DNA of 64,000 nucleotides, taken from positions 62,001-126,000 of the forward strand of contig QQUE01000015.1 of NCBI GenBank assembly GCA_008501765.1. The letters run 5' to 3'. The position numbers and the translations under genes were made by a program. This document shows, one piece after another, positions 1 to 64,000 of this stretch. Every line of letters begins with the position of its first letter. Position 1 is the stretch's first letter. A model generated the notes under the pieces. It had not been told where the DNA came from. It saw nothing but the letters and a program-made list of their open reading frames with translations, and did no database searches. The stretch is from Calditrichota bacterium (GTDB lineage Bacteria; Zhuqueibacterota; Zhuqueibacteria; Zhuqueibacterales; Geothermadaptataceae).

Positions 1-76
1 TCAGTTTTAATGTCTATTTGCCAGGTTAATCTGGCGAATACTGCGTTGCAATGATTCCGTTCGTTGCAGCGCAGTT

Positions 77-1198
77 CTATTTCAAAATGGCGTCAAAAAG
101 GAGTTGAATTCCTTTTTGATCGTACTCGGCAAGGCGCTGATTGCGTTTTGCCCGGATAAATTCAGGATTGATTTCCAGCGCTTTGTCAAATTGCAGCGAT
201 GCTTTATTATTGATAATTTTACTCAATATAACGTAGGCTACGCCCAAATGGTTATACAGGTCAGCATAATTTGGATATTTTTTCAGATTTTTTTCGATCT
301 GCTTGATGTGGCGTAAAACCATCCCACTCTTGAGTTTATTTTCATTGTGTAAAACGCGCAAATAAAAATCGAGAATAAATGGAAAATCGGTTGTTGGGGC
401 AACATAGCGCTTGCCTTTTTCAAATTCTGAAAATGCCTGTTCAAACTCTTTATTGCGCAAAAGTGCCTCTGCCCGGTCAAAATTTTCATTTCGATAGGCC
501 GGGTTGATTTTAATAGCCTTTTCCATGCATTCCATGACTTTGACATAAACATTAACCGACAAATTAAAATCTTCTCGCTTATGGGCATTTAAAACGAAGG
601 CGAGGCCTAAATTATAAAATGCTTCAGCGTAATATGTATTGATTTCAACAGCCTTTTCGAAGCACTCAACACCGCGTTTGCACTGCCCTTTTTTCAGGTA
701 CGCAAGTCCGAGATTATTATGCACGTCGGCAAATTGCGAGCGCAGTTTGATCGCCATACGCAAAACTTTCGTCGCTTCATCAACTCTGTCAACGCCGAGA
801 TAAGCACGTCCCAGGCTATTGTAAATAAGAGCGTTATCTTTATCTAAAACAGCGGCTTCTTCAAATTCTTGCACCGCTTCCTCAAACATGCCACGGCGCA
901 AAAATGCCAGCCCTAAAAGATTTTTGGTTTCAACCTGATCCGTATCCCGCATTTTTTGAGAGAGACCAAGCAGGGATTGCACTTCCGCTTTTTTCTCGTC
1001 ATGAAAAGTGCGGGTTTGCTGCAATAATTGCTCACCTTTGACAGCTTTATCATATTCCTTAAATTGCGTATTTATTAAAGCGCCATTGCGAAAAAACGAT
1101 GATATGATACGGTTTTCATATTCACTGTTTGCCGTTTTCAGAAAATATTCGCTATTTTGATTTGACCGAATAACATCGTTAAATATAAAATCACCCAT
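77..1198 (-). CDS. TPR-repeat protein, last gene of the exopolysaccharide operon
   Basis: This 373-residue protein is built mainly of tetratricopeptide repeats, seen as consecutive 34-residue helix pairs at about residues 95-230 (for example 'NSLGRAYLGVDRVDEA' and 'NNLGLAYLKKGQCKRG') and again at about 315-350. TPRs are protein-binding scaffolds, so it probably docks partners of the surface-polysaccharide machinery encoded upstream. There is no signal peptide and the first 90 residues carry no repeat I recognise, so a cytoplasmic location is inferred. It lies 90 bp downstream of the STAS gene on the same strand. The start has no strong ribosome-binding site. The repeat call is firm; the cellular role is not known from sequence. 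Confidence 0.8.
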   Translation of the reverse strand: MGDFIFNDVIRSNQNSEYFLKTANSEYENRIISSFFRNGALINTQFKEYDKAVKGEQLLQQTRTFHDEKKAEVQSLLGLSQKMRDTDQVETKNLLGLAFLRRGMFEEAVQEFEEAAVLDKDNALIYNSLGRAYLGVDRVDEATKVLRMAIKLRSQFADVHNNLGLAYLKKGQCKRGVECFEKAVEINTYYAEAFYNLGLAFVLNAHKREDFNLSVNVYVKVMECMEKAIKINPAYRNENFDRAEALLRNKEFEQAFSEFEKGKRYVAPTTDFPFILDFYLRVLHNENKLKSGMVLRHIKQIEKNLKKYPNYADLYNHLGVAYVILSKIINNKASLQFDKALEINPEFIRAKRNQRLAEYDQKGIQLLFDAILK

Positions 1199-1288
1199 TT
1201 TTTTTACCCATTTTTAACGTGTTGTCTTTCCATGTTGTTTACTTGTCATTGTCGTTGTCCGAAAGTCTGCAATATCGAGGATTGTCCA

Positions 1289-2449
1289 TCATGTTCTGTG
1301 AGATTGCGCAAATTCAATTCGTTTATTTCGTGTGCTCAAGTCGATCTCATTTAATTTTTTAAAAATCATCGACCTGGTCAGGGTATTTTCAGCATGTCCC
1401 ATTTTAATGAGTGCAAGTCGTATTCCGCTTGGACCATAAGTTGGATTCGCAACAATTATGCGCATTATATTTTGCAACAAAGCGTCGCCGCGTACATTGC
1501 GTGTCGGTGTTCCAAACTGGCTTGAACGCTGCATACTTTGCGCACCCAAAGGATTGCCATGTTTCCGGAGCGGCCGTTCAGTTTTTGGGCCCGGCGTACC
1601 AAGTGGGCGGCCAAAATAGAATTCTGTATCAAAAAACTTGCCTCGGGAACTCTTGCCTTCAACGTCTTTCTCTTTTTGATTCGCCACTGCCCGCTTCGAC
1701 GGTTCTACGACGCTGGCGTCAGGTTCTTCTTTCTCTTCCGCGATGGTGGAATGCCGTGCTACATCAGGTGACTGATTTTCCTTGGTGGAACTTGGTTGAT
1801 CTTCCGTTTTCTTATTTTGCTCCGCCAATTCTTCGTCACTCTCATCAGGTGCCGGTTCATCAAATCCCATGGTTTCATTTTCAGAAATTTCCATTTGATC
1901 GGGTTGTTCGGCATCACTTTCTTCCTCTTTGTCCTGCGGAATATCTTCCTCCAGCGATTCATTTTCTTCTTCAAATTCATCATCTGAAGGCAATTGAAAT
2001 CGTTCTCTGGTTATGGCGCCGTTTTTAACTTTTTTGCCTTTTTCGCGTGCATTTTCCACAATTTCATTCGCTCGATTAACTACAAATGACTTGGCGCGAA
2101 AATGTTTTAAGCCATTTTCAACGCCGGGAAATGCCTCGATAAATGTATCGAGCTCTAAAAGCATAAACACATCAAAAACCTCTGGCTGCATGCCAACAAG
2201 AACGATATCACCACCATGATTTCGGCACTGATTCAGGACACTGGTACACGTGCCCCACCCTGCTGAACTTACAAATTCAACACGCCCAAGATTCACAATC
2301 ACTTTATAATGATCGTTATTAAAAAGATATTCAAGGACATGTTCAAACTCCTCAACGGTCGATGGATCGAAGACGTCTTTGAGGTGAATGATGTGGATTT
2401 TATCTTCGGTTACTTCGACCGAATACACTAAACGATTCACTTCACTCAA
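1289..2449 (-). CDS. STAS-domain protein with acidic linker and C-terminal transposase-like helix-turn-helix
   Basis: Residues 1-110 form a STAS domain like anti-sigma-factor antagonists: 'VIVNLGRVEFVSSAGWGT' holds the SSAG stretch in which SpoIIAA-type proteins are phosphorylated on serine. Residues about 140-270 are a Glu/Asp/Ser-rich, probably disordered linker. Residues about 325-386 ('NPTYGPSGIRLALIKMGH', then 'LSTRNKRIEFA') resemble the helix-turn-helix found at the start of IS3/IS481-type integrases. The start codon is TTG at 2449, supported by GAGGT seven bases upstream. It sits between the chain-length gene and the TPR gene. I infer a regulatory switch for polysaccharide production or surface state. 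STAS is firm, the HTH assignment moderate, and any DNA binding is unproven. Confidence 0.78.
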   Translation of the reverse strand: MSEVNRLVYSVEVTEDKIHIIHLKDVFDPSTVEEFEHVLEYLFNNDHYKVIVNLGRVEFVSSAGWGTCTSVLNQCRNHGGDIVLVGMQPEVFDVFMLLELDTFIEAFPGVENGLKHFRAKSFVVNRANEIVENAREKGKKVKNGAITRERFQLPSDDEFEEENESLEEDIPQDKEEESDAEQPDQMEISENETMGFDEPAPDESDEELAEQNKKTEDQPSSTKENQSPDVARHSTIAEEKEEPDASVVEPSKRAVANQKEKDVEGKSSRGKFFDTEFYFGRPLGTPGPKTERPLRKHGNPLGAQSMQRSSQFGTPTRNVRGDALLQNIMRIIVANPTYGPSGIRLALIKMGHAENTLTRSMIFKKLNEIDLSTRNKRIEFAQSHRT

Positions 2450-2517
2450 AACATTTACCTCTTAATCTACATGTTTGCGAATTTATCTATTAAATTAATA
2501 CTCACATTAAAATTAAA

Positions 2518-4050
2518 TTATATGGAATCGCTTGTCAACGGCAACGTTTTTTTGCTGCTTCTGGAATGGCCCAGATCCATTTTAGGGACAATTCCCAAGA
2601 CTGAAACCCCAAGAGCCGTTTCGATTTCCTCGATTCCCTTGTAGGAATTATCCAATAATTCCAACAAATAAACCAGACCAATACCAAGGCCAAGTCCGGC
2701 TATAACCGAGATCAGAATAATCTGCATGTTATCTGCATTTATTGGCGCTACCGGGATTTGTGCAGGATCGATAACACGGTAGCGCACTTTCATTTCCGTC
2801 ATCTGCATGGCTTCACGAATTCGCGAGCTGTTCGCCTGATCGACAAATGTTTGATAAAGCTGGCGGTTTTTTTCGACGGTCGCTTGCAGATTATTTAAGG
2901 TCAATTCCTGAACCGGAACTGTTGTTCGCGCCCGATTGAATAAATCAATCAACCGATTTAAAGTATTAATTTGTTTATTGAGTAGAGACATCTCTGTTTC
3001 TACTGTTTCCCGTTTGATTGCCAGTGAAATAACCGAATGCCCATATTTTCCCTGTAAATCACGCGGACCAGTTCGTCGAATTTCAGTTCGCAGCCGATCC
3101 TTTAGGTTGGAAATTTCAGTTCCAATGCGTAAAACATCGCCATTATTCCAGGGAAAACTAATGAGCAGTTCTGCCTGTTTTGATATTTTTTCAATCAACT
3201 GCGCCTTCAATTGCGTCGCTTCATTGGACTGATACATATGTATTTCAGAGTTTAATTCACCAAGCTTTGATTCGACGTCATTGAGCTCGTCAATGCGTTT
3301 TAATTTCTCAGCTTCATAGGAATGAATGAGACTGTTCACGTGTGGCAAATTCTCGCTATTTACCGTCAAATTTTGATTGGATGTTTGTGCCATCGAACGC
3401 CGGTAGGCACGAAGTGCGTCTTCAGAATCCTGCAATTTTAATCGATAAGTCTCCATTTGACTTGTTGCAAAATCAGCCGTACCCTTTAGCCGGGTAAGTT
3501 CGGTCATCAAATTTTCTTCGATAAACAAATCGGCGAGGGTTTTTGTGATTAGAAATGCATTCTTTGGCTGATTTGATTTAGTGCCAATTTCAAAATACTC
3601 ACTGCGCTGAGCAAATTCCAGAGTCAGTTTTTGAGTTAACTGCGCGACCATAATTGAGCGCAATGCATCCTCATGCGACAATGCCGGATTCTTTTTAACA
3701 ATTTCAGCGGCCTTCTCAATCTGGCTCTCCTTTGGTTTCATGCCAACACGGTCGATGACCTTTCCAATAGTGATTTTATTGGATAACTGTTTATAAATAG
3801 CTTCTTTGTTGTCGCGCATGCGCACCCGATTCTGCGCCGTCACACCCGGAACAAGCTGGTTCATTTGTCCTGTGAGCATGAGAAAACGGCCCATTTGAAT
3901 GGTGGCTTTTGATTGATAGATTGGTATTGTAATCTGAATTATAAAAATACAAGCCAATGTAGCTAAAACCAATGGCACGATTAAAAACCATTTTCTGCGC
4001 TGAACTATTTGCATTATAGTGCGAATATCGAATGATGGGCCTTGTTGCAT
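2518..4050 (-). CDS. Polysaccharide chain-length determinant (Wzz/GumC-like co-polymerase)
   Basis: This is an inner-membrane polysaccharide co-polymerase expected to set polymer length and link synthesis to the outer-membrane export channel. Transmembrane helix 1 is at about residues 21-40 and helix 2 at about 442-463. Between them lies a long periplasmic coiled-coil region, and the second helix is preceded by the proline-rich 'PAQIPVAPINAD' typical of the family. The protein is 510 residues long and ends about 45 residues after helix 2, so the C-terminal tyrosine-kinase domain of Wzc-type proteins is absent. No separate kinase is in the window. The start is supported by AGGA about seven bases upstream. 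It lies immediately downstream of the Wza-like gene. Confidence 0.88.
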   Translation of the reverse strand: MQQGPSFDIRTIMQIVQRRKWFLIVPLVLATLACIFIIQITIPIYQSKATIQMGRFLMLTGQMNQLVPGVTAQNRVRMRDNKEAIYKQLSNKITIGKVIDRVGMKPKESQIEKAAEIVKKNPALSHEDALRSIMVAQLTQKLTLEFAQRSEYFEIGTKSNQPKNAFLITKTLADLFIEENLMTELTRLKGTADFATSQMETYRLKLQDSEDALRAYRRSMAQTSNQNLTVNSENLPHVNSLIHSYEAEKLKRIDELNDVESKLGELNSEIHMYQSNEATQLKAQLIEKISKQAELLISFPWNNGDVLRIGTEISNLKDRLRTEIRRTGPRDLQGKYGHSVISLAIKRETVETEMSLLNKQINTLNRLIDLFNRARTTVPVQELTLNNLQATVEKNRQLYQTFVDQANSSRIREAMQMTEMKVRYRVIDPAQIPVAPINADNMQIILISVIAGLGLGIGLVYLLELLDNSYKGIEEIETALGVSVLGIVPKMDLGHSRSSKKTLPLTSDSI

Positions 4051-4124
4051 GTCTGATCCTGCTCTAAATTTAAAATCGTTATTTCAAAATGTGCTTTTTA
4101 TTTAAAAATAGAAATTTTAGAACC

Positions 4125-5177
4125 CTAATTACCATCTGTTCTCAGAACTTTTTCCAGGAGAAAATAGGAAACAAGTATCGAAACGGAACCTGTTATGGCT
4201 GCGCCAAGTGTAGCGGTAATGGTAAATTTCTTATAGGACTCTTTGTAGGGGATGTAGATTGTATCACCCGCTTTAAGTCGCAACGGATGGGGTACTCCCT
4301 CATTGGAGTAGTTATCAAGATCAATCTCGTAGACCACTGTGCCTTCACTTCCAGTCGTGATTAATTTCACGTGTTCCATATCTGGCTCAACAGTCGGACC
4401 GTTTCCATTAGCGCGTACGGTTAGGAGTGGGCCGCCTGCACGAACGATGGCCTCCAAAACATCAGCACCTTCTTCAAATTCATAAGCGCCGGGTGCAACT
4501 ACTTGTCCATAAATATAAACAACGCTGCTTTTGGCGAATAATCCGGAACTGCCTCCACCAGTGGCAGCTCCAGCCCCGGCTGCTCCATTGGCGCCTGCCG
4601 CGCCGCCAACAGAACCGGGAACATTAATATTATCACCGGGACGTAATTCTGGTAATCGCGACAAATCCGAAGTATTGAAATAGGCTTTGAGGTCAACGGA
4701 GATAAGTTGCCCGTTCGTACTACCACCCCGGACAACGGTCACCTGACCCAATTTAGCAGATTCCAATGGCCCACCAGCCTGAAGTATGGCTTCCCAAACA
4801 TTCGGCATATACTCAAAAGTATAGGGTCCCGGCATCTGTACTGCACCGGTGACAAATATCTTTTTACTGCCATATTCGAGAACAGTTACCAAGGCTTGCG
4901 TGACGTTTCGATTATAAATACTGACCTTTTCAACTATTTTGATGCCAAGTTGAGAGGCTGTAAGCCCGGCTGCTGTAATACGCCCGGCAACCGGAATTTC
5001 AATGCGTCCGTCAGCGTCGATTTTCACTTGAGAGTTCAAATCGGGTTGCTGCCAGAAAGCAATCGAAATCTGATCATTCGGTTCGAGCATATACTCCTGG
5101 GCTGAAACGTTGCCCAGAAAGCAAAACTGCAGCAACACTCCAAAAATAAGTAAACTAAATAACTTTCGTTTAAACAT
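4125..5177 (-). CDS. Polysaccharide export protein, Wza-like, with SLBB domains
   Basis: This is the probable outer-membrane/periplasmic export channel for the polysaccharide. After a signal peptide (starts 'MFKRKLFSLLIFGVLLQF', ends near 'VSAQE') comes the polysaccharide-export domain ('EPNDQISIAFWQQPDL'), then two SLBB beta-grasp domains ('GAVQMPGPYTFE' and 'GQVVAPGAYEFEEG'). A Gly/Ala-rich stretch of about 25 residues separates the SLBB domains and looks like a flexible spacer. A hydrophobic helix near the C-terminus may cross the outer membrane as in Wza. The reading frame is open upstream to 5231, but the ATG at 5177 starts the signal peptide and is preferred. There is no lipobox cysteine, unlike E. 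coli Wza. Confidence 0.87.
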   Translation of the reverse strand: MFKRKLFSLLIFGVLLQFCFLGNVSAQEYMLEPNDQISIAFWQQPDLNSQVKIDADGRIEIPVAGRITAAGLTASQLGIKIVEKVSIYNRNVTQALVTVLEYGSKKIFVTGAVQMPGPYTFEYMPNVWEAILQAGGPLESAKLGQVTVVRGGSTNGQLISVDLKAYFNTSDLSRLPELRPGDNINVPGSVGGAAGANGAAGAGAATGGGSSGLFAKSSVVYIYGQVVAPGAYEFEEGADVLEAIVRAGGPLLTVRANGNGPTVEPDMEHVKLITTGSEGTVVYEIDLDNYSNEGVPHPLRLKAGDTIYIPYKESYKKFTITATLGAAITGSVSILVSYFLLEKVLRTDGN

Positions 5178-5233
5178 GATCCGCTTCCCTGCAAATAAAT
5201 GAAGTCCGTCCAGGTTCGATACATCTTCCACTG

Positions 5234-7114
5234 TTAATTCGTACCTCCTGTCACCTCGGTTACTGTATTGCTTCCTGCAAAATCGCCATTTGTATCATAT
5301 ACAAAAACTCTGTAACTGTAGGTTATACCATTTGTTAAGTTTCTATCTTCATAAGTCGTCTTCAGTCTGTCACCGCTAAGGATTGCAATCGGTTCATTGG
5401 TAATAATAACCGTGTTTCCGCGTGAGCGAAATATGCGGTAATTGGCAAAATCAGGATCGAGGCTCTGCGACCAGGATAACTGAAAACCAGTCGTGTCAAC
5501 TATTATCGGTTGTGCCACATAAATTGGATCCGGGATTGTATTAGGCACCGTCACCGAAACTTCATTACTTATTGAAGCAACTTGACCACCGTCATCATAA
5601 ACAAACACACTGTAGTAATAAGTTTGATTTTCTTTAAAATGGGTGTCGGAATATGTCGTGTTATCAACCAGAGAAATGATACTGACCAGCTTCGAATTCG
5701 TTGTTACATTTGGGCTTGTATCGCGGTAGATATGGTAACTGTTAAAATTATCTTCCGCACTTTGTGTCCAAGTCAGATCTATTTTATCAACTTCATCATT
5801 CTCAAAAAACAATGGCTCGTACAGAATTACCGGATTAGCAATTTCGTCGGGGCGTGTCGTCTGCGATTCTTCATTGCTCTCACCAGTCAAACCTGATTTA
5901 TCCCGCACTACAACTTGATAAACATAAGTCGTATTGGGAGTTAAATTTGTGTCGGTAAATGAGGTTTCAGTTGATTGTGCAATAATCGAGACCAGTGCAA
6001 ACTCATTACTTCCAAGAAGCGCCCGATAAACTTCGTATGTTTGGAAGTCATGCTCATCTTCAGTCAGGCTCCATGAGAGCTTCAAAGATGTCCGGCCATC
6101 GCCGGCAATAACCGGCTTAAATAAAGTGACAGCGGCGGGTGCGCGCAAGATCGTCACACGAGATTCGGCAAAAATTGGTGTAGCCACATTGCCGGCTCTG
6201 TCGGTAAAATATGCCGTAATTTTTGCCTGAAATACATCCGCATCTTTTGGGATGACATACCATGCGTCGTAGTACCCGGTTCCAAGATCATTTAATTGCA
6301 CATCACGCGGGCCATCTTCAATTTCAATTGATGCGCGCCGGCCAAATGGTTCACCTGTATACATTGAGAAATAAATGCTATCTGCCGCTACCTTCGTTTG
6401 GCCGTTGGTGTTTTCTTCAACTGTAAAAATCGATGCACGCGTATCGAGAAATATACTATCGGAAACGGCAGCATTGGTAGTTTGACCATCCTTATCCTGA
6501 AAACGAGCCCAAACACCTTTGTGTCCGTCACCAGGCGAGAGCGCCCATTGAACATTGGCGGAAAACTGGATGGATGATGAATTGGCAAAATCCGGGCTAT
6601 TGCTGAGTTCAACAATACTCGTCGTAGACGGTGCCGTAACACCGATTGTCACTGAGCGATTCGGCGTAAATTCTGAGCCATCTTCCAACAGTACGGCGTA
6701 AACATTGGGTTTGGCAGATATATTATCTGAAGGCAAGCCGGCAAATTCTTTTCCGTCAATAATTTTAATCGCTTTAATTGAATAGACATATTCTTGGCCG
6801 TTGACAAGATTCTGATTCACAAATACCGTATCCGTACTTGTGAATTCAACGCTCTGCGTTTCTGTCACGTTGCGGCGTGTTATGATGAACCTGTCAATTG
6901 TAGCACGCTCATTTACCGTCCAGTCAAGCCGGACGAGACCATCGCCAATAGAAATATGAATATCAAAAGGTTTTCCAGGAAATGCGTTTCCTCCCTGGAG
7001 TGACTCATCGGGTCCTGTTGGTTTTTTTACACAGGCAGATGTGAGTAATAGCATCATCAATAATCCGCCAGTAAAAACATATTGAATCCATTCAATTCGT
7101 TTCTTCATTTTCAT
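5234..7114 (-). CDS. Large lipoprotein with several fibronectin type III domains
   Basis: This is a 626-residue predicted lipoprotein: the signal peptide ends in the lipobox 'LLTSAC' near residue 28, followed by a Lys/Pro-rich segment. Fibronectin type III domains are visible at about residues 45-135, 330-425, 430-525 and 530-620, each with the pattern 'DEHDFQTYEVYR', 'DNFNSYHIYR' or 'DPDFANYRIFR', then 'TYVYQVVV'-type strands. The middle (about 140-320) looks beta-rich but is not clearly FN3. Its position inside the polysaccharide operon, directly before the export gene, suggests a cell-surface or periplasmic role with the polymer, such as binding or anchoring; that is inference. Translation could start at Met1 or Met3, since GGAG lies just upstream of both. 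Confidence 0.85.
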   Translation of the reverse strand: MKMKKRIEWIQYVFTGGLLMMLLLTSACVKKPTGPDESLQGGNAFPGKPFDIHISIGDGLVRLDWTVNERATIDRFIITRRNVTETQSVEFTSTDTVFVNQNLVNGQEYVYSIKAIKIIDGKEFAGLPSDNISAKPNVYAVLLEDGSEFTPNRSVTIGVTAPSTTSIVELSNSPDFANSSSIQFSANVQWALSPGDGHKGVWARFQDKDGQTTNAAVSDSIFLDTRASIFTVEENTNGQTKVAADSIYFSMYTGEPFGRRASIEIEDGPRDVQLNDLGTGYYDAWYVIPKDADVFQAKITAYFTDRAGNVATPIFAESRVTILRAPAAVTLFKPVIAGDGRTSLKLSWSLTEDEHDFQTYEVYRALLGSNEFALVSIIAQSTETSFTDTNLTPNTTYVYQVVVRDKSGLTGESNEESQTTRPDEIANPVILYEPLFFENDEVDKIDLTWTQSAEDNFNSYHIYRDTSPNVTTNSKLVSIISLVDNTTYSDTHFKENQTYYYSVFVYDDGGQVASISNEVSVTVPNTIPDPIYVAQPIIVDTTGFQLSWSQSLDPDFANYRIFRSRGNTVIITNEPIAILSGDRLKTTYEDRNLTNGITYSYRVFVYDTNGDFAGSNTVTEVTGGTN

Positions 7115-7165
7115 GAACTCCGTAAAAGTATATAACTTACTCTTTAAAATCCGTTAATACCGTAC

Positions 7166-7894
7166 TTAGAAATTAGCACGAACTCCAAAAGCCAAAGCCG
7201 GTTGAGTTCCGTTCTGGTTTAATTCGACAGAAGCACGTAGTTTTGGATAATGATATTTCGGGTAGAAAAAGAGGGTATCGAAAAGATTGTACATATAAAC
7301 GCTCAGGTTCAGAATTAGTGCTCTTTCCCGATCATCAAATTTTTGGGTCAAAATGCTGTACTTATCTTCAACATCCTGATAAATTTTAGCATCCTGTGCG
7401 CCCGATGTGGCGAAAGTATCAAACGCTTTGTCATAGGCATCTTTCGCGTCCTGGTATTCCTGATGTGTAAAGACGAAATAACCGGCGGCTCCCAACTGCA
7501 AACCTGCGAAAAACAATCCTTTCCACTTCTGATCAGTGTAAGCCTGTCCCCATCCAGGCATGAGCATGGATCGAAAAAATGAGCGTGGGCGCGATTTGCG
7601 AGTTAAGCGAATGGCTAATTTTTTGCGTACATTTGGCTTAAAAAAGTAGGAAGAAGTAAAATTTTCATAGCCAACTTTACGCGCCTCAAGTTTATAGAAC
7701 CCCTTTAAACTGTGAACAGCGACATAAGGTGTTTGCCCGGTCAACCGATATTCACCCTTCAAAGTGACAACCGATTCGTTGGGATTGGAAATAATCTTAA
7801 CATTCCCATCGGGCCGTTTCTGGGCGGTTAATGGCTGAGAAACGACGAGAAAAACTGCTGCGAAGGCTAAGGCAGCCCATCTGAATAACATCAT
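7166..7894 (-). CDS. Exported PEGA/DUF5683-like membrane protein
   Basis: After a signal peptide ('LAFAAVFLVVSQPLTAQ') residues about 30-95 resemble a PEGA-type beta domain ('NVKIISNPNESVVTLKGE', 'FYKLEARKVGYENF'), thought to act at the surface. This is followed by 'LMPGWGQAYTDQKWKGLFF', the signature of DUF5683-type proteins, with a membrane helix. The C-terminal part, 'NLFDTLFFYPKYHYPK' to the final 'FGVRANF', may be a short beta region ending in Phe. The ATG at 7894 is chosen because GGAGGT lies nine bases upstream; a TTG at 7933 would extend the frame into the sugar transferase. The function is unknown. It sits between sugar transferase and FN3 lipoprotein, suggesting an envelope accessory role in export. 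Confidence 0.75.
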   Translation of the reverse strand: MMLFRWAALAFAAVFLVVSQPLTAQKRPDGNVKIISNPNESVVTLKGEYRLTGQTPYVAVHSLKGFYKLEARKVGYENFTSSYFFKPNVRKKLAIRLTRKSRPRSFFRSMLMPGWGQAYTDQKWKGLFFAGLQLGAAGYFVFTHQEYQDAKDAYDKAFDTFATSGAQDAKIYQDVEDKYSILTQKFDDRERALILNLSVYMYNLFDTLFFYPKYHYPKLRASVELNQNGTQPALAFGVRANF

Positions 7895-7922
7895 TATTAA
7901 AAGACCTCCATACCTGGTGGTT

Positions 7923-8906
7923 CTACGAATCAAGGACTTCCTTGCCTCGAATAATAACCCAAAATGTCTGGAATAACAGAAGTATATCTTCCTTCAAGCC
8001 TGTATTCCGGACATATATTAAATCATAGTGTAATTTTTCTTTTACTGCTTCAATAGTTGTATCGTACCCACAAACAATCTGTGCCGGACCTGTCATACCT
8101 GGTTTAACCTGCAATCTGTGTGGGAAGTCAGGCACCTTTTCAACAATTTCCGGCATCAATTCAGGACGCTCCGGGCGTGGGCCAACCAGAGACATTTCAC
8201 CACACAATACATTAAAGAACTGCGGAATTTCATCGATGTGAGTAAATCGCAGCACGCGACCGAATGCTGTAATTCGTGGATCATTTTCTTGTGCCCATGT
8301 GGCTCCACTTTGTTTTTCAGCGTCTCTTTTCATCGTACGAAATTTAAAAACCCAGAAGGGACGGCCATACAAATCTTTGTCCCTTCGTTGCCCTTGCCGC
8401 CGATCATGCTTTACACTCAAATTCACACGGCGCCGGTCACCAAAACGATGATTCAGGCCAATACGTTTTTGTTTGTAAATAATGGGTCCGCGACTGTCAA
8501 ACAAAATCAAAAAAGGGATCATTATAAAAAAGATCGAAAGAGCAATAAAACCCAGTATCGCACCAAATATATCGAATAACCGCTTCCCGGCTTTTTCCCA
8601 CAAGCGGAGATTTGCAAACGGGGCCATTACTTTACGGATTAGTGTGTCCGGGAAAAACAGCATTACGCCAAGGCTACTGACCAGGAACGCAGGCGAGATT
8701 AAATATTTACCTGCAAACTTCAATCGTCGAATCGATTTTTGGTCGACGACTTGCCTGAGAATGGCGCCATTAACACTAATCTGCCCCATGTTATCTATCG
8801 AAAACTGAGTTTGATACCGCCGTAAGGCTTCGTCGCGGCCGGAGCCAGCTCCTTCGCCCGCTTTTTTGAAATCGACAAACGATTCAAAATTTGATACTTG
8901 CGGCAT
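7923..8906 (-). CDS. Membrane-bound initiating sugar transferase (bacterial sugar transferase family)
   Basis: Proteins of this family move a sugar-1-phosphate from a nucleotide sugar to undecaprenyl phosphate, starting the polysaccharide repeat unit at the inner membrane. The hallmark motifs are present: 'GKRLFDIFGAILGF' with its membrane helix, 'WVFKFRTMKRDAE', 'TAFGRVLRFTHIDEIPQF' and 'GEMSLVGPRPERPE'. Unlike most relatives, about 25 residues rich in Arg and Lys are inserted between 'KQKRIGLNH' and 'RPFWVFKFR', including 'DRRQGQRR'. The N-terminus is shorter than in WbaP and has one extra membrane segment. GAGGA five bases upstream fixes the start at 8906 rather than 8939. It is the first gene of the operon. 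Confidence 0.9.
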   Translation of the reverse strand: MPQVSNFESFVDFKKAGEGAGSGRDEALRRYQTQFSIDNMGQISVNGAILRQVVDQKSIRRLKFAGKYLISPAFLVSSLGVMLFFPDTLIRKVMAPFANLRLWEKAGKRLFDIFGAILGFIALSIFFIMIPFLILFDSRGPIIYKQKRIGLNHRFGDRRRVNLSVKHDRRQGQRRDKDLYGRPFWVFKFRTMKRDAEKQSGATWAQENDPRITAFGRVLRFTHIDEIPQFFNVLCGEMSLVGPRPERPELMPEIVEKVPDFPHRLQVKPGMTGPAQIVCGYDTTIEAVKEKLHYDLIYVRNTGLKEDILLLFQTFWVIIRGKEVLDS

Positions 8907-9285
8907 TATTTCCTCGTAGTTAAACCTGTGAATCAGCAATCAATTAGATAGGAATTCCAACCAAGTAAAAAACAAAACTCATGCAAGATTTTCGCTAATT
9001 TCTATTCAGTCGTGTTAAAGCTCCTGAAATCAATAGCCTGATTAGAAAAACCGGAATGAATTTTATTTTACTTTTTTAATTAAATTACCCTCAAGGCAGA
9101 ACTGTGCAGAATTTAAATATGAAAATGATAAAAAAAGGAAAGAAGGACAGTACCGATAGATAGGCATGAAAAAGCAATGGGGAAAACCACGCAAGGGCTG
9201 AGGCAAAATTTTTATGAAAAAGTGACGAGAAAAACAAAGAGCTGAATCCATATTCAGGCTCAAAATCAAAAATTAGAGACCGCAT
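8907..9285. other. Intergenic region upstream of the exopolysaccharide operon
   Basis: This A/T-rich stretch must contain the promoter of the polysaccharide operon, which reads away to the left. I could not pick out a confident promoter box. Two short overlapping minus-strand open frames (9063-9269 and 9091-9309) show no protein family, no good ribosome-binding site and low-complexity Phe/Leu-rich composition. I treat them as non-coding. The dcw terminator follows at 9286. Confidence 0.5.
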
Positions 9286-9322
9286 AAAAAAAAGGCCGAC
9301 AACATGCACAGTTGCCGGCCTT
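9286..9322 (-). terminator. Rho-independent terminator of the dcw cluster
   Basis: Read on the minus strand this is a 12-bp stem (AAGGCCGGCAAC paired with GTTGTCGGCCTT, one G-T wobble) with a 7-base loop, directly followed by a run of eight T. It lies about 85 bases after the ftsZ stop, so it closes the transcript from mraZ through ftsZ and separates it from the polysaccharide operon. Confidence 0.9.
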
Positions 9323-9408
9323 CATTGAGTCAGCATATAAAATAAACCTGAATCTTAAACCACGCGCCAATATAATCTTGGCTAAAAAAAGCAGGATATC
9401 TGATCGAA

Positions 9409-10578
9409 TTAATTCGTCATGCGTTTTCGTAGATAGGCCGGTGATTCAAGGTCTTCATCGTTGTACAAGCTTTGTTCGATTTCTGAACCGACTGCCCCGT
9501 GGCCATTTTGTTCCCGTCGACGGTACGTCGGCAATTCCAGTTCTTTCAAATCATTGGCGATCAAACGCATGCGTCGTGTACCAGCTCCATTCGATTCAAT
9601 TTTTGTCAATTCATGATTATTAAATCCAGTAGCGATAACGGTTACACGAATTTCTTCATCCATTTGTGGATCGATTACAGCGCCAAATATAAGATTGGCC
9701 TCCTCGCCTGCAGCCTCAGAAATAACTGAAGTTGCGTCATTGACTTCGTGCAGGGACATCGAATCGCCACCCGTAATATTGACGAGCACGCCCTGAGCGC
9801 CGGCAATGGAGACATCATCCAATAACGGGCTGCGAATAGCAGCTTCAGCCGCTTCGACAGCGCGCAATTCACCGGAAGCAACGGCACTACCCATTAATGC
9901 GTCACCCATCTCTCGCATGACTGTTTTTACATCAGCGAAATCGAGGTTGATGAGACCGGCGACACTGATCAAATCAGAAATACCTTTGGTTGCGTGTAAT
10001 AGAACTTCGTCGGCTGTTTGAAATGCTGCACGAAGGGGTGTTCCTTTAGGAACGACGGAGAGCAAACGTTGATTGGGAATAACGATTAATGTATCAACGC
10101 GTTCCTTAAACGCAGCCAGGCCTTCTTCAGCACGTTTGATGCGCTTTGGCCCTTCAAAAATAAATGGTTTGGTGATTATTCCAACGGTGAGTGCGCCACT
10201 TTCCTTGGCAATTTCAGCAACGACGGGGGCCGCTCCTGTTCCGGTTCCGCCACCCATTCCAGCGGTTATAAATACCAAATCACTGCCGTCCAGCGCTTCG
10301 ATTACAGCGTCGCGATCTTCTTCGATGGCTTCCCGGCCAACATCCGGGATTGCTCCGGCGCCAAGCCCGCGGGTTAAATTTTTACCAATCTGGATGCGGC
10401 AATTGGATTTTGCAATTTCCAATGCTTGCAAATCGGTGTTGATGCTGACAAACTCAACACCACTCAAATTGGATTCAATCATCCGGTTGACAGCATTGCA
10501 GCCGCCACCGCCTACACCAACGACTTTCATCTTGGCTGCAGGTGTTGCACTTTCATCAAAGTTAAAACGTAAATTCAT
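9409..10578 (-). CDS. ftsZ: Cell division GTPase FtsZ
   Basis: FtsZ is the tubulin-like GTPase that polymerises into the division ring at mid-cell. The 389-residue sequence has '[16 protein letters not shown]' near the N-terminus, the tubulin signature '[12 protein letters not shown]' at about 107-118, the T7-loop region '[15 protein letters not shown]', and a variable linker followed by the conserved C-terminal tail '[10 protein letters not shown]', the peptide that in other bacteria binds FtsA and related partners. Length is normal. It is the last gene of the dcw block, 48 bp after ftsA, the usual ftsQ-ftsA-ftsZ order. Confidence 0.98.
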
Positions 10579-10626
10579 GGCTGACTCCTTAAATGATATG
10601 TTACGTGATGCGTTTTTTTCTACTTT

Positions 10627-11862
10627 TTAATGTGAACCGCCGCCAAACCAGCGTTTCATTCGTTCAACAATCTTTTCAAAAACATGGGCTTCGCTTTCAA
10701 AAGGACCATCGATGAGCGTATCATTTTGATGCCCATACAATAATAGTCCAACTCCCGTGGCATGAATCGGTTTGTTCACCTCTTCGCTGACACTTTGAAT
10801 TCCCTGTGGAATTCCCAATTTTATCGGCATTTGAAAAATCTCCTCGGCCAACTCGACCGTGCCGGGAATCATCGATCCACCACCGGTCAGTACGGCGCCC
10901 GTCGTCATCATTTTTATATAATCAGACTTATTTAATTCGCGGGCAGCAAGTGTCAATATTTCTTCCATGCGCGGCTGAATTATATCGACCAACATGCTTT
11001 TGGGGACACGTTGCGCGGCGCGGCCACCAATGCCGGGAACTTCAACAAATGCGTCTTTATCGCTATCTGTTAAAATTGCCGCACCATGGGCCACTTTAAT
11101 TTTCTCGGCGTTTTCAACCGGCGTACGCAATCCGTGAGCCAGATCGTTGGTCACATTTCGACCACCCAAACTGACGATTGCCGTGTGCCGAATGGCCTTT
11201 TCGCAGAACAGGGCGATATCAGTCGTTCCGCCACCCAGATCGAGAACGACAACGCCGAGGCTTTTTTCGTCTTCGGTGAGCACGGAATAGCTGCTCGCCA
11301 ATGGCTCAAGCACCAGATCCATAACCGTCATTCCCGCGCCTTCGATGCTGCGCCAGATATTTTGCGCCGCAGTTACAGCACAAGTAACGATGTGCACTTC
11401 CGCCTCCAGACGCATTCCGGACATGCCGACTGGATCATCAATTCCGCGCTGATCGTCAACGATAAATTCTTGCGGGATGATATGAATGATTTCCCGGTCA
11501 AATGGCAGAGCCACAGCTTTCGCGGCTTCGATGACACGCCGTTTATCATCAACAGAAATAGTATTATGGTCGCCGGACACTGCCACAACACCGCGACCGT
11601 TCAAGCTGCGAATGTGATCGCCAGCGATACCTGCGTAGACAGCCCGGACCTCAACATTGGCCATGCGTTCGGCTTCAAGGCGCGCTTTTTTGATAGCGTG
11701 GATGGTTTTTTCGAGATTGATGACGACACCCCGGCGTAATCCCTCTGAGGGAGCCGTACCCACGCCAATTATTTTTAATTCATTGTTTTCGTCTACTTCA
11801 GCGATAAGAACACAAATTTTAGTTGTTCCGATATCCAAAGCACAAATGTATTCGTTAGGCAT
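10627..11862 (-). CDS. ftsA: Cell division protein FtsA
   Basis: FtsA is the actin-like ATPase that ties FtsZ filaments to the inner membrane. The ATP-binding signatures are visible: 'ICALDIGTTKICVLIAEV' at the N-terminus, 'VVVLDLGGGTTDIALF' in the middle and 'VLTGGGSMIPGTVEL' near the end. The inserted SHS2-type 1C domain lies in between. The C-terminus, 'KIVERMKRWFGG', is the amphipathic membrane-targeting helix of the family. The start is taken at 11862 because AGGAG lies eight bases upstream; an ATG at 11886 adds eight residues without a site. It lies between ftsQ and ftsZ. Confidence 0.97.
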   Translation of the reverse strand: MPNEYICALDIGTTKICVLIAEVDENNELKIIGVGTAPSEGLRRGVVINLEKTIHAIKKARLEAERMANVEVRAVYAGIAGDHIRSLNGRGVVAVSGDHNTISVDDKRRVIEAAKAVALPFDREIIHIIPQEFIVDDQRGIDDPVGMSGMRLEAEVHIVTCAVTAAQNIWRSIEGAGMTVMDLVLEPLASSYSVLTEDEKSLGVVVLDLGGGTTDIALFCEKAIRHTAIVSLGGRNVTNDLAHGLRTPVENAEKIKVAHGAAILTDSDKDAFVEVPGIGGRAAQRVPKSMLVDIIQPRMEEILTLAARELNKSDYIKMMTTGAVLTGGGSMIPGTVELAEEIFQMPIKLGIPQGIQSVSEEVNKPIHATGVGLLLYGHQNDTLIDGPFESEAHVFEKIVERMKRWFGGGSH

Positions 11863-11920
11863 AGCCCATCTCCTGTCAGGCATCAATATTTAAAGGGTTA
11901 TTTTATCAACTTTTAAAAAA

Positions 11921-12655
11921 TCAAACTGCACGTTTTTTGATGATTATTTGATTTTGAAAACGCAAATCAAGATATTTTATCGAATCCAACCGGTTTTTTA
12001 CGCTTAAATATTGCCATGCGGTTGCCAGTTTTTTGCATTTTTCCAAATGACTGGATTGCCCAAAAAGAACAGGCACATTACGTCGTACGGTCAATATTCG
12101 CAATCCCTCAATTTCATTCCAGCTCAGCTCTGAAATGAGCGAATAAACCGAAGCATTTGACTCTTTTAAAATTCCGAGAAATGAAACCAATTGCAGCACT
12201 CTCGCGTTGTCAATTCGCTCACCCGGATTGTGCCGCTGCAAATTCTCGCTGACGATTACCGGATAGTCCAGACCATGTCGCGAGCGGAATCGGGGTAGCA
12301 ACATGCCTTCCGCATCCACACCCCAAATGCCATTATCGATTATTAGAGCTACCGGGTTGCGCTCTTCCACCTGAATGCGAATACTCGATGGAAAAATTCG
12401 TGATACGCGGACATTTTTAATCTGCGGTAAGATTTCCAACTTACGGGTCACTGATTTCACGTCCGCTTCAAGAATATGCGATGCCGGATCGATGTCCGCC
12501 GCTTTAATAATATCTTCCGCATCCAGCAGTGAAGTGCCGCTTATCAACACTTTTTTTACAGAAAACGCATGATTATCCTGAATCCACACACTCAAATTGA
12601 GGAAAATCAAAATCAAACTTGTGGAGATAAAAATGTACTTTCCTGTAAGTTTCAT
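11921..12655 (-). CDS. ftsQ: Cell division protein FtsQ/DivIB
   Basis: FtsQ is a single-pass inner-membrane divisome protein that recruits FtsL/FtsB and controls septal synthesis. After a short cytoplasmic N-terminus there is one membrane helix (about residues 7-25), then a POTRA domain ('FSVKKVLISGTSLLDAEDI' to 'IRIQVEERNPVALI') and the FtsQ beta domain ('GIWGVDAEGMLLPRF'). The length of 244 residues is normal. In many dcw clusters murC, murB or ddl separate murG and ftsQ; here ftsQ follows murG by only 30 bp. Confidence 0.92.
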   Translation of the reverse strand: MKLTGKYIFISTSLILIFLNLSVWIQDNHAFSVKKVLISGTSLLDAEDIIKAADIDPASHILEADVKSVTRKLEILPQIKNVRVSRIFPSSIRIQVEERNPVALIIDNGIWGVDAEGMLLPRFRSRHGLDYPVIVSENLQRHNPGERIDNARVLQLVSFLGILKESNASVYSLISELSWNEIEGLRILTVRRNVPVLFGQSSHLEKCKKLATAWQYLSVKNRLDSIKYLDLRFQNQIIIKKRAV

Positions 12656-12685
12656 TTACTTTTTTAATCCAATTTCAGATAAAAT

Positions 12686-13801
12686 TTAATGCATTGATTT
12701 TTCTATCAGCGCAACACAGTGGTTAACTATATTTTTTGTTGCATCCGGTTTTGCCAGTGCGGATGTCGCTTTTTTCATTTTTGCCATCAAAGTCGAGTCT
12801 GATAATAATTGCATCAACGCCCCTGTTAGCTTTTCTTCGTTGAGATTTTTTTCATCAATCAGTAAAGCAGCGCCTGTTTGCACGACACTTTGTGCATTTT
12901 TAGTTTGATGGTCTGCTGTCGCGTATGGAAACGGGATAAAAATAGCCGGAATGCCGAACAAAGTTATTTCCGAAATCGTCATTGCACCGGCGCGACAAAT
13001 CGCAACATCCGCAATTGAATATGCCAATGCCATATTTTCAACATAGCCAAGCACGCGTACGTTCTCGGGATATTTATTCTCCAGATGCTTCCATTTTACT
13101 TCGGAAACAGGGCCCACTATCCAAATTATCTGCACATCATCATTTTTCGCTAATTCAGGAAGAATTTCTGCCACAACTTCATTTATTCGGTTTGCGCCCT
13201 GGCTCCCGCCAAAAATCAGCACGTTTTTTTTATCCGGTTGCAGATCGAAATTTTTTAGCGCGTTTTTTTTATCTATCTCACCCTGTTGCAGACGAACCGG
13301 ATTTCCGGTTAAATAAAAATTCTTCTGCCCGGAGAAATATTTTTCCGAATCACTAAATGCAGCACAAACGAGATCAACTTTATTCCCTAATTTGCGATTG
13401 ACCAGTCCCGGAAAACTGTTTTGCTCCTGAATCGCTGTGGGGATTTTCAACAACCGGGCTGCGAGCAGTGGCGGCCCTGCAACGTAACCACCTGTTCCAA
13501 TTACAATTTGTGGTTGGAATCGCCGCAACAAAACCCATGCTTGGCAGACGCTCAAAAGCAATCGAAATGGAAACAAGAAATTCTGCAAACTGATTTTTCG
13601 CAACAAGCCGCGCACCGGCAACAGGTACAATTTGTAGCCTTGTGCCGGCACAATTTTATTTTCAATTCCTTTCGCCGTACCCATAAATATTATTTCCGAG
13701 CCCGGGAAATTGTGCTTGAAATAATCGGCAATTGCCAGTCCGGGGTAGAGATGGCCACCAGTGCCACCTCCAGCAATCGCAATTCGAAATTTAGAGCCCA
13801 T
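12686..13801 (-). CDS. murG: UDP-GlcNAc:lipid I N-acetylglucosaminyltransferase MurG
   Basis: MurG adds GlcNAc to lipid I on the inner face of the membrane, producing lipid II. The protein has the N-terminal glycine motif 'IAGGGTGGHLYPGLAIAD', the conserved 'TGGYVAGPPLLAA' and 'QEQNSFPGLVNR', and the donor-site region 'RAGAMTISEITLFGIPAI' followed by 'PFPYATADHQTKNA'. Length is normal at 371 residues. It begins inside the last 11 bases of ftsW, so the two are probably translationally coupled. Confidence 0.97.
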   Translation of the reverse strand: MGSKFRIAIAGGGTGGHLYPGLAIADYFKHNFPGSEIIFMGTAKGIENKIVPAQGYKLYLLPVRGLLRKISLQNFLFPFRLLLSVCQAWVLLRRFQPQIVIGTGGYVAGPPLLAARLLKIPTAIQEQNSFPGLVNRKLGNKVDLVCAAFSDSEKYFSGQKNFYLTGNPVRLQQGEIDKKNALKNFDLQPDKKNVLIFGGSQGANRINEVVAEILPELAKNDDVQIIWIVGPVSEVKWKHLENKYPENVRVLGYVENMALAYSIADVAICRAGAMTISEITLFGIPAIFIPFPYATADHQTKNAQSVVQTGAALLIDEKNLNEEKLTGALMQLLSDSTLMAKMKKATSALAKPDATKNIVNHCVALIEKSMH

Positions 13802-14960
13802 AAAGCACCTTCTTCGATATACTGCGACTATTTTTGATTCCCCGAGCGGGCGAACGACGTTTGCTACTGCCGTGGTGATTTATATTCATCAAAATTCCGA
13901 CGCCAAACAGATTCATTACGAGCGAACTGCCACCGTATGAAACAAATGGAATTGGAATTCCTGTTGTGGGTGCGAGATGGGTGATCACGGCGATATTCAT
14001 AAATGCATAAAGCGAAATAGCAATTGTGATTCCTGCAGCTAATAATTGGCCTTCTCTGTCCGGAGCGGCGAGAGCAATTCGAAATCCACGAAATATTATG
14101 ACGATAAAAAGAAAGAGCAAAAATAAAGTTCCCAGCAATCCCAGCTCTTCGCCGATGATGCTGCCAATAAAATCGGTGAATGGATCTGGCAACCAGTGCA
14201 TTTTTTGGCGGCTGCCCCCAAGACCAATTCCAGTTATGCCACCATTCCCAAGGCTGATTAAGCTTTGTTTTATCTGCCAGCCAATTTCGCCTTTACCGGT
14301 GTATGAATGCCAGAAATCCAGCAATCGGGTGCGTTGATAGGGCACGAAAGCCAAGGTTACTGCCGCGCCCAACAACCCAACGGCAATGACGGTGGCAAGA
14401 TGCCATAATTTAGCACCTGCCACAAAAAGCATAAAAATGCAAATCATAAAAACCATTAACGTTGTTCCCATGTCCGGTTCCAAAATTATCAAGCTACAGA
14501 CGACGCCTGTCAGCAATAATTGCGGGAGAACACTGTCAACAAATCGCCGCATATCCACGTCCGGGAGCGATAAAACACGGGCGTACATTAAAATCAGCGC
14601 AAATTTGGCTATTTCAGAAGGCTGGAATCGAAAACCACTGATATTCAGCCATCGCCGCGTCCCTCGCACCGTCCACTCTTCCGGGGCTACGAGGAGCACG
14701 ATTAATAAAGTCAGCGAGACCCAAAAAATAATTGGTGAAAAATCGAGCAATTTATGATAATCGATACGCATAATCACCAACAGGACGCCAAACCCAAATA
14801 GAATGCGCAGCATTTGGCGCTGAAGAAAAAATGTATCGTCGCCAAAGGCTTCCATGGCTTTGGTCGAACTCGCCGTGTAAATAAATGTCAGGCTAATCAC
14901 CAATAATACGGTGATGCTGAGCAAGAGGCTGTAATCAATTTTGGGTGTTTTAATACGCAT
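13791..14960 (-). CDS. ftsW: Septal peptidoglycan glycosyltransferase FtsW (SEDS family)
   Basis: FtsW is a multi-pass SEDS protein that polymerises lipid II at the septum together with its partner transpeptidase FtsI, encoded in this same cluster. The 389-residue sequence has about ten hydrophobic helices and the family motifs 'ISGFRFQPSEIAKFALIL', 'GNGGITGIGLGGSRQK' and 'LPDPFTDFIGSIIGEELG', then 'GIPIPFVSYGGSSLVMN'. The location next to murG and mraY makes FtsW more likely than RodA. It follows mraY by four bases. Confidence 0.95.
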   Translation of the reverse strand: MRIKTPKIDYSLLLSITVLLVISLTFIYTASSTKAMEAFGDDTFFLQRQMLRILFGFGVLLVIMRIDYHKLLDFSPIIFWVSLTLLIVLLVAPEEWTVRGTRRWLNISGFRFQPSEIAKFALILMYARVLSLPDVDMRRFVDSVLPQLLLTGVVCSLIILEPDMGTTLMVFMICIFMLFVAGAKLWHLATVIAVGLLGAAVTLAFVPYQRTRLLDFWHSYTGKGEIGWQIKQSLISLGNGGITGIGLGGSRQKMHWLPDPFTDFIGSIIGEELGLLGTLFLLFLFIVIIFRGFRIALAAPDREGQLLAAGITIAISLYAFMNIAVITHLAPTTGIPIPFVSYGGSSLVMNLFGVGILMNINHHGSSKRRSPARGIKNSRSISKKVLYGL

Positions 14961-14964
14961 ATTT

Positions 14965-16050
14965 TTATCGAATTTTAAACATCGTTAGGCTAAGCAAGGC
15001 GAACAGAATTCCAATAATCCAAAAACGGATGACGACTTTTGATTCATGCCATCCTTTGAGCTCAAAATGGTGATGTACCGGCGCCATTTTGAAAATTCTT
15101 TTCCCCCGTCGTTTAAAACTCCACACCTGCAGAATTACTGACAGTGTTTCAGCCGCGAAAACACCGCCCATCACAATAAGAAACAATTCCTTTTTCAAGA
15201 GGATAGCGAGCGTTCCAATCGCTCCACCCAGGGCCAGTGAGCCGGTATCACCCATAAAAACAGAGGCCGGATATGCATTAAACCACAAAAATCCCAGCGA
15301 GGCACCAACGAGCGCGGCGCAATAAATTGTCAATTCCCCGGCGCCAGGCATGTAGAGAATATTTAAATAGTCACTAAAATTCACGTGGCCTGTCATGTAG
15401 GCGATGACAGCCAAGCCCAGAGCGCAAATGCCGACCAGCCCAATGGCTAATCCGTCAATTCCATCGGTTAAATTCACCGAATTGGAGGTTGCCGTAATTA
15501 TGAAAATCACCATCGGGATATAGAAATAGGAAAAATCAAACTTCAAATCCTTGAAAAATGGCATTTGGGTGTAGGTTGCAAATTCAGAAAAATCATCCGC
15601 AAATAATATTGAAACTCCAACAATCAATCCCAGCGTAACCTGACCGGCGATTTTATAACGACCGATTAGGCCTTTAGGCAGCTTTTTTACAACTTTCAAG
15701 TAATCATCCACGAATCCGACGATGCCCATCCAAATTGTCGCGAGCAATATCAGCAGGACGTAGGTGTTTAATACTTTAGCCCACAATAGTGTCGGCACAA
15801 CAACGGCGATAAGAATGATAATTCCACCCATAGTCGGTGTGCCACTCTTAACTTTGTGATGCTCCGGCCCCTCCTCGCGGATTTCTTCGCCGATCTGGTA
15901 TTTTTTTAGCAGGCGGATGATAATTGGGCCCAAAATAAAACTGATTAACAGTGCTGTGATGGCAGCCGATGCAGCGCGAAATGTGATATACTGGAAAATA
16001 TTTAGTCCGGATATGTAATCCCGGAGAGGATAAAAAAGATAATAAAACAT
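14965..16050 (-). CDS. mraY: Phospho-MurNAc-pentapeptide translocase MraY
   Basis: MraY transfers phospho-MurNAc-pentapeptide from UDP to undecaprenyl phosphate, making lipid I in the inner membrane. Catalytic regions are visible: 'GFVDDYLKVVKKLPKGL' with the paired aspartates, 'NSVNLTDGIDGLAIGL', and the 'APVHHHFELKGWHE' histidine motif near the C-terminus. 'SGTPTMGGIIIL' precedes helix 2. The 361 residues and roughly ten helices are normal. It is 15 bp downstream of murF, as in most dcw clusters. Confidence 0.97.
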   Translation of the reverse strand: MFYYLFYPLRDYISGLNIFQYITFRAASAAITALLISFILGPIIIRLLKKYQIGEEIREEGPEHHKVKSGTPTMGGIIILIAVVVPTLLWAKVLNTYVLLILLATIWMGIVGFVDDYLKVVKKLPKGLIGRYKIAGQVTLGLIVGVSILFADDFSEFATYTQMPFFKDLKFDFSYFYIPMVIFIITATSNSVNLTDGIDGLAIGLVGICALGLAVIAYMTGHVNFSDYLNILYMPGAGELTIYCAALVGASLGFLWFNAYPASVFMGDTGSLALGGAIGTLAILLKKELFLIVMGGVFAAETLSVILQVWSFKRRGKRIFKMAPVHHHFELKGWHESKVVIRFWIIGILFALLSLTMFKIR

Positions 16051-16065
16051 AATCGACCGCCTCGT

Positions 16066-17469
16066 TTAACTATCACTTTTATTTGATGATGCTAATTTTT
16101 CGAACTCAGCTATTACATCTTCCATCTGCATGCCGCGGGAGCCTTTAACGAGCAAAAAATCACCGGGACGGCTCATCCGAAAAATCTCTCCAGCCATGCT
16201 TTTTTTGTTGCTGAAATGCCGAAGTGATTTATTCGCCAACATGGTTACGGCTTTTTTCATTTCCGGGCCAAATATCATCACATGGTCAATTTTATTTTTC
16301 AAGGCGTTTTGCAGCACCATCACGTGATTTTCTTCCGACAATTTTCCAAGCTCGAGCATGTCGCCAAGCGCCGCGAAAATCCGCCCCTGCTCCCGCGAAG
16401 AAACGAGCGTAGCGATGGCTGCCAACATAGATTCCGGATTGGCGTTGTAAGAATCATCGATAATTGTCCGGCCACCAATCTTTAAGATCCGCATTCTACC
16501 GCTGACACCGATATCCTGCTGCACACCTTTTATAATATTTTCTTTTGATATTCCAAGCATGTTTCCCGCACATATAGCCGCAAGTGCGTTTTGCCCATTG
16601 TGAATTCCGGGCACAGACAAAGTTATCTTTTCATCCTGCCAGCGAAAGCTCGCACAGCCATTCTTTTCGATATGCAGTTCTGTTCCATTAACTGCCGCAC
16701 GCGGTGAAAATCCAAAAGTTCGCATGGCCTGAACACCCGCATCCCTGGCTGCATTTACAACATTTTCATCGTCGATATTCACACAGGCGGTGCCCCGAGG
16801 TGCAATATAATCGAATATCTCCTGTTTTGCTTTTTTCACTCCTTCCAAACTCCCAAAGAATTCCGTATGCCCGCGTCCGATGTTGGTTATCATAGCAGCA
16901 TTGGGTTGTGCGATTTCACAAAGCAAGGTGATTTCTCGAGCGTGATTCATACCCATTTCAATTATTGCAACCTCAACTGGCTCGCGCATGGCCAATAAAG
17001 TCAGGGGCACGCCAATGTGATTGTTTAAATTTCCAGCCGTTTTGTGGGTTATTTTTTCAGTTGAAATAACATTTGCCAGCATTTCTTTTGTTGTCGTTTT
17101 TCCGTTGGTGCCGGTGAGCCCAAGCACGAAAGGGTTGACTTTTTTACGATAAGCCGATGCCATTTTCTGTAATGCAACCAGGGTATCCTTAACTACGATA
17201 TAATTTCCATCATTTTTTTTATTGGCTTGGGCCCACTTCTGCGAGACGACGGCTGCTAAAGCGCCATTTTCAAGTGCGGTCGCAACAAAGGCATGCCCAT
17301 CAAAAGTATCACCTGAAATAGCCACAAATAATTCACCGGAACGCACGGTGCGTGAATCGATGGCAACACCGGCTAAGGGCTGCTCCCCCACATTTTTTCC
17401 ATCTAAAAATTCGCTTTCGTAATTCCAGGCCAAACGCAATTGGCTAATTGTCCAATTCATGCCGGGCAT
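16066..17469 (-). CDS. murF: UDP-MurNAc-tripeptide:D-Ala-D-Ala ligase MurF
   Basis: MurF ligates D-Ala-D-Ala to the UDP-MurNAc-tripeptide in the cytoplasm, using ATP. The N-terminal substrate domain ends near residue 105; the ATP-binding P-loop is 'LGLTGTNGKTTTKEM' and 'EMGMNHAREITLL' follows as usual, with 'DDSYNANPESM' in the C-terminal domain that marks MurF rather than other Mur ligases. GGAGGTG seven bases before the ATG at 17469 supports that start. It begins one base after the ftsI stop codon; murE, which normally sits between ftsI and murF, is missing here. Confidence 0.96.
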   Translation of the reverse strand: MPGMNWTISQLRLAWNYESEFLDGKNVGEQPLAGVAIDSRTVRSGELFVAISGDTFDGHAFVATALENGALAAVVSQKWAQANKKNDGNYIVVKDTLVALQKMASAYRKKVNPFVLGLTGTNGKTTTKEMLANVISTEKITHKTAGNLNNHIGVPLTLLAMREPVEVAIIEMGMNHAREITLLCEIAQPNAAMITNIGRGHTEFFGSLEGVKKAKQEIFDYIAPRGTACVNIDDENVVNAARDAGVQAMRTFGFSPRAAVNGTELHIEKNGCASFRWQDEKITLSVPGIHNGQNALAAICAGNMLGISKENIIKGVQQDIGVSGRMRILKIGGRTIIDDSYNANPESMLAAIATLVSSREQGRIFAALGDMLELGKLSEENHVMVLQNALKNKIDHVMIFGPEMKKAVTMLANKSLRHFSNKKSMAGEIFRMSRPGDFLLVKGSRGMQMEDVIAEFEKLASSNKSDS

Positions 17470-19656
17470 TTAATTCACCTCCGACAAATACGGGATATCG
17501 ACACTTGGCGACTCGCATTCGATGACACAGCGGATTCCAGTTTTGACAGCACTGCCCGAGGCCGGTTTCTGGCGCACAACTTTTCCATTTCCATAAACCA
17601 TAGGTTCAAGATTGGCAATCGCCATTTTATTCAAAGCTTCCCGCAACGAAAGGCCGACTAATTTGGGCATTTTATTAAATCCATCGGATGGTTTTGAACT
17701 AAAACGTTCGAGTTTGACCTCATCACCGGGGCTCAGTTTTGTTCCGGAAACTGGAAATTGATTTTTTACAAATTCGCCTTCACCCTCAAAAACTGTCTGT
17801 AATCCCAAATCCTGTAGCGAGGCTTCTGCTATTTCAAATCGCCGGCTGCGCACATCCGGCACTATAATTTGCACCAAGTGCTGCGAAGAAACATTTTTAT
17901 CTTTTGGTGAAGCGGATTGGGTTAAAAGAGCTCCCGGATTATTTAAATTGACCGCGATCCGCTCAGCAATTCTTTTAAAAGTTGGTGCAGCCGACTGGCT
18001 ACCCCATTGATTTTCTCTGTCCGTGTTCAGCACAACATGAATCAGATATTCCGGCTTATCAGCTGGAAAAAAACCGACAAAGGATGCCATAAACTCGGAA
18101 TTCGAATACCCATTGCCATCGGGACGCGGAACCTGAGCTGTACCCGTTTTTCCGGCTACTTTTATATTGGTCAAGCGCGCCGCTTTACCAGTGCCTTTCT
18201 CAACCACGCGCACTAAATAGCGCTTGAGCTCGGCAGCGGTTTCCGGACTTAAAATTCGTTGCGGAATGGCATGTTCCCTGCTGGATTTGATTTTTTCAAT
18301 CGACCCGTTTTCCGATAATAATCCACGAACGATACGCGGTTGCAATAAATTGCCTCCATTGGCAATTGCCGCATAAGCCAAGGCTAATTGCAACGAATTA
18401 ACCGAGGTTTCCTGCCCGATGGAAAGCGAAGCCTGGCTAAAAGATGACCAGCGCGGGATATCTTTAAAAAAGCCACTGGACTCACCCGAAAGTTGAATCC
18501 CGGTTCTTTTACCAAAACCAAATTTTTTTCCCATATTATAAAGCGCATCACTGCCCAGAGCTTTGGTTAATTTTACCGTGCCAATATTCGATGAAACACC
18601 TAAAACATCCATCGGCAGCAGCCACCCGTGGGATTTCGAATCCCTGATCGTTCGTCCGTTGAATTTGAACCGGCCATTCTCACAAAAAACTGCTTCGGAC
18701 ATATTAATTTTACTGGATTCGAGCATCGCTGCAAAAGGGACAATTTTAAAAGTTGAGCCCGGCTCGAATGCGTCGGTAATCGCCCGGTTCCGCCTGGAGG
18801 CTATCGAGTACTGTCGCGGAAAATTTGGGTTGTATCCCGGCTCGTTGGCCATCGCGAGAACATGCCCGGTGTTGGGCTCAAGAATGATAACCGATCCGCT
18901 GTGTGCATTAAATTTTCGCGAGGCAACACGCAACTCTTCGGTGGCAATCGTTTGAAAAATTAAATCGATACTCAAGACGACGGACTTGCCATCAACCGGA
19001 TCGTTGGCTTGAATGACATGCTCCGGCACGGCTCGTCCGCGTCCATCCCGTTGAATTAAATTCCAGCCATCCTGCCCGGTAAAAATATCATTATAATAAT
19101 ATTCAACGCCTTCAATCCCGCGATTGTCTGTGTCGGTAAATCCAAGAATGTGGCTGGCGACTTCCTGGTGGGGATAATTGCGCCGCGTATCTTTTTCGAT
19201 ACGAATTCCCTGTAATTTCAGCGTGGCGATTTTCGAGCCAATTTCGGTGTCGACACGACGCTCCAACCAGACAAAGTCGCCTGAAACTTTCTGAATTCTG
19301 CGGCGAATCCACGTTTCGGAGCGGCTGAGTAAACGGGATAATTTTCGGGCGTACACGCGCGGTGTATCGTTCATTCGACTTTTATCCAAGCCGATTGAAA
19401 CACAGGCTTCATTTAAAACGAGGTTTTGCATACGACGGTCGTAAATCAATCCGCGTTGGCCGTCTTTTGGAATTTTTATCAAATATTGATTTAACGCGTC
19501 TGAGCTGTATTTGCTATTCTGAATGCCCTGCACGTAAAGCAAACGCAGCGCAATAATCCCCGCGAAAGTGAACAACATAAATGCGGTCGCCAACAATCTC
19601 GGTTCTATTGAGCCGTTCTTTTTATCGTTACGAAATTTTGAATTTAATAAGGCCAT
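17470..19656 (-). CDS. ftsI: Septal penicillin-binding protein FtsI (PBP3/PBP2x-type) with PASTA domains
   Basis: This is the septal transpeptidase that cross-links peptidoglycan and partners with FtsW. It has one N-terminal membrane helix (about 21-44), a dimerisation domain, and a transpeptidase domain with the catalytic serine in 'EPGSTFKI' (Ser301), 'VSSNIG' (355-357) and 'AGKTGTAQ' (503-505). Two C-terminal PASTA domains follow, at about 598-650 and 664-716. PASTA domains are typical of PBP2x and SpoVD and are absent from E. coli FtsI; they may sense or position the enzyme on muropeptides. Length is 728 residues. It follows ftsL by 22 bp. Confidence 0.95.
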   Translation of the reverse strand: MALLNSKFRNDKKNGSIEPRLLATAFMLFTFAGIIALRLLYVQGIQNSKYSSDALNQYLIKIPKDGQRGLIYDRRMQNLVLNEACVSIGLDKSRMNDTPRVYARKLSRLLSRSETWIRRRIQKVSGDFVWLERRVDTEIGSKIATLKLQGIRIEKDTRRNYPHQEVASHILGFTDTDNRGIEGVEYYYNDIFTGQDGWNLIQRDGRGRAVPEHVIQANDPVDGKSVVLSIDLIFQTIATEELRVASRKFNAHSGSVIILEPNTGHVLAMANEPGYNPNFPRQYSIASRRNRAITDAFEPGSTFKIVPFAAMLESSKINMSEAVFCENGRFKFNGRTIRDSKSHGWLLPMDVLGVSSNIGTVKLTKALGSDALYNMGKKFGFGKRTGIQLSGESSGFFKDIPRWSSFSQASLSIGQETSVNSLQLALAYAAIANGGNLLQPRIVRGLLSENGSIEKIKSSREHAIPQRILSPETAAELKRYLVRVVEKGTGKAARLTNIKVAGKTGTAQVPRPDGNGYSNSEFMASFVGFFPADKPEYLIHVVLNTDRENQWGSQSAAPTFKRIAERIAVNLNNPGALLTQSASPKDKNVSSQHLVQIIVPDVRSRRFEIAEASLQDLGLQTVFEGEGEFVKNQFPVSGTKLSPGDEVKLERFSSKPSDGFNKMPKLVGLSLREALNKMAIANLEPMVYGNGKVVRQKPASGSAVKTGIRCVIECESPSVDIPYLSEVN

Positions 19657-19678
19657 TTTTTTTGTTTTAATGGGCTCT

Positions 19679-20038
19679 CTATTTTTCAGGGCGAACGATG
19701 ATTGTTGGTTTTAACTCAATAAAACCGAATTTTTCTTTGGCAATTTTGTATATGCGACGGTAGCTGCTCAACTCTTCCGATTGAGCGCGCAACCGGGAGA
19801 TGTCATCAATTAAAATTTTCTGGACGCGCTGCAATGCTACAATTTCTTTGGTAATCTCACGAAATCGAATCCGCTCCCAGATGTAAAAAACAGACAAACA
19901 GGAGAGCAGGATAAAAACCAAAACGACCGGCAACCAGAGTAACCCATAATGGGATGGCCCAATATCCGGGCTTTTTTGTTTCTTTTTAACCGCGTTAGCC
20001 ATTTTCCGGGGGCTCCGCAGCTTGTGTTGTGCCGACAT
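19679..20038 (-). CDS. ftsL: Small single-pass divisome protein, FtsL-like
   Basis: This has the FtsL plan: a basic cytoplasmic N-terminus rich in Lys, one membrane helix ('LLWLPVVLVFILLSCLSVFY'), then a periplasmic coiled coil ('VALQRVQKILIDDISRLRAQ') and a short tail. FtsL bridges FtsQ/FtsB to the FtsW-FtsI synthase. Sequence conservation in FtsL is weak, so the name rests mainly on topology and on its place between rsmH and ftsI. A TTG at 20044 and ATGs at 20038 and 20002 are all possible starts; the last has GGAG about ten bases upstream and may be the true one. Confidence 0.8.
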   Translation of the reverse strand: MSAQHKLRSPRKMANAVKKKQKSPDIGPSHYGLLWLPVVLVFILLSCLSVFYIWERIRFREITKEIVALQRVQKILIDDISRLRAQSEELSSYRRIYKIAKEKFGFIELKPTIIVRPEK

Positions 20039-20046
20039 TTTCAAGT

Positions 20047-21045
20047 CTAAATTTTTTCAATGGCTCTCAATTTTGCGCTGCGTGCCCGCGGATTGCGCTG
20101 CACTTCATCGGATTGTGCTGTTATTACTTTCCGGATTAAAGATTTACCTTCAGGTTCGTGCCCACACACACACACGGGGATCTCCTTTGGGCAAATACAA
20201 CCGCGTGTTTTTTCTGCGATGAATTGTTTCGTCAGCCGGTCTTCGAGCGAATGATATGTGAGAACAACCAGACGCCCACCACTATTCAGAAGGTCAAATG
20301 ACGTTCGCAGAAATGTTTCGAGCTGACCAAGTTCATCATTTACATAAATGCGTAAAGCCTGAAAAACGCGGGCGATGGATTTAATCCGGTTTTTCGCTGG
20401 CAAATGGGCATCGAGTAGGCGAACAAGATCTTGTGTCATATGAATCGGATTAATTTTTCTCTCCCGGACGATTACTCTGGCGATATGCCGCGACTTTCTT
20501 TCTTCGCCGAATTTATAAATGATATCTGCCAGGTCCTTTTCATCAACTCCCGACAATAACTCAGCCACAGTTTGACCGCCATCCCTGTTCATCCGCAGGT
20601 CAAGTGGTCCTTCTTTCATAAAGCTAAATCCACGTTCGGCAGTGTCGAGCTGATAAGATGAAACGCCCAAATCTGCCAAGATCCCATCACAACCACGAAT
20701 TGAATGCTCGTCAGCAAAACTGGCTATTTCAGAAAATGCACCGTGCACCGCGATGAACCGGCTATCATTGCCAATTCTTTTCGCAGCAGCGCGATGCGCG
20801 TCAGCGTCTCTGTCGAGGCCGATCACAACGGCCTCTTCACTAAGTTGATTCAATAAAACTGATGTATGTCCGGCTCCGCCAAGCGTTGCATCGATGTAAG
20901 TGCCATTGAGATCGCCAACCAGATACTGCATCACCTCTGCTACCATAACCGGATCATGGTAATCGGAGCTGGCTTTCTCGCGTTGATCTTGCAATTTGTC
21001 AACCCTTCCTTGGGACACACCTGTTCCGGCATGCCTGTATTTCAC
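20047..21045 (-). CDS. rsmH: 16S rRNA (cytosine-1402-N4)-methyltransferase RsmH (MraW)
   Basis: RsmH uses S-adenosylmethionine to methylate N4 of C1402 in 16S rRNA. Family motifs are clear: 'YHDPVMVAEVMQYL' at the start of the conserved part, the SAM site 'YIDATLGGAGHTSVLL', 'GILADLGVSSYQLD', 'ERGFSFMKEGPLDLRM', and 'RLVVLTYHSLEDRLTKQF', with the C-terminal 'NPRARSAKLRAIE'. The first codon at 21045 is GTG without a ribosome site. A TTG 17 codons later has GGAAGG about ten bases before it and fits the usual protein start better, so the true N-terminus is uncertain. It follows mraZ by 69 bases. Confidence 0.96.
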   Translation of the reverse strand: MKYRHAGTGVSQGRVDKLQDQREKASSDYHDPVMVAEVMQYLVGDLNGTYIDATLGGAGHTSVLLNQLSEEAVVIGLDRDADAHRAAAKRIGNDSRFIAVHGAFSEIASFADEHSIRGCDGILADLGVSSYQLDTAERGFSFMKEGPLDLRMNRDGGQTVAELLSGVDEKDLADIIYKFGEERKSRHIARVIVRERKINPIHMTQDLVRLLDAHLPAKNRIKSIARVFQALRIYVNDELGQLETFLRTSFDLLNSGGRLVVLTYHSLEDRLTKQFIAEKTRGCICPKEIPVCVCGHEPEGKSLIRKVITAQSDEVQRNPRARSAKLRAIEKI

Positions 21046-21114
21046 GACTGCGATTAACAGCCGGGTGGGAATTTTAAGATGAGATTCTTTTCGGTGTCTC
21101 GCCGAGTTAACCTG

Positions 21115-21615
21115 TCAACTGCTTCCTCCATTTTCAGCACCGCTCTGTTGTTGATTTTTTGCCCGAGCGGTCATTCGCTTTAAAAATGTGTCAAATACTG
21201 CAGGATTCCAGATATCAAAAAAATTATTCATGCCGACAAATCGCACATTTTTACTGATTTCTGCCTCTTTCAGCATTTCATCCGGGATATTCAACCGGCC
21301 CTGTGCATCGATACTCACTTGATTAGTCGGCGCAGTAATTTCAAGCATTGTCAGCATTTGCAGTGGATCTTCACCGTCCCATTCATCCATTTTTCCGAGC
21401 ATATTTTGATTATAATAATCGATGGGATAGGCTCGAATAAAAAAGCATGATTCTTTTTCGATAATGCGGAGAGCAAGTGCATTCAATTCCTTGAGCTCAA
21501 TTATCTCCCGAATCCGTGCGGGAATATTTACCCTGCCCTTGGAATCGAGCGTAAAATCGAACTTGCCAGTGAAACTTTGAATCCGTTCACGGCCTTTTGA
21601 ATTTGCAGCTGCCAC
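21115..21615 (-). CDS. mraZ: Transcriptional regulator MraZ
   Basis: MraZ is an AbrB-like double swapped-hairpin DNA-binding protein that controls its own dcw operon. Two SpoVT/AbrB-type modules are visible: 'FTLDSKGRVNIPARIREI' at about 20-37 and 'VSIDAQGRLNIPDEMLKE' at about 100-118, each with the conserved DxxGR core. It has 166 residues, slightly longer than the usual 140-150 because of an extended tail. The start codon is GTG at 21615 with GGAG four bases upstream. It is the first gene of the dcw cluster and is preceded by repeat boxes that probably form its operator. Confidence 0.95.
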   Translation of the reverse strand: MAAANSKGRERIQSFTGKFDFTLDSKGRVNIPARIREIIELKELNALALRIIEKESCFFIRAYPIDYYNQNMLGKMDEWDGEDPLQMLTMLEITAPTNQVSIDAQGRLNIPDEMLKEAEISKNVRFVGMNNFFDIWNPAVFDTFLKRMTARAKNQQQSGAENGGSS

Positions 21616-21680
21616 TTCACTCCACTTTCATACATTTAGAGACTACTTTACTCCACTTTAGTGTAAATATACTCCAATTG
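21613..21680 (-). promoter_or_regulatory. Probable MraZ operator (MraZ-box repeats)
   Basis: On the minus strand upstream of mraZ are repeated boxes: TTGGAGT (about 21677), AAAGTGGAGT (from 21659), AAAGTAG (from 21649), AAAGTGGAGT (from 21628) and GAAGTGG (from 21618). Neighbouring pairs are 10 bp apart, about one helical turn, which matches the direct-repeat pattern of known MraZ sites (TGGGN- or AAAGTG-type repeats). The innermost pair overlaps the mraZ ribosome site and GTG start. Autoregulation by MraZ is inferred from the family. Confidence 0.75.
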
Positions 21681-22085
21681 AACACAAATGCAAGATTTTT
21701 TTGCGAAAAGAGAAAAATTACTTTTATTTGAAAAAAATTGCTTGCGGGATATTTTAGGTTCAAGAATTAGTTGTTTATAAAAAAGTGCAGTGTCAATGCA
21801 TGGATAGGTCGGATTGCAATGCCGATAATTTTTCCAATGATGAATTAATCTGATTAAAATTTGCCGAAAAATAAAAGAAGCAAATACACGGCCCGGAAGT
21901 TTTATTTCCAGGATAATCATTTCCATTGACTCGCACATTTTATTGAACGACATCTAATGGGGTTATTTAAAGCACGGCAGCACAATATAAGCTCAAAAAT
22001 ATCATAAAGGAGTTGTTGCAAAAGCTTGGAAGAAACCGTATTTTAATCAACACACTCAGCGTACAACTTTGAGAAAAAGGCACGA
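21681..22085. other. Divergent intergenic region between mraZ and the hydrolase gene
   Basis: About 400 bases, A/T-rich, between two divergent transcripts, so it should hold promoters for both the dcw cluster and the hydrolase-ABC genes. No promoter box could be assigned with confidence. A minus-strand open frame (21648-21953) has no family resemblance, Ile/Lys/Cys-rich random-like composition and overlaps the MraZ boxes, so it is not called as a gene. Confidence 0.5.
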
Positions 22086-22826
22086 TTGAAAATGAAAACT
22101 GGCATTCTCCTTATTCACGGATTCACTGGTTCTCCGAACTCGATGGCATGGCTGGCAGAAGAATTTAAAAGACGGGGATTTACTGTTGCGGTACCCAAAC
22201 TATGCGGCCACGGAGGCCAGCCGGACGACCTTATTGGTTGCACTTATAAAGACTGGCTTGCCGACGCGGAAGGTGCATTACGGCAATTGCAAAAAACTTG
22301 TGATTCAATAATTATCGCGGGACTTTCCCTTGGTGGGGCTATTTCTATCTATTTAGCGTCAAAATATCGAGTGAACGGCATTGTTACGATGGCGGCTCCG
22401 TTTTGTGTGAGCATTTGGACACGCACGTTCGCCTGGCTATTTTATCCCTTTGTGAAATACCAATATAAAGATGACGGGCCGGATATTAATGATAAAAGCG
22501 CCCTGAAAAATATGAATTCATACAATTTGTACCCCACAATTGTTTCTCACGAAGTGTTCAAATTTCTAAAAATCATGCGGAAAGTTATTCATACAATTAA
22601 TTGCCCGGTTTTGGTGTTGCATGGAGAAAACGACCATGTGGTAGATGTCGAAAATGCGGATAAAATTATGGAGGCATTGACCACGCCTGTAAAAATGAAA
22701 AAGACATTTAATAAAAGTTATCATATATTATCACTGGATTTCGACAAAGCAGAGGTCCGCGATTCTATTTTAAATTTTATCACTCAAAACATTGAAAAAG
22801 TTAGCGCACCAACGATTCAAACTTAG
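22086..22826 (+). CDS. Alpha/beta-hydrolase, carboxylesterase/monoacylglycerol lipase type
   Basis: This 246-residue alpha/beta hydrolase resembles EstB/Est30-type carboxylesterases. The N-terminal strand with 'GILLIHGFTGSPNSM' supplies the oxyanion 'HG' region; the nucleophile elbow is 'IIAGLSLGGAIS' (G-L-S-L-G, Ser about residue 81). The acid is likely in 'VLVLHGENDHVVDVENA' and the catalytic His in 'FNKSYHILSLD'. It probably hydrolyses short acyl esters in the cytoplasm; the natural substrate is unknown. Start could be TTG 22086 (AAGG five bases upstream) or ATG 22092. It lies 42 bp before the ABC exporter genes and may be co-transcribed with them. Confidence 0.88.
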   Translation: MKMKTGILLIHGFTGSPNSMAWLAEEFKRRGFTVAVPKLCGHGGQPDDLIGCTYKDWLADAEGALRQLQKTCDSIIIAGLSLGGAISIYLASKYRVNGIVTMAAPFCVSIWTRTFAWLFYPFVKYQYKDDGPDINDKSALKNMNSYNLYPTIVSHEVFKFLKIMRKVIHTINCPVLVLHGENDHVVDVENADKIMEALTTPVKMKKTFNKSYHILSLDFDKAEVRDSILNFITQNIEKVSAPTIQT

Positions 22827-22868
22827 TCCAGATTAGCAAATCCCGGACTGGGAAAAACCAGGAGAAGA

Positions 22869-24635
22869 ATGACAGAAACGAGTTCATCATTTTCAAAATT
22901 AGACCAATTAAAAAGCATTATCCCCTATCTTGCCAAATACAAACCCAAACTTTTTTTAGGTTTTCTCTTTATTCTGCTCACGAATTTAGTGGCGGTGATC
23001 CAGCCAATATTCATTAAAAAGGCTGTTGATTCTCTGGAAACGGTTACAAGTGAAAAAGCGCTGGCAGTTTATGCCCTTTCACTTCTGGGAATTGCTTTTT
23101 TTGAAGGCATCTTTCTCTATTTTATGCGGCAGACAATTATCGTCGTTTCGCGCTACGTCGAATATGATTTACGAAACGACTATTTTGCCCATCTGCAAAA
23201 AATGAGCATCCAGTTTTTCCACAATCACCCCACCGGCGATTTAATGGCCAGGGCAACGAACGATCTCAATGCCGTTCGGGCGCTGGTTGGTCCCGGCATT
23301 ATGTATTTTGTCAATACAACGGTGAGACTGATCGGCACGCTCATCGTCATGCTTTCCATCAATAGTGTGCTGACATTTTTTGCATTGTTAACATTTCCAA
23401 TCATGGTTTTTGCAGTCGCCATCTTAATGCGCCGGATCCATGATTCGTTTAAACGGTCACAGGAACTCTATGCTGAAATTACGACGCATGCGCAGGAGAA
23501 TATCTCCGGAATTCGAATTGTCAAAGTTTACATTCAGGAAGAATTGGAGAAGCAGCGCTTTGAAAAACTCAACAAAAAATATGTTGCAGAGCGCTTGTCA
23601 CTCGCTAAAATCCGCGCCCTTCTTTGGGCTTGCATGGGATTTTTATCCGGGCTTGGCGTTTTAATTGTTCTGTGGGTTGGTGGACATCTTGTAGCAAACG
23701 GTACTATTTCTATCGGGTCGCTAACGGCCTTTTTCACCCTGCTGACGCATTTAACCTGGCCAATGATCGCTCTCGGATGGGTCATCAATCTAACGCAACA
23801 AGGCATCGCCTCGATGGCACGCATTAACGAGATATTGCACATCGAGCCGGAAATTGAGGCAAATCCAAACGGGAAAATGATTGATTCTCTCCGTGGAGAA
23901 ATTGAATTCAGAAACGTCAGTTTTAGTTATAATTCTGTCCCTGTGTTAAAAAATATTAGTTTGAAAATCAAAAGCGGAACCACCCTGGCAATCGTTGGCC
24001 GCACCGGTTCCGGGAAATCGACATTGGCGAATTTGATCCCACGATTGTTACAGCCTTCCAGTGGCGAAATATTAATTGACGGGCTCCCGATTGAGACGCT
24101 GTCATTGGCTGAATTGCGGAGAAATATTGGTCATGTGCCGCAGGAAACATTCTTGTTTTCAGAAAGCATCGCAGAAAATATCGCATTTGGCATCGGTGAT
24201 GCCAAACCGGAAGATGTCGAAAAAGCAGGCAAACTCTCTCAAGTACACAAAGATATTCTCGGATTCCCGCAAAAATATGAGACAGTGCTGGGCGAGCGTG
24301 GAATTAATATTTCAGGTGGCCAGAAGCAGCGAACCGCCATCAGCCGGGCGATAATCCGTAATCCTGCCATCTTGATTTTGGATGATGCCCTCTCTGCAGT
24401 GGACACCTACACAGAAGAGGAAATTCTCAAACGTTTGCGCCGGGAGCTGACGAAGCGAACCAATGTCATCATTTCCCATCGAATAAGTACAATTCGTGAT
24501 GCAGACAATATAATCGTATTGGAGAATGGGGAAATTGCCGAGCAGGGCGATCATAATTCCTTGCTGGAAAATGATGGTCTTTATGCCAATTTATATCAGA
24601 TGCAACTATTAGAAGAATCTTTGGAGGAGCTATAA
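22869..24635 (+). CDS. ABC exporter half-transporter with degenerate ATPase site (heterodimer subunit 1)
   Basis: This is a fused six-helix membrane domain (about 1-320) and ATPase domain (about 335-588) of the exporter type. Walker A is 'GRTGSGKST' (about 377-385), the signature is 'ISGGQKQRTAISRA', and Walker B is 'AILILDDALSAVD'. The catalytic glutamate that normally follows Walker B is aspartate, as in the non-catalytic-site subunit of BmrC/BmrD, LmrC/LmrD and TM287/288. It therefore likely pairs with the next gene. Substrate is unknown: drugs or lipids are typical of the family. The downstream gene starts directly after its stop codon. Confidence 0.92.
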   Translation: MTETSSSFSKLDQLKSIIPYLAKYKPKLFLGFLFILLTNLVAVIQPIFIKKAVDSLETVTSEKALAVYALSLLGIAFFEGIFLYFMRQTIIVVSRYVEYDLRNDYFAHLQKMSIQFFHNHPTGDLMARATNDLNAVRALVGPGIMYFVNTTVRLIGTLIVMLSINSVLTFFALLTFPIMVFAVAILMRRIHDSFKRSQELYAEITTHAQENISGIRIVKVYIQEELEKQRFEKLNKKYVAERLSLAKIRALLWACMGFLSGLGVLIVLWVGGHLVANGTISIGSLTAFFTLLTHLTWPMIALGWVINLTQQGIASMARINEILHIEPEIEANPNGKMIDSLRGEIEFRNVSFSYNSVPVLKNISLKIKSGTTLAIVGRTGSGKSTLANLIPRLLQPSSGEILIDGLPIETLSLAELRRNIGHVPQETFLFSESIAENIAFGIGDAKPEDVEKAGKLSQVHKDILGFPQKYETVLGERGINISGGQKQRTAISRAIIRNPAILILDDALSAVDTYTEEEILKRLRRELTKRTNVIISHRISTIRDADNIIVLENGEIAEQGDHNSLLENDGLYANLYQMQLLEESLEEL

Positions 24636-26426
24636 TTGTCAGAGCACCAGGAAGAAAATGCCGTAAAATCCTACGATCACATCTTAATGAAACGGCTGAT
24701 TTTATATACACGACCATACATCACTCAATGGATTTCAGCAATTGCGGTTTTGTTTATTGCTTCGTTGCTGCAACTGTCTATCCCGAAATTTACTCAAGTT
24801 GCAATTGACGATTATATCAGAACTGGAGACCTTGCTGGGCTAACGCCAATTATTAGCTTGTTTTTTCTTGTTTTAACAGGATTATTTGTAACGCAATACG
24901 TTCAAATGTACATCATGGACTGGATCGGGCAAAAGATTATGTTTGATTTGCGCCGTGCTGTTTTTGGCCACATCCAGCATTTGCCGCTCAAATTTTTCAA
25001 CAAAAATCCGGTTGGCAAACTGATGACCCGCGTCACATCGGACATCGAATCATTAAATGAGCTATTTACCTCTGGCCTTGTGGCGATTTTCGGTGATGTG
25101 ATCACGCTGGTCGGTATTGTGATAATCATGTTTCTCCTCAATTGGAAGCTGGCTCTTTTAACTATGTTTATTCTGCCAGCGCTATTTTTTGTTTCTATCA
25201 TTTTTAAAATCAAAGTCCGGAATGCCTTTCGGCTTGTGCGCAGCAGGATTGCAAAAATCAATGCCTACTTGCAGGAAAATATTAGTGGCATGGTTGTATC
25301 GCAACTCTTTAATCGTGAAGAGAAAAATTTTAAAAAATTTGACGACCTGAATCACGATCACCTTTCGGCTTTTCTAAAAACAATTTTTTATTTTGCAATT
25401 TTCTTTCCGCTCACAGGATTTATTTCTGCCATGACAACGGCCATAATAATTTGGTATGGCGGGGTGCAAATTATGACCGGCGCCCTGACTTTTGGTGGTA
25501 TCGTAGCCTTTTTACAGTATGTCTTCATGTTCTATCGCCCGATCCGCGATCTCTCGGAAAAATACAACATCCTGCAGTCAGCAATGGCGGCGAGCGAGCG
25601 TGTTTTTCATTTGCTGGATGAGCCTGTTGAGGAGGAAAATGAGCAGACTACTAATGTCGATCCGCAGCACGCCCGTGGAAAAATTGAGTTTAAAAATGTA
25701 TGGTTTGCCTATTCTGATGAAAATTGGATATTGAAGGATATTAACCTGAAAATTAATCCCGGGGAAAACGTGGCTATTGTTGGCGCAACAGGCTCCGGGA
25801 AAACCACATTGATTAATTTACTCGGTCGATTTTACAATATACAGCGTGGCGATATTTCACTTGACGGGGAGAATATCAAAAATTACTCGTTACACGATTT
25901 GCGAAGTCAAATGAGCATCGTGTTGCAGGATGTATTTCTCTTCGCGGGCACAATTGCCGAAAATATAAGCCTGGGCAACTCAAAGATAAATGATGACCAA
26001 ATTCGGGAGGCTGCAGCGAATGTAAATGCCAGCGATTTTATCAACGTGTTGCCGCAATCATTTGATACAGAACTAAATGAACGCGGCTCAACCCTATCTG
26101 TTGGCCAGCGCCAGCTCCTGGCGTTTGCCCGGGCTTTGGCCCACGATCCTGCCATACTTATCCTGGACGAAGCAACCTCGAGCATCGATACCGAAACCGA
26201 GCAGCTTATCCAAATTGCCTTAAATAAATTGATGACAAACCGCACATCAATTATCATCGCTCACCGGCTCTCGACCATCAAAAATGTTGATAAAATCATT
26301 GTTTTGCACCACGGCGAAGTGAGAGAAGTCGGTTCGCATCAAGAATTATTAAAGCTTGAGGGTTTGTATTACAAATTGTATCAACTGCAGTTCGCAAATC
26401 AGGATAAATTGGAGAATGCGGCATAA
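24636..26426 (+). CDS. ABC exporter half-transporter with intact ATPase site (heterodimer subunit 2)
   Basis: This is the second half-transporter, with six membrane helices (about 35-320) and an ATPase domain. Walker A is 'GATGSGKTTLINLL' (about 383), the signature 'LSVGQRQLLAFARA' and Walker B 'AILILDEATSSIDTETE' with the canonical Glu. The signature motif has Val in place of the usual Gly (LSVGQ), a known variant in the BmrD/LmrD side of heterodimers. The start is a TTG immediately after the previous stop, with GGAGGAG six bases upstream, so the pair is tightly coupled. Together they should form an inner-membrane exporter with one fully active ATP site. Confidence 0.93.
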   Translation: MSEHQEENAVKSYDHILMKRLILYTRPYITQWISAIAVLFIASLLQLSIPKFTQVAIDDYIRTGDLAGLTPIISLFFLVLTGLFVTQYVQMYIMDWIGQKIMFDLRRAVFGHIQHLPLKFFNKNPVGKLMTRVTSDIESLNELFTSGLVAIFGDVITLVGIVIIMFLLNWKLALLTMFILPALFFVSIIFKIKVRNAFRLVRSRIAKINAYLQENISGMVVSQLFNREEKNFKKFDDLNHDHLSAFLKTIFYFAIFFPLTGFISAMTTAIIIWYGGVQIMTGALTFGGIVAFLQYVFMFYRPIRDLSEKYNILQSAMAASERVFHLLDEPVEEENEQTTNVDPQHARGKIEFKNVWFAYSDENWILKDINLKINPGENVAIVGATGSGKTTLINLLGRFYNIQRGDISLDGENIKNYSLHDLRSQMSIVLQDVFLFAGTIAENISLGNSKINDDQIREAAANVNASDFINVLPQSFDTELNERGSTLSVGQRQLLAFARALAHDPAILILDEATSSIDTETEQLIQIALNKLMTNRTSIIIAHRLSTIKNVDKIIVLHHGEVREVGSHQELLKLEGLYYKLYQLQFANQDKLENAA

Positions 26427-26455
26427 AAAAAGCCCCCAGTTTGCACCAGGGGCCC
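26424..26455 (-). terminator. Terminator of the atypical response-regulator gene
   Basis: Read on the minus strand, a short G/C-rich stem (GGGGC with GCCCC, extended by weaker pairs) is followed by seven T. It lies 28 bases after the stop codon of the minus-strand regulator and between the two convergent genes. It may also slow transcription from the ABC genes, but only the minus strand has the T run. Confidence 0.7.
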
Positions 26456-26481
26456 GGAGGGAGGAAATTTATGAAAAAAGA

Positions 26482-27165
26482 CTATAAAAAGCGATATCCT
26501 GTACCGTGAATTGTTTCAATATATTGGGATGGATATTTATATTCGCCCAGCTTTTCACGCAGGCGTTTAATATGAACATCGACAGTCCTGTTTGTAACAT
26601 AAACCTTTTTGCCCCACACTTTTTCTAAAATTTCTTTCCTGCTAAAAACGTTGTTCCGTCGCGAGGCCAAAAGATACAATAGTTTAAATTGAATATAAGT
26701 TAAATCGATAGGTTTGCCTGCCTTGCGTACGCGATGTTCATCCAAATCGATTTCGATATCTTTAACTCGAATCTTTTTGTTGTCGAACATTGCGAGTCGG
26801 CGGGCAATTGCTTTAATGCGAGCGGCCATTTCCCGGGCATGCACGGGCAGTCTGATAAACTCATCAGCACCACTTTCGAGGCCTTTGATCCGCAAGTTTT
26901 CATCACTTGATTCAGACATGAGAATGAGAGCTGATTTGCGGGTGACCAAATCATCTTTCAGTTCGGAACATACGAGCCAGGCATCTTCTCCGAAATCATC
27001 CATGTTCAGCATTATAGCTATCGGTTTGTCCCGCAAGGCCATATCCTGAGCGATGTCAACCTGATCAGAATTAATAAACGTGAAACCATCACGTTCCAGT
27101 AGCATTTTTAGTGTTTCGGTTTGGCTTTTTTCGCTCCCGAAGTGAAGTACAGTCCCTCTATCCAT
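26482..27165 (-). CDS. OmpR/PhoB-family regulator with degenerate receiver domain
   Basis: A receiver-like domain (about 1-115) is followed by an intact OmpR winged helix (about 130-227), with 'LTYIQFKLLYLLASR', 'SRKEILEKVWGKKVYV' and 'TVDVHIKRLREKLG' ending in 'IETIHGTGYRFL'. The receiver lacks its usual residues: the N-terminal acidic pair is absent, the phosphoacceptor Asp position aligns with Asn54 in 'IMLNMDDFG', and the conserved Lys of 'TKP' aligns with Leu in 'DEFIRLPV'. It probably acts without classical phosphorylation. GGAGGAG just before the ATG at 27165 fixes the start; the frame runs to a TTG at 27177. No kinase is adjacent. Confidence 0.88.
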   Translation of the reverse strand: MDRGTVLHFGSEKSQTETLKMLLERDGFTFINSDQVDIAQDMALRDKPIAIMLNMDDFGEDAWLVCSELKDDLVTRKSALILMSESSDENLRIKGLESGADEFIRLPVHAREMAARIKAIARRLAMFDNKKIRVKDIEIDLDEHRVRKAGKPIDLTYIQFKLLYLLASRRNNVFSRKEILEKVWGKKVYVTNRTVDVHIKRLREKLGEYKYPSQYIETIHGTGYRFL

Positions 27166-27177
27166 CAGCTCCTCCAA

Positions 27178-27631
27178 AGGTTGAAGTTAGTCCTATGATT
27201 ATGTACCGCGAACATTGATTTTGGTTTTCTTCACTTCCGAAACAATTATTAAAAACGAGGTGCCTGAGAAAAGTACTGAATATCTTCAGAGTGAAGACCG
27301 CAGCCAATAACCAGCTGTTGTATCCTTGGTTTATAACATGCCGGTTATATAGCAACTGGTGTGCCATTTCGGAACGAAAATAATTACTGAGAAACAAATT
27401 TATCGATAATGCCCCAAAAATATCTTCTAACTAATATTTTTTCAGCATATTAAGAAGATTCAATAATTTTGACTTAAACAACAAATAGATTGAAATTAAT
27501 ATGATTGTATGACTTTTATTGAAAAATGAGCGGACTGAATCCGACCATTTCTGGCCCAAAATCAATCACACGCCACAAACTGGCTGGAAATCGGTCACAG
27601 TATTGTCACATAATTTGCCCGACTGCTGAAT
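27178..27631. other. Intergenic region between exbD-like gene and regulator gene
   Basis: About 450 A/T-rich bases follow the end of the ExbD-like gene and precede (in transcription) the atypical regulator, so it should contain the regulator promoter. I see no RNA gene, no strong hairpin and no convincing open frame. The minus-strand frame at 27158-27397 overlaps the regulator start and lacks any family features. Confidence 0.45.
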
Positions 27632-28042
27632 TTATTTCTGCTCAGCGGAACTGCTCGTAGCAACAATGAGTTTTTTAACGCCTGCAAGCCGGGCTTTATC
27701 CATTACTTTTACAACCTTGCCATGATTCACATCAGTGTCTGCTTTTAGGGTTAAAGCCTGATCTTTCATTTCGGGTAAAATGTTTTTGATTTTATTTTCA
27801 AGGCTATCAACATCAACCTGATTGTCGTTTAGAAACAAGTCACCCGGGGCCGTCAAATAAAGCGTGAATTCCTTTTTCTCGCCAATTTCTGCACTCGTCG
27901 CTTCCGGCAATGTCAACTTCATTCCGGGTTCTTCGAGAAATGTTGAGGAAACCATAAAAAATATGAGCAAAAGAAAGAGAACGTCGATGAGAGAAGTCAC
28001 ATTAATAACCGGTTTTCTCTTTTTCTTTATTTTAAGCTGCAT
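27632..28042 (-). CDS. exbD: ExbD/TolR-family proton-channel subunit
   Basis: ExbD-type proteins work with ExbB to turn the proton gradient into motion that TonB or TolA delivers to the outer membrane. This one has 136 residues: a basic N-terminus, one membrane helix in 'NVTSLIDVLFLLLIFFMV' containing the conserved channel aspartate (Asp of 'LIDV'), and a small periplasmic domain. It begins in the last 11 bases of the ExbB-like gene (ATG at 28042), so translation is coupled. It is the last gene of the tonB-exbB-exbD set. Confidence 0.9.
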   Translation of the reverse strand: MQLKIKKKRKPVINVTSLIDVLFLLLIFFMVSSTFLEEPGMKLTLPEATSAEIGEKKEFTLYLTAPGDLFLNDNQVDVDSLENKIKNILPEMKDQALTLKADTDVNHGKVVKVMDKARLAGVKKLIVATSSSAEQK

Positions 28043-28682
28043 CCGATTCCTCGCCGGGTTGACCCCAGTATTTTATTTTCATTATCAGATTTGAGCTGTA
28101 TTTTTCAATATCCAAAACGAGATTTTCCGCTTTATCGATAAAATAGTTATAAAAGACCACCGCTGGAATTCCAATACTGAGACCGACAATCGTCGTGATA
28201 AGCGCTTCACTAATTCCACCCGATAAAGCACTCGCCTGCCCTACTCCGATTTCAGAGATAACATTGAATACTTTAAGAATACCGATGACCGTGCCAAGCA
28301 AACCAAGAAGAGGGGCTATTCCGGCAACGGTTTCCAGGGCCACGAGTCCCCGCTCTAAATAACGAACCTCCTGACGCCCCGTTTCTTCCACCATTTCCTT
28401 AAGTTCAGGCGGAGGTAATTTGCTGTTTTTCAGTACAGTTGAAATGATATTCGGGAATGGGCCATTGTATTTATTACAAATGGCAACGGCCAAATTTAAA
28501 TCATCTTCTTTCTGAATAGAATCCAACGCGGTAATAATTTCGGGTACAAGTAGTTTCCGTTCGCGCAGCGACAAGGCTTTTTCAATTACAATCGCCAATC
28601 CGATTAGTGACGAAATTCCCAACGGGATCATAATTAATCCGCCTTTAAGTAAAAACTGCCAAACAGTTTGCAAAGATTCCAT
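28032..28682 (-). CDS. exbB: MotA/TolQ/ExbB-family proton-channel subunit
   Basis: This is the multi-pass stator partner of ExbD. It has a first membrane helix near the N-terminus ('GGLIMIPLGISSLIGLAIVI'), a cytoplasmic segment, and two further helices. The family signature lies in 'VAGIAPLLGLLGTVIGIL' and 'EALITTIVGLSIGIPAVV'. It is about 216 residues long. The start is taken at 28682 because AGAGG is seven bases upstream, rather than the frame start at 28715, which would run into the TonB-like gene. Gene order TonB, ExbB, ExbD argues for energising outer-membrane uptake. Confidence 0.92.
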   Translation of the reverse strand: MESLQTVWQFLLKGGLIMIPLGISSLIGLAIVIEKALSLRERKLLVPEIITALDSIQKEDDLNLAVAICNKYNGPFPNIISTVLKNSKLPPPELKEMVEETGRQEVRYLERGLVALETVAGIAPLLGLLGTVIGILKVFNVISEIGVGQASALSGGISEALITTIVGLSIGIPAVVFYNYFIDKAENLVLDIEKYSSNLIMKIKYWGQPGEESDAA

Positions 28683-28692
28683 GCTTATCCTC

Positions 28693-29598
28693 TCATCGAT
28701 AGACTTTATACACAAATGTAGCTGTAACTTCTAAATATTGTTCCGGGAAATTTGAGGGCAATTGGTCAAAAGGAATCGAGACTTCAATGGCCTGTTTACT
28801 GGTTTGCATTAAACTGACATGGCCTTCGTAGCCCAAAACATCCACTAATGTCAGCGAGCCATCCCGCTCAATCCGAAACTTGATTTGAGACCGGCCGCTA
28901 ATTATTCCCATTTTTGAAAAAGCGGCGGGCGGGTAAATATGTTCTTCGATAACTCTTTTTAATTTAAGCATATAAGGCGCGAAATCCCATTCATAAGTAT
29001 TAAATGAGAGCGCTCCCATGTCCAGTGCCCGGCTCATTTGATTGTCCATTGCAGAATGTTGCACAGAGGAGTTGCCGGGTTGATTTGCCTGTTTTACCGC
29101 TGTATTTTTAACCAACATTTCACGGGAAAACGGGGTTGTGTTTTTTTTCAAATAGCTGAGTTCACTGCCGAATTCACTCAATTTTTCAGGCTGATTATCC
29201 GGTTGCGGTTCTTGCGCCTGTGCCTGCTCAAGTGCACCGAGCAAGTTTTCTATTTGCGCTGCTTCGGCATATCCTTCACTATAAGCTTTATCAATGGCCA
29301 GATCATCCGGTGACGCTTCATTTTGAGCACGGGCATTTTTATCCGAGGCAAATCTGGCATTTTCGGGAGCGTCTTTCACACGTGAAGACTCATCAGTTTC
29401 TGCCAATTCATTTGTTTTTGTATCTGTGAAATCGAAAACTAAAGGGGGAGTATTTGAATTGAGTGAATCGGGATCGACGATAAAATAAAGATCGCGCAAT
29501 ACCAAAAACAGACTAATCAGGCCAAACAACAGAATATGAAATAGAACTGAAGCGAGAATGGAAAAAAGGAACCAGTGTTTTTTTTTGCGATAGCTCAT
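28693..29598 (-). CDS. TonB-like energy transducer
   Basis: This 301-residue protein has one N-terminal membrane helix ('ILASVLFHILLFGLISLFLV'), a long low-complexity periplasmic region rich in Glu, Gln, Asn and Ala (about 50-190), and a TonB C-terminal domain (about 205-301), with 'VIEEHIYPPAAFSKMGI' and 'GRSQIKFRIERDGSLTLV'. It probably carries energy from the ExbB/ExbD complex to outer-membrane transporters. Its linker is acidic rather than the Pro/Lys-rich type of E. coli TonB, and a TolA-like role cannot be excluded. No TonB-dependent receptor is in the window. Confidence 0.85.
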   Translation of the reverse strand: MSYRKKKHWFLFSILASVLFHILLFGLISLFLVLRDLYFIVDPDSLNSNTPPLVFDFTDTKTNELAETDESSRVKDAPENARFASDKNARAQNEASPDDLAIDKAYSEGYAEAAQIENLLGALEQAQAQEPQPDNQPEKLSEFGSELSYLKKNTTPFSREMLVKNTAVKQANQPGNSSVQHSAMDNQMSRALDMGALSFNTYEWDFAPYMLKLKRVIEEHIYPPAAFSKMGIISGRSQIKFRIERDGSLTLVDVLGYEGHVSLMQTSKQAIEVSIPFDQLPSNFPEQYLEVTATFVYKVYR

Positions 29599-29702
29599 AT
29601 TTCTGTTATTCGTTTGTCTCGAGTTGATTTTTATGTAGTTACAATTTATATTTTTTTGAGTAAAATTGGAATCAACTCAAAACCGATAAATTAAATTTAA
29701 TA

Positions 29703-30479
29703 TCAGACTATTAGACGCCGCAAGTCCTGTGCAAGTTCTATCGCTCCATCATATTTTTCAGCACACTGTGATTGAATATCAACTAAATCGCATTCCGGGT
29801 ACATGTGGGTAAGGCACACTTTATTTGCATTTGCTTTCCGTGCCACTTCTCCGGCAATATCTGGTGTGAGATGAAAATCAAGAATAGCATCTCCTTTTGG
29901 AAATGAGCACTCGATCAGCAGCAAATCGGTATTTTCCGCAAGCTGGATCAACGCATCACAATAACCGGTATCCCCGGAATAGACCAGTGATCGACCGGCA
30001 TGTTCGAATCGATAGCCATTAACCGGCACACTGTGTTTTAAGGATTTGGTTGTTACTTTTATTCCCTTCCATTCCCAGACTTCATCATTTTTTTCCTGCA
30101 TTTCAAGCTGAAATGGCAATTCGAGCAGCCAATCCCCATGTGTCACTGCCAAATTCTTATACCAGGCTTTAAGTCCGGGTGGCCCGCATATAAGGAGTGG
30201 TTCATCCCTTGAAAAATCAGGAGTGTAACAGCTTGCCCAGAGAAATGGTACGAGATCAGCAATATGATCGATATGAAAATGGCTGATAAAAATACCCGAT
30301 ATCTTGCGATAGTCGTGCCCTGCTTCCAAAAGCCGGCGCAAACTCCCGGCACCAATATCCATTAAAAATTCCGTGGCACTCGTTTCATGTTGCACATGGT
30401 ACCCGGACATACTCCGTTTTACAGTCGCAGCGCAGGTACCAGAGCCCAATACGGTTAAATTAAACACCGAATTACTCAT
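29703..30479 (-). CDS. MBL-fold metal-dependent hydrolase, RNase Z-like
   Basis: This is a 258-residue metallo-beta-lactamase-fold protein with 'FISHFHIDHIADLVPFL' (HxHxDH zinc motif), 'SLVYSGDTGYCDALI' with the zinc-bridging Asp, and 'KVCLTHMYPECDL' near the end supplying the last His. It resembles RNase Z/ElaC-related hydrolases, but the RNase Z exosite arm is not apparent, so tRNA processing is only one option; other family members are phosphodiesterases. It overlaps the end of cutA by eight bases and is thus likely co-translated with it. Confidence 0.85.
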   Translation of the reverse strand: MSNSVFNLTVLGSGTCAATVKRSMSGYHVQHETSATEFLMDIGAGSLRRLLEAGHDYRKISGIFISHFHIDHIADLVPFLWASCYTPDFSRDEPLLICGPPGLKAWYKNLAVTHGDWLLELPFQLEMQEKNDEVWEWKGIKVTTKSLKHSVPVNGYRFEHAGRSLVYSGDTGYCDALIQLAENTDLLLIECSFPKGDAILDFHLTPDIAGEVARKANANKVCLTHMYPECDLVDIQSQCAEKYDGAIELAQDLRRLIV

Positions 30480-30819
30480 TTATTTTCTCCGTGGTCGCAA
30501 CAACCCACTTCAAATAATCAGGTAAACCATCTTTTGGAGAGAAAAAAATGAGTTCAGGCACTTCGTAAGGATGCAATTTGGGCAATTCCTTTTTCAGAGT
30601 TTCCACATTTTCATCGCAGGTTTTCATGATCAACAATACTTCTGGCTCCTGGCATACCTGATCATCCCAAAAGTAGATGGACTCAATATTCCGGATGATA
30701 TTGACACAGGCAACAATATGATTTTTAACCAGGGATTGTGCAATTTTACGGGCATTTTCTATGTTATCAATTGTTGAAAATGCGACAGTCAGGTTATTTT
30801 TAACGGCTTCTTTTTTCAT
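30472..30819 (-). CDS. cutA: CutA1-family divalent-cation tolerance protein
   Basis: This small (115-residue) trimeric, ferredoxin-like protein is recognised by 'VAFSTIDNIENARKIAQSL', 'VACVNIIRNIESIYFW' and the family hallmark 'KLHPYEVPELIFF'. CutA is linked to copper and other divalent-metal tolerance in E. coli, but its molecular function is still debated. It leads a two-gene unit with the MBL hydrolase, whose start overlaps its stop. There is no strong ribosome-binding site. Confidence 0.95.
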   Translation of the reverse strand: MKKEAVKNNLTVAFSTIDNIENARKIAQSLVKNHIVACVNIIRNIESIYFWDDQVCQEPEVLLIMKTCDENVETLKKELPKLHPYEVPELIFFSPKDGLPDYLKWVVATTEKINE

Positions 30820-31248
30820 ATTTTATTTCACGGCATATTTTGGAAATCAAAACTTATTTGCAAAAATAGATGTCTAAAAAAAGACTGGAAATTTTGCGCT
30901 GTTAAGCTATTTTATGTTAAGTTAAAAAGCAAGCCCAATCGGCGATTTCACTTTTTTTATTTTTAAAATAACCCGTTGTGCAAAATAGAAAATTGATTCA
31001 AATTAGTTGGTAAATTCTCGTATTAAGTCACCATTTGTGTCATTTTGCTGGCGCCGGCCTGCGGCTCCGTACGATTTTAACGGGAATCCAGAACGCATGA
31101 TACTGACAAATGCTGGATTCCGTCTAAAAGCTTGACGGAATGACGAGAAAAAGACGTCATTTGAAAAGTCAGATTGAATTCTGCACAACGGCTTTTAAAA
31201 TAGTTTAAAATCCAGACCTCGTTGAAAATGCACGCATTCAGGTATGCA
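30820..31248. other. Intergenic region carrying a palindromic dispersed-repeat-like element
   Basis: Nothing here looks coding. It holds nested inverted repeats: GGAATCCAG (31083-31091) with CTGGATTCC (31113-31121), and TTCCGTC (31118-31124) with GACGGAA (31134-31140), bounded by 'gtgtcattttgctgg' on the left and 'gaatgacg' on the right. That layout resembles the REP-type 'GTCATTCC...GGAATCCAG' repeats seen between genes of many bacteria. The promoter of the next plus-strand gene should also lie here. Confidence 0.6.
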
Positions 31249-32088
31249 ATGAAAAAGATTTTCTGCTTCCTCCTTTTGCCCGTTTGTTTTTTTGTTGGAA
31301 AAATGCAGGCACAGCACCCTGATGATCCAGTCGAAAAAACGAGCGACCTTGCTCAATACCTTTCCTGTTCGGATTCACTTTCCATTCAGAAATTCATTCG
31401 CTGGCATGCCAATCTTGATACCATGATTTACAATTATCATCGTGATCAGAATTCTCTTTCTTTTCAGCTGGCGGTAGAAAAGGCAGGATTCGACTTCAAT
31501 TTAAGTCCCCAGGAAAAACTGAGCCGACAAATTGATCAGGATTATGCCGGGAGTCGATTGCACCGTGATCAAATCGATGGCCCCGCACTTTTGAGCCTGA
31601 GCGGATTAACACGAATGGGTGTTCAGGCGTTACGCAAGAATAAGGCTGGAATTAAAAAAGCGAGCGAGGTTCCCCTCCCATCTGCTTTGGATATTGACAT
31701 TCTCAATTTGATCTGGCAAAAAGAGAACATCACAGGCGGGGATATTTACGCGGGATTGGACTCAACGAATATTTTAACTTTTATTCAATTGAGAAGAAGA
31801 CTGCAGAAAATGGAAAAAATTGGTTTCCTGAGAAAAAAAATAATTTCTCCTCAAAATCCATTCACGTTTATGACACCCATCGGAGATTTCTCCTTTGAAA
31901 TGTCGCGCAAAAATCGGCGCAACCGCGAGTATGCTTATAATTCTCGGATCGACAGGCAGGATTTGATAAACTATCTCAATGCACAGGTTTATTTAATGAG
32001 TGATACACCAAAAAATACTGATCAAAAAGATGATGAATTTGAGGCATTACACAGGCTTATCCTGCGCTTAATTTCTTCATCACCATGA
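31249..32088 (+). CDS. Exported protein of unknown function with winged-helix-like C-terminal domain
   Basis: The ATG at 31249 starts a clear signal peptide ('MKKIFCFLLLPVCFFVG', then 'MQAQ'), with AGG seven bases upstream; TTG 31222 and ATG 31228 lie in frame upstream. The mature protein is charged and mostly helical. In the C-terminal half, 'SALDIDILNLIWQKENIT', then 'IYAGLDSTNILTFIQLRR' and 'LQKMEKIGFLRKKI' match the helix pattern of a BlaI/MecI- or PadR-type winged helix, a domain normally found in the cytoplasm. I do not recognise the first half (about 25-140). It stands alone on the plus strand. Either the domain has a non-DNA role outside the cytoplasm or the protein is kept as a membrane-anchored regulator. 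Confidence 0.7.
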   Translation: MKKIFCFLLLPVCFFVGKMQAQHPDDPVEKTSDLAQYLSCSDSLSIQKFIRWHANLDTMIYNYHRDQNSLSFQLAVEKAGFDFNLSPQEKLSRQIDQDYAGSRLHRDQIDGPALLSLSGLTRMGVQALRKNKAGIKKASEVPLPSALDIDILNLIWQKENITGGDIYAGLDSTNILTFIQLRRRLQKMEKIGFLRKKIISPQNPFTFMTPIGDFSFEMSRKNRRNREYAYNSRIDRQDLINYLNAQVYLMSDTPKNTDQKDDEFEALHRLILRLISSSP

Positions 32089-32149
32089 TAATTGGCGTTT
32101 ATTGTCGTACGGATATATTCAAAATATACTGAGTTTATGGCTTGGTAGC

Positions 32150-32488
32150 TTAGTTCAGCCAGTATAAAATTCGTCCACACCCTTCACAGGTAATCACCTG
32201 TTCATCGCGCTTCATATGTGTTAAAAGATATGTTGGCAGTTTCATAAAGCAACCGAGGCATTTATCATCTTTAATCGGAACAATTGCTCTTTTATATCTT
32301 TTACGCAGTCGCTCATAATTCCCGAGGAGCGGTTTGTGGATTTTGGCAATCATTTCCTTGCGTGCTTTTTTCAGTGTTTCCGATCCCTCGCTCTTCACCT
32401 CAAAACCCAATTGCTCCACTTCTTTAAGTTCTTTAATCATCAAATCAAGATCTTGCAGTGCGACTAAATTTTCCAGTTCGTTTTTCAT
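32150..32488 (-). CDS. Short coiled-coil protein with C4 zinc ribbon
   Basis: This 112-residue protein begins with a coiled-coil helix ('NLVALQDLDLMIKELKEVE') and ends with a four-cysteine zinc ribbon ('CLGCFMKLP' and 'ITCEGCGRILYW'). It matches the C-terminal half of the CdsZ/FlgZ (zf-RING_7) family, which normally has about 240 residues with a much longer coiled coil. The family has been linked to type III/flagellar secretion and to translation, but this short form cannot be assigned a function. It follows the PtsN-like gene by 12 bases, in one operon. Confidence 0.75.
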   Translation of the reverse strand: MKNELENLVALQDLDLMIKELKEVEQLGFEVKSEGSETLKKARKEMIAKIHKPLLGNYERLRKRYKRAIVPIKDDKCLGCFMKLPTYLLTHMKRDEQVITCEGCGRILYWLN

Positions 32489-32500
32489 AATACTTTCAAT

Positions 32501-32959
32501 TTATTGTGTTAATATTTCCGTAAATTCTTCGAATGAACTCACTTCGTTCAACTGGTTGCGGTTGGATTCATTACTCAGCAATTCCACCAATCGCCCAAGC
32601 ACGGGAAGGTATAAATTATTTTCTTCGAACGGGGGTGCGATCACCAAAAAAATTAGATGAACCGGATTCCCATCCATTGAATCCCAATCGATGCCCGAAC
32701 CCATTTTTGCAAATGCGATGGTCAGATTTGGTGCGGCCGTAGTCCTTCCGTGCGGCACGGCGATGCCTTTGCCAATCCCGGTGCTGCCGATACTTTCTCT
32801 GCGCTGTAGCATTTCGGCGACCAATTCTTTGTTTTTTACGATTCCTGCATCAACAAATTTTTCCGTAAGCTGATTTAAAGCCGCTGCTTTTGTTTTTGCT
32901 TTAAAATCGGAGAAAAAGAGATCCTCGCGAAAAAATGATATTAAATCCGATATTGCCAT
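32501..32959 (-). CDS. ptsN: PTS EIIA-type-2 protein, PtsN-like
   Basis: This is a 152-residue EIIA(fructose/mannitol)-type domain. The phosphorylated histidine lies in 'GIGKGIAVPHGRTTAAP', and 'IHLIFLVIAPPFEENNLYL' and 'LLSNESNRNQLNEVSSFEEF' are typical. No sugar permease (EIIB/EIIC) is nearby, so a regulatory PtsN-like role, phosphorylated by HPr or NPr, is more likely than sugar transport. GGAGG lies five bases before the ATG. It sits between a small conserved-looking protein and the zinc-ribbon gene. Confidence 0.88.
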   Translation of the reverse strand: MAISDLISFFREDLFFSDFKAKTKAAALNQLTEKFVDAGIVKNKELVAEMLQRRESIGSTGIGKGIAVPHGRTTAAPNLTIAFAKMGSGIDWDSMDGNPVHLIFLVIAPPFEENNLYLPVLGRLVELLSNESNRNQLNEVSSFEEFTEILTQ

Positions 32960-32970
32960 TTATCCTCCGG

Positions 32971-33231
32971 TCATTTTTCTGTTTGATTATAATTTTCTAC
33001 TATATCACGAATTTCAGGTAACACAAATTGGTTACGCAAGTCAAGCTTCGCAAGTTCTGATGCAATAATGGTGATTTTTTGGGAGTCAAGCAATGAATTA
33101 TTAATAATTATCATCTTTTCCTCACCCACGCGGCAGCCACCACTCGTAAAATCACCTTTTTCATACCGGAGTATAAATCCCAGGTTTTCTGCCAGCTCTT
33201 GCAGATTTTTTAAAATTTCATCTTCGTTCAT
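32971..33231 (-). CDS. Small protein of unknown function upstream of PtsN-like gene
   Basis: This 86-residue soluble protein has no signal peptide or membrane segment. It starts with a helix ('ILKNLQELAENLGFILRYE'), then a Gly/Cys-containing turn ('GDFTSGGCRVGEEKMII') leading into a beta strand, and ends with a helical segment. I do not recognise the family. The pattern is more regular than chance and it ends 11 bases before ptsN, so it is probably a real gene of the same operon. The lone cysteine does not suggest metal binding. Confidence 0.7.
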   Translation of the reverse strand: MNEDEILKNLQELAENLGFILRYEKGDFTSGGCRVGEEKMIIINNSLLDSQKITIIASELAKLDLRNQFVLPEIRDIVENYNQTEK

Positions 33232-33299
33232 TTAAACAACCATGCCAGGCACATTTTCAGAATTTGAAATGCGTAGAAAGTTATGCAAAACTCTTGTTA

Positions 33300-34370
33300 T
33301 CAAAGTAATTCAGTGAGCTTTTTCCGCTTGAGCATATCAATTACTTTGCGGACATCCTGTCCCCGCTTGCGAGGGCAGATTAAAATCGCGTCGTCGGTGT
33401 CTACAATTATCGTATCTTTCATTCCAACCATGGCGATCAGCTTTTTATTACCATCGATCAGACATCCCGTTGAATCGATCAAAATATGCTTCTTATCCGC
33501 TGCATTTTTGTTGGTATCTTTTTCGCGGATATTGTAGACTTCACTCCAGGTTCCGACATCATTCCAGCCGAAATCACCCGGGATAACATAAACATTTTCT
33601 GTTTGTTCCATCACGCCATAATCGATGCTAATATTTCGAATCTGTCGGTAAACACGGTCAATGGTCTTTTCTTCCTCCGCCGTCCCGAGCGCTTTGTCGA
33701 TATCTGCCAACCCATCTGCCATGTTCGGAAGATGTATTTCAATTTCATTGAGAATTGTCTCGGCTTTCCACACAAAACAACCACTATTCCATAAAAAATC
33801 GCCGCTCTCGATGAAACGAAGGGCTGTTTCATAATTGGGTTTCTCGGCAAAAGTTTTGACTTTGTAGGCTACACGATCACCGGAACCTATTTGCTTTTCA
33901 TTATATTGAATGTAGCCGTAACCCGTAGCTGGAAATGTTGGACGAATGCCGATAGTTATCAGCGCCTCAGATTTTTTAGCGAGGTCATTGGCGTGGCGCA
34001 GGTCATCAATAAATTGTTTTTCATCGAGGATTAAATGATCGGCCGGCAAAACGACCATCACAGCATCGGGATCTATTTTACGCAAAAATAAAGCGCCTAA
34101 ACCTATGCACGGCGCTGTATTTTTTCCCAACGGTTCGATAATGACATTTTTTTCAGGCAATCCGGGCAACTGCTCAAGTATTTTCGCTTTATGCAGTGGA
34201 AGAGCAACTATGAAGATATTTTCCAGTTCAATTAGTGGCTTTAATCGATCTACCGTTTGCTGAATCATGGTTCGTTCGCCATGAATTTTTAATAATTGTT
34301 TTGGTAGCCGCTCTCGACTCGTGGGCCAAAAGCGGGTGCCGGTCCCACCTGCCATAATCAAACCATACAT
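33300..34370 (-). CDS. manC: Mannose-1-phosphate guanylyltransferase
   Basis: This enzyme makes GDP-mannose from mannose-1-phosphate and GTP, a precursor for surface polysaccharides and glycoconjugates. The N-terminal nucleotidyltransferase motif 'LIMAGGTGTRFWPTSRERL' is followed by 'LPADHLI', 'AEKPNYETALRFIESGDFLW' and 'IPGDFGWNDVGTWSEVY'. It is the short (about 356-residue) form without the phosphomannose-isomerase domain. The ATG at 34370 is chosen because it begins right before the nucleotide-binding strand and has AGGAG nine bases upstream. The product may feed the polysaccharide operon at the left of the window. Confidence 0.93.
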   Translation of the reverse strand: MYGLIMAGGTGTRFWPTSRERLPKQLLKIHGERTMIQQTVDRLKPLIELENIFIVALPLHKAKILEQLPGLPEKNVIIEPLGKNTAPCIGLGALFLRKIDPDAVMVVLPADHLILDEKQFIDDLRHANDLAKKSEALITIGIRPTFPATGYGYIQYNEKQIGSGDRVAYKVKTFAEKPNYETALRFIESGDFLWNSGCFVWKAETILNEIEIHLPNMADGLADIDKALGTAEEEKTIDRVYRQIRNISIDYGVMEQTENVYVIPGDFGWNDVGTWSEVYNIREKDTNKNAADKKHILIDSTGCLIDGNKKLIAMVGMKDTIIVDTDDAILICPRKRGQDVRKVIDMLKRKKLTELL

Positions 34371-34436
34371 AAACATCATCTCCTGGGGTAAAAAATTTCG
34401 TCCGTGATCGTTTTGTTTTGTTGAAGGGTGAAACAA

Positions 34437-34801
34437 AACCTTGCAAGGTAACAGCCATGCTTGAGAAAATCAAGAAAATTAAGCGAAGAAGATGTTAATT
34501 CTGAAAATCATAACTCCGCTACATTATCTACCAACACCGGCAATTGATTGATTAGATAAATCACAGATTTGATAGATTTTTCCGATTACTGCAATTTGCC
34601 CTGTTGAATAATCAATTTCAGATCGCAGTAAAGTCGCCAATTTTATCGTATCCGGAGTACAGCGAAGAAGCGGAATCAACTTATTAAATATGGAAAACTT
34701 TGAACCGCCGTCTGCGGATTACTGCATTACCAGGCTTAATTTCTGCTTGCCATTCGCACATGATTTATGTAAAATCCAGACCTATTAACCAAAAGAGATC
34801 G
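34437..34801. other. Intergenic region between manC and histidine-kinase gene
   Basis: These divergent genes are separated by about 365 bases that must contain promoters for both. I find no RNA gene or strong hairpin. The reading frame of the kinase is open through part of it (from a TTG at 34700), but without a ribosome-binding site or membrane-protein-like sequence. Confidence 0.45.
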
Positions 34802-36418
34802 ATGAAAAAATCACGTTTTGTCAAAATAATAGTCGCCTTCTTTTTCGCGCTTATTCTTCCGGTTGTCTCAGTCACCATATTTGAGGTGATCCAACATGAT
34901 AAAAATGAAACGCTGCTGGAATCAATCTATCAACGGCAATTAGACACTATTCTTTTCGCGGTGAATCAAAATTGCTGGATTAATTTTAATTCATGGGTTG
35001 CAGAGTTAACAGCACAGTTTAACAATAAATCCACCCCATTTCCGAACGAAAAAAAAACAGCAGCGGTTTTGGATAGATTTATCCGCTCTTACCCCTCTAT
35101 TCAAGGTGCCTTTATTCGAACAGATGTTGGAAAGTATACTGTTTCTTTGGAAGATGAATTGCTTTTTCAAAAAGAGCCAATCGCACATGAAAAATCCATA
35201 AATGAACTTGATAAGATCATTCTACTGGATCAAAAGGCAATTTTAGCAATGACGGATCTGGCGCGAAAAGGCTATGTTAATCCCCATGTTTTGCCTTGGA
35301 AACAAGCTGACAAGAAGCAGGTAACATTGTTACTTTTTCCGTTGCGAATCAGCGAAGACACCAAAATGATCCCAACCCTGGCAGGAATTTTTATCGACAA
35401 CCTTACTTATATCGAAGAAATAGTCGGGCGGAAATTTAATACGATGAATGAGAGTAATTTTATTTTTGGAGTCCGGGATACGCTATCCGGGCAAATAATT
35501 TACGCAACCGAGCACGTGGAATCCGAAATTTTTGAACGCAGTGAAGCTCTGTGGATTTTACCCAGCCTGCAATTGGAAATTAAACTCACCGGAACAACAC
35601 TTGAAGATTTTACCCAGGCGCGGGCACAGACAAACATAATTTTTCTAATCGTCGTCAATTTTATACTCGTTATTGGTATTCTCTATATCATTCGCTATGT
35701 TTATTTGGAAATGTTGTTAGCTCAAAAGGAGAAAGATTTTGTCGCGAATGTCTCACATGAATTGCGAACCCCGCTGGCGCTCATTCGAATGTTTGCCGAA
35801 CTCATGGAAATGGGACGGGTGAGATCTGAGGAGAAAAAGCAACATTACTACAAAACCATTATGGCCGAAAGCACGCGGCTGACGCAGCTCATTAATAATA
35901 TCCTCGATTTCTCAAAAATTGAGTCGAAAAAGAAAACTTATAAGCTGCTACCCGGAAATATTCGAGCGCTGGTCGTTGATATTCTGGATTTTTATCAATA
36001 CCACATCAAACAAAAGGGATTCGTTATCCATAATTCACTTGAATTGAATCTCCCTCAAATTCGTATTGATGAAGTGGCTATCCGGCAGGCAATCGTCAAT
36101 TTAATCGATAATGCCATAAAATATACCGACGACAAAAAAATTATAAATATAACATTGAAAACTGAGAATAATTCGATCATCCTGTCAGTTCAGGATTTTG
36201 GAGTGGGTATCCCCGCCCGCGAACATAAAAAAGTTTTTCAAAAATTTTACCGTACCGAAAACAGCCTTGTTCACAACACAAAAGGCAGTGGTCTGGGATT
36301 AGCGTTGGTCAAGAATATTATGGATCAGCACGCCGGTCAGGTCACTGTAAAAAGTAAGGTTGGCGAAGGAAGTACATTTTCACTAATTTTTCCAATCAAG
36401 CTGAAAAATGGAGCATAA
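34802..36418 (+). CDS. Membrane sensor histidine kinase
   Basis: The kinase has a first membrane helix at about residues 6-24, a periplasmic sensing region of about 250 residues with no family I recognise, and a second helix ('IIFLIVVNFILVIGILYII'). Next come a HisKA domain with the phospho-acceptor His in 'FVANVSHELRTPLALIRM' and a HATPase domain with N box 'RQAIVNLIDNAIKYTDD', G1 'VQDFGVGIP' and G2 'GSGLGLALVKNI'. It should autophosphorylate and pass phosphate to the response regulator that follows directly. ATG 34802 is preferred because it starts the membrane helix. The signal is unknown. Confidence 0.93.
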   Translation: MKKSRFVKIIVAFFFALILPVVSVTIFEVIQHDKNETLLESIYQRQLDTILFAVNQNCWINFNSWVAELTAQFNNKSTPFPNEKKTAAVLDRFIRSYPSIQGAFIRTDVGKYTVSLEDELLFQKEPIAHEKSINELDKIILLDQKAILAMTDLARKGYVNPHVLPWKQADKKQVTLLLFPLRISEDTKMIPTLAGIFIDNLTYIEEIVGRKFNTMNESNFIFGVRDTLSGQIIYATEHVESEIFERSEALWILPSLQLEIKLTGTTLEDFTQARAQTNIIFLIVVNFILVIGILYIIRYVYLEMLLAQKEKDFVANVSHELRTPLALIRMFAELMEMGRVRSEEKKQHYYKTIMAESTRLTQLINNILDFSKIESKKKTYKLLPGNIRALVVDILDFYQYHIKQKGFVIHNSLELNLPQIRIDEVAIRQAIVNLIDNAIKYTDDKKIINITLKTENNSIILSVQDFGVGIPAREHKKVFQKFYRTENSLVHNTKGSGLGLALVKNIMDQHAGQVTVKSKVGEGSTFSLIFPIKLKNGA

Positions 36419-36419
36419 A

Positions 36420-37103
36420 ATGGCAACAATTTTAATAGTTGAAGATGAAACTGAAATGGCGCAGGGCTTGCGAGACACTTTTGAATTTGATGGCCATGAA
36501 ATTCATATTGCCAGCGATGGCCAATCAGGGCTGGAAATGGCCTTGTCAAAGTCTTTTGATTTAATCATTCTCGACGTGATGCTACCTGAAAAATCCGGAT
36601 TTGATGTGTGCAAAGAATTACGGAAAAAGGGGGATAAAACACCTGTTATTATGCTGACGGCACGTCAGCAGGAAATTGACAAGGTGCGCGGATTGGAAAT
36701 TGGCGCGGATGATTACATTACCAAACCTTTTAGTGTACGAGAGCTGCTCGCCCGTGTGAAAGCTGTTCTGCGTCGCTATCCTGAAACCGAAGCAGGCCCA
36801 ATCAAATCGGCAAAAATTGGTGAATTGGAAATCGATTTTGAAAATTATAAAGCGAAAAATGCCACTGCAAAAGTAGAACTTTCTTATAAAGAATTCGAAA
36901 TATTGAAATTCTTATATCAACATAAAAATGAGGTGATAAGCCGGGACGAACTTTTAAATAAAGTTTGGGGCTACGAAATTTATCCGACTTCTCGCACTGT
37001 GGATAATTTTATCGCCAAAATCAGAAAAAAAGTTGAAAAAGATCCTGCCAGTCCAGCCCACATTTTAACTATTTACGGTATTGGTTATAAACTACTTGAG
37101 TGA
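36420..37103 (+). CDS. OmpR-family response regulator
   Basis: This is the cognate regulator of the kinase. Its receiver is intact: acidic pair in 'LIVEDETEMAQG', phosphoacceptor Asp in 'LIILDVMLPEKSGFD', Thr in 'VIMLTARQQ' and Lys in 'DDYITKPFSVREL'. A winged-helix DNA-binding domain follows ('LSYKEFEILKFLYQH', 'RTVDNFIAKIRKKVEKD', ending 'IYGIGYKLLE'). GGAG about six bases before ATG 36420 supports this start, which lies just past the kinase stop codon. This contrasts with the degenerate receiver at 26482-27165. Target genes are unknown. Confidence 0.95.
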   Translation: MATILIVEDETEMAQGLRDTFEFDGHEIHIASDGQSGLEMALSKSFDLIILDVMLPEKSGFDVCKELRKKGDKTPVIMLTARQQEIDKVRGLEIGADDYITKPFSVRELLARVKAVLRRYPETEAGPIKSAKIGELEIDFENYKAKNATAKVELSYKEFEILKFLYQHKNEVISRDELLNKVWGYEIYPTSRTVDNFIAKIRKKVEKDPASPAHILTIYGIGYKLLE

Positions 37104-37210
37104 GAATTAAACCATCGCCGTCCAAGCAAATCAATACTGAGTCTAAAAAAACGAATAGGCAATCTGCAAACTCCGGTTCTTTTGATTTTTTTAAAATTAA
37201 CGTGAGTTCG

Positions 37211-37563
37211 TCTGGTTATCCAGTTAACTCAGCATTTTTAACTTCTTGTAAAAATATAATGTTACCTATATTGCAAAAATTAGCCTTTTCAAAAAGTTAC
37301 AAAACTATGCCACCCCTCCGGGGTTTAAATATTTGGATTTTCAGTGTTATAATCATGTCATCCCTCCGGGATTAAAAAAAAATTAATCTGTTTTGTTATG
37401 CTGCAAAACCCCGGAGGGGTGCAATGATTATAACTCGGTGAACTCAAAAAAACCGGAGAACCCCGGAGGGGTGCAATGATTATAACTCGGTGAACTCAAA
37501 AAAACCGGAGAACCCCGGAGGGGTGGCATATTCACCGCTGGCTGAGTTAATTGGATAGCCAGA
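37211..37563. mobile_element. Element C: 353-bp MITE-like insertion with 23-bp inverted ends and 9-bp target duplication
   Basis: The ends are TCTGGTTATCCAGTTAACTC (start of the left repeat, 37211-37233) and the inverse of TCTGGCTATCCAATTAACTC (37541-37563), differing at two of 23 positions. The element is flanked on both sides by the same nine bases, GTGAGTTCG (37202-37210 and 37564-37572), exactly as expected for a target-site duplication made on insertion into element A. There is no transposase. Inside are inverted 'CCACCCCTCCGGGG' and 'CCCCGGAGGGGTGG' motifs and the 52-bp tandem repeat. Confidence 0.8.
37407..37525. repeat. 52-bp tandem repeat, 2.3 copies, with CCCCGGAGGGG palindrome
   Basis: Copies begin at 37407, 37459 and 37511, exactly 52 bases apart, each opening with AACCCCGGAGGGGTG and continuing to AACCGGAG. 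The first two copies look identical; the third is cut off after its first 15 bases. The opening palindrome matches, in inverse, the CACCCCTCCGGGG at 37311-37323. It lies wholly inside element C. Confidence 0.85.
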
Positions 37564-37942
37564 GTGAGTTCGATACGAGCTGTAACATTCTTTACCAAGC
37601 ATAATTATAATAGAGCGAAGGCGTCTCGTCGAGCGTTTCGTGCGTTATCCTCGGCGGGACGCCTTCGGATTGTATTCTAAAATTAATTCGTTTAGTCCCA
37701 TTTCTTCTTATATCGAATTCACGTTAAATTAAAAACCTGCCCATTGCTATCAAAGGGAAACAAGGGGACTAACGCACTATATGCACGGAAAACGCATAGG
37801 TGCCAACTAACGTGACGGAAATCGAATTCATATTAATGTGTCAGGGTTGACCGGCTTCGACAAAAACAATGAAACGAAATTGTTAGAATTCAGTTAACTT
37901 AGGGGTCATTAAAACCGGTGTCATAAAAAAGGAAAGAATGCA

Positions 37943-40930
37943 ATGCGTAAAATCGTAATTTTGACCTGTACACTCATTCTCTTTTTGACAGGCTCAATTT
38001 GTTTTTCCCAAAATACTTCCAAATGGAAACAGGGTGTCCATTATAAAATCGAGACACAAATTGACACAACGGAACAAAAACTCCTGAGTTACATGGAGTT
38101 GACATACATAAACAATTCTCCGGAGACCTTGAACCGGATCTATTTGCAGGTTCCAGCGAATGCCTTTCAAAATAAAGAAAATACGGCTGCGAGGGAAATG
38201 GCCCGGTTTAATAAAGGCAACATACAATTTAACCAACGGGCAAAGGACGCGTTGACCATTAACAGTGTGCAGTTTTTAACCATCGGGGAAAAGAATAAAT
38301 TCCCTTTGCAAGCCTTTCATTTCACCGATACAATTCTCGATTTGCGGCTGCCTTCCCCGCTGCAATCCGGAGATACACTGCAAGTAGGCGTGAGCTTTGA
38401 GCAAGATTTAAAGCAGTCACTAACGAGAAAAGATCAAAATAAAGTAATCATTCGTCGCAATGCCTGGTTGCCGCTCATCGCGGTTTACGATAGCGATGGC
38501 TGGCAGGCAGAACCATTTCATTTTATGATGCAGAGCAGTGATGTTTTTACAGAATTTGCCGAATTTGACGTCACTATTTCTACACCCTGGAATTTTACCA
38601 TCGTTACATCAGGCGAAGCTGTAAGTGGCGATGCCGGGTGGTCTCTTTTTGAAGGAGACACTACAATGGTAGATTCTATTTTTGTAGCCTGGCGAGATTC
38701 CTTGCGTAAGGAGTACAAAACACAGGCACAAACGAAAGGCCTTCGCACTGTCCGTTTCAAAGCTGAAAAAAACCATAATTTCACCTGGATCGCCTCACCC
38801 AACCTAATCCATTATCAGCACATAAACCAGGGCAGAACCATCGATTTATTTGACCGTGGCAATAAAAGCAGAACCTGGATAAAATCGATGAGCGAGATTA
38901 TCGACTCGACTTTAGCGTTCCATTCGAGCTATTTTGGAGAATACCCGGAGAAACGATTCACGATTCTGAACCACTACGGCATGACACAACCGCGGCTTAT
39001 TTGCGGCAGTTCCGACCGTTTTGAGTTGGCAGCGACATTCGTCGAGGCCATAATGCCAGGGATCGTTTCTGTAAATACAATCAAAGAGGGGTGGATATCC
39101 AAAGGGATGGCAATTTACATCGGGAAAAAATTTAACGAGCAAAAATGGGGCAAAAGAGGCTATGATTTAAAGGAAGCACAGAAAGACCAGAACTTCATCG
39201 AAAAACGCTATCCCCTACCGTCACTGGATCAATTAGCCAAAGATTTTACCCGTCTTTATATGAGTTCCGGTCAAAATGAAGCTATCTCAAAACCTATTAA
39301 TGACTATTCCGATCCCATCAGTTATTTTATGAATTCCTTTTTAAAGGCGGAACAGTTTTACGAAATGCTTGAATATGTCATCGGTGATTCGGCCATGCGC
39401 GCATGCACGAAAGAACTCATGCAGCGGCACGCTTTTGAACACATCACAGAATCACAATGGCGGCAGGTTTGTGAAGATGTCTCTGGACAGGATTTAGGTT
39501 GGTTTTTCGAGCAATGGCTTTATGGCACGCCGACGATTGACTATAAAAAGGGCGCGGTGAAAAAATACCAGCGGGAGGACAAAAAATGGGTTACCGAAGT
39601 CGAAATTGAGCGCAAAGGTGACGGCATAATGCCTGTTGAAGTCGATCTCGATCTCGGCAGCGGTAAAAATGTGACACAGCGTTTCGATGGCTTTTCCCAA
39701 CGCGGCACAGTCGTATTCGTCACAGATGAAAAACCGAAAAAAGTCAAAGTTGATCCCACAGATGCTATTCTCGATAACAACATGCTCAACAACGGCAAAC
39801 CGAAATTCGAATTCAAACCGGACTTACCCTTTTTAAAAATGTACTACATGCCCGGTGATACGTATCTCCTGTTGTGGCGGCCTTTGGCCGGATACAATTT
39901 GCAGGATGGGTTAAAGCTGGGTTTGCGCACGAACGGTAGCTATCGTTCTGTTTTCAATAATCTTTCTCTTGAGCTGGAATACGGTTTTCTTTCAAAATCC
40001 TTTGACGGAAAAGTCGGCTACTCACACCCCATCTGGCGGGATAACATGCTGCACCGCTACTCACTTTTTGCTCGCCGGAATGAGGGCCGTTACGAGATTG
40101 ATGCCAACCTAAAATTTAATTTTTCCGGCGGCATCATCGCTACCGGCGGGCAAAGCCTTCAATTTGGAATTAATTTAATAGACGTGATCGATATGGATTA
40201 TCTCTACCGCGAGGTCGAAAATGAACAAGAGTCAGCGGAAATAACCGAATGGCAAAATAGTAAAATTTTCAGCATTTATGCCGCCGGGACTTTCAATAAG
40301 ATGTGGCCACATTTTGCATCATCCGGTAGATTTAAACTTTCATCAGCCATAAAACCGGGCGATGTCGAATTTTCAAAAATTAACGGGCGACTCGAAGGAC
40401 GTTATACCCAATTTGGACTCACCTCCCTGATAAATTTAAATGGCGGGCTGGCGATGGGAACAGATACTTTACCGTTGCAGGAAAAATTTGATGTCGCTCT
40501 CATTTCCCCGATTGAGCGGTTTCGAAACAACACGGTAAAAACCGGTGGCGATTGGAAAAACTTTAACCGCCGATTTGTTGAAGGCGGGGCGCGATTGTAT
40601 GGTTATGCCGGTCGGCCGATGCCGCTGGAAAAATATGTCAGCTATAATTTTGAGTTTGGACTGAATCGTGAAATCTTTGGCACCCGCTGGTTTGGTTTTT
40701 ACGATGAGGGATTGCTCTGGAACGAGCGCGATGGGGACCATTTACGGCGTGCTGATGCCGGTGTTGGTTTTCGCTTTCTCGACTTCAAATCGCTGTTTTT
40801 TGGTGGTAATTTGCCGTTGTTTGAGGGATTGTCCTTGCGAACATATTTCCCATTTTGGGTGAGTCACCCGTTGCCGGGCGAAGAAAAAAAGGCGTTTCGC
40901 TGGTTTGTGGCGTTCGGGAAAAAGTTTTAA
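37943..40930 (+). CDS. M1-peptidase-like protein lacking catalytic motifs, fused to outer-membrane beta-barrel
   Basis: After a signal peptide (1-23) residues about 30-530 follow the plan of M1 metallopeptidases: an N-terminal beta domain ('MELTYINNSPETLNRIYLQV'), the peptidase core and the closing 'VSGQDLGWFFEQWLYGTPTI'. The zinc site is gone: no HExxH is present where the helix 'RFELAATFVEAIMPGIVS' (about 359-376) lies, and the usual 'NEGxA.Y' is 'ISKGMAIYIG' (about 385-394). Residues about 630-995 alternate as long amphipathic strands ending in Phe ('WFVAFGKKF'), fitting an outer-membrane barrel. I infer a surface or periplasmic binding or scaffold protein, not an enzyme. Inverted copies of a mobile element flank it. 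Confidence 0.8.
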   Translation: MRKIVILTCTLILFLTGSICFSQNTSKWKQGVHYKIETQIDTTEQKLLSYMELTYINNSPETLNRIYLQVPANAFQNKENTAAREMARFNKGNIQFNQRAKDALTINSVQFLTIGEKNKFPLQAFHFTDTILDLRLPSPLQSGDTLQVGVSFEQDLKQSLTRKDQNKVIIRRNAWLPLIAVYDSDGWQAEPFHFMMQSSDVFTEFAEFDVTISTPWNFTIVTSGEAVSGDAGWSLFEGDTTMVDSIFVAWRDSLRKEYKTQAQTKGLRTVRFKAEKNHNFTWIASPNLIHYQHINQGRTIDLFDRGNKSRTWIKSMSEIIDSTLAFHSSYFGEYPEKRFTILNHYGMTQPRLICGSSDRFELAATFVEAIMPGIVSVNTIKEGWISKGMAIYIGKKFNEQKWGKRGYDLKEAQKDQNFIEKRYPLPSLDQLAKDFTRLYMSSGQNEAISKPINDYSDPISYFMNSFLKAEQFYEMLEYVIGDSAMRACTKELMQRHAFEHITESQWRQVCEDVSGQDLGWFFEQWLYGTPTIDYKKGAVKKYQREDKKWVTEVEIERKGDGIMPVEVDLDLGSGKNVTQRFDGFSQRGTVVFVTDEKPKKVKVDPTDAILDNNMLNNGKPKFEFKPDLPFLKMYYMPGDTYLLLWRPLAGYNLQDGLKLGLRTNGSYRSVFNNLSLELEYGFLSKSFDGKVGYSHPIWRDNMLHRYSLFARRNEGRYEIDANLKFNFSGGIIATGGQSLQFGINLIDVIDMDYLYREVENEQESAEITEWQNSKIFSIYAAGTFNKMWPHFASSGRFKLSSAIKPGDVEFSKINGRLEGRYTQFGLTSLINLNGGLAMGTDTLPLQEKFDVALISPIERFRNNTVKTGGDWKNFNRRFVEGGARLYGYAGRPMPLEKYVSYNFEFGLNREIFGTRWFGFYDEGLLWNERDGDHLRRADAGVGFRFLDFKSLFFGGNLPLFEGLSLRTYFPFWVSHPLPGEEKKAFRWFVAFGKKF

Positions 40931-41588
40931 AACTGAGTTCCAGCCAGTGCTGCGGTGCCGTAGCGGCGCAGAGAAAACACCTAATTATTATAAAACAAAA
41001 CTCTGCGTATTCTCAGGCTCTGCGAAAGACGCTATTTTGAATTAATTTTATTTTTTTTCGGCACTCTGAGTTCAACAATAAAATTGTAAAGAAGGCAAGG
41101 AACGCGAGTTCGATATAAGAAGAATTGGGACAAAACGAATTAATTATAGGATTTAGTCCGAAGGCGTCTCGCCGAGGATAACGCACGAAACGCTCGGCGA
41201 GACGCCTTCGCTCTATTTTAATTGTGCCTGGTAAAGAATGTTACAGCTTACATCGAACTCACGTTAAGTATACTTTTGATGTAATTTGTGAAAAAAGCGG
41301 GCTCAAACACCCGTATTTATTTAGCCTGTGTTCTGCCACGGATAAACCCAGATCAAACACGCTCTTCCTAATCAATAAAAACCACCATTGTATCTCACAT
41401 TTTCGCACAATTTCCTGCTCTTAAATCATTTCAATTCATGCTCAAAACAACGGTAAAGAAAAAAGTATTTAGCATTAACTATTATTGTGCGTTATATTAA
41501 TAGTATTCATAACTTTTTATGCAACTGCTTCGCGACGCAAAACAATTCGCAGTCTGAATCTTTCACATCTCATTACAGGAGTTTTCGC
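40931..41588. other. Intergenic region with element B and promoter of the propeller gene
   Basis: No gene is supported. The central part is element B (41104-41262). The reading frame upstream of the propeller gene is open from 41487, but its real start is at 41589. No terminator was found after the M1-like gene. Short plus-strand frames such as 41224-41424 have no features of real proteins. Confidence 0.55.
41104..41262. mobile_element. Element B: 159-bp MITE-like element, inverted relative to element A
   Basis: This copy has ends GCGAGTTCGATA (41104) and CATCGAACTCAC (41262) and the same central palindrome, GAAGGCGTCTCGCCGAG (41160-41176) facing CTCGGCGAGACGCCTTC (41193-41209). It is the inverse of element A with the same length and about 89% identity by eye. 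Together the two copies bracket the M1-like gene as a large inverted repeat about 3.5 kb apart. Confidence 0.75.
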
Positions 41589-43799
41589 ATGAAAAAATTG
41601 CTATTGACTCTTCTCATCATCAGCTTTTCAGGGCATTTACTCATGGGCCAGGATCCCGGGTATTCGTGGGATCGCGCCACAGGAATTGAAGCCGCATCCG
41701 TGCATGCACTCGCCATAGATGGCAGCGAAAAAATTTACGCGGGTACCACGATGAGTGGTGTTTTTTCTTCCGCAAATCAGGCAGAAAGCTGGTCTGGGCT
41801 CGAAAATGATCTCGCAACCATGACTGTCAGCGCCGCAGCCACGGGCAGTTCCAATCGCGTTTTTGCAGGCACCATCGATAATGCCGGCACTGCCGTATTT
41901 GCTTCAGACGATGCGGGTTCCCATTGGACGGAAATGTCAACCGGCTTGCCCGTCGGCAATGTTACTGCCATGGCTTCAGACGGCGCGGCACATATTTATG
42001 CCGGATTCAAAGATGGCGGACTCTATCATTCTGCCGATAATGGGGCCTCATGGCAGCAGCTAAGCAATGGCATTTCGGCGTCATTAGACGTTCAGGCGCT
42101 TCATGTTTCAGCAGCGGGAATTCTCTTTGTCGGCAGCATCGAAGGCATTCATCGTTCAGCCGACAACGGTTCATCCTGGTCAGCTATAAATGGGTCTCTC
42201 GGCACCCCAAACGTGCAATCTATTACCACGAATTCACGTGGTGAAATATACATTGCAACATCAATTGATGTTTATTCTTCCAACGATTCTGGCATGAACT
42301 GGACAGCGCTCGCTTTTCAATCCACCTCGGGTGGCAAAAGTGCCCTTCTGGTGCTGACCTCAGGCGATCTTCTCGTTGGAACTGTTGCGGACGGGCTATG
42401 GAAAAAGGATGCAAACAGCGCGAACTGGATGCAGGTTCAGGAACCCAGAGGCAGAGTCAACTGTTTGATTGATGCTGGAAATAATACAATTTACAGCGGC
42501 ACAACAGGTTTGGGAGTCTACAAATCCGGTGATGGTGGAAATACCTGGGAACGAAAGATGAGCGGTTTCGAAGCTGCAACCGTGACGGCAATCGGGGAAA
42601 TGGATGCGACTGCCAATATAGCGAACAATCCCAACGTCATTGCCATCGCACAAAATGATAAATATCACTACGCTGCCGTACTCGGCGGCTTGCTTTATTT
42701 TTCGTCAGATTTTGGCCGGACATTTTTCGCCTGCACCAGCAACGGTTTGAAGGGACAGGATATCAAAAAAATTGTCTGTATCGCCCAAACAATTTACGTG
42801 CTCACATATTTTGGCGCCATTTATACATCAACAGACTTTGGTAATAATTTTTTACCTTTTATGCTTGGCATGGCTGTGGGAGCCTTTGTAAACGATATTT
42901 GCAAAGGGCCTGACGTATTGCTCATGGCAGCGACAACCGTCGGTATTTTTAGAATTATGGCAGCCACTTTGCCGTGGGAACTCGTTTTTGCACAACCTGC
43001 CGTTGCTCTGCTCTATTCAGCGATAATGCAGCATTATATAATTTCAACCACAACACTGGGAATAATCATGGCGGCCTTTATTCCGCATTTTGTCTATGAG
43101 CAAATTAACAATGGCTTGCCCAATAATAACACACATATTTTAGCGACAAATCCGATATTCCCGGCATTCGCGATTCTGGCGATTCTTTATAACTCGGGTT
43201 ACGAAGCCTGGGGCAGGCAGAATGGTTTTACCGGCACTTTTTGGAATATTTCCGGGCTTCCCTTGCTGGCCTATATTGTCGCCGCACAATGGATCACCGG
43301 TCCGCAATTTTACGCGATATTTACCAGAAGCAATGGCATCTATTCCGTTGGTGGAGAAGCATCGACCAGTATGAAATTAGCCTGGAATTTCCTGCAATAT
43401 CTGTATATTCGTACTGCACTGGCCGTAGCTTACGGCGAGGGCAATCCTTTCCTCATGTTGGGCCTGGTGGGGCATGGACTCTACACCCTCAACGAATCGC
43501 CAAGTGCGGTAGAATTAAGCGATAATTCCATTCCGGAATCCGTTCAACTTGCGCAGAATTACCCAAATCCATTTAATCCGACGACGACAATTCAGTTTCA
43601 CTTGCCGACGACGCTTAAAACAAAGCTGGAAATTTTTAACACCCTTGGGCAACGGGTTCGCACCCTCGTCGATGCGACGCTGAATGCAGGGCAGCATAAA
43701 TTTAATTGGAATGCTGCAAATCAGAAAAGTGGGATTTACTATTATCGTTTGAGTACTTCACAAAGTGTGCAAGTGAGAAGCCTCGCGTTTGTCAAATAA
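41589..43799 (+). CDS. Secreted beta-propeller protein with FlgD-like C-terminal sorting domain
   Basis: The start at 41589 (AGGAG upstream) begins a signal peptide ending near 'LLMGQDP'. Residues about 20-350 are propeller/BNR-type blades with repeated 'YHSADNGASWQQLSNGI', 'HRSADNGSSWSAINGS' and 'YKSGDGGNTWERKMSG' modules. From about 350 to 640 the blades drift: 'IYTSTDFGNNF' is still blade-like, but stretches such as 'ALLYSAIMQHYIISTTTLGI' and 'FPAFAILAILYNSG' are unusually hydrophobic. The last 90 residues are the type-A sorting/FlgD-like domain ('AQNYPNPFNPTTTIQFHLP' to 'SGIYYYRLS'), which in FCB bacteria directs proteins outside. Function is unknown; surface binding is plausible. Confidence 0.85.
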   Translation: MKKLLLTLLIISFSGHLLMGQDPGYSWDRATGIEAASVHALAIDGSEKIYAGTTMSGVFSSANQAESWSGLENDLATMTVSAAATGSSNRVFAGTIDNAGTAVFASDDAGSHWTEMSTGLPVGNVTAMASDGAAHIYAGFKDGGLYHSADNGASWQQLSNGISASLDVQALHVSAAGILFVGSIEGIHRSADNGSSWSAINGSLGTPNVQSITTNSRGEIYIATSIDVYSSNDSGMNWTALAFQSTSGGKSALLVLTSGDLLVGTVADGLWKKDANSANWMQVQEPRGRVNCLIDAGNNTIYSGTTGLGVYKSGDGGNTWERKMSGFEAATVTAIGEMDATANIANNPNVIAIAQNDKYHYAAVLGGLLYFSSDFGRTFFACTSNGLKGQDIKKIVCIAQTIYVLTYFGAIYTSTDFGNNFLPFMLGMAVGAFVNDICKGPDVLLMAATTVGIFRIMAATLPWELVFAQPAVALLYSAIMQHYIISTTTLGIIMAAFIPHFVYEQINNGLPNNNTHILATNPIFPAFAILAILYNSGYEAWGRQNGFTGTFWNISGLPLLAYIVAAQWITGPQFYAIFTRSNGIYSVGGEASTSMKLAWNFLQYLYIRTALAVAYGEGNPFLMLGLVGHGLYTLNESPSAVELSDNSIPESVQLAQNYPNPFNPTTTIQFHLPTTLKTKLEIFNTLGQRVRTLVDATLNAGQHKFNWNAANQKSGIYYYRLSTSQSVQVRSLAFVK

Positions 43800-44114
43800 C
43801 AGCGAGTGAGTTGCCGGCGGATGGGCCGTGAGATTGAAATTAATTTTCTACTCTCACGGCTTTAATACGGCCGTCTGTTTTAAGAACAGCCAAATCATTC
43901 GCACTACAGAGGAATCGCAACGGTTTATAACTCATCAAGGTGTGTTTCGTCCCGGAAGGTCATTTTAATGAAAACCGGAATGGAATACCCATATAATTGC
44001 TACGAGATTTATATTAAAATCAAAAGTGCGCAAGGAGCGGATAACCTCCCTGCGGGTTCCACCACCGCTGCGAGTGAACGATTGATTCATCCCAATCATT
44101 TTTAATACGCATCC
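43800..44114. other. Intergenic region after propeller gene
   Basis: About 315 bases between convergent genes. Apart from the terminator at 43825-43863 I see no gene, RNA or repeat with confidence. Confidence 0.5.
43825..43863 (+). terminator. Probable terminator after propeller gene
   Basis: A perfect 9-bp stem (GCCGTGAGA with TCTCACGGC) encloses an 18-base loop and is followed by TTTAAT, 26 bases after the stop codon. The T run is short, so strength is moderate. Confidence 0.6.
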
Positions 44115-45149
44115 CTATTTGATGATCGGCGTCAAAACTATATTGCGATAAGAAACGTTGCCATGATCGCCCTGAAAATAGATCGGGCCCGGCGAAAACT
44201 CATCGGCCGAGAGTGCGCCACCGGTGACGCCGTAAAGTGGTTGATTAGCAATAATTGTTGTGCCATTGAGAATCACATTGACGTGGCGATCGCATAAAGT
44301 GATATCCAAATCCTGCCATTTGCCAGCCGGCTTTTCGGCTGCTATTGTCGGAGTTATTCTGCTGTAAATTGCGCCCATGTGGTGGGAATCCAAGCCTTCT
44401 TTGTAGCTGTCGAGCACCTGCACTTCGTAGGTGCCGCGCAGATAAATGCCACTATTGCTGCCCTTGGGCACGTTGACTTGCAATTTTAAATTGAAATCTT
44501 CAAACGTATCAACTGTGCGCAAATTACCGTAGTGAATACGTGGTTGTCCTTCGACCTGCGGCACATTGTTGAATAACGCACCGTCTTTCACACTAAATCC
44601 ATTCGTGCGCTCAGGATCAGTCAATTCCCAACCCGTCAAATCCTTGCCATTGAAAAGCGTTACTGGTTCACCAAATTCCAGGCTGGACAAATCGGGCGCC
44701 GCTGGCATATCCGGGATTTTCTTGCCGGTAAATTTGCTTATTTCAAGACCGGTGCCATCTCTTTTGGGTGAAAATTGCCGGCCGGCCATTTCGCCATTTT
44801 TAAGATTGATTTGCAGCCAACGCGTAATAAATTGTGTGCGCAACGCATTGCCGTCCGCATCTTTTTCCCGCACCACGCGCCGGTTGCGCGTGACCACCAA
44901 TGTCGTGCCATTGAGAAAAACATTGTCAACCGGCACCACGCTGCCACCGTACCATAAAATATCCGCATCGACGTAACCATCTTCCTGCCGCACCTCCAGC
45001 CAACCCGCACCGCCATCCAAAAACAACGCCCAGCGCCCGGTGAATTGATCGATTGTAATTTCACTCTCAACTGCAGGCTGTTTTGTGCATTGGTGAAAGG
45101 AAAACATGAGCAGCGCTCCGATAAATAGCATTCTCATCTTATTAAACAT
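44115..45149 (-). CDS. DUF1080 (3-keto-disaccharide hydrolase-type) lipoprotein-like protein
   Basis: Residues about 160-344 are a DUF1080 concanavalin-like domain: 'VTLFNGKDLTGWELTDPER', 'NFNLKLQVNVPKGSNSGIYL' type strands ('SNSGIYLRGTYEVQVLDSY'), and 'NVSYRNIVLTPI' at the end. Members of the family bind or cleave sugars such as 3-keto-glucosides. The first half (about 30-150) is a separate beta region of unknown type. The N-terminus is a signal sequence with a cysteine in 'SFHQCTKQP', a weak lipobox, so lipid anchoring is possible. The gene stands alone on the minus strand. Confidence 0.85.
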   Translation of the reverse strand: MFNKMRMLFIGALLMFSFHQCTKQPAVESEITIDQFTGRWALFLDGGAGWLEVRQEDGYVDADILWYGGSVVPVDNVFLNGTTLVVTRNRRVVREKDADGNALRTQFITRWLQINLKNGEMAGRQFSPKRDGTGLEISKFTGKKIPDMPAAPDLSSLEFGEPVTLFNGKDLTGWELTDPERTNGFSVKDGALFNNVPQVEGQPRIHYGNLRTVDTFEDFNLKLQVNVPKGSNSGIYLRGTYEVQVLDSYKEGLDSHHMGAIYSRITPTIAAEKPAGKWQDLDITLCDRHVNVILNGTTIIANQPLYGVTGGALSADEFSPGPIYFQGDHGNVSYRNIVLTPIIK

Positions 45150-45417
45150 ACATCTCGTCCTCTTATAAATATGAATAGTAAAATCCCAATTATTTGAGAT
45201 TAAAAATACGAATTTGTTTAACCCAAAAGCTCACATTGCTTTCAGTTGCCAAATCGAAGGTGATCATCAAAAGTACTCATTTTCCATAAACTTATGGCAC
45301 TCAAAAAGCCAAAAACAATCAGTGATTTCATGGTCAACCAGGAGGCTGAATCAGAGAAAATGATTATTAAAATTGCTTTAATTTTTTGTACGTTTTTCTA
45401 TAACAAGATCATAGATT

Positions 45418-45615
45418 TTATTTGTGTTTTTTAAAATTGTAGGGCAATAAAACTCCAATAAATACACCCAATGCAAAGGTAAGAATAAGCAATAAAGATC
45501 TGGGCATCGTGGCATCAAATACTAAAAACGAAACGGTTACGGATGCCGTATTTTGGATAATAAATATCCCGAAAATTATTAACAGGACAATCAATATAAC
45601 ATATTTTGTTTTCAA
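45418..45615 (-). CDS. Small LapA-domain (DUF1049) membrane protein
   Basis: This 65-residue protein has two membrane helices ('YVILIVLLIIFGIFIIQNTA' and 'LLLILTFALGVFIGVLLPY') and the family's central 'QNTASVTVSFLVF' stretch, ending in a basic tail. LapA-type proteins are linked to lipopolysaccharide assembly in E. coli, but for single-domain members the function is unproven. The start codon is TTG at 45615, with an ideal AGGAGG five bases upstream. It has no close operon partner. Confidence 0.85.
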   Translation of the reverse strand: MKTKYVILIVLLIIFGIFIIQNTASVTVSFLVFDATMPRSLLLILTFALGVFIGVLLPYNFKKHK

Positions 45616-45761
45616 TTTTTCCTCCTGTGAATTTTAACTTTGAGATTACACATCAACATTTAGTAGGCTAATCTTTGGCCCATGCGCTCATCCTCGGTGT
45701 AGGTAGCGGTTTAAGCGCCGGTAAACGGCACTTTTGAGGGCCGAAGAATCGAAATTATATA

Positions 45762-46568
45762 TTAAGGCATCCTGATAAGCCATGAACCATCGAGGAACCA
45801 TTCCTCTTCAAGATTTTCAAGAACTCCACTGATATAGAGTGCATCCAAATAATTGTCTAAAAGATTATGAAGTTGAAAAGCTTCGGGTTTGAGCGCAAGC
45901 CCGATGGGTTCAATTGTTAGCGGCACTTCCAGTGTGGCTAAACCGGCATCGGGGTGACGCAGGATGCTAAGTACGCATATTGGATAATCCGCTACGAATA
46001 TATCCACTTTATCGTTAAGAATCATCTGCACGGCCGTCTCATAATCGGCCGTTAAAACAAGTTTTACATCCGGTGCATACCTTTTTACAAAGGACTGGCT
46101 CGTCGAGCCTTTGAGTGCGGCAATCGAAATTTTAGTGCTGTTTATTTCGTACTGTTCATCCAGAGATTCGAGCCTTTTGGATTTAGCAAGTATCGACTTG
46201 CCGGAAACGATATATGGCCCGGCAAAAGTAAAATTCGTGTTGCGTTCCGGAGTGATGGACAAGCCGGACATAATTACATCAACCTCACCATTTTTAAGCG
46301 CCGGTAAAAGCTCTGCAAATGGTTTTTCAACAAATTTCAATTTTAAATTCATGGCATCTGTTAATAGCGCTGCTAACTCTATTTCATAACCGATCAACTG
46401 GCCATCTTTTGATTTCATAGAAAAAGGCGGTTGGCTGCCACTGGTTCCTACTCGCAACTCACCACTCTTATATATTTTACTGAGAATCTTCCCTGTCTGG
46501 GGAAATAATGTAGCCGGAATTAAAAAAATGATAAAGAGCAGAACAATTTTTTTACCTGTTGTTACCAT
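45762..46568 (-). CDS. Periplasmic amino-acid-type solute-binding protein (family 3)
   Basis: This 268-residue protein has a signal peptide ('KIVLLFIIFLIPATLFPQ') and the bacterial family-3 solute-binding fold: 'LRVGTSGSQPPFSMKSKDG', 'GYEIELAALLTDAM', 'GEVDVIMSGLSITPERN' and 'KVDIFVADYPICVL'. These proteins bind amino acids or related small molecules in the periplasm. No permease or ATPase gene is adjacent, so it may serve a distant transporter or act as a signal receptor. AGGAG about eight bases before the ATG supports the start. Confidence 0.9.
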   Translation of the reverse strand: MVTTGKKIVLLFIIFLIPATLFPQTGKILSKIYKSGELRVGTSGSQPPFSMKSKDGQLIGYEIELAALLTDAMNLKLKFVEKPFAELLPALKNGEVDVIMSGLSITPERNTNFTFAGPYIVSGKSILAKSKRLESLDEQYEINSTKISIAALKGSTSQSFVKRYAPDVKLVLTADYETAVQMILNDKVDIFVADYPICVLSILRHPDAGLATLEVPLTIEPIGLALKPEAFQLHNLLDNYLDALYISGVLENLEEEWFLDGSWLIRMP

Positions 46569-46670
46569 GATAAATCTCCTCTATTTAAAATTTGAAATCC
46601 AGTGATTTAGTACCTCAAAGCCACAATTTTGACCTGTTGCAGGTTCATCAATCACCGCTGAACTAAATTA
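46569..46670. other. Short region upstream of solute-binding gene
   Basis: A/T-rich sequence that should contain the promoter of the solute-binding gene. It merges into the 166-bp tandem repeat; no other feature is visible. Confidence 0.4.
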
Positions 46671-47094
46671 AAAATCAACACCATAACTGTAGCCCAGGCC
46701 CTTGTGGCCTGGATAATCCAATTCAAATATTAACCATCGCCCCACAAGGGGGCGGGCTACGATTTTATATTTCATTCATCCACGGGATGAAATTCTGTCA
46801 ACGAAACATTCCACTGCACGCTATCGAACAATTATTAAAATCAACACAATAATCGTAGACCAGGCCCTTGTGGCCTGGATAATCCAATTCAAATATTAAC
46901 CATCGCCCCACAAGAAGGTGGGCTACGATTTTATATTTCATTCATCCACGGGATGAAATTCTGTCAACGAAACATTCCATTGCTCGCTATCGAACAATTA
47001 TTAAAATCAACACAATAATCGTAGCCCAGGCCCTTGTGGCCTGGAAAATCCAATTCAAATATTAACCATCGCCCCACAAGGGGGCGGGCTACAT
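46671..47094. repeat. 166-bp tandem repeat, about 2.5 copies, each with a hairpin
   Basis: Copies start at 46671, 46837 and 47003, 166 bases apart, with AAAATCAACAC at each start. Each unit carries GTAGCCCAGGCCCTTGTGG followed by CCCCACAAGGGGGCGGGCTAC, which pair into a stem, and the first two also carry a 70-base tail ('cattcatccacgggatgaaattctg'). The third copy stops at the hairpin, exactly at the stop codon of the permease gene. Copies differ at few positions, so the duplication looks recent. The hairpin resembles REP-type intergenic elements. Confidence 0.85.
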
Positions 47095-48258
47095 TTAATC
47101 TTCGACCGCTTCAACTTTTGCCGGCGGCATATTTCCCTGCGCCACATCCAATTGGTCTTTGAATTCAATGCTGTAAATATCGAGAATCGTCATAAATAAT
47201 ACGGTGATTATCGGGCCGAGAATAAATCCCATGACGCCGAAAACATAAATGCCACCGATAGATGAGAAAAAGATGAGCAAATCGTGCATGCCGGTATCAC
47301 GGCCAACGAGCTTGGGGCGCATGAAATTATCGATATTGCTGATGATAACCGCTGTTATGATTATGATTGCCAAACCCTGCCAGTAATGGCCCAGAACGAG
47401 CTCGTAAATGGCTGCGGGATAGAGCACCAGCCAGCCACCCACCATGGGAATCACCGACAAAATGAACATCACCATGCCGAACACCACCGGCGATTTGAAG
47501 CCAAAAATCCACAGCAAAAGCGCGCCCAGGCCGCCCTGGGTCAATCCGATGAGTAATGTGCCTTTCACCGTTGCCCGGGAAATCGAATTGAATTTCGCAA
47601 TCAACAGATCTTCATGTTCGTCGCGCAATGGGCTCAAATATTTCAAATATTTTATCAGCCGGTCGCCATCTTTGAAGAAATAATACATGGTAAAAAACAT
47701 GATAAGAAAATCCATCAGAAATTGAAAAGTGCCCTGCCAGGTTTTATTGACCGCAGTGACAAGAAAATTCCCGACCCCAGTCAAGGCCGTTTTAATGGTG
47801 GTAAAAATATCAAACTCTTCCAGATTGATGCCGTAGCGTTCGCGGGTATTGTCGACGATTTTACCCCAGGTGCCCGAGTTCAATTTATTGCGAAATTCGG
47901 TGATAGTCTGCTCGTGGGTCTGGTAAAGCTGCACCGCTTCAACCCGAACGACATCGATGACAAAATAGGTTGGAACGATGATAACAATCACCAGGAAAAT
48001 GCAGGTTAAAAATGAGCTCAGTCCTTTGCGGTTGGACGTCCATTTCATAATTTTTTCGTACAGTGGATATAGCAATCCGCTGAAGATGGCGGCGAGAAAT
48101 ACCGGCAGCAAGAAAAACTGCATTATGTTATAAAATAAAATCCCGGAGAAAATTATAACAGCAAATAAGAAATATCGGCTCAGGCGGTCAGCCTGAATTT
48201 TTGTAAATATTTTCGAAGGCGAAGAAATTTTCGCCTTTTTTGGTATTTCCTGTCCCAT
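47095..48258 (-). CDS. AI-2E family (PerM/YdiK-like) membrane transporter
   Basis: This is a 387-residue protein with about eight membrane helices, including two near the N-terminus ('RYFLFAVIIFSGILFYNIM'). The C-terminal half has the family signature 'LIGLTQGGLGALLLWIFGF', 'PMVGGWLVLYPAAIYELV' and 'NFMRPKLVGRDTGMHDLLIF'. Family members have been proposed to export small molecules, and E. coli TqsA exports AI-2; some are Na+/H+ antiporters. The substrate cannot be read from sequence. GGAG five bases before ATG supports the start. It is followed by the 166-bp repeat. Confidence 0.92.
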   Translation of the reverse strand: MGQEIPKKAKISSPSKIFTKIQADRLSRYFLFAVIIFSGILFYNIMQFFLLPVFLAAIFSGLLYPLYEKIMKWTSNRKGLSSFLTCIFLVIVIIVPTYFVIDVVRVEAVQLYQTHEQTITEFRNKLNSGTWGKIVDNTRERYGINLEEFDIFTTIKTALTGVGNFLVTAVNKTWQGTFQFLMDFLIMFFTMYYFFKDGDRLIKYLKYLSPLRDEHEDLLIAKFNSISRATVKGTLLIGLTQGGLGALLLWIFGFKSPVVFGMVMFILSVIPMVGGWLVLYPAAIYELVLGHYWQGLAIIIITAVIISNIDNFMRPKLVGRDTGMHDLLIFFSSIGGIYVFGVMGFILGPIITVLFMTILDIYSIEFKDQLDVAQGNMPPAKVEAVED

Positions 48259-48589
48259 ATGGACTCCGAGCTGGATTTTATGAAGAGATAAAATGTGATT
48301 TACTGCTAAAATATACTGAAGATAAAATCGGAATGCAACCCTTTGGAAAGGTGGGAATTAAGTGAGTGAATTTAGTAAATTTTGCCACGAAGGCTCGAAG
48401 GCTCTAAAAGAAAAACACTGGAAAATATTTTGGATTTATGGACGGTGGTATTTTTAGCCATGGATGAGCACTGATTTTCACTGATAAAAATACTACTCAC
48501 TATCTCGAATTTAAAGAATGCTAGAAATGTAATCTGTGAACATCCGTGAAAATCTGTGGCGAAAATGCGAGGTTACTCAATGGTATAAA
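48259..48589. other. Intergenic region with imperfect inverted repeat
   Basis: About 330 bases without a gene. It contains CACTGATTTTCACTGAT (48469-48485) facing ATCCGTGAAAATCTGTG (48542-48558), an imperfect 17-bp inverted pair, and 'tgccacgaaggctcgaaggct' further left. The sequence looks like a decayed dispersed repeat; no RNA gene was recognised. Confidence 0.45.
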
Positions 48590-49168
48590 TTATTCGTTGG
48601 AAATTGAATAGGATTCGAGATACATATTCACCCAGGCACCATAAAACGTAACGATGCCGACACCGGGCGCAAAAACAAATCCGTGTTCATCGTCGACTGC
48701 ACCCGGCAGGTCGAAATAGAAATCAGCACAATTGACATAAGTAAACTTTTTATCAAGTTCGTACTCGGCAACGCGATCTCGCGAGACAAGTACAACCCAA
48801 TCTTCCGTATTTGGATCGCCGTCCGGGAAATAGGGATATGTCGTATCATCTTCTTTGGTGAAATCAAGCCACAAAATATCAGCACCATCGACTAATTTGT
48901 ATATTTTTCCACCGTCGATGCGAATCCAGTCGGTATAGTCCAGCGAAGCGCCGAAAGCGTAATATTTTTTATTGGCGACTGTTTTCTCACTAAAAATCTG
49001 ATACGTGGTTTTATTGTTTTCACCATATTGAGGAATTCTGCTGTAAGTCCAGGAGTTCCCGACTTTTAATGGCAGATAGGTCGAAGCCTGTTTTTCGGGC
49101 CCATTAATATTGGAGGTTTCACACCCCATTATCAGCAGCAACATAATCTTGAAATATATCCGATACAT
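48590..49168 (-). CDS. Small lipoprotein of unknown function
   Basis: The ATG at 49168 (AAGGA upstream) begins a short signal peptide with lipobox 'LLIMGCETS' (cysteine about residue 15). The frame is open to 49336, but the extra 56 residues have no signal or ribosome site. The mature part (about 178 residues) contains 'STYLPLKVGNSWTYSR', seen in many FCB lipoproteins of unknown function, and beta-rich segments with aromatic residues ('FDLPGAVDDEHGFVFAPGVG'). It is probably anchored in the outer or inner membrane facing the periplasm. Role unknown. Confidence 0.78.
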   Translation of the reverse strand: MYRIYFKIMLLLIMGCETSNINGPEKQASTYLPLKVGNSWTYSRIPQYGENNKTTYQIFSEKTVANKKYYAFGASLDYTDWIRIDGGKIYKLVDGADILWLDFTKEDDTTYPYFPDGDPNTEDWVVLVSRDRVAEYELDKKFTYVNCADFYFDLPGAVDDEHGFVFAPGVGIVTFYGAWVNMYLESYSISNE

Positions 49169-49365
49169 TTTTTCCTTCTGGTTTGTGTGATTTGCAAAAC
49201 TAATATATTGTTGAGAGTTCGGCAAATCCGAATTCTCAACAACCAGAAAGTTCACTGGTTTTGGCATCCGGCCTGAACCGGCTGTGTCGAAATTCCTGTT
49301 GAGCAGATTGAAATGGTCAACGCCCGGCTTCGACACAGCTTAGTCTCCAGGGTGGAAAATTTTCC

Positions 49366-52300
49366 TTATTTTTGCAATATCATTTTGCCGGTTTTAACCA
49401 TTTTTCCGGTGGTGATTTGGTAAAAATAGAGGCCGGTGCCAAGCTGGTTGCCCATTTTGCCCCGGGCATCCCAGGTGATGGTGTGCTCACCTTTTGCCAT
49501 ATTTTTATCAAGTAAAGTCGCGACTTCTTTGCCCAGTAAATTGTAAATATGCAATGTGACATGGCTTTGTTCACCCAGCATAAACTTGATTCTGGTTTCC
49601 GGATTAAATGGATTTGGATAATTACCGAGCAACTGCAGACCTTGGGGCAGTGCCTCAGTTTCCTCCTCGTTAACAGATGTTGGCATGCCACTGGGGAGGC
49701 TGAAATTGATGTTTGCAATATCACCTGCAACATGGATAACCGGCGCATTTTCCAGACTTTGGCTATTATCGTTATATTGGCTCGTATTGCCAAAGTGGGT
49801 TGCCAGTAAATGGTACTCGCCGTTTTGCACACCGGAAAAGACATATTCCCCGTTTGCATTTGTTTTCGCAGAAGCGATGACATTGCCTGCCTGGTCATAC
49901 AGATAAACCCGGGCGTCCGCAATGGGGACGTCAAAATCATTTGTGACCAGACCGCTCAAGCTCGCAGTGCCACCCAGAGCTGGGCCTCCAGCTCCGTCCG
50001 TACGCATCATTAACATCGGAACGAGCTCAAAATTAATTCCGGGGACCTGGGCTCCTGATTCAATTTTTATGAGCTGGGCTGTAGCAGGATCAAAGGTATT
50101 TTTATAATATTCAGGGATAAAATTATTGGCAAATCCCTGGAGATAATATTCGCCATCTGGCAGGCCGGTGAGTTTATAAGAACCATCAGGTTCTGTCACG
50201 GCCGTATAAAAAAGCTCCGACTCTGGCCACGAAAGAATCGTGATCGTCGGCCGTGCAATGACGACACCAAGCTCAACTGGAAAATCAGCCCATCCCGATT
50301 CAACCCAACCAGAAATCTGGCCATCGCCGTTGTTTCGAGGCGTAAGGTTAAACTCAACTTTGGCTGATCCGCCACCGATTACGTGAATCGAATCCGCCAA
50401 TTGAGGTACGGGTGCATTTTTAAAATAGGCAAAAGCGCCATTGGCATAAACCGAAACCAGGTAATCTCCTTCCGGCAACCAGGAAAATTCAAAACGCCCA
50501 CTGCTATCCACAGTGACCGCATGATTCCAATACCAGATTGGCGCCATAATTCGATCATGCCAAATTGGAGTGAGTTCAACATGGGCCCGGGTAATCGGTT
50601 CGCCTGATTCTTCATCGAGAACGACACCGGCAATCTGCCCATAGATCGGGCGTATATTGAGTTCAAAGTTGATATTAGCAACTTCTTCATTTTCAGGAAG
50701 AAAAATTGGCGTGGCAGTTTCCTGTGTTGCAGCATTTTCATACCACATTTCTCCAAAAGAGATGCCTTCCCAATACTGCACGTGGGCAAAATATTCGCCG
50801 GAAGCAAGACGGCCAATTTCATAAAATCCGCTGCTATCCGTCTGTGCCCAGCCTGAAGTTTGATCCATGCAACGCCCACTTGGATCCATCGCACCACCGC
50901 GACAGCGGGTAATTTCAGTCGGATGCACATTCACCCAGGCATTAACCAATGGCCTGCCAGTCTGATCAGAAACGACTCCCGAAATAACTGAATTAAAAGA
51001 TTTTATATGCAGATTAAATTCGAGTACAAACGGTTTTCCAGATTCATCGATGGCAATCACCTCGGCTTCTTCCCGGGTTTGGGCGTCCTTCCACCACTCC
51101 ATCGCGTATTGCCCGGCTTGAGAAATCGAGGCTGCAGCGATATACTCACCTGCCGGTAAATTGGAGAACTGGAAAAAACCGCTTGAATCTGTTATTGCAG
51201 AAAAACCATAGATTGGCCGATTGAAATCCAATCCGTCCTGTGCGCTATCGGCTTTTCCATAAACCGATTCCAGAAATACATGGGCACCCTGGATTGGAGC
51301 ACCGTCGAAATTATAAACAAATCCTTCGACAATCCCGTTCATCTTCGGCACTAAAAAGACAAAATCAATGCCTGTCACTTCCTCACTCGAGCCGATTGTT
51401 ACCGGAATTCTTCCAAGAGAACCATCGTCGCCAGACCACCATTTTTCCTGATTATGAAAGCCATCCGCGTAGACGGCTTTGATGTAATAATCACCTGCAG
51501 TTAAATCTTCAATGGTATATTTGCCTTCCTCATCCGAAATGGCAAATCCTTCCCGATACAGCATATCACTGCTGTTGGCAGGGATGGCATAAATCATGGC
51601 TTCGTGTAATGGATGGCCGTCCTCGTGAGTAATTGTGCCCGATATTCTGCTGGAGCGCTGCAACGCAATTTTGACATCGGTAATTTCTGTGCTATCAGCA
51701 ATTTCGAAGGGTGTGGCTTCGGTAAATTGTTGCTTATCCTGATAAAACTCAGGCAGATAGCCATCTGCGTCTGCATGAATCACATAAGTTCCGGGGAGCA
51801 GATTTTTCAAAATGAATTGCCCACTGTCTTCGGAAATTGCCTGCATAAAGATAAAGGGATTATTGAGTGCGAATCCCACAATAAAAGCGCTGTCCACCGC
51901 TGCATCCGTCATTTCATCAAGGACTATTCCAGAAATAGAAGCTGGCGTTTCAGGGAAGGCTTCGATGTCAATATCAATGCCAGTCAGATTATCACCAGGA
52001 GCAAGATTTACAATTTTCGCGCTGTCGATGTGGACGGTATTGCCGTAGAACTGCGGTACAAAACCTTCCACATAAGCGATGACGACATAATCACCGGGTG
52101 GCAATCCCTCAATTGCATAGGAATGGTCGTCGTGTACAATACCGATTCCCATAAACTCATTGTGCACATTGTCCTGAACTTGCCAGGCAAAAACTTCGCC
52201 GCGCACCGGGCCATCGTGAAAAATTCCGTTTAACTGACCACTTATGCGGCCGAAATCTTCCGGAATCCAGACTGAATCTTCAGGGGCGAATTGCCCGGCT

Positions 52301-52449
52301 GTAGTTTCGGGTGTTCTGCTTGCAATCTTAAATGCATTTTGAACAGCCGTCGCCAATCGACTGTCCTGTTGTGGCTGCTCGGCTGCTGCCAATCCCACTG
52401 ATGCAATAATCAATATTGCATTGCACATCGTTAGTAAACTTTTTCTCAT
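49366..52449 (-). CDS. Large secreted protein of carboxypeptidase-regulatory repeats with FlgD-like sorting domain
   Basis: A signal peptide ('NAILIIASVGLAAAEQ') is followed by about eight to nine CarboxypepD_reg/SdrD B-like beta-sandwich modules, each with 'SGxVxDE....A.V', 'TDSSGFF.F..LPAGEYxA' (for example 'AITDSSGFFQFSNLPAGEYI' and 'DEEGKYTIEDLTAGDYYI') and 'P.FY.N' motifs. These domains usually bind other proteins or carbohydrates. The final 85 residues are a type-A sorting domain ('LGNYPNPFNPETRIKFML', ending 'TGKMVKTGKMILQK'). It is predicted to be a long, rod-like surface or secreted protein of 1027 residues. GGAGGT precedes the ATG. Confidence 0.88.
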   Translation of the reverse strand: MRKSLLTMCNAILIIASVGLAAAEQPQQDSRLATAVQNAFKIASRTPETTAGQFAPEDSVWIPEDFGRISGQLNGIFHDGPVRGEVFAWQVQDNVHNEFMGIGIVHDDHSYAIEGLPPGDYVVIAYVEGFVPQFYGNTVHIDSAKIVNLAPGDNLTGIDIDIEAFPETPASISGIVLDEMTDAAVDSAFIVGFALNNPFIFMQAISEDSGQFILKNLLPGTYVIHADADGYLPEFYQDKQQFTEATPFEIADSTEITDVKIALQRSSRISGTITHEDGHPLHEAMIYAIPANSSDMLYREGFAISDEEGKYTIEDLTAGDYYIKAVYADGFHNQEKWWSGDDGSLGRIPVTIGSSEEVTGIDFVFLVPKMNGIVEGFVYNFDGAPIQGAHVFLESVYGKADSAQDGLDFNRPIYGFSAITDSSGFFQFSNLPAGEYIAAASISQAGQYAMEWWKDAQTREEAEVIAIDESGKPFVLEFNLHIKSFNSVISGVVSDQTGRPLVNAWVNVHPTEITRCRGGAMDPSGRCMDQTSGWAQTDSSGFYEIGRLASGEYFAHVQYWEGISFGEMWYENAATQETATPIFLPENEEVANINFELNIRPIYGQIAGVVLDEESGEPITRAHVELTPIWHDRIMAPIWYWNHAVTVDSSGRFEFSWLPEGDYLVSVYANGAFAYFKNAPVPQLADSIHVIGGGSAKVEFNLTPRNNGDGQISGWVESGWADFPVELGVVIARPTITILSWPESELFYTAVTEPDGSYKLTGLPDGEYYLQGFANNFIPEYYKNTFDPATAQLIKIESGAQVPGINFELVPMLMMRTDGAGGPALGGTASLSGLVTNDFDVPIADARVYLYDQAGNVIASAKTNANGEYVFSGVQNGEYHLLATHFGNTSQYNDNSQSLENAPVIHVAGDIANINFSLPSGMPTSVNEEETEALPQGLQLLGNYPNPFNPETRIKFMLGEQSHVTLHIYNLLGKEVATLLDKNMAKGEHTITWDARGKMGNQLGTGLYFYQITTGKMVKTGKMILQK

Positions 52450-52726
52450 AATGACCTCCAGGTGAATTTATTTATTCCGAGATTATTTTCAACAAAATAA
52501 TCAAACGCATTTCCATTAAGCAACCAATATGCCAGTCGGAAATAGCCTATAATTTGTGCCTGAAAATTTCTGAAAATAAAATTGGACTTCAAAATTTTGA
52601 GAACTCCTTCAAAAAAGAGAATAAATATTATTCCAGTCTGCAACTGTAAATATTTATTTGCATTTATTGTTGAAAACTATATAATGATGGGGCAAATTTA
52701 TATTTTTCTGAGAATGGAAACACGAA

Positions 52727-53296
52727 ATGCTTGAAGCGCTCATCGAATTTGATATCTGGTTATTTCGACTTGTAAATACGGGCATGCAGAATGCGGTACT
52801 GGATTTTCTGGCACCCATCGTCACCAACAAAAAAAACTGGACGCCACTTTTTATTGTTCTGATTATTGGGCTCGCATGGAAAGGCGGCTACCGTGGTCGA
52901 ATGGTTCTATTGCTGACAATTCCAGTTATTCTGCTCAGTGACCAAATTTCAGCCTCACTTTTAAAACCCTGGGTTGGAAGAATGCGCCCGTGTGTTGAAT
53001 TGGAAAACGTTAATGCCCTGCTGGGGATAAAAAAATCCTTTTCATTTCCATCAAGTCATGCCACCAATTCGTTTGCCGCTGCGACGCTCTTTTCTTATTT
53101 TTATCCGACGAAAAAAGTCTTATTTTTTACACTGGCTCTCATCATTTGCTTCACCCGTGTTTACGTCGGCGTGCATTACCCGATCGATGTTGTTTTTGGC
53201 GCAGCATTGGGTGCTCTTTGTGCCTATTTTGTTTATTTTATTTACCGCAAACTGGAAAACCGGTTTGGAAAAATCAAATTTTTTGAAAGCCGATAA
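52727..53296 (+). CDS. PAP2-family membrane phosphatase
   Basis: This 189-residue membrane protein has the three-part PAP2 active site: 'KPWVGRMRP' (KxxxxxxRP), 'FPSSHATNSFA' (PSGH-like, here PSSH) and 'TRVYVGVHYPIDVVFGA' (SRxxxxxHxxxD-like, with Thr for Ser). It has about five membrane helices. Such enzymes dephosphorylate lipids, for example undecaprenyl pyrophosphate or phosphatidic acid, which would fit with peptidoglycan or polysaccharide lipid recycling. The exact substrate cannot be assigned. It is followed 40 bases later by the TIM-barrel-like gene. Confidence 0.9.
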   Translation: MLEALIEFDIWLFRLVNTGMQNAVLDFLAPIVTNKKNWTPLFIVLIIGLAWKGGYRGRMVLLLTIPVILLSDQISASLLKPWVGRMRPCVELENVNALLGIKKSFSFPSSHATNSFAAATLFSYFYPTKKVLFFTLALIICFTRVYVGVHYPIDVVFGAALGALCAYFVYFIYRKLENRFGKIKFFESR

Positions 53297-53336
53297 TTCA
53301 GAATCTACTTTAATAAATTAAATCAGAAAAAGATGT

Positions 53337-54365
53337 ATGAATATAGCGATCAAGCTTTACCCGCAAACGATCTGGGGCGAAAAATATGCAGGCGATTTTG
53401 ACGTCCTTTTAACCGAGATTGCGGCTGCAGGAATCGATACGATAATTGCCCCGGTAGTTCAGGGAAGCCGGCTCATTTTTCCAGAAAAAAATAGCAATGC
53501 CGATGCACAGTGGAATATGCTGCATTTGCAATCAAAATGCAAAGAATACAACCTGGCCTTCATCCCGGAATTCCCTTTATTTCATGATCCGGACACCTTT
53601 AAAAATGTAGAACAATACCGGCCGATGAATATAAATGGTGAATATTTTACTCCCACAGATTGGTATCACCCGATTTGTCCTTCGAACACGCAATATCTGC
53701 AATACAGGCTGGGATTATTATTTCAAACCATCGAACGATTTGATCCGCCAATTATCAGTCTCGATTTTTTGCAATTTCCATATTTGCCGGGCAATGCAGC
53801 ATTCCAGGCGGAACAAAATATTCTGCCGGAATTTTGTTTTTGTGATTTTTGCAAAGCGAAATTTCAGGAGTTTTCAGGTCAGATGGAGCCGGAAAAATAT
53901 CCCGATTACTGGTTTCAATTCAGGCAGGAAACCATAACTTATATTCCGGTATTGATTGCTGAAGAAATTGAACGGCAGGGACGGCAGGTAAAATTAATGG
54001 CGCAAATTCCCGCTGTAACCGCGCCCGGCAGTGCCGAAAATCTACAGCAGGTAACCGGGGTGAATATTGAACAGTGGAATAATCTTGTCGACATCATCAG
54101 CCCACATATTTATACCCATCAGTTGAGTGGTGAAAATGAATGGGGCCATATTTTTCTCAGCGAAACGCAGGAAATTACAACCGCACACATTATCCCGGAA
54201 CTCGATGTCCCATTTTACGCTGTCGAGCCGGAAGAGAATTTGCAGGTTGGGGAGTTGATCGAAAATTTGCAGGAATCGGGCTTCGCCGCACTTTCTCTGT
54301 TCCACTGGGAGTTGTTATGTGAAAACGATATCTTGCTTGATTTCCTCGCCGAACAGAATAACTAA
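53337..54365 (+). CDS. Cytoplasmic TIM-barrel-like protein, possible glycoside hydrolase relative
   Basis: This 342-residue protein has no signal peptide. Its start ('MNIAIKLYPQTIWGEKYAG'), 'AGIDTIIAPVVQGSRLIF', 'LAFIPEFPLF', 'FDPPIISLDFLQFPYLPG', 'DIISPHIYTHQLSG' and 'LSLFHWELLCENDI' follow a repeating beta-alpha pattern like TIM-barrel glycoside-hydrolase-like proteins. A cysteine motif, 'CFCDFCKAKFQEFSG', may bind a metal or be a structural site; such motifs occur in some uncharacterised GH-like families. Catalytic residues cannot be named with confidence. The alternative is a sugar-phosphate isomerase-like fold. It lies 40 bp after the PAP2 gene. Confidence 0.6.
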   Translation: MNIAIKLYPQTIWGEKYAGDFDVLLTEIAAAGIDTIIAPVVQGSRLIFPEKNSNADAQWNMLHLQSKCKEYNLAFIPEFPLFHDPDTFKNVEQYRPMNINGEYFTPTDWYHPICPSNTQYLQYRLGLLFQTIERFDPPIISLDFLQFPYLPGNAAFQAEQNILPEFCFCDFCKAKFQEFSGQMEPEKYPDYWFQFRQETITYIPVLIAEEIERQGRQVKLMAQIPAVTAPGSAENLQQVTGVNIEQWNNLVDIISPHIYTHQLSGENEWGHIFLSETQEITTAHIIPELDVPFYAVEPEENLQVGELIENLQESGFAALSLFHWELLCENDILLDFLAEQNN

Positions 54366-54403
54366 AAAGCCAGTTCAATCGTCTCAATTAAACTGGCTTT
54401 TTT
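54365..54403 (+). terminator. Terminator after TIM-barrel-like gene
   Basis: A stem of about 14 bp (AAAAGCCAGTTCAAT with ATTAAACTGGCTTTT, one mismatch) is followed by further T residues on the plus strand, beginning in the stop codon. It is nearly symmetrical and flanked by A and T runs, so it may work in both directions. Confidence 0.85.
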
Positions 54404-54444
54404 GTTGCTCATCTATCCTGAATTATTCATAAAGCGCAGTGGAT

Positions 54445-54530
54445 GTGCCTGGCACTTCTACAAGTTATGAAAGCCCTTAAAAGCTACTTTGTTTAGTTAA
54501 ATTCATAAAAATCAACGAAGTGCCAGGCAC
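54445..54530. repeat. Perfect 14-bp inverted repeat (GTGCCTGGCACTTC)
   Basis: GTGCCTGGCACTTC at 54445-54458 is the exact inverse of GAAGTGCCAGGCAC at 54517-54530, separated by 58 A/T-rich bases. Each arm is itself palindromic in its core (GTGCCTGGCAC). A related half, TGCCAGGCACATT, occurs at 33243-33255 next to manC, suggesting a dispersed repeat family or a protein-binding site. Confidence 0.7.
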
Positions 54531-54642
54531 ATTCTTATCAGTTTATAAATAGATCAGGCTATATTAATCGAAGGAAGAATTAGTTCCCACAACCGCACAC
54601 AATCGTGAAATGAATTTAAGCTGTAGTGGGATTCACCCCAGT

Positions 54643-55677
54643 CTACCTTCTCGCTATCCGGTGTTTTTTATCATCCCGATTTGATTCCTTGCTGTTGCGC
54701 TTTTTCTTCTTTGTCGAATTCTGCTCACGCCTGTCTTTTTTCCGCGAAAGTCGCTCCGAATATTTACGCTTTGAACTTGTTCGATCATTCTGCTGAATCT
54801 TATGGCGGCGTTTTGATTTATTTCCATCGCTGTAGCGCTCGTTTTTTTGCCGTTTCTCGTATTTATTCTTCCGGCTATTTTCGATACGCTCGATACGCGG
54901 CGAAGTAGATTTCCGGCGTTTTGGTTTATCATTCTTGGTATAACGACTATTTTCTCTTCGTTTATTATATTTCTTCTCATGCTGTTTTTCATAGCGCGAT
55001 GACTGGTTTCGACTCGTGTAATGATCACGGCGGCCTGTATGCCTTTTTCGATAGACTACAGGGTTGTGAGTGCGGTGTTTCCAGCGTTTCTCCCAATGAA
55101 TATGATGCCGATGTCTCGCATAATGCACCGATCTGTGCTCGTGGTAATAATTATGCACGATAAATGGCACCGAAAACACCCCGTATCCCCGATGGTGCAA
55201 GTGATTGTGCCAGGCAACACGAAATCCACGCCCGAAGCGTAACTCAAACGAAAACTTCGGTGCAAACTCGTAATCGGCAAAAGACACAAATTCATCGATT
55301 AACCAGCTATTTGCGTGCACGGGATGCCTTGAAGTGACGACTGAGATAAAAGCATCCCCGTTCATGCCAACAAAATAAAGTGGATCGCCTTGCATGAGTT
55401 CAGACAAGCGATAGACGTGTCCACGACGCAATCTGATTTGACGGGTATGCCGTGTCGGATAAATCACATTTGCAAAACCGTCCGGATCAACCATCAATAC
55501 TGAAATATAGCAGTCACGCGATGGCCGCAGGAAAAAATCAACATCTTCATAATCATAATAATCCGAGTAGTCGGAAGTGCTCCATACATCAATTTCAATC
55601 TGTTTGTGGGACGCTGTTATCGTTGTGGCACTCAGAAAAAAGAAGACGGCTGCGAGGAAAATATTCAAACGTTTCAT
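54643..55677 (-). CDS. Exported DUF4384-like protein with His-rich segment and very basic tail
   Basis: A signal peptide (1-23) is followed by a DUF4384-like beta domain (about 28-150): 'FFLRPSRDCYISVLMVDPDG', 'NVIYPTRHTRQIRLRRGH' and 'ELMQGDPLYFVGMNGDAF'. Residues about 165-200 are rich in His and aromatic residues ('AWHNHLHHRGYGVF', 'HYARHRHHIHW'). From about 205 to 344 the tail is almost only Lys, Arg, Ser, Asn, Glu and Tyr, probably disordered and strongly positively charged. It could bind polyanions such as DNA, polysaccharide or LPS, and the His-rich part could bind metals; both are inference. AGGAG precedes the ATG. Confidence 0.78.
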   Translation of the reverse strand: MKRLNIFLAAVFFFLSATTITASHKQIEIDVWSTSDYSDYYDYEDVDFFLRPSRDCYISVLMVDPDGFANVIYPTRHTRQIRLRRGHVYRLSELMQGDPLYFVGMNGDAFISVVTSRHPVHANSWLIDEFVSFADYEFAPKFSFELRFGRGFRVAWHNHLHHRGYGVFSVPFIVHNYYHEHRSVHYARHRHHIHWEKRWKHRTHNPVVYRKRHTGRRDHYTSRNQSSRYEKQHEKKYNKRRENSRYTKNDKPKRRKSTSPRIERIENSRKNKYEKRQKNERYSDGNKSKRRHKIQQNDRTSSKRKYSERLSRKKDRREQNSTKKKKRNSKESNRDDKKHRIARR

Positions 55678-55694
55678 CAGATTTCTCCTTTCAA

Positions 55695-56492
55695 TTATTT
55701 CGCTTGTTCCGGTTTCTCAAGTTTAACGGCGATCACTTCGGGATTGCCGGGATCAATTTGGTAGCCCCAATCAAATTGCACGAGATCACTATTTAAGTCA
55801 GTAATGCGAATTTTTGCAAAATGATTGTCACTCGTCCAAATGAGGTAAGTATGGCCGAGAATTGCTTCAACAAATCCAAGTTTGGACCAGCCAAATTCCG
55901 GGGCATAGCTTACATCGTCGAAAGTTTCTGTGTAGCCATAATCTTGAATTTGCGTATCTTGCCTAAGCGTATTTATGTAAAGGCCACCGCTTGTCTGATG
56001 ATATTCAAAACAAATATCTGAAGAACCGTCACGGAAATCCTGAATAGAATAGTTTGAAAAATCATAGGCAGAAATGTCAGCAAAGCGATTTTGATCGTAC
56101 ATGCGGGCGCCTGCGCCTTCCGGTCGGGGCGTATCAAAAACCAGATCGTAACTTAAATCGCTCTCATTATCCGAGAAATCATAAGCGGTTACTGCATAGA
56201 AATAAGTTTGCCCATTCAAAACGTCGAGGTCATCATAGTGCGGGGATTGGGTCGTTGCGAGCAGCTCATAGCCTTCATTTTCATAGAAGCTTCGAAAGAC
56301 ACCGTAGCCGGCTAAATCGCTTTCATCGTTTGGATACCAGGAAAGAAATACAACTTCATCGCCGGTGATGGATTCGACACCGCGAGGAACGGCCGGCGCT
56401 TCAAAATCTTCTTCAACATATATTTTTTCTTCACAACCGAAGAAAAAGGATGCCGCGAACAGGGCTGTGATGATTGTTAATTTTTTTAACAT
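55695..56492 (-). CDS. Lipoprotein with FN3-like domain
   Basis: The ATG at 56492 (GGAGG about seven bases upstream) starts a signal peptide with lipobox 'SFFFGCEEK' (cysteine about residue 20); the frame is open to 56540. Residues about 30-120 are an FN3-type domain ('VPRGVESITGDEVVFLSWYP', 'DLAGYGVFRSF', 'TYFYAVTAYDFSDNES') like those in the lipoprotein at 5234-7114. Residues about 150-250 form a second beta-rich domain of unknown type. The protein faces the periplasm or surface. It shares direction with the DUF4384-like gene, 17 bases downstream, so the two are likely co-transcribed. Confidence 0.82.
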   Translation of the reverse strand: MLKKLTIITALFAASFFFGCEEKIYVEEDFEAPAVPRGVESITGDEVVFLSWYPNDESDLAGYGVFRSFYENEGYELLATTQSPHYDDLDVLNGQTYFYAVTAYDFSDNESDLSYDLVFDTPRPEGAGARMYDQNRFADISAYDFSNYSIQDFRDGSSDICFEYHQTSGGLYINTLRQDTQIQDYGYTETFDDVSYAPEFGWSKLGFVEAILGHTYLIWTSDNHFAKIRITDLNSDLVQFDWGYQIDPGNPEVIAVKLEKPEQAK

Positions 56493-56587
56493 AACGAACC
56501 TCCTTAAGTTTGATCTCAATAAAGGCAACGTGTATGCCAAAAAACAATTATGGGAATTTGCTGAATTTATAAATTCAGCATTAACAA

Positions 56588-56621
56588 TAAAAAAAGGGAA
56601 TCAATTTAAAATGATTCCCTT
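56588..56621 (-). terminator. Terminator downstream of the flagellar FlgM-like gene
   Basis: On the minus strand a perfect 10-bp stem (AAGGGAATCA paired with TGATTCCCTT, 8-base loop) is followed by seven T. It lies about 80 bases after the FlgM-like stop codon, closing the flagellar transcript. Confidence 0.85.
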
Positions 56622-56702
56622 CTGTAGAAAACGAGAAAAGTTGGAACTAAACTAATTGTGTAGAAAAATTACACATTAACACAAAACCTAATTAACAACA
56701 CA

Positions 56703-57125
56703 TCACTCGTTAATGTTCATGTCTTTCATCAATCCTGCTGCGATTTTATCATAAACTTCCGGCGAGTCATAAAAACCGTCATTCAGCCTTTGTTTAATCA
56801 TCTCGAGCCGTTTTTGCCGTTCTATGTCATTGGCTTCCATTTTTTCTTCAACCTTTCCGCTGATTCGTGCTGCCTGCTCTTCCGAATCAACGACATTGCT
56901 CCGAATTAATGCGTCCTTCAGCGGATTATCTCCCTGAGTATTTTCTGCGGTTTTCTGAGCCGCAAATAATTTTTTAGCCTTGGTGGATAATTCAACTGTA
57001 TCCAGATCCTTTTTACCCTTGGTTTTGCCAGAGGCTAAATTTTCTTCCTCAGATTGCCGCTCATTAATTTTATACGCCGAAATGCTATCGTGACGTAAAC
57101 CCAATCCTGTTCTGTCTATTTTCAT
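56703..57125 (-). CDS. flgM: FlgM-like anti-sigma-28 factor
   Basis: This 140-residue, charged and probably unfolded protein has the FlgM plan: 'DTVELSTKAKKLFAAQ' in the middle and a C-terminal 'RLEMIKQRLNDGFYDSPEVY' followed by 'DKIAAGLMKDM', like the FlgM pattern 'R...K..I..G.Y..D...IA..ML' that binds the flagellar sigma factor. It is longer than enteric FlgM (about 97) because of an extra segment around 60-100. Its place at the end of the flagellar gene row supports the call. No sigma-28 gene is in the window. AGGAG precedes the ATG. Confidence 0.65.
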   Translation of the reverse strand: MKIDRTGLGLRHDSISAYKINERQSEEENLASGKTKGKKDLDTVELSTKAKKLFAAQKTAENTQGDNPLKDALIRSNVVDSEEQAARISGKVEEKMEANDIERQKRLEMIKQRLNDGFYDSPEVYDKIAAGLMKDMNINE

Positions 57126-57310
57126 CCTTTACTCCTGAAGAAGAGATTTCAAAATATCAACCTGATATCATCGATGTCAGCACATTTGTCTGCCGTGGCT
57201 GTTTTGTTTAAATAATATACCTCAAATTAGAATTATTGAGTACATTTTTAAAAACAACTTATTGATCACAAAACAAAATAGCAGATGACTTTTGTGGCGA
57301 CCTAATAATT

Positions 57311-57766
57311 TTATCGTCGTATGTCTACAATTTCTGGAGGGGATAAATGTGAAAATTTCGGAAAATTTTTCCTATTTACCGGAGAAAGGCGATTTGGCGG
57401 CCCCATTTCGTCTTTTAATCTAACTTTTTTAAGCATCGTAAGTTTATAATTTTTATTGACTTGTTTTTTAATGCCCTGGCGGAACAATTTGAAAGCGGAA
57501 ATTTTTTCCGCTTTAAAGAATTTTGGCACTAAACCATCATCGAACGCACCATTTATTTTCAATTCCGTAACGAGTTTTTCAATTTTGGTTTGTAAAATCA
57601 CTTGGCGGTGTTGTGAAGATTTGAGTGAAGACAATTCAGATGCACTCAATGATTTGAACTCTACGCAAAGTTCCTCATCCAGTATTTGCAGAAGCTGGAG
57701 CATTTGATCCAATACTCCAGCCAATTTAGTGTCCGTGTTTTTCATATTTGGATTCGCTGAATGCAT
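57311..57766 (-). CDS. FlgN-like flagellar export chaperone (tentative)
   Basis: This helical protein of about 152 residues lies directly after fliS; its ATG at 57766 overlaps the fliS stop region (TAAAATG), suggesting coupled translation. The first half has long helices ('LAGVLDQMLQLLQILDEEL' and 'KSSQHRQVILQTKIEKLVT') typical of FlgN-type chaperones, which hold hook-filament junction proteins before export. The basic C-terminal third is not recognised. A later ATG at 57745 and a frame open to 57880 (inside fliS) are alternatives. The assignment rests on size, helices and position more than on sequence. Confidence 0.55.
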   Translation of the reverse strand: MHSANPNMKNTDTKLAGVLDQMLQLLQILDEELCVEFKSLSASELSSLKSSQHRQVILQTKIEKLVTELKINGAFDDGLVPKFFKAEKISAFKLFRQGIKKQVNKNYKLTMLKKVRLKDEMGPPNRLSPVNRKNFPKFSHLSPPEIVDIRR

Positions 57767-57767
57767 T

Positions 57768-58199
57768 TTATGCGACGCTCGAAAATGATAATGCAGCCTG
57801 CTGTTTTGCATGAGATTCAGGTGCCGTTTCTTTAATATCCAACATTTCTGACCAGCCATCGCGTAAATTTCCGAGAACATCCCGGCATTTCAATATGCGT
57901 TCCACATCATTGCCAAGATCAGCCCGATCAAGCTCTCCAAGCAAAAAAATATAAATTTCACGAAGATTGCGAGAGATTTCTGCCCCATTTTCATAATCCA
58001 GAGAAGATAGGAGCTCGAGAATAATATTTTTAGTGCGTAGAATTAAATTTGCTTTTTCCCCATAGGCTTTTTCTTCAGCATATTCAGAGGCTTGCAGCAG
58101 GAACGACATTCCTCCGTCCAACAACATTAATATAATTTTCCCGGGATCGGCAGTGAGAATTTGTGTTGATTTATAGTTGTTTAAATTTTTCTGGTACAT
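57768..58199 (-). CDS. fliS: Flagellin export chaperone FliS
   Basis: FliS binds the C-terminus of flagellin in the cytoplasm and keeps it from polymerising before export. The 143-residue helical protein has the signature 'TADPGKIILMLLDGGMSFLL', 'ILRTKNIILELLSSLDYENG' and 'LREIYIFLLGELDRADLGND'. AAGGG upstream and the usual 'MYQ' start favour the ATG at 58199 over 58205. It lies between fliD and the FlgN-like gene, as in many flagellar clusters. Confidence 0.94.
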   Translation of the reverse strand: MYQKNLNNYKSTQILTADPGKIILMLLDGGMSFLLQASEYAEEKAYGEKANLILRTKNIILELLSSLDYENGAEISRNLREIYIFLLGELDRADLGNDVERILKCRDVLGNLRDGWSEMLDIKETAPESHAKQQAALSFSSVA

Positions 58200-58284
58200 A
58201 AACATCCCTTTTCATGTCCAAGTTTTAATATCCACGTCCTGGTAATTCCGCCAGAATCTCCGATTTCTGCAATCCTATTATAAC

Positions 58285-61200
58285 TTATCCACTCCCCAAT
58301 TGTGAGGTTAGCCAGGATCCTTGCGCGTTCAGCTTGGCGATTGTCTCTTCCATAACTAAAAATTGAGAAATCAAACGCTGGCGCTTCATACCGAGCGTGT
58401 CTTCCATGCGCTCAATATTTCGATCGATCCTGTCAACTGTATCTGACAGCGATTCCATTTTAAACTCAACATAACCATCAAAATTATCTGTTAAGCCGTA
58501 TGCTGTCCGGTAAAAATTTTCCATTATCCCCAGAGTTAGCGAAATTGAACCGACAGCGCCGATACTGGACCCGGTATACTGAAGTACCAGTCCGTCAATA
58601 TTGGATTCGCCATCGCTGCCCGTTAATATTTGGCCACTTCCTGTGGCCGCTTCACCATTTATAGTTCCAGCTACATCCGTTCCATTGTAGGTTTGATCGG
58701 TCATCCCCAAATTATTTGCTGTTTGGGATAAGGTAAATCCATAACCACTCCCATAACTGTTATGGGAGAGCACAAGCTGATTGCTCCCATTTTTACTGGC
58801 GGTCATTTCGATACCATAGCGTCCGGTTACAGTTGTAGATGTTGTCCCCAAATCCAAGCTACCGCCGTCAGTGATTCCACTGATACTAAATCCAAGCTGG
58901 CTGGTCCCGGTTTCCCGTTCAGTAATTATGAGCGCGCCGTTGGTATCGATCGTCGCATACACCTCGTTATTGTAGGCAGACTCAACCGCGGAAAGCAAAC
59001 CCTGCACCGTATCGGTTGAGGTATCTGTGATCGTGTAAGACCCGCTGATATCATAACCACTCCGCCGCGTTCCAGTGAAATTTATCACTGCGCCGTTTGA
59101 AATATCGTTTGTTCCACCACCGGTATCGATTGCATTCCACAAACTCGACGATGTTATCGCACCACCGGCGATCAGGCTGTTGTTGGCGGAAGATGTTAGT
59201 TGTTGCGCATAATCTGTTTGGAACTCAGTATTAAACTTGGAAACAACCTCATCGATATCGTCTCCGGAGGTCAGGGAAATAGTGGCAACACGATTCGTCA
59301 ATGTATCGGTAATCGTGACAGTTTCATCACCTGAAATACCGCCGGACAAATCTGTCGTACCGGTTGTGGCGCCTTTTGAAGCTGCCTGGGTGATATTAAG
59401 ATCATAATTTCCCGCAATGGTGTCAATACCATTCGAGACAAATTTAATCGTACTCGAGCTGCCTTCTCCACGCACGGCCATCAAATCGAGGACATCGGAA
59501 AAATTATTGTTGAGTAAATCGGTCAGCTCATCGTTGTCAATTTTTAATGAACCATCGTCCTGCAGATTGATGCCGATTAAACCAAGCGTTGTATATGACG
59601 AAGTTATGCCAGTGACACTGGCCAAAACTTGTGTTACCAAATCCGATTTTACCGAGCGTAAAGTTCCATCCCCAAATAATATGCCGCCGGTTTCTTCGTT
59701 TTCGCTGTCATAACTTTGTTGCTCTGAAATAATTGTAATTATGCTGTTGTAGGCATCGACAAAGCCCTGAATTTTCCCTTTAACTTCCTCCACATCACGG
59801 TCGATGGCCAGGGTGACGGTTGTATCCGTTTTAGCTGAAACTAAATTTAGCGACACACCGGATATAAGATCGGTAATACTGTTCGATTCCCGGCTGAAGG
59901 TCGCCCCGTCAACCTCAACGAGCGCATCAACACCGGTGACAAGTTCCATATCGCGGCCAGCCGTTGTTTCTGTTAGTTCCCCAAAATCGAGTGTGCCGCC
60001 GCCCTCATTCCCGGCAAAAATATTCACCTCAAGCAACGATCCGCCCGCTGTGAGATCTTTTACGACCAGCATCCCGGCCGTATTGCCATCACTCCCATCG
60101 CTGAAATAGGCATCAACCAGAGAGGCACCACCAAATGCCGTTTCGATTGTCTCAAGAAAGCCACCAGTTGCATTTAATGCCTCGCTGGTATTTGAAATTG
60201 TAAAAGTTGAACTTACAGCAGTCCCGTCATTTTTTTTACCGGTAATTGTCATGGTATCACTCAGGACAACATTGTTTGCATCACTGCCGGTGTTTATTTC
60301 CGACCATAAAGTGGTGTCAGAAACCACCCCACCACCGGCCGCAGAAGTCTGCGTCATTGCATTGGCTGAAGTGTGCATTTCATTTATTGATGATTGTTGT
60401 CCTTCGAGGATTCCGAGAATCTGTAAAACATTGCTACTATCGCTGAAGGATGTTGTGCCGCTGATATCGATGCGGTAGAGCGTATTGCTATCAGAATCAG
60501 TTTCGGTGACAACAGATGCTGATATCCCGGTTAGAGCATTAATATTCGCGGCGATATCGGTTAATGACTCCGATTGCAGGTCAATATTTACTGCCTGCCC
60601 GGCAATCGTTACCGAAGTTGAACCGGGAATGGTGCTCAACCCACGCAGGGAGCCTACAGCAGTTGCTGACGATGCATAGGTGTCGCTTTTCGCCCCGTCA
60701 CTGGTTCTTGATTTTATAGCAGAAGTGGAATTTACAAATCCCAGGCTCTGGAGAATATTGGAAGTACTGGCATCCAAAAGCGAAAATCCAGTACTTCCCG
60801 AATCGTCACTGGTTAAAATGAGTTGATACTCATCACTTGCACTGGAAATGATTGTCGCCGTGACGTTGGTAGCATTTGCCCCATTATTTAACAGATTTAC
60901 CGCATCACGGATATCTTCCAATGTATCAGTAGTCGAAACAGCAATCGCTTGTCCATTAACTAAAAACTCTCCCGACAAACTGAGCGCAGTGTCCCGGGTT
61001 GAGAATACAGCCGAGCCCATTTTTTGTGCCTGCGCCTTCTGCAGAACGCGAATATTGTACGTTCCGCGTGCTGCCGAATTTGTCGTTGAAATAGTAAGAA
61101 TATCATCCGGATCTGTTGAGCTCGAGCTGGCAAGACTTGAGCTAAAAAGATTGTAAGTCTTTTCAGCTGTTAAGTCTTGCGCAACACTTTGCAATTCCAG

Positions 61201-61368
61201 AAGTTTGGAATTAATATTCTTCCATTCTGCAAGCTGCCCGTTATAGAAATCACGTCTGCCTTCTAAGATTGACACACGTCCCCTGTCGATCTCCATCATC
61301 TGGTCAATAATATCGCGCCAATTGAGACCAGAAATGAGACCGCTCACCGATGCGAGAGCGTCAGTCAT
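58285..61368 (-). CDS. fliD: Flagellar filament cap protein FliD, unusually long
   Basis: FliD forms the cap at the filament tip under which flagellin assembles. The N-terminal domain is clear ('SGLISGLNWRDIIDQMMEID'), followed by a coiled segment and the flagellin-like 'hook IN' region ('NSAARGTYNIRVLQKAQAQK'). The C-terminal coiled coil is near the end ('RIDRNIERMEDTLGMKRQRL'). At 1027 residues it is about twice the usual size (450-700). A module of about 130 residues appears twice, at about 346-475 and 736-860, starting 'SDTTLWSEINTG' and 'TSSSLWNAIDTG'. These probably form extra domains on the outside of the cap. It is 32 bp downstream of flaG. Confidence 0.94.
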   Translation of the reverse strand: MTDALASVSGLISGLNWRDIIDQMMEIDRGRVSILEGRRDFYNGQLAEWKNINSKLLELQSVAQDLTAEKTYNLFSSSLASSSSTDPDDILTISTTNSAARGTYNIRVLQKAQAQKMGSAVFSTRDTALSLSGEFLVNGQAIAVSTTDTLEDIRDAVNLLNNGANATNVTATIISSASDEYQLILTSDDSGSTGFSLLDASTSNILQSLGFVNSTSAIKSRTSDGAKSDTYASSATAVGSLRGLSTIPGSTSVTIAGQAVNIDLQSESLTDIAANINALTGISASVVTETDSDSNTLYRIDISGTTSFSDSSNVLQILGILEGQQSSINEMHTSANAMTQTSAAGGGVVSDTTLWSEINTGSDANNVVLSDTMTITGKKNDGTAVSSTFTISNTSEALNATGGFLETIETAFGGASLVDAYFSDGSDGNTAGMLVVKDLTAGGSLLEVNIFAGNEGGGTLDFGELTETTAGRDMELVTGVDALVEVDGATFSRESNSITDLISGVSLNLVSAKTDTTVTLAIDRDVEEVKGKIQGFVDAYNSIITIISEQQSYDSENEETGGILFGDGTLRSVKSDLVTQVLASVTGITSSYTTLGLIGINLQDDGSLKIDNDELTDLLNNNFSDVLDLMAVRGEGSSSTIKFVSNGIDTIAGNYDLNITQAASKGATTGTTDLSGGISGDETVTITDTLTNRVATISLTSGDDIDEVVSKFNTEFQTDYAQQLTSSANNSLIAGGAITSSSLWNAIDTGGGTNDISNGAVINFTGTRRSGYDISGSYTITDTSTDTVQGLLSAVESAYNNEVYATIDTNGALIITERETGTSQLGFSISGITDGGSLDLGTTSTTVTGRYGIEMTASKNGSNQLVLSHNSYGSGYGFTLSQTANNLGMTDQTYNGTDVAGTINGEAATGSGQILTGSDGESNIDGLVLQYTGSSIGAVGSISLTLGIMENFYRTAYGLTDNFDGYVEFKMESLSDTVDRIDRNIERMEDTLGMKRQRLISQFLVMEETIAKLNAQGSWLTSQLGSG

Positions 61369-61400
61369 GGATTTACCTCATGCGTCTGAGCAAGTAAAAA

Positions 61401-61814
61401 TTAAGCAACCTTGTCAACAAGGGCACCGAGTTGTTCGCGGATCCTTGCTGCAATATTCAATGTTTCTTCCGGTGGAAACTGGCGGATAACTTCATCGGTT
61501 TGTGTGTCGACAATACGTACACCCTGTTTACCGGTGTCATCATCCACGAAAAAGCTTAAATGTTTTGCATTTGTTTCTTTCAGCATTTCATTGGCTTTTT
61601 CGATTTCCTTCTGAAGTTCTTCAGGAGAAATGCTTCCTTGTATAACATTTTCGGGAGCTTCATTTTTGCCTGAAGTTTGTTGCTTTTTCTCAATTTTATC
61701 AGACGTAGGGGCTTTTAAAGCCTGCCCTTTTGCTTCCCGCAGTGATGGTTTCTCACTTGCCGAATGCAGAGGTTGCGTCCTACTGATGCTGTTGCTTATT
61801 TCGATTTGATTCAT
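61401..61814 (-). CDS. flaG: FlaG-family flagellar protein
   Basis: The 137-residue protein has a low-complexity N-terminal half and the FlaG domain in the last 60 residues: 'LSFFVDDDTGKQGVRIVD', 'TDEVIRQFPPEETLNIAARI'. FlaG is thought to influence filament length or stability in some bacteria, but its exact job is not settled. GGAG about seven bases before ATG supports the start. It lies between flagellin and fliD. Confidence 0.92.
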   Translation of the reverse strand: MNQIEISNSISRTQPLHSASEKPSLREAKGQALKAPTSDKIEKKQQTSGKNEAPENVIQGSISPEELQKEIEKANEMLKETNAKHLSFFVDDDTGKQGVRIVDTQTDEVIRQFPPEETLNIAARIREQLGALVDKVA

Positions 61815-61904
61815 CTTACCGCTCCGTTCTTATAGATTTCAGACGAGGTGAATCCCCCTCACCTGACTAAAACTGTCTGGTTAAGATTATAGTGAAAAAT
61901 TACC

Positions 61905-63017
61905 TTAACCCAATAATGAAAGGACGGCCTGTGGTAAGGAGTTAGCCTGGGCTAACATCGAAACACCAGCCTGTTGCAATATTTGATTTTTCGTAAATTC
62001 AGACATCTCCATTGCCATATCGACATCACGAATAACAGATTCTGATGATGTCAGATTTTCAACGGCTGTCTGCAAGTTTGCCGAGGCATAGCTTAATCGG
62101 TTCATATTCGCACCGATAGCACCACGCGCCGTATTAACGGAAGCAATAGCTGTATCAATTGTACTCAAAGCTGTTTGAGAACCACTTTGAGTCGTAAGTG
62201 ATAATGTGTTAATGGCTAATGCTGTTTTTGTTACGCTTGAAATGGTAAATCCCAGTTTTTTATCGGCATCATTCCTATCGCCGATCTGGAATTGCGCTGC
62301 CGTCCCGGAAACACCAAAATCGTTGCCGCCCGAGCCGTTCATCGTGGCCAGTGCTGCACCGACAGTATCGATAGTCGCGCCACCGGAGATTTTAAAAGAA
62401 ACGCCAATTGTCCCAAAAGTGATGGTCGAATTGGTAGTCAAAACGGCTGTTTCACTGACAGATCCAAAAGTCAATGTCAGCGTGTCGGAAGCAGCGGCAT
62501 AACCAAATTCGTAAGAACCGGTAGCTGCGCTATCAACATTAAAATCATAAAGGTTGCTGATCGTTGCTTCGGCATCGGTATCTGAACTTCGAACACCGTA
62601 ACCATTCAACAATGAAACATTATTGTAGTTAGTCGAAGTTGCAATCCGGTCAATTTCTGAAACCAGTTTTTGTGCTTCGGCATCAATTTCAGCACGACTG
62701 CCGTCCGAATTTGAAGAAGCAGACTGCGTTGACAGCTCTTTCAAGCGGGTCAACATATTGTGAATTTGTTCCATCCCACCTTCAGCCACCTGCAATACGG
62801 AACCAGCCTCGGATGCATTTCGACTTGCTGATTTCAAGGAAGCGATTTGAGCACGGAATTTCTGTGAAATGGAAAGACCCGCAGCATCATCAGCTGCACG
62901 GTTGACACGGAAGCCGGACGATAATCTTTCAAGAGATGTCGATAGATTCGTCGTTGTCCGGCTGAGGTTGCGGTTCGCTGTAAGCGACGCAATGTTGTTT
63001 TGGATTCGTAAGGCCAT
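61905..63017 (-). CDS. fliC: Flagellin
   Basis: This 370-residue protein is the filament subunit. Conserved D0/D1 ends are present: 'MALRIQNNIASLTANRNL' and 'ERLSSGFRVNRAADDAAGLS' at the N-terminus, and 'SSESVIRDVDMAMEMSEFTK' and 'QQAGVSMLAQANSLPQAVLS' at the C-terminus. The middle (about 145-285) is the variable, surface-exposed part. GGAGG eight bases before ATG is a strong ribosome site, fitting a highly expressed gene. No clear sigma-28 promoter was found upstream by eye. A decayed second copy is immediately upstream. Confidence 0.97.
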   Translation of the reverse strand: MALRIQNNIASLTANRNLSRTTTNLSTSLERLSSGFRVNRAADDAAGLSISQKFRAQIASLKSASRNASEAGSVLQVAEGGMEQIHNMLTRLKELSTQSASSNSDGSRAEIDAEAQKLVSEIDRIATSTNYNNVSLLNGYGVRSSDTDAEATISNLYDFNVDSAATGSYEFGYAAASDTLTLTFGSVSETAVLTTNSTITFGTIGVSFKISGGATIDTVGAALATMNGSGGNDFGVSGTAAQFQIGDRNDADKKLGFTISSVTKTALAINTLSLTTQSGSQTALSTIDTAIASVNTARGAIGANMNRLSYASANLQTAVENLTSSESVIRDVDMAMEMSEFTKNQILQQAGVSMLAQANSLPQAVLSLLG

Positions 63018-63369
63018 TTTAATCCTCCATGATGTTAATGGCTAAAGTTAATAGGAATTGTTAGGCTTTTCGCATCGATGTTTACAGCCGACCATGGCTG
63101 TTATCAATTTGAAATTTTTGGTTCTGGATTGAATATCGTCATCGTATTAAAACACTTTAACAAAAAAGATACAATTGCTTCACTTTTGTGCTCAATAAAC
63201 ATTATAAAAATCCTGCCAACCCTTGAAGTCCAGAATTTTCCTGCAGTAGATTTCGAGCCTGTGTGAATATGTAAACCAGTACGGAAGAGCGATCCAGAAA
63301 AAAGGTAAGCTAAAAGTGACGTTGATAATATAAAAGTACGTTGAGGTGTCTTGCCCCAACGCACTTGAC

Positions 63370-63815
63370 TTAACTTAGAAGGGAAAGCGCTGCTTGTGGT
63401 AGAGAGTTTGCCTGAGCATAACTCAACCGGTTCATATCAGCGCCAACCGTACCCCGGGCCGAATTTACGGATTCTATCGCCGTATCGATGGATGTTAAAG
63501 CCGATTGCGCCCCAATTTGCGGTATCAACGATAATAAACGAATCCCCAATGATGAATGTGTCGTCAAAACGGCCATCTCGCTCGCCGATCCAAAAGTAAG
63601 CGTCCGTGTGTCGGAGCCAGCTGCGTAAGCCAATTCATAAGAATTTGGGCCCGAAATTTATGTGAAATCGACGGACCGGCGGTATCATCCGCCGCTCGAT
63701 TTATTCGATACCCCGAAGAAAATCGCTCCAAGGACAGCGCCAGGCGATTCGAGGTCTTCGATAAATTTCTGTTTGCTGAAAGAGAGGCGCTATTATTTTG
63801 AATTCGCAGGGCCAC
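63370..63815 (-). pseudogene. Decayed second flagellin gene with three internal deletions and a frameshift
   Basis: The 5' part (63645-63815), starting at a GTG with GGAG upstream, encodes 'ALRIQNNSASLSANRNLSK' and 'RFSSGYRINRAADDTAGPS', the flagellin N-terminus. Just after 'KFRAQ' the sequence jumps to a piece matching about residue 170 of the intact flagellin, but in another frame ('YELAYAAGSDTRTLTFGSAS'). Two further jumps follow, after 'TTHSS' to 'QIGAQSALTSIDTAIES', and from 'NRLSYA' straight to 'QANSLPQAALSLLS'. The leader sequence matches that of the flagellin gene (AACATCATGGAG), so it arose by duplication. It cannot make a working flagellin in one frame. Confidence 0.85.
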
Positions 63816-64000
63816 GTTGATTCTCCATGATGTTTGATATCATGCCAAGGGATTTTATGTTTTTACCAGCTGAAACTGCTGATCCCTCAACCCTTGAAAA
63901 TTTGACCACGTCTATTTTATTAAAATCAGTCATGTTATCGTCGATTAATTGACATATCTTTAACATAAAATCGACAAAAAAGAAATATGGATTTTTATTA
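63816..64000. other. Leader region of the decayed flagellin, to window end
   Basis: A/T-rich sequence with the duplicated flagellin leader next to the pseudogene start; the rest shows no gene. Confidence 0.4.

Follow-up and report, generated by a model that had tools for sequence, protein, structure and literature searches.

The open reading frame at 37943–40930 of the window, i.e., of the whole 64,000-nucleotide stretch of Calditrichota DNA analysed here, encodes on the forward strand a protein of 995 residues (ATG start) in which we recognize, with very high confidence, a secreted M1-peptidase fold and, C-terminal to it, an outer-membrane barrel. The zinc ligands of the peptidase are gone, the clade to which the protein belongs evolves under purifying selection, and the protein probably binds something instead of cutting. 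An inactive M1 fold carried on an outer-membrane barrel had been proposed for this frame, with the same coordinates, in a preliminary description; the comparisons below bear this out, as a conserved lineage present in 13 of the 63 genomes of the class rather than as a one-off.

Domain organization and relation to M1 peptidases

The Sec-type signal peptide (Table 1) is helical in both predicted models, i.e., that of the full-length protein and that of residues 1–620, and cleavage would follow directly after residue 22. The match of the window protein to PF01433 is confined to residues 441–525 and falls slightly below the Pfam cut-off (E = 2.5e-5); relatives of equal length and layout match the same family with E-values of 1e-13 to 3e-19, and a profile built from 25 family members retrieves M1 peptidases from the PDB with E = 7e-14. 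The predicted structure of residues 1–620 (pLDDT 79.6, pTM 0.81) assumes an M1 fold, for which Foldseek returns M1 aminopeptidases, IRAP and ERAP among them (E = 8e-25, probability 1.00; TM-scores, relative to the query, of 0.52–0.60); its input alignment contained many active M1 sequences, by which the fold is partly steered. The Pfam match, the PDB profile and the structure prediction agree with the preliminary description in that the overall M1 plan is retained.

Residues 28–620 share their fold with M1 enzymes such as aminopeptidase N, LTA4H, ERAP/IRAP and the tricorn factor F3, and the signature GxDLxWFFxQWL at the C-terminal end of the catalytic domain is common to these enzymes and the window protein. 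Unlike the M1 (gluzincin) metallopeptidases, the window protein lacks HExxH, the glutamate that serves as third ligand and the GxMEN motif, and has a membrane barrel attached.

Table 1 Features of the M1-barrel protein encoded at 37943–40930
Feature	Residues	Window positions	Strand	Basis
Sec-type signal peptide without lipobox, MRKIVILTCTLILFLTGSICFS	1–22	37943..38008	+	Sequence reading
M1 N-terminal β domain	28–225	38024..38617	+	Alignment with active homologues; model and Foldseek match to M1 aminopeptidases
Degenerate M1 catalytic domain	226–533	38618..39541	+	PF01433 at 441–525; PDB profile matches; model
GMTQP, GGMEYP (GxMEN-type) in active relatives	346–350	38978..38992	+	Alignment
ATFVE, where HExxH is expected	364–368	39032..39046	+	Zinc/catalytic columns
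Lys387, at third zinc ligand Glu (DEG/SEG)	387	39101..39103	+	E in 30/30 active, K/R/T/N in 10/10 inactive
Conserved C-terminal piece of the degenerate catalytic domain, GQDLGWFFEQWLYGTP	515–530			
M1 β-sandwich domain, abutting the barrel	534–620	39542..39802	+	Model, pLDDT ~90
Predicted Omp85-type outer-membrane barrel	~625–995	39815..40927	+	hhalign against the genome's own Omp85 proteins; controls: TonB receptors and shuffled sequences
GGARLYGY, putative counterpart of the Omp85 (V/L)RG(F/Y) loop motif	881–888	40583..40606	+	Alignment
FYDEG, putative Omp85 FxDxG motif on a following strand	919–923	40697..40711	+	Alignment

Loss of the zinc site and descent of the inactive lineage

The columns of the zinc and catalytic site were read from an alignment with 30 active homologues, all of which carry His, Glu, His and Glu at the positions corresponding to 364, 365, 368 and 387; in the window protein these are Ala, Thr, Glu and Lys, and the M1 tyrosine position (466) is occupied by Phe. 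The absence of HExxH, of the NEGxA glutamate and of the GAMEN-type motif, as noted in the preliminary description, is thereby confirmed. The zinc ligands are missing in all 10 aligned inactive members, where the replacements vary and none is common (A/Y/F/S at 364, E/Q/K/R/S/Y at 368 and K/R/T/N at 387); the catalytic-glutamate column 365 (T/E/A/S) still holds Glu in three of the 10. Two members beyond the aligned 10 (L160 and L161), read in part or whole, have likewise lost the site. A zinc site formed by other residues had been named as the finding that would speak against inactivity; no invariant His or Cys specific to the clade, and no alternative conserved metal site, was seen near the original one in the alignment of the inactive clade, the clade-specific invariant residues there being Pro372, Lys395 and Tyr423.

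Purifying selection is evident from Nei-Gojobori dN/dS ratios of 0.06–0.18 over the whole gene and 0.14–0.20 over the catalytic domain for inactive pairs, which are near the overall values of active pairs (0.08–0.11); for the window protein and its homologue L038 synonymous sites are saturated, and their ratio of 0.056 is indicative only. The inactive and active sets differ in age, and only the contrast between domains is therefore meaningful in the following identity values. The site region, with a mean identity of 38% in the inactive set vs 76% in the active set, is among the least conserved stretches of the inactive clade. The N-terminal domain, the C-terminal part of the catalytic domain, the β-sandwich domain and the barrel (46% vs 38%) are conserved about as well as in the active set or better, the segment 226–335 of the catalytic domain being the exception (37% vs 55%); no part is conserved more strongly in the inactive clade than the β-sandwich domain (58%). 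Low identity at the site, with the other domains kept, points to constraint that is relaxed around catalysis and retained elsewhere.

The 13 genomes with the inactive form belong to three families of the class (f1, f2 and f7), and their proteins are 41–73% identical to the window protein; one genome (G024) contributes a barrel fragment in which the site is not readable. M1-barrel proteins with an intact HExxH...DEG are 22–37% identical to it, the closest of them by ~30–34% over the whole length. In the tree, ten inactive sequences form one clade with support of 100/100, which branches from within the active M1-barrel proteins and has the active pair L018/L019 as its sister; the support remains at 100 when the site columns 336–402 are removed, and a single change of state suffices. 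A single inactive clade, nested among active kin that often reside in the same genome, means that the inactive form arose once, from an active M1-barrel enzyme. In nine of the 13 genomes the inactive gene is accompanied by a close active-type paralogue. For the window genome and G001 the sole active M1-barrel protein is a distant one (L002, L141; ~23% identity); in G008, a genome with 100% completeness, nothing besides the inactive protein matches the M1-barrel family at E = 1e-15, and many genomes carry the active protein alone. A scan of viral contigs for further family members found none.

The barrel and the active M1-barrel family

The C-terminal third of the protein, which ends in AFGKKF and had been taken for a barrel in the preliminary description, very probably belongs with the Omp85 (BamA) superfamily, judged by sequence kinship. 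With a profile of 30 family barrels in hhalign, all 12 Omp85 proteins compared, which come from the window genome, score 22–57, compared with 13–18 for eight TonB-receptor barrels and 10–18 for 12 shuffled sequences; the alignments to the Omp85 proteins mostly cover one common stretch. Profile against profile, the family barrels match Omp85 with E = 6e-9 and a probability of 96%. PF01103 is found below threshold only (E = 0.0016, in two of 25 family members), and BamA is the second-best PDB match of the barrel profile (E = 0.001). Most PDB matches of this profile are MHC class I chains, which we rejected as a chance match to GNLRGY. The full-length AlphaFold2 model has a pLDDT of 47, with ~20–48 in the barrel part, for which only three to four barrel sequences entered the alignment.

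Within the C-terminal 370 residues, most family members read GGGNLRGY at the Omp85 loop 6 motif; the window protein and L038 lack the arginine of RGY, and in the window protein a tyrosine stands in its place (LYGY), while FxDxG is retained as FYDEG. No match to a POTRA domain was obtained in 25 family members, and the M1 β-sandwich domain directly adjoins the barrel. POTRA domains are not universal in the superfamily, since it includes subfamilies with non-POTRA N-terminal domains or with no N-terminal extension (PMC4104836). A soluble domain, enzymatic or other, ahead of an Omp85-type barrel is also the layout of the patatin-Omp85 proteins PlpD and FplA and of WD40-Omp85 proteins, whose barrels carry (L)RGY and FxDxG motifs; in the window protein the M1 lobe replaces the patatin or WD40 domain. 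No patatin domain was matched by Pfam in the window protein, and PlpD is used here as an analogy of topology only. The window genome itself has two Omp85 barrels behind a β-propeller, of the WD40-Omp85 type (L156 and L159), each followed by a gene whose product resembles the GWxTD family. The canopy proteins of the Bacteroidota BAM complex (PMC12611786) were considered as a candidate match and dismissed, since they include no peptidase.

The closest relatives of the window protein are active M1-barrel proteins of ~1000–1090 residues from Calditrichota and Bacteroidota (L131, L128, L002 and L180–L186), which combine an M1 fold with an Omp85-like barrel and, unlike the window protein, have kept HEVGH...DEG and GGMEYP. 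Within the phylum the barrel profile finds matches in 34 of 82 genomes, for the most part in frames of ~1000 residues, and it also finds them in Bacteroidota genomes, where five loci (L180–L183 and L185) have HE[VI]GHNWFFG...DEG, and a sixth (L186) HEGGHQWFYG, in the same frame as the barrel. NCBIfam has no equivalog for the active proteins. The active M1-Omp85 fusion appears to be common across the phylum and occurs in Bacteroidota as well, and neither Pfam nor NCBIfam lists it under a family name of its own. Two loci in Rhodothermia (L184 and L189) have tandem frames of ~434 and 437 residues that encode barrels of the same type standing alone, with no M1 domain attached.

That a pseudo-peptidase on an outer-membrane barrel had not been described, as the preliminary description had it, stands within the literature searched: no account of an M1-Omp85 fusion came to light there, which is weak evidence of absence, as most subscription papers fall outside that literature. 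In a survey that distinguishes ten Omp85 subfamilies, the word peptidase does not occur (PMC4104836). Pseudo-peptidases and enzyme-Omp85 fusions are both known kinds, and it is their combination that was not found described.

Proposed function and genomic surroundings

Since the protein has lost catalysis yet kept its fold and its barrel, the simplest interpretation is that it binds a partner protein, a peptide or an unfolded polypeptide, and we favor, with some confidence, a binding or scaffold function of the conserved pseudo-peptidase. We propose that an outer-membrane M1 peptidase with an Omp85-type barrel duplicated or diverged early in the Calditrichota-type class, and that one lineage then lost zinc binding and catalysis wholly and retained fold and barrel. 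The protein would be exported via Sec, and its C-terminal barrel would insert into the outer membrane; the M1 lobe, anchored there, would act without catalysis as a chaperone or scaffold, keeping a polypeptide or a partner protein at the outer membrane. A precedent for such a use of the fold is TAF2, a subunit of TFIID in which an M1 fold without catalytic zinc acts as a non-catalytic scaffold; TAF2 differs from the window protein in being eukaryotic and nuclear, in having no membrane barrel and in its independent origin. As a tentative further step, M1-Omp85 proteins may be an undescribed subfamily of outer-membrane enzymes, and one of their branches in Calditrichota-type bacteria may have specialized as a periplasmic factor on an Omp85 barrel that binds polypeptides without catalysis, in the manner of a chaperone or a POTRA domain. 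The analysis turned up no ligand, no binding partner and no operon that is conserved, and the gene neighbors vary between families. The active paralogues of equal architecture, often in the same genome, offer a ready control, which makes it testable what role an M1 fold has without catalysis and whether an Omp85 barrel can be served by domains other than POTRA.

The M1 lobe is likely to be periplasmic, by analogy with Omp85 proteins, whose N-terminal domains lie in the periplasm; the patatin domain of PlpD has been shown to stay there (PMC11116518). The preliminary description had envisaged a receptor or a peptide-binding surface protein; in such a reading the barrel would pass the M1 lobe to the outside, and an outer-membrane barrel with a large soluble domain would be compatible with this, as translocation of the PlpD passenger was itself once assumed (PMC11116518). 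However, the M1 part precedes an Omp85-like barrel, and in PlpD, the best-studied fusion of an enzyme with Omp85, this arrangement leaves the enzyme domain on the periplasmic side, which makes a periplasmic anchored binding scaffold likelier than a surface receptor or adhesin, and the latter appears distinctly improbable. If the barrel instead were the working part, as an insertase or translocase of Omp85 type for which the dead M1 lobe guides the substrate in place of POTRA, its kinship, its better conservation in the inactive than in the active clade, the adjacent best-conserved β-sandwich domain and the lack of a visible POTRA would fit; however, the window protein and its nearest relative have lost the loop arginine, other enzyme-Omp85 fusions such as PlpD are not known as protein inserters, and the genome already has 14 Omp85 matches exceeding the Pfam cut-off, so that we regard this role as unlikely.

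A role in regulation, as a pseudo-subunit that partners an active M1-barrel paralogue or competes with it, would be in keeping with the nine genomes that hold both forms and with the homodimers that PlpD forms in the membrane (PMC11116518). We consider it rather improbable, since G008 dispenses with such a paralogue, the window genome and G001 offer only a distant one, the active form occurs alone in many genomes and the active and inactive genes are not neighbors. Persisting enzyme activity with a relocated metal or a non-metal catalytic site is very improbable: pseudo-enzymes may retain activity through migrated residues (PMC10211241), however, the inactive clade has no new invariant His or Cys near the site, and the substrate-anchoring GxMEN motif is gone as well. 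Loss of the catalytic motif could also mark a decaying gene or an assembly artefact, a reading with hardly any probability left, as full-length open frames in several independent genomes, retention in three families of the class and the low dN/dS already refute it.

A histidine kinase and a response regulator lie upstream (34700–37103) and a T9SS-sorted propeller protein downstream (41487–43799); as candidate parts of the system they were rejected, because they are absent beside a 72%-identical copy (L110/L038). A gene for an AI-2E transporter (window 47095–48258) recurs near the inactive gene (L014/L017) and near the active sister pair L018/L019 in the family of the window genome, and in this context (L119, L120, L115 and L118) active and inactive forms look like occupants of one and the same locus.

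Upstream of the gene, the intergenic segment 37189–37735 is made up of members of short interspersed repeats, the ends of which are inverted (TCTGGTTATCCAGTTAACTCAGC/GCTGAGTTAATTGGATAGCCAGA). Among the 40 of 170 candidates that were scored, a piece of ~263 bp has at least ~20 copies in the genome, most of them at 95–98% identity, and a second piece of ~170 bp has more than 20 copies elsewhere in the genome at 91–93%; the repeats resemble MITEs and are apparently recent. Elsewhere in the window, 58285–61368 encodes a FliD-like protein of 1027 residues, which is long for a flagellar cap.
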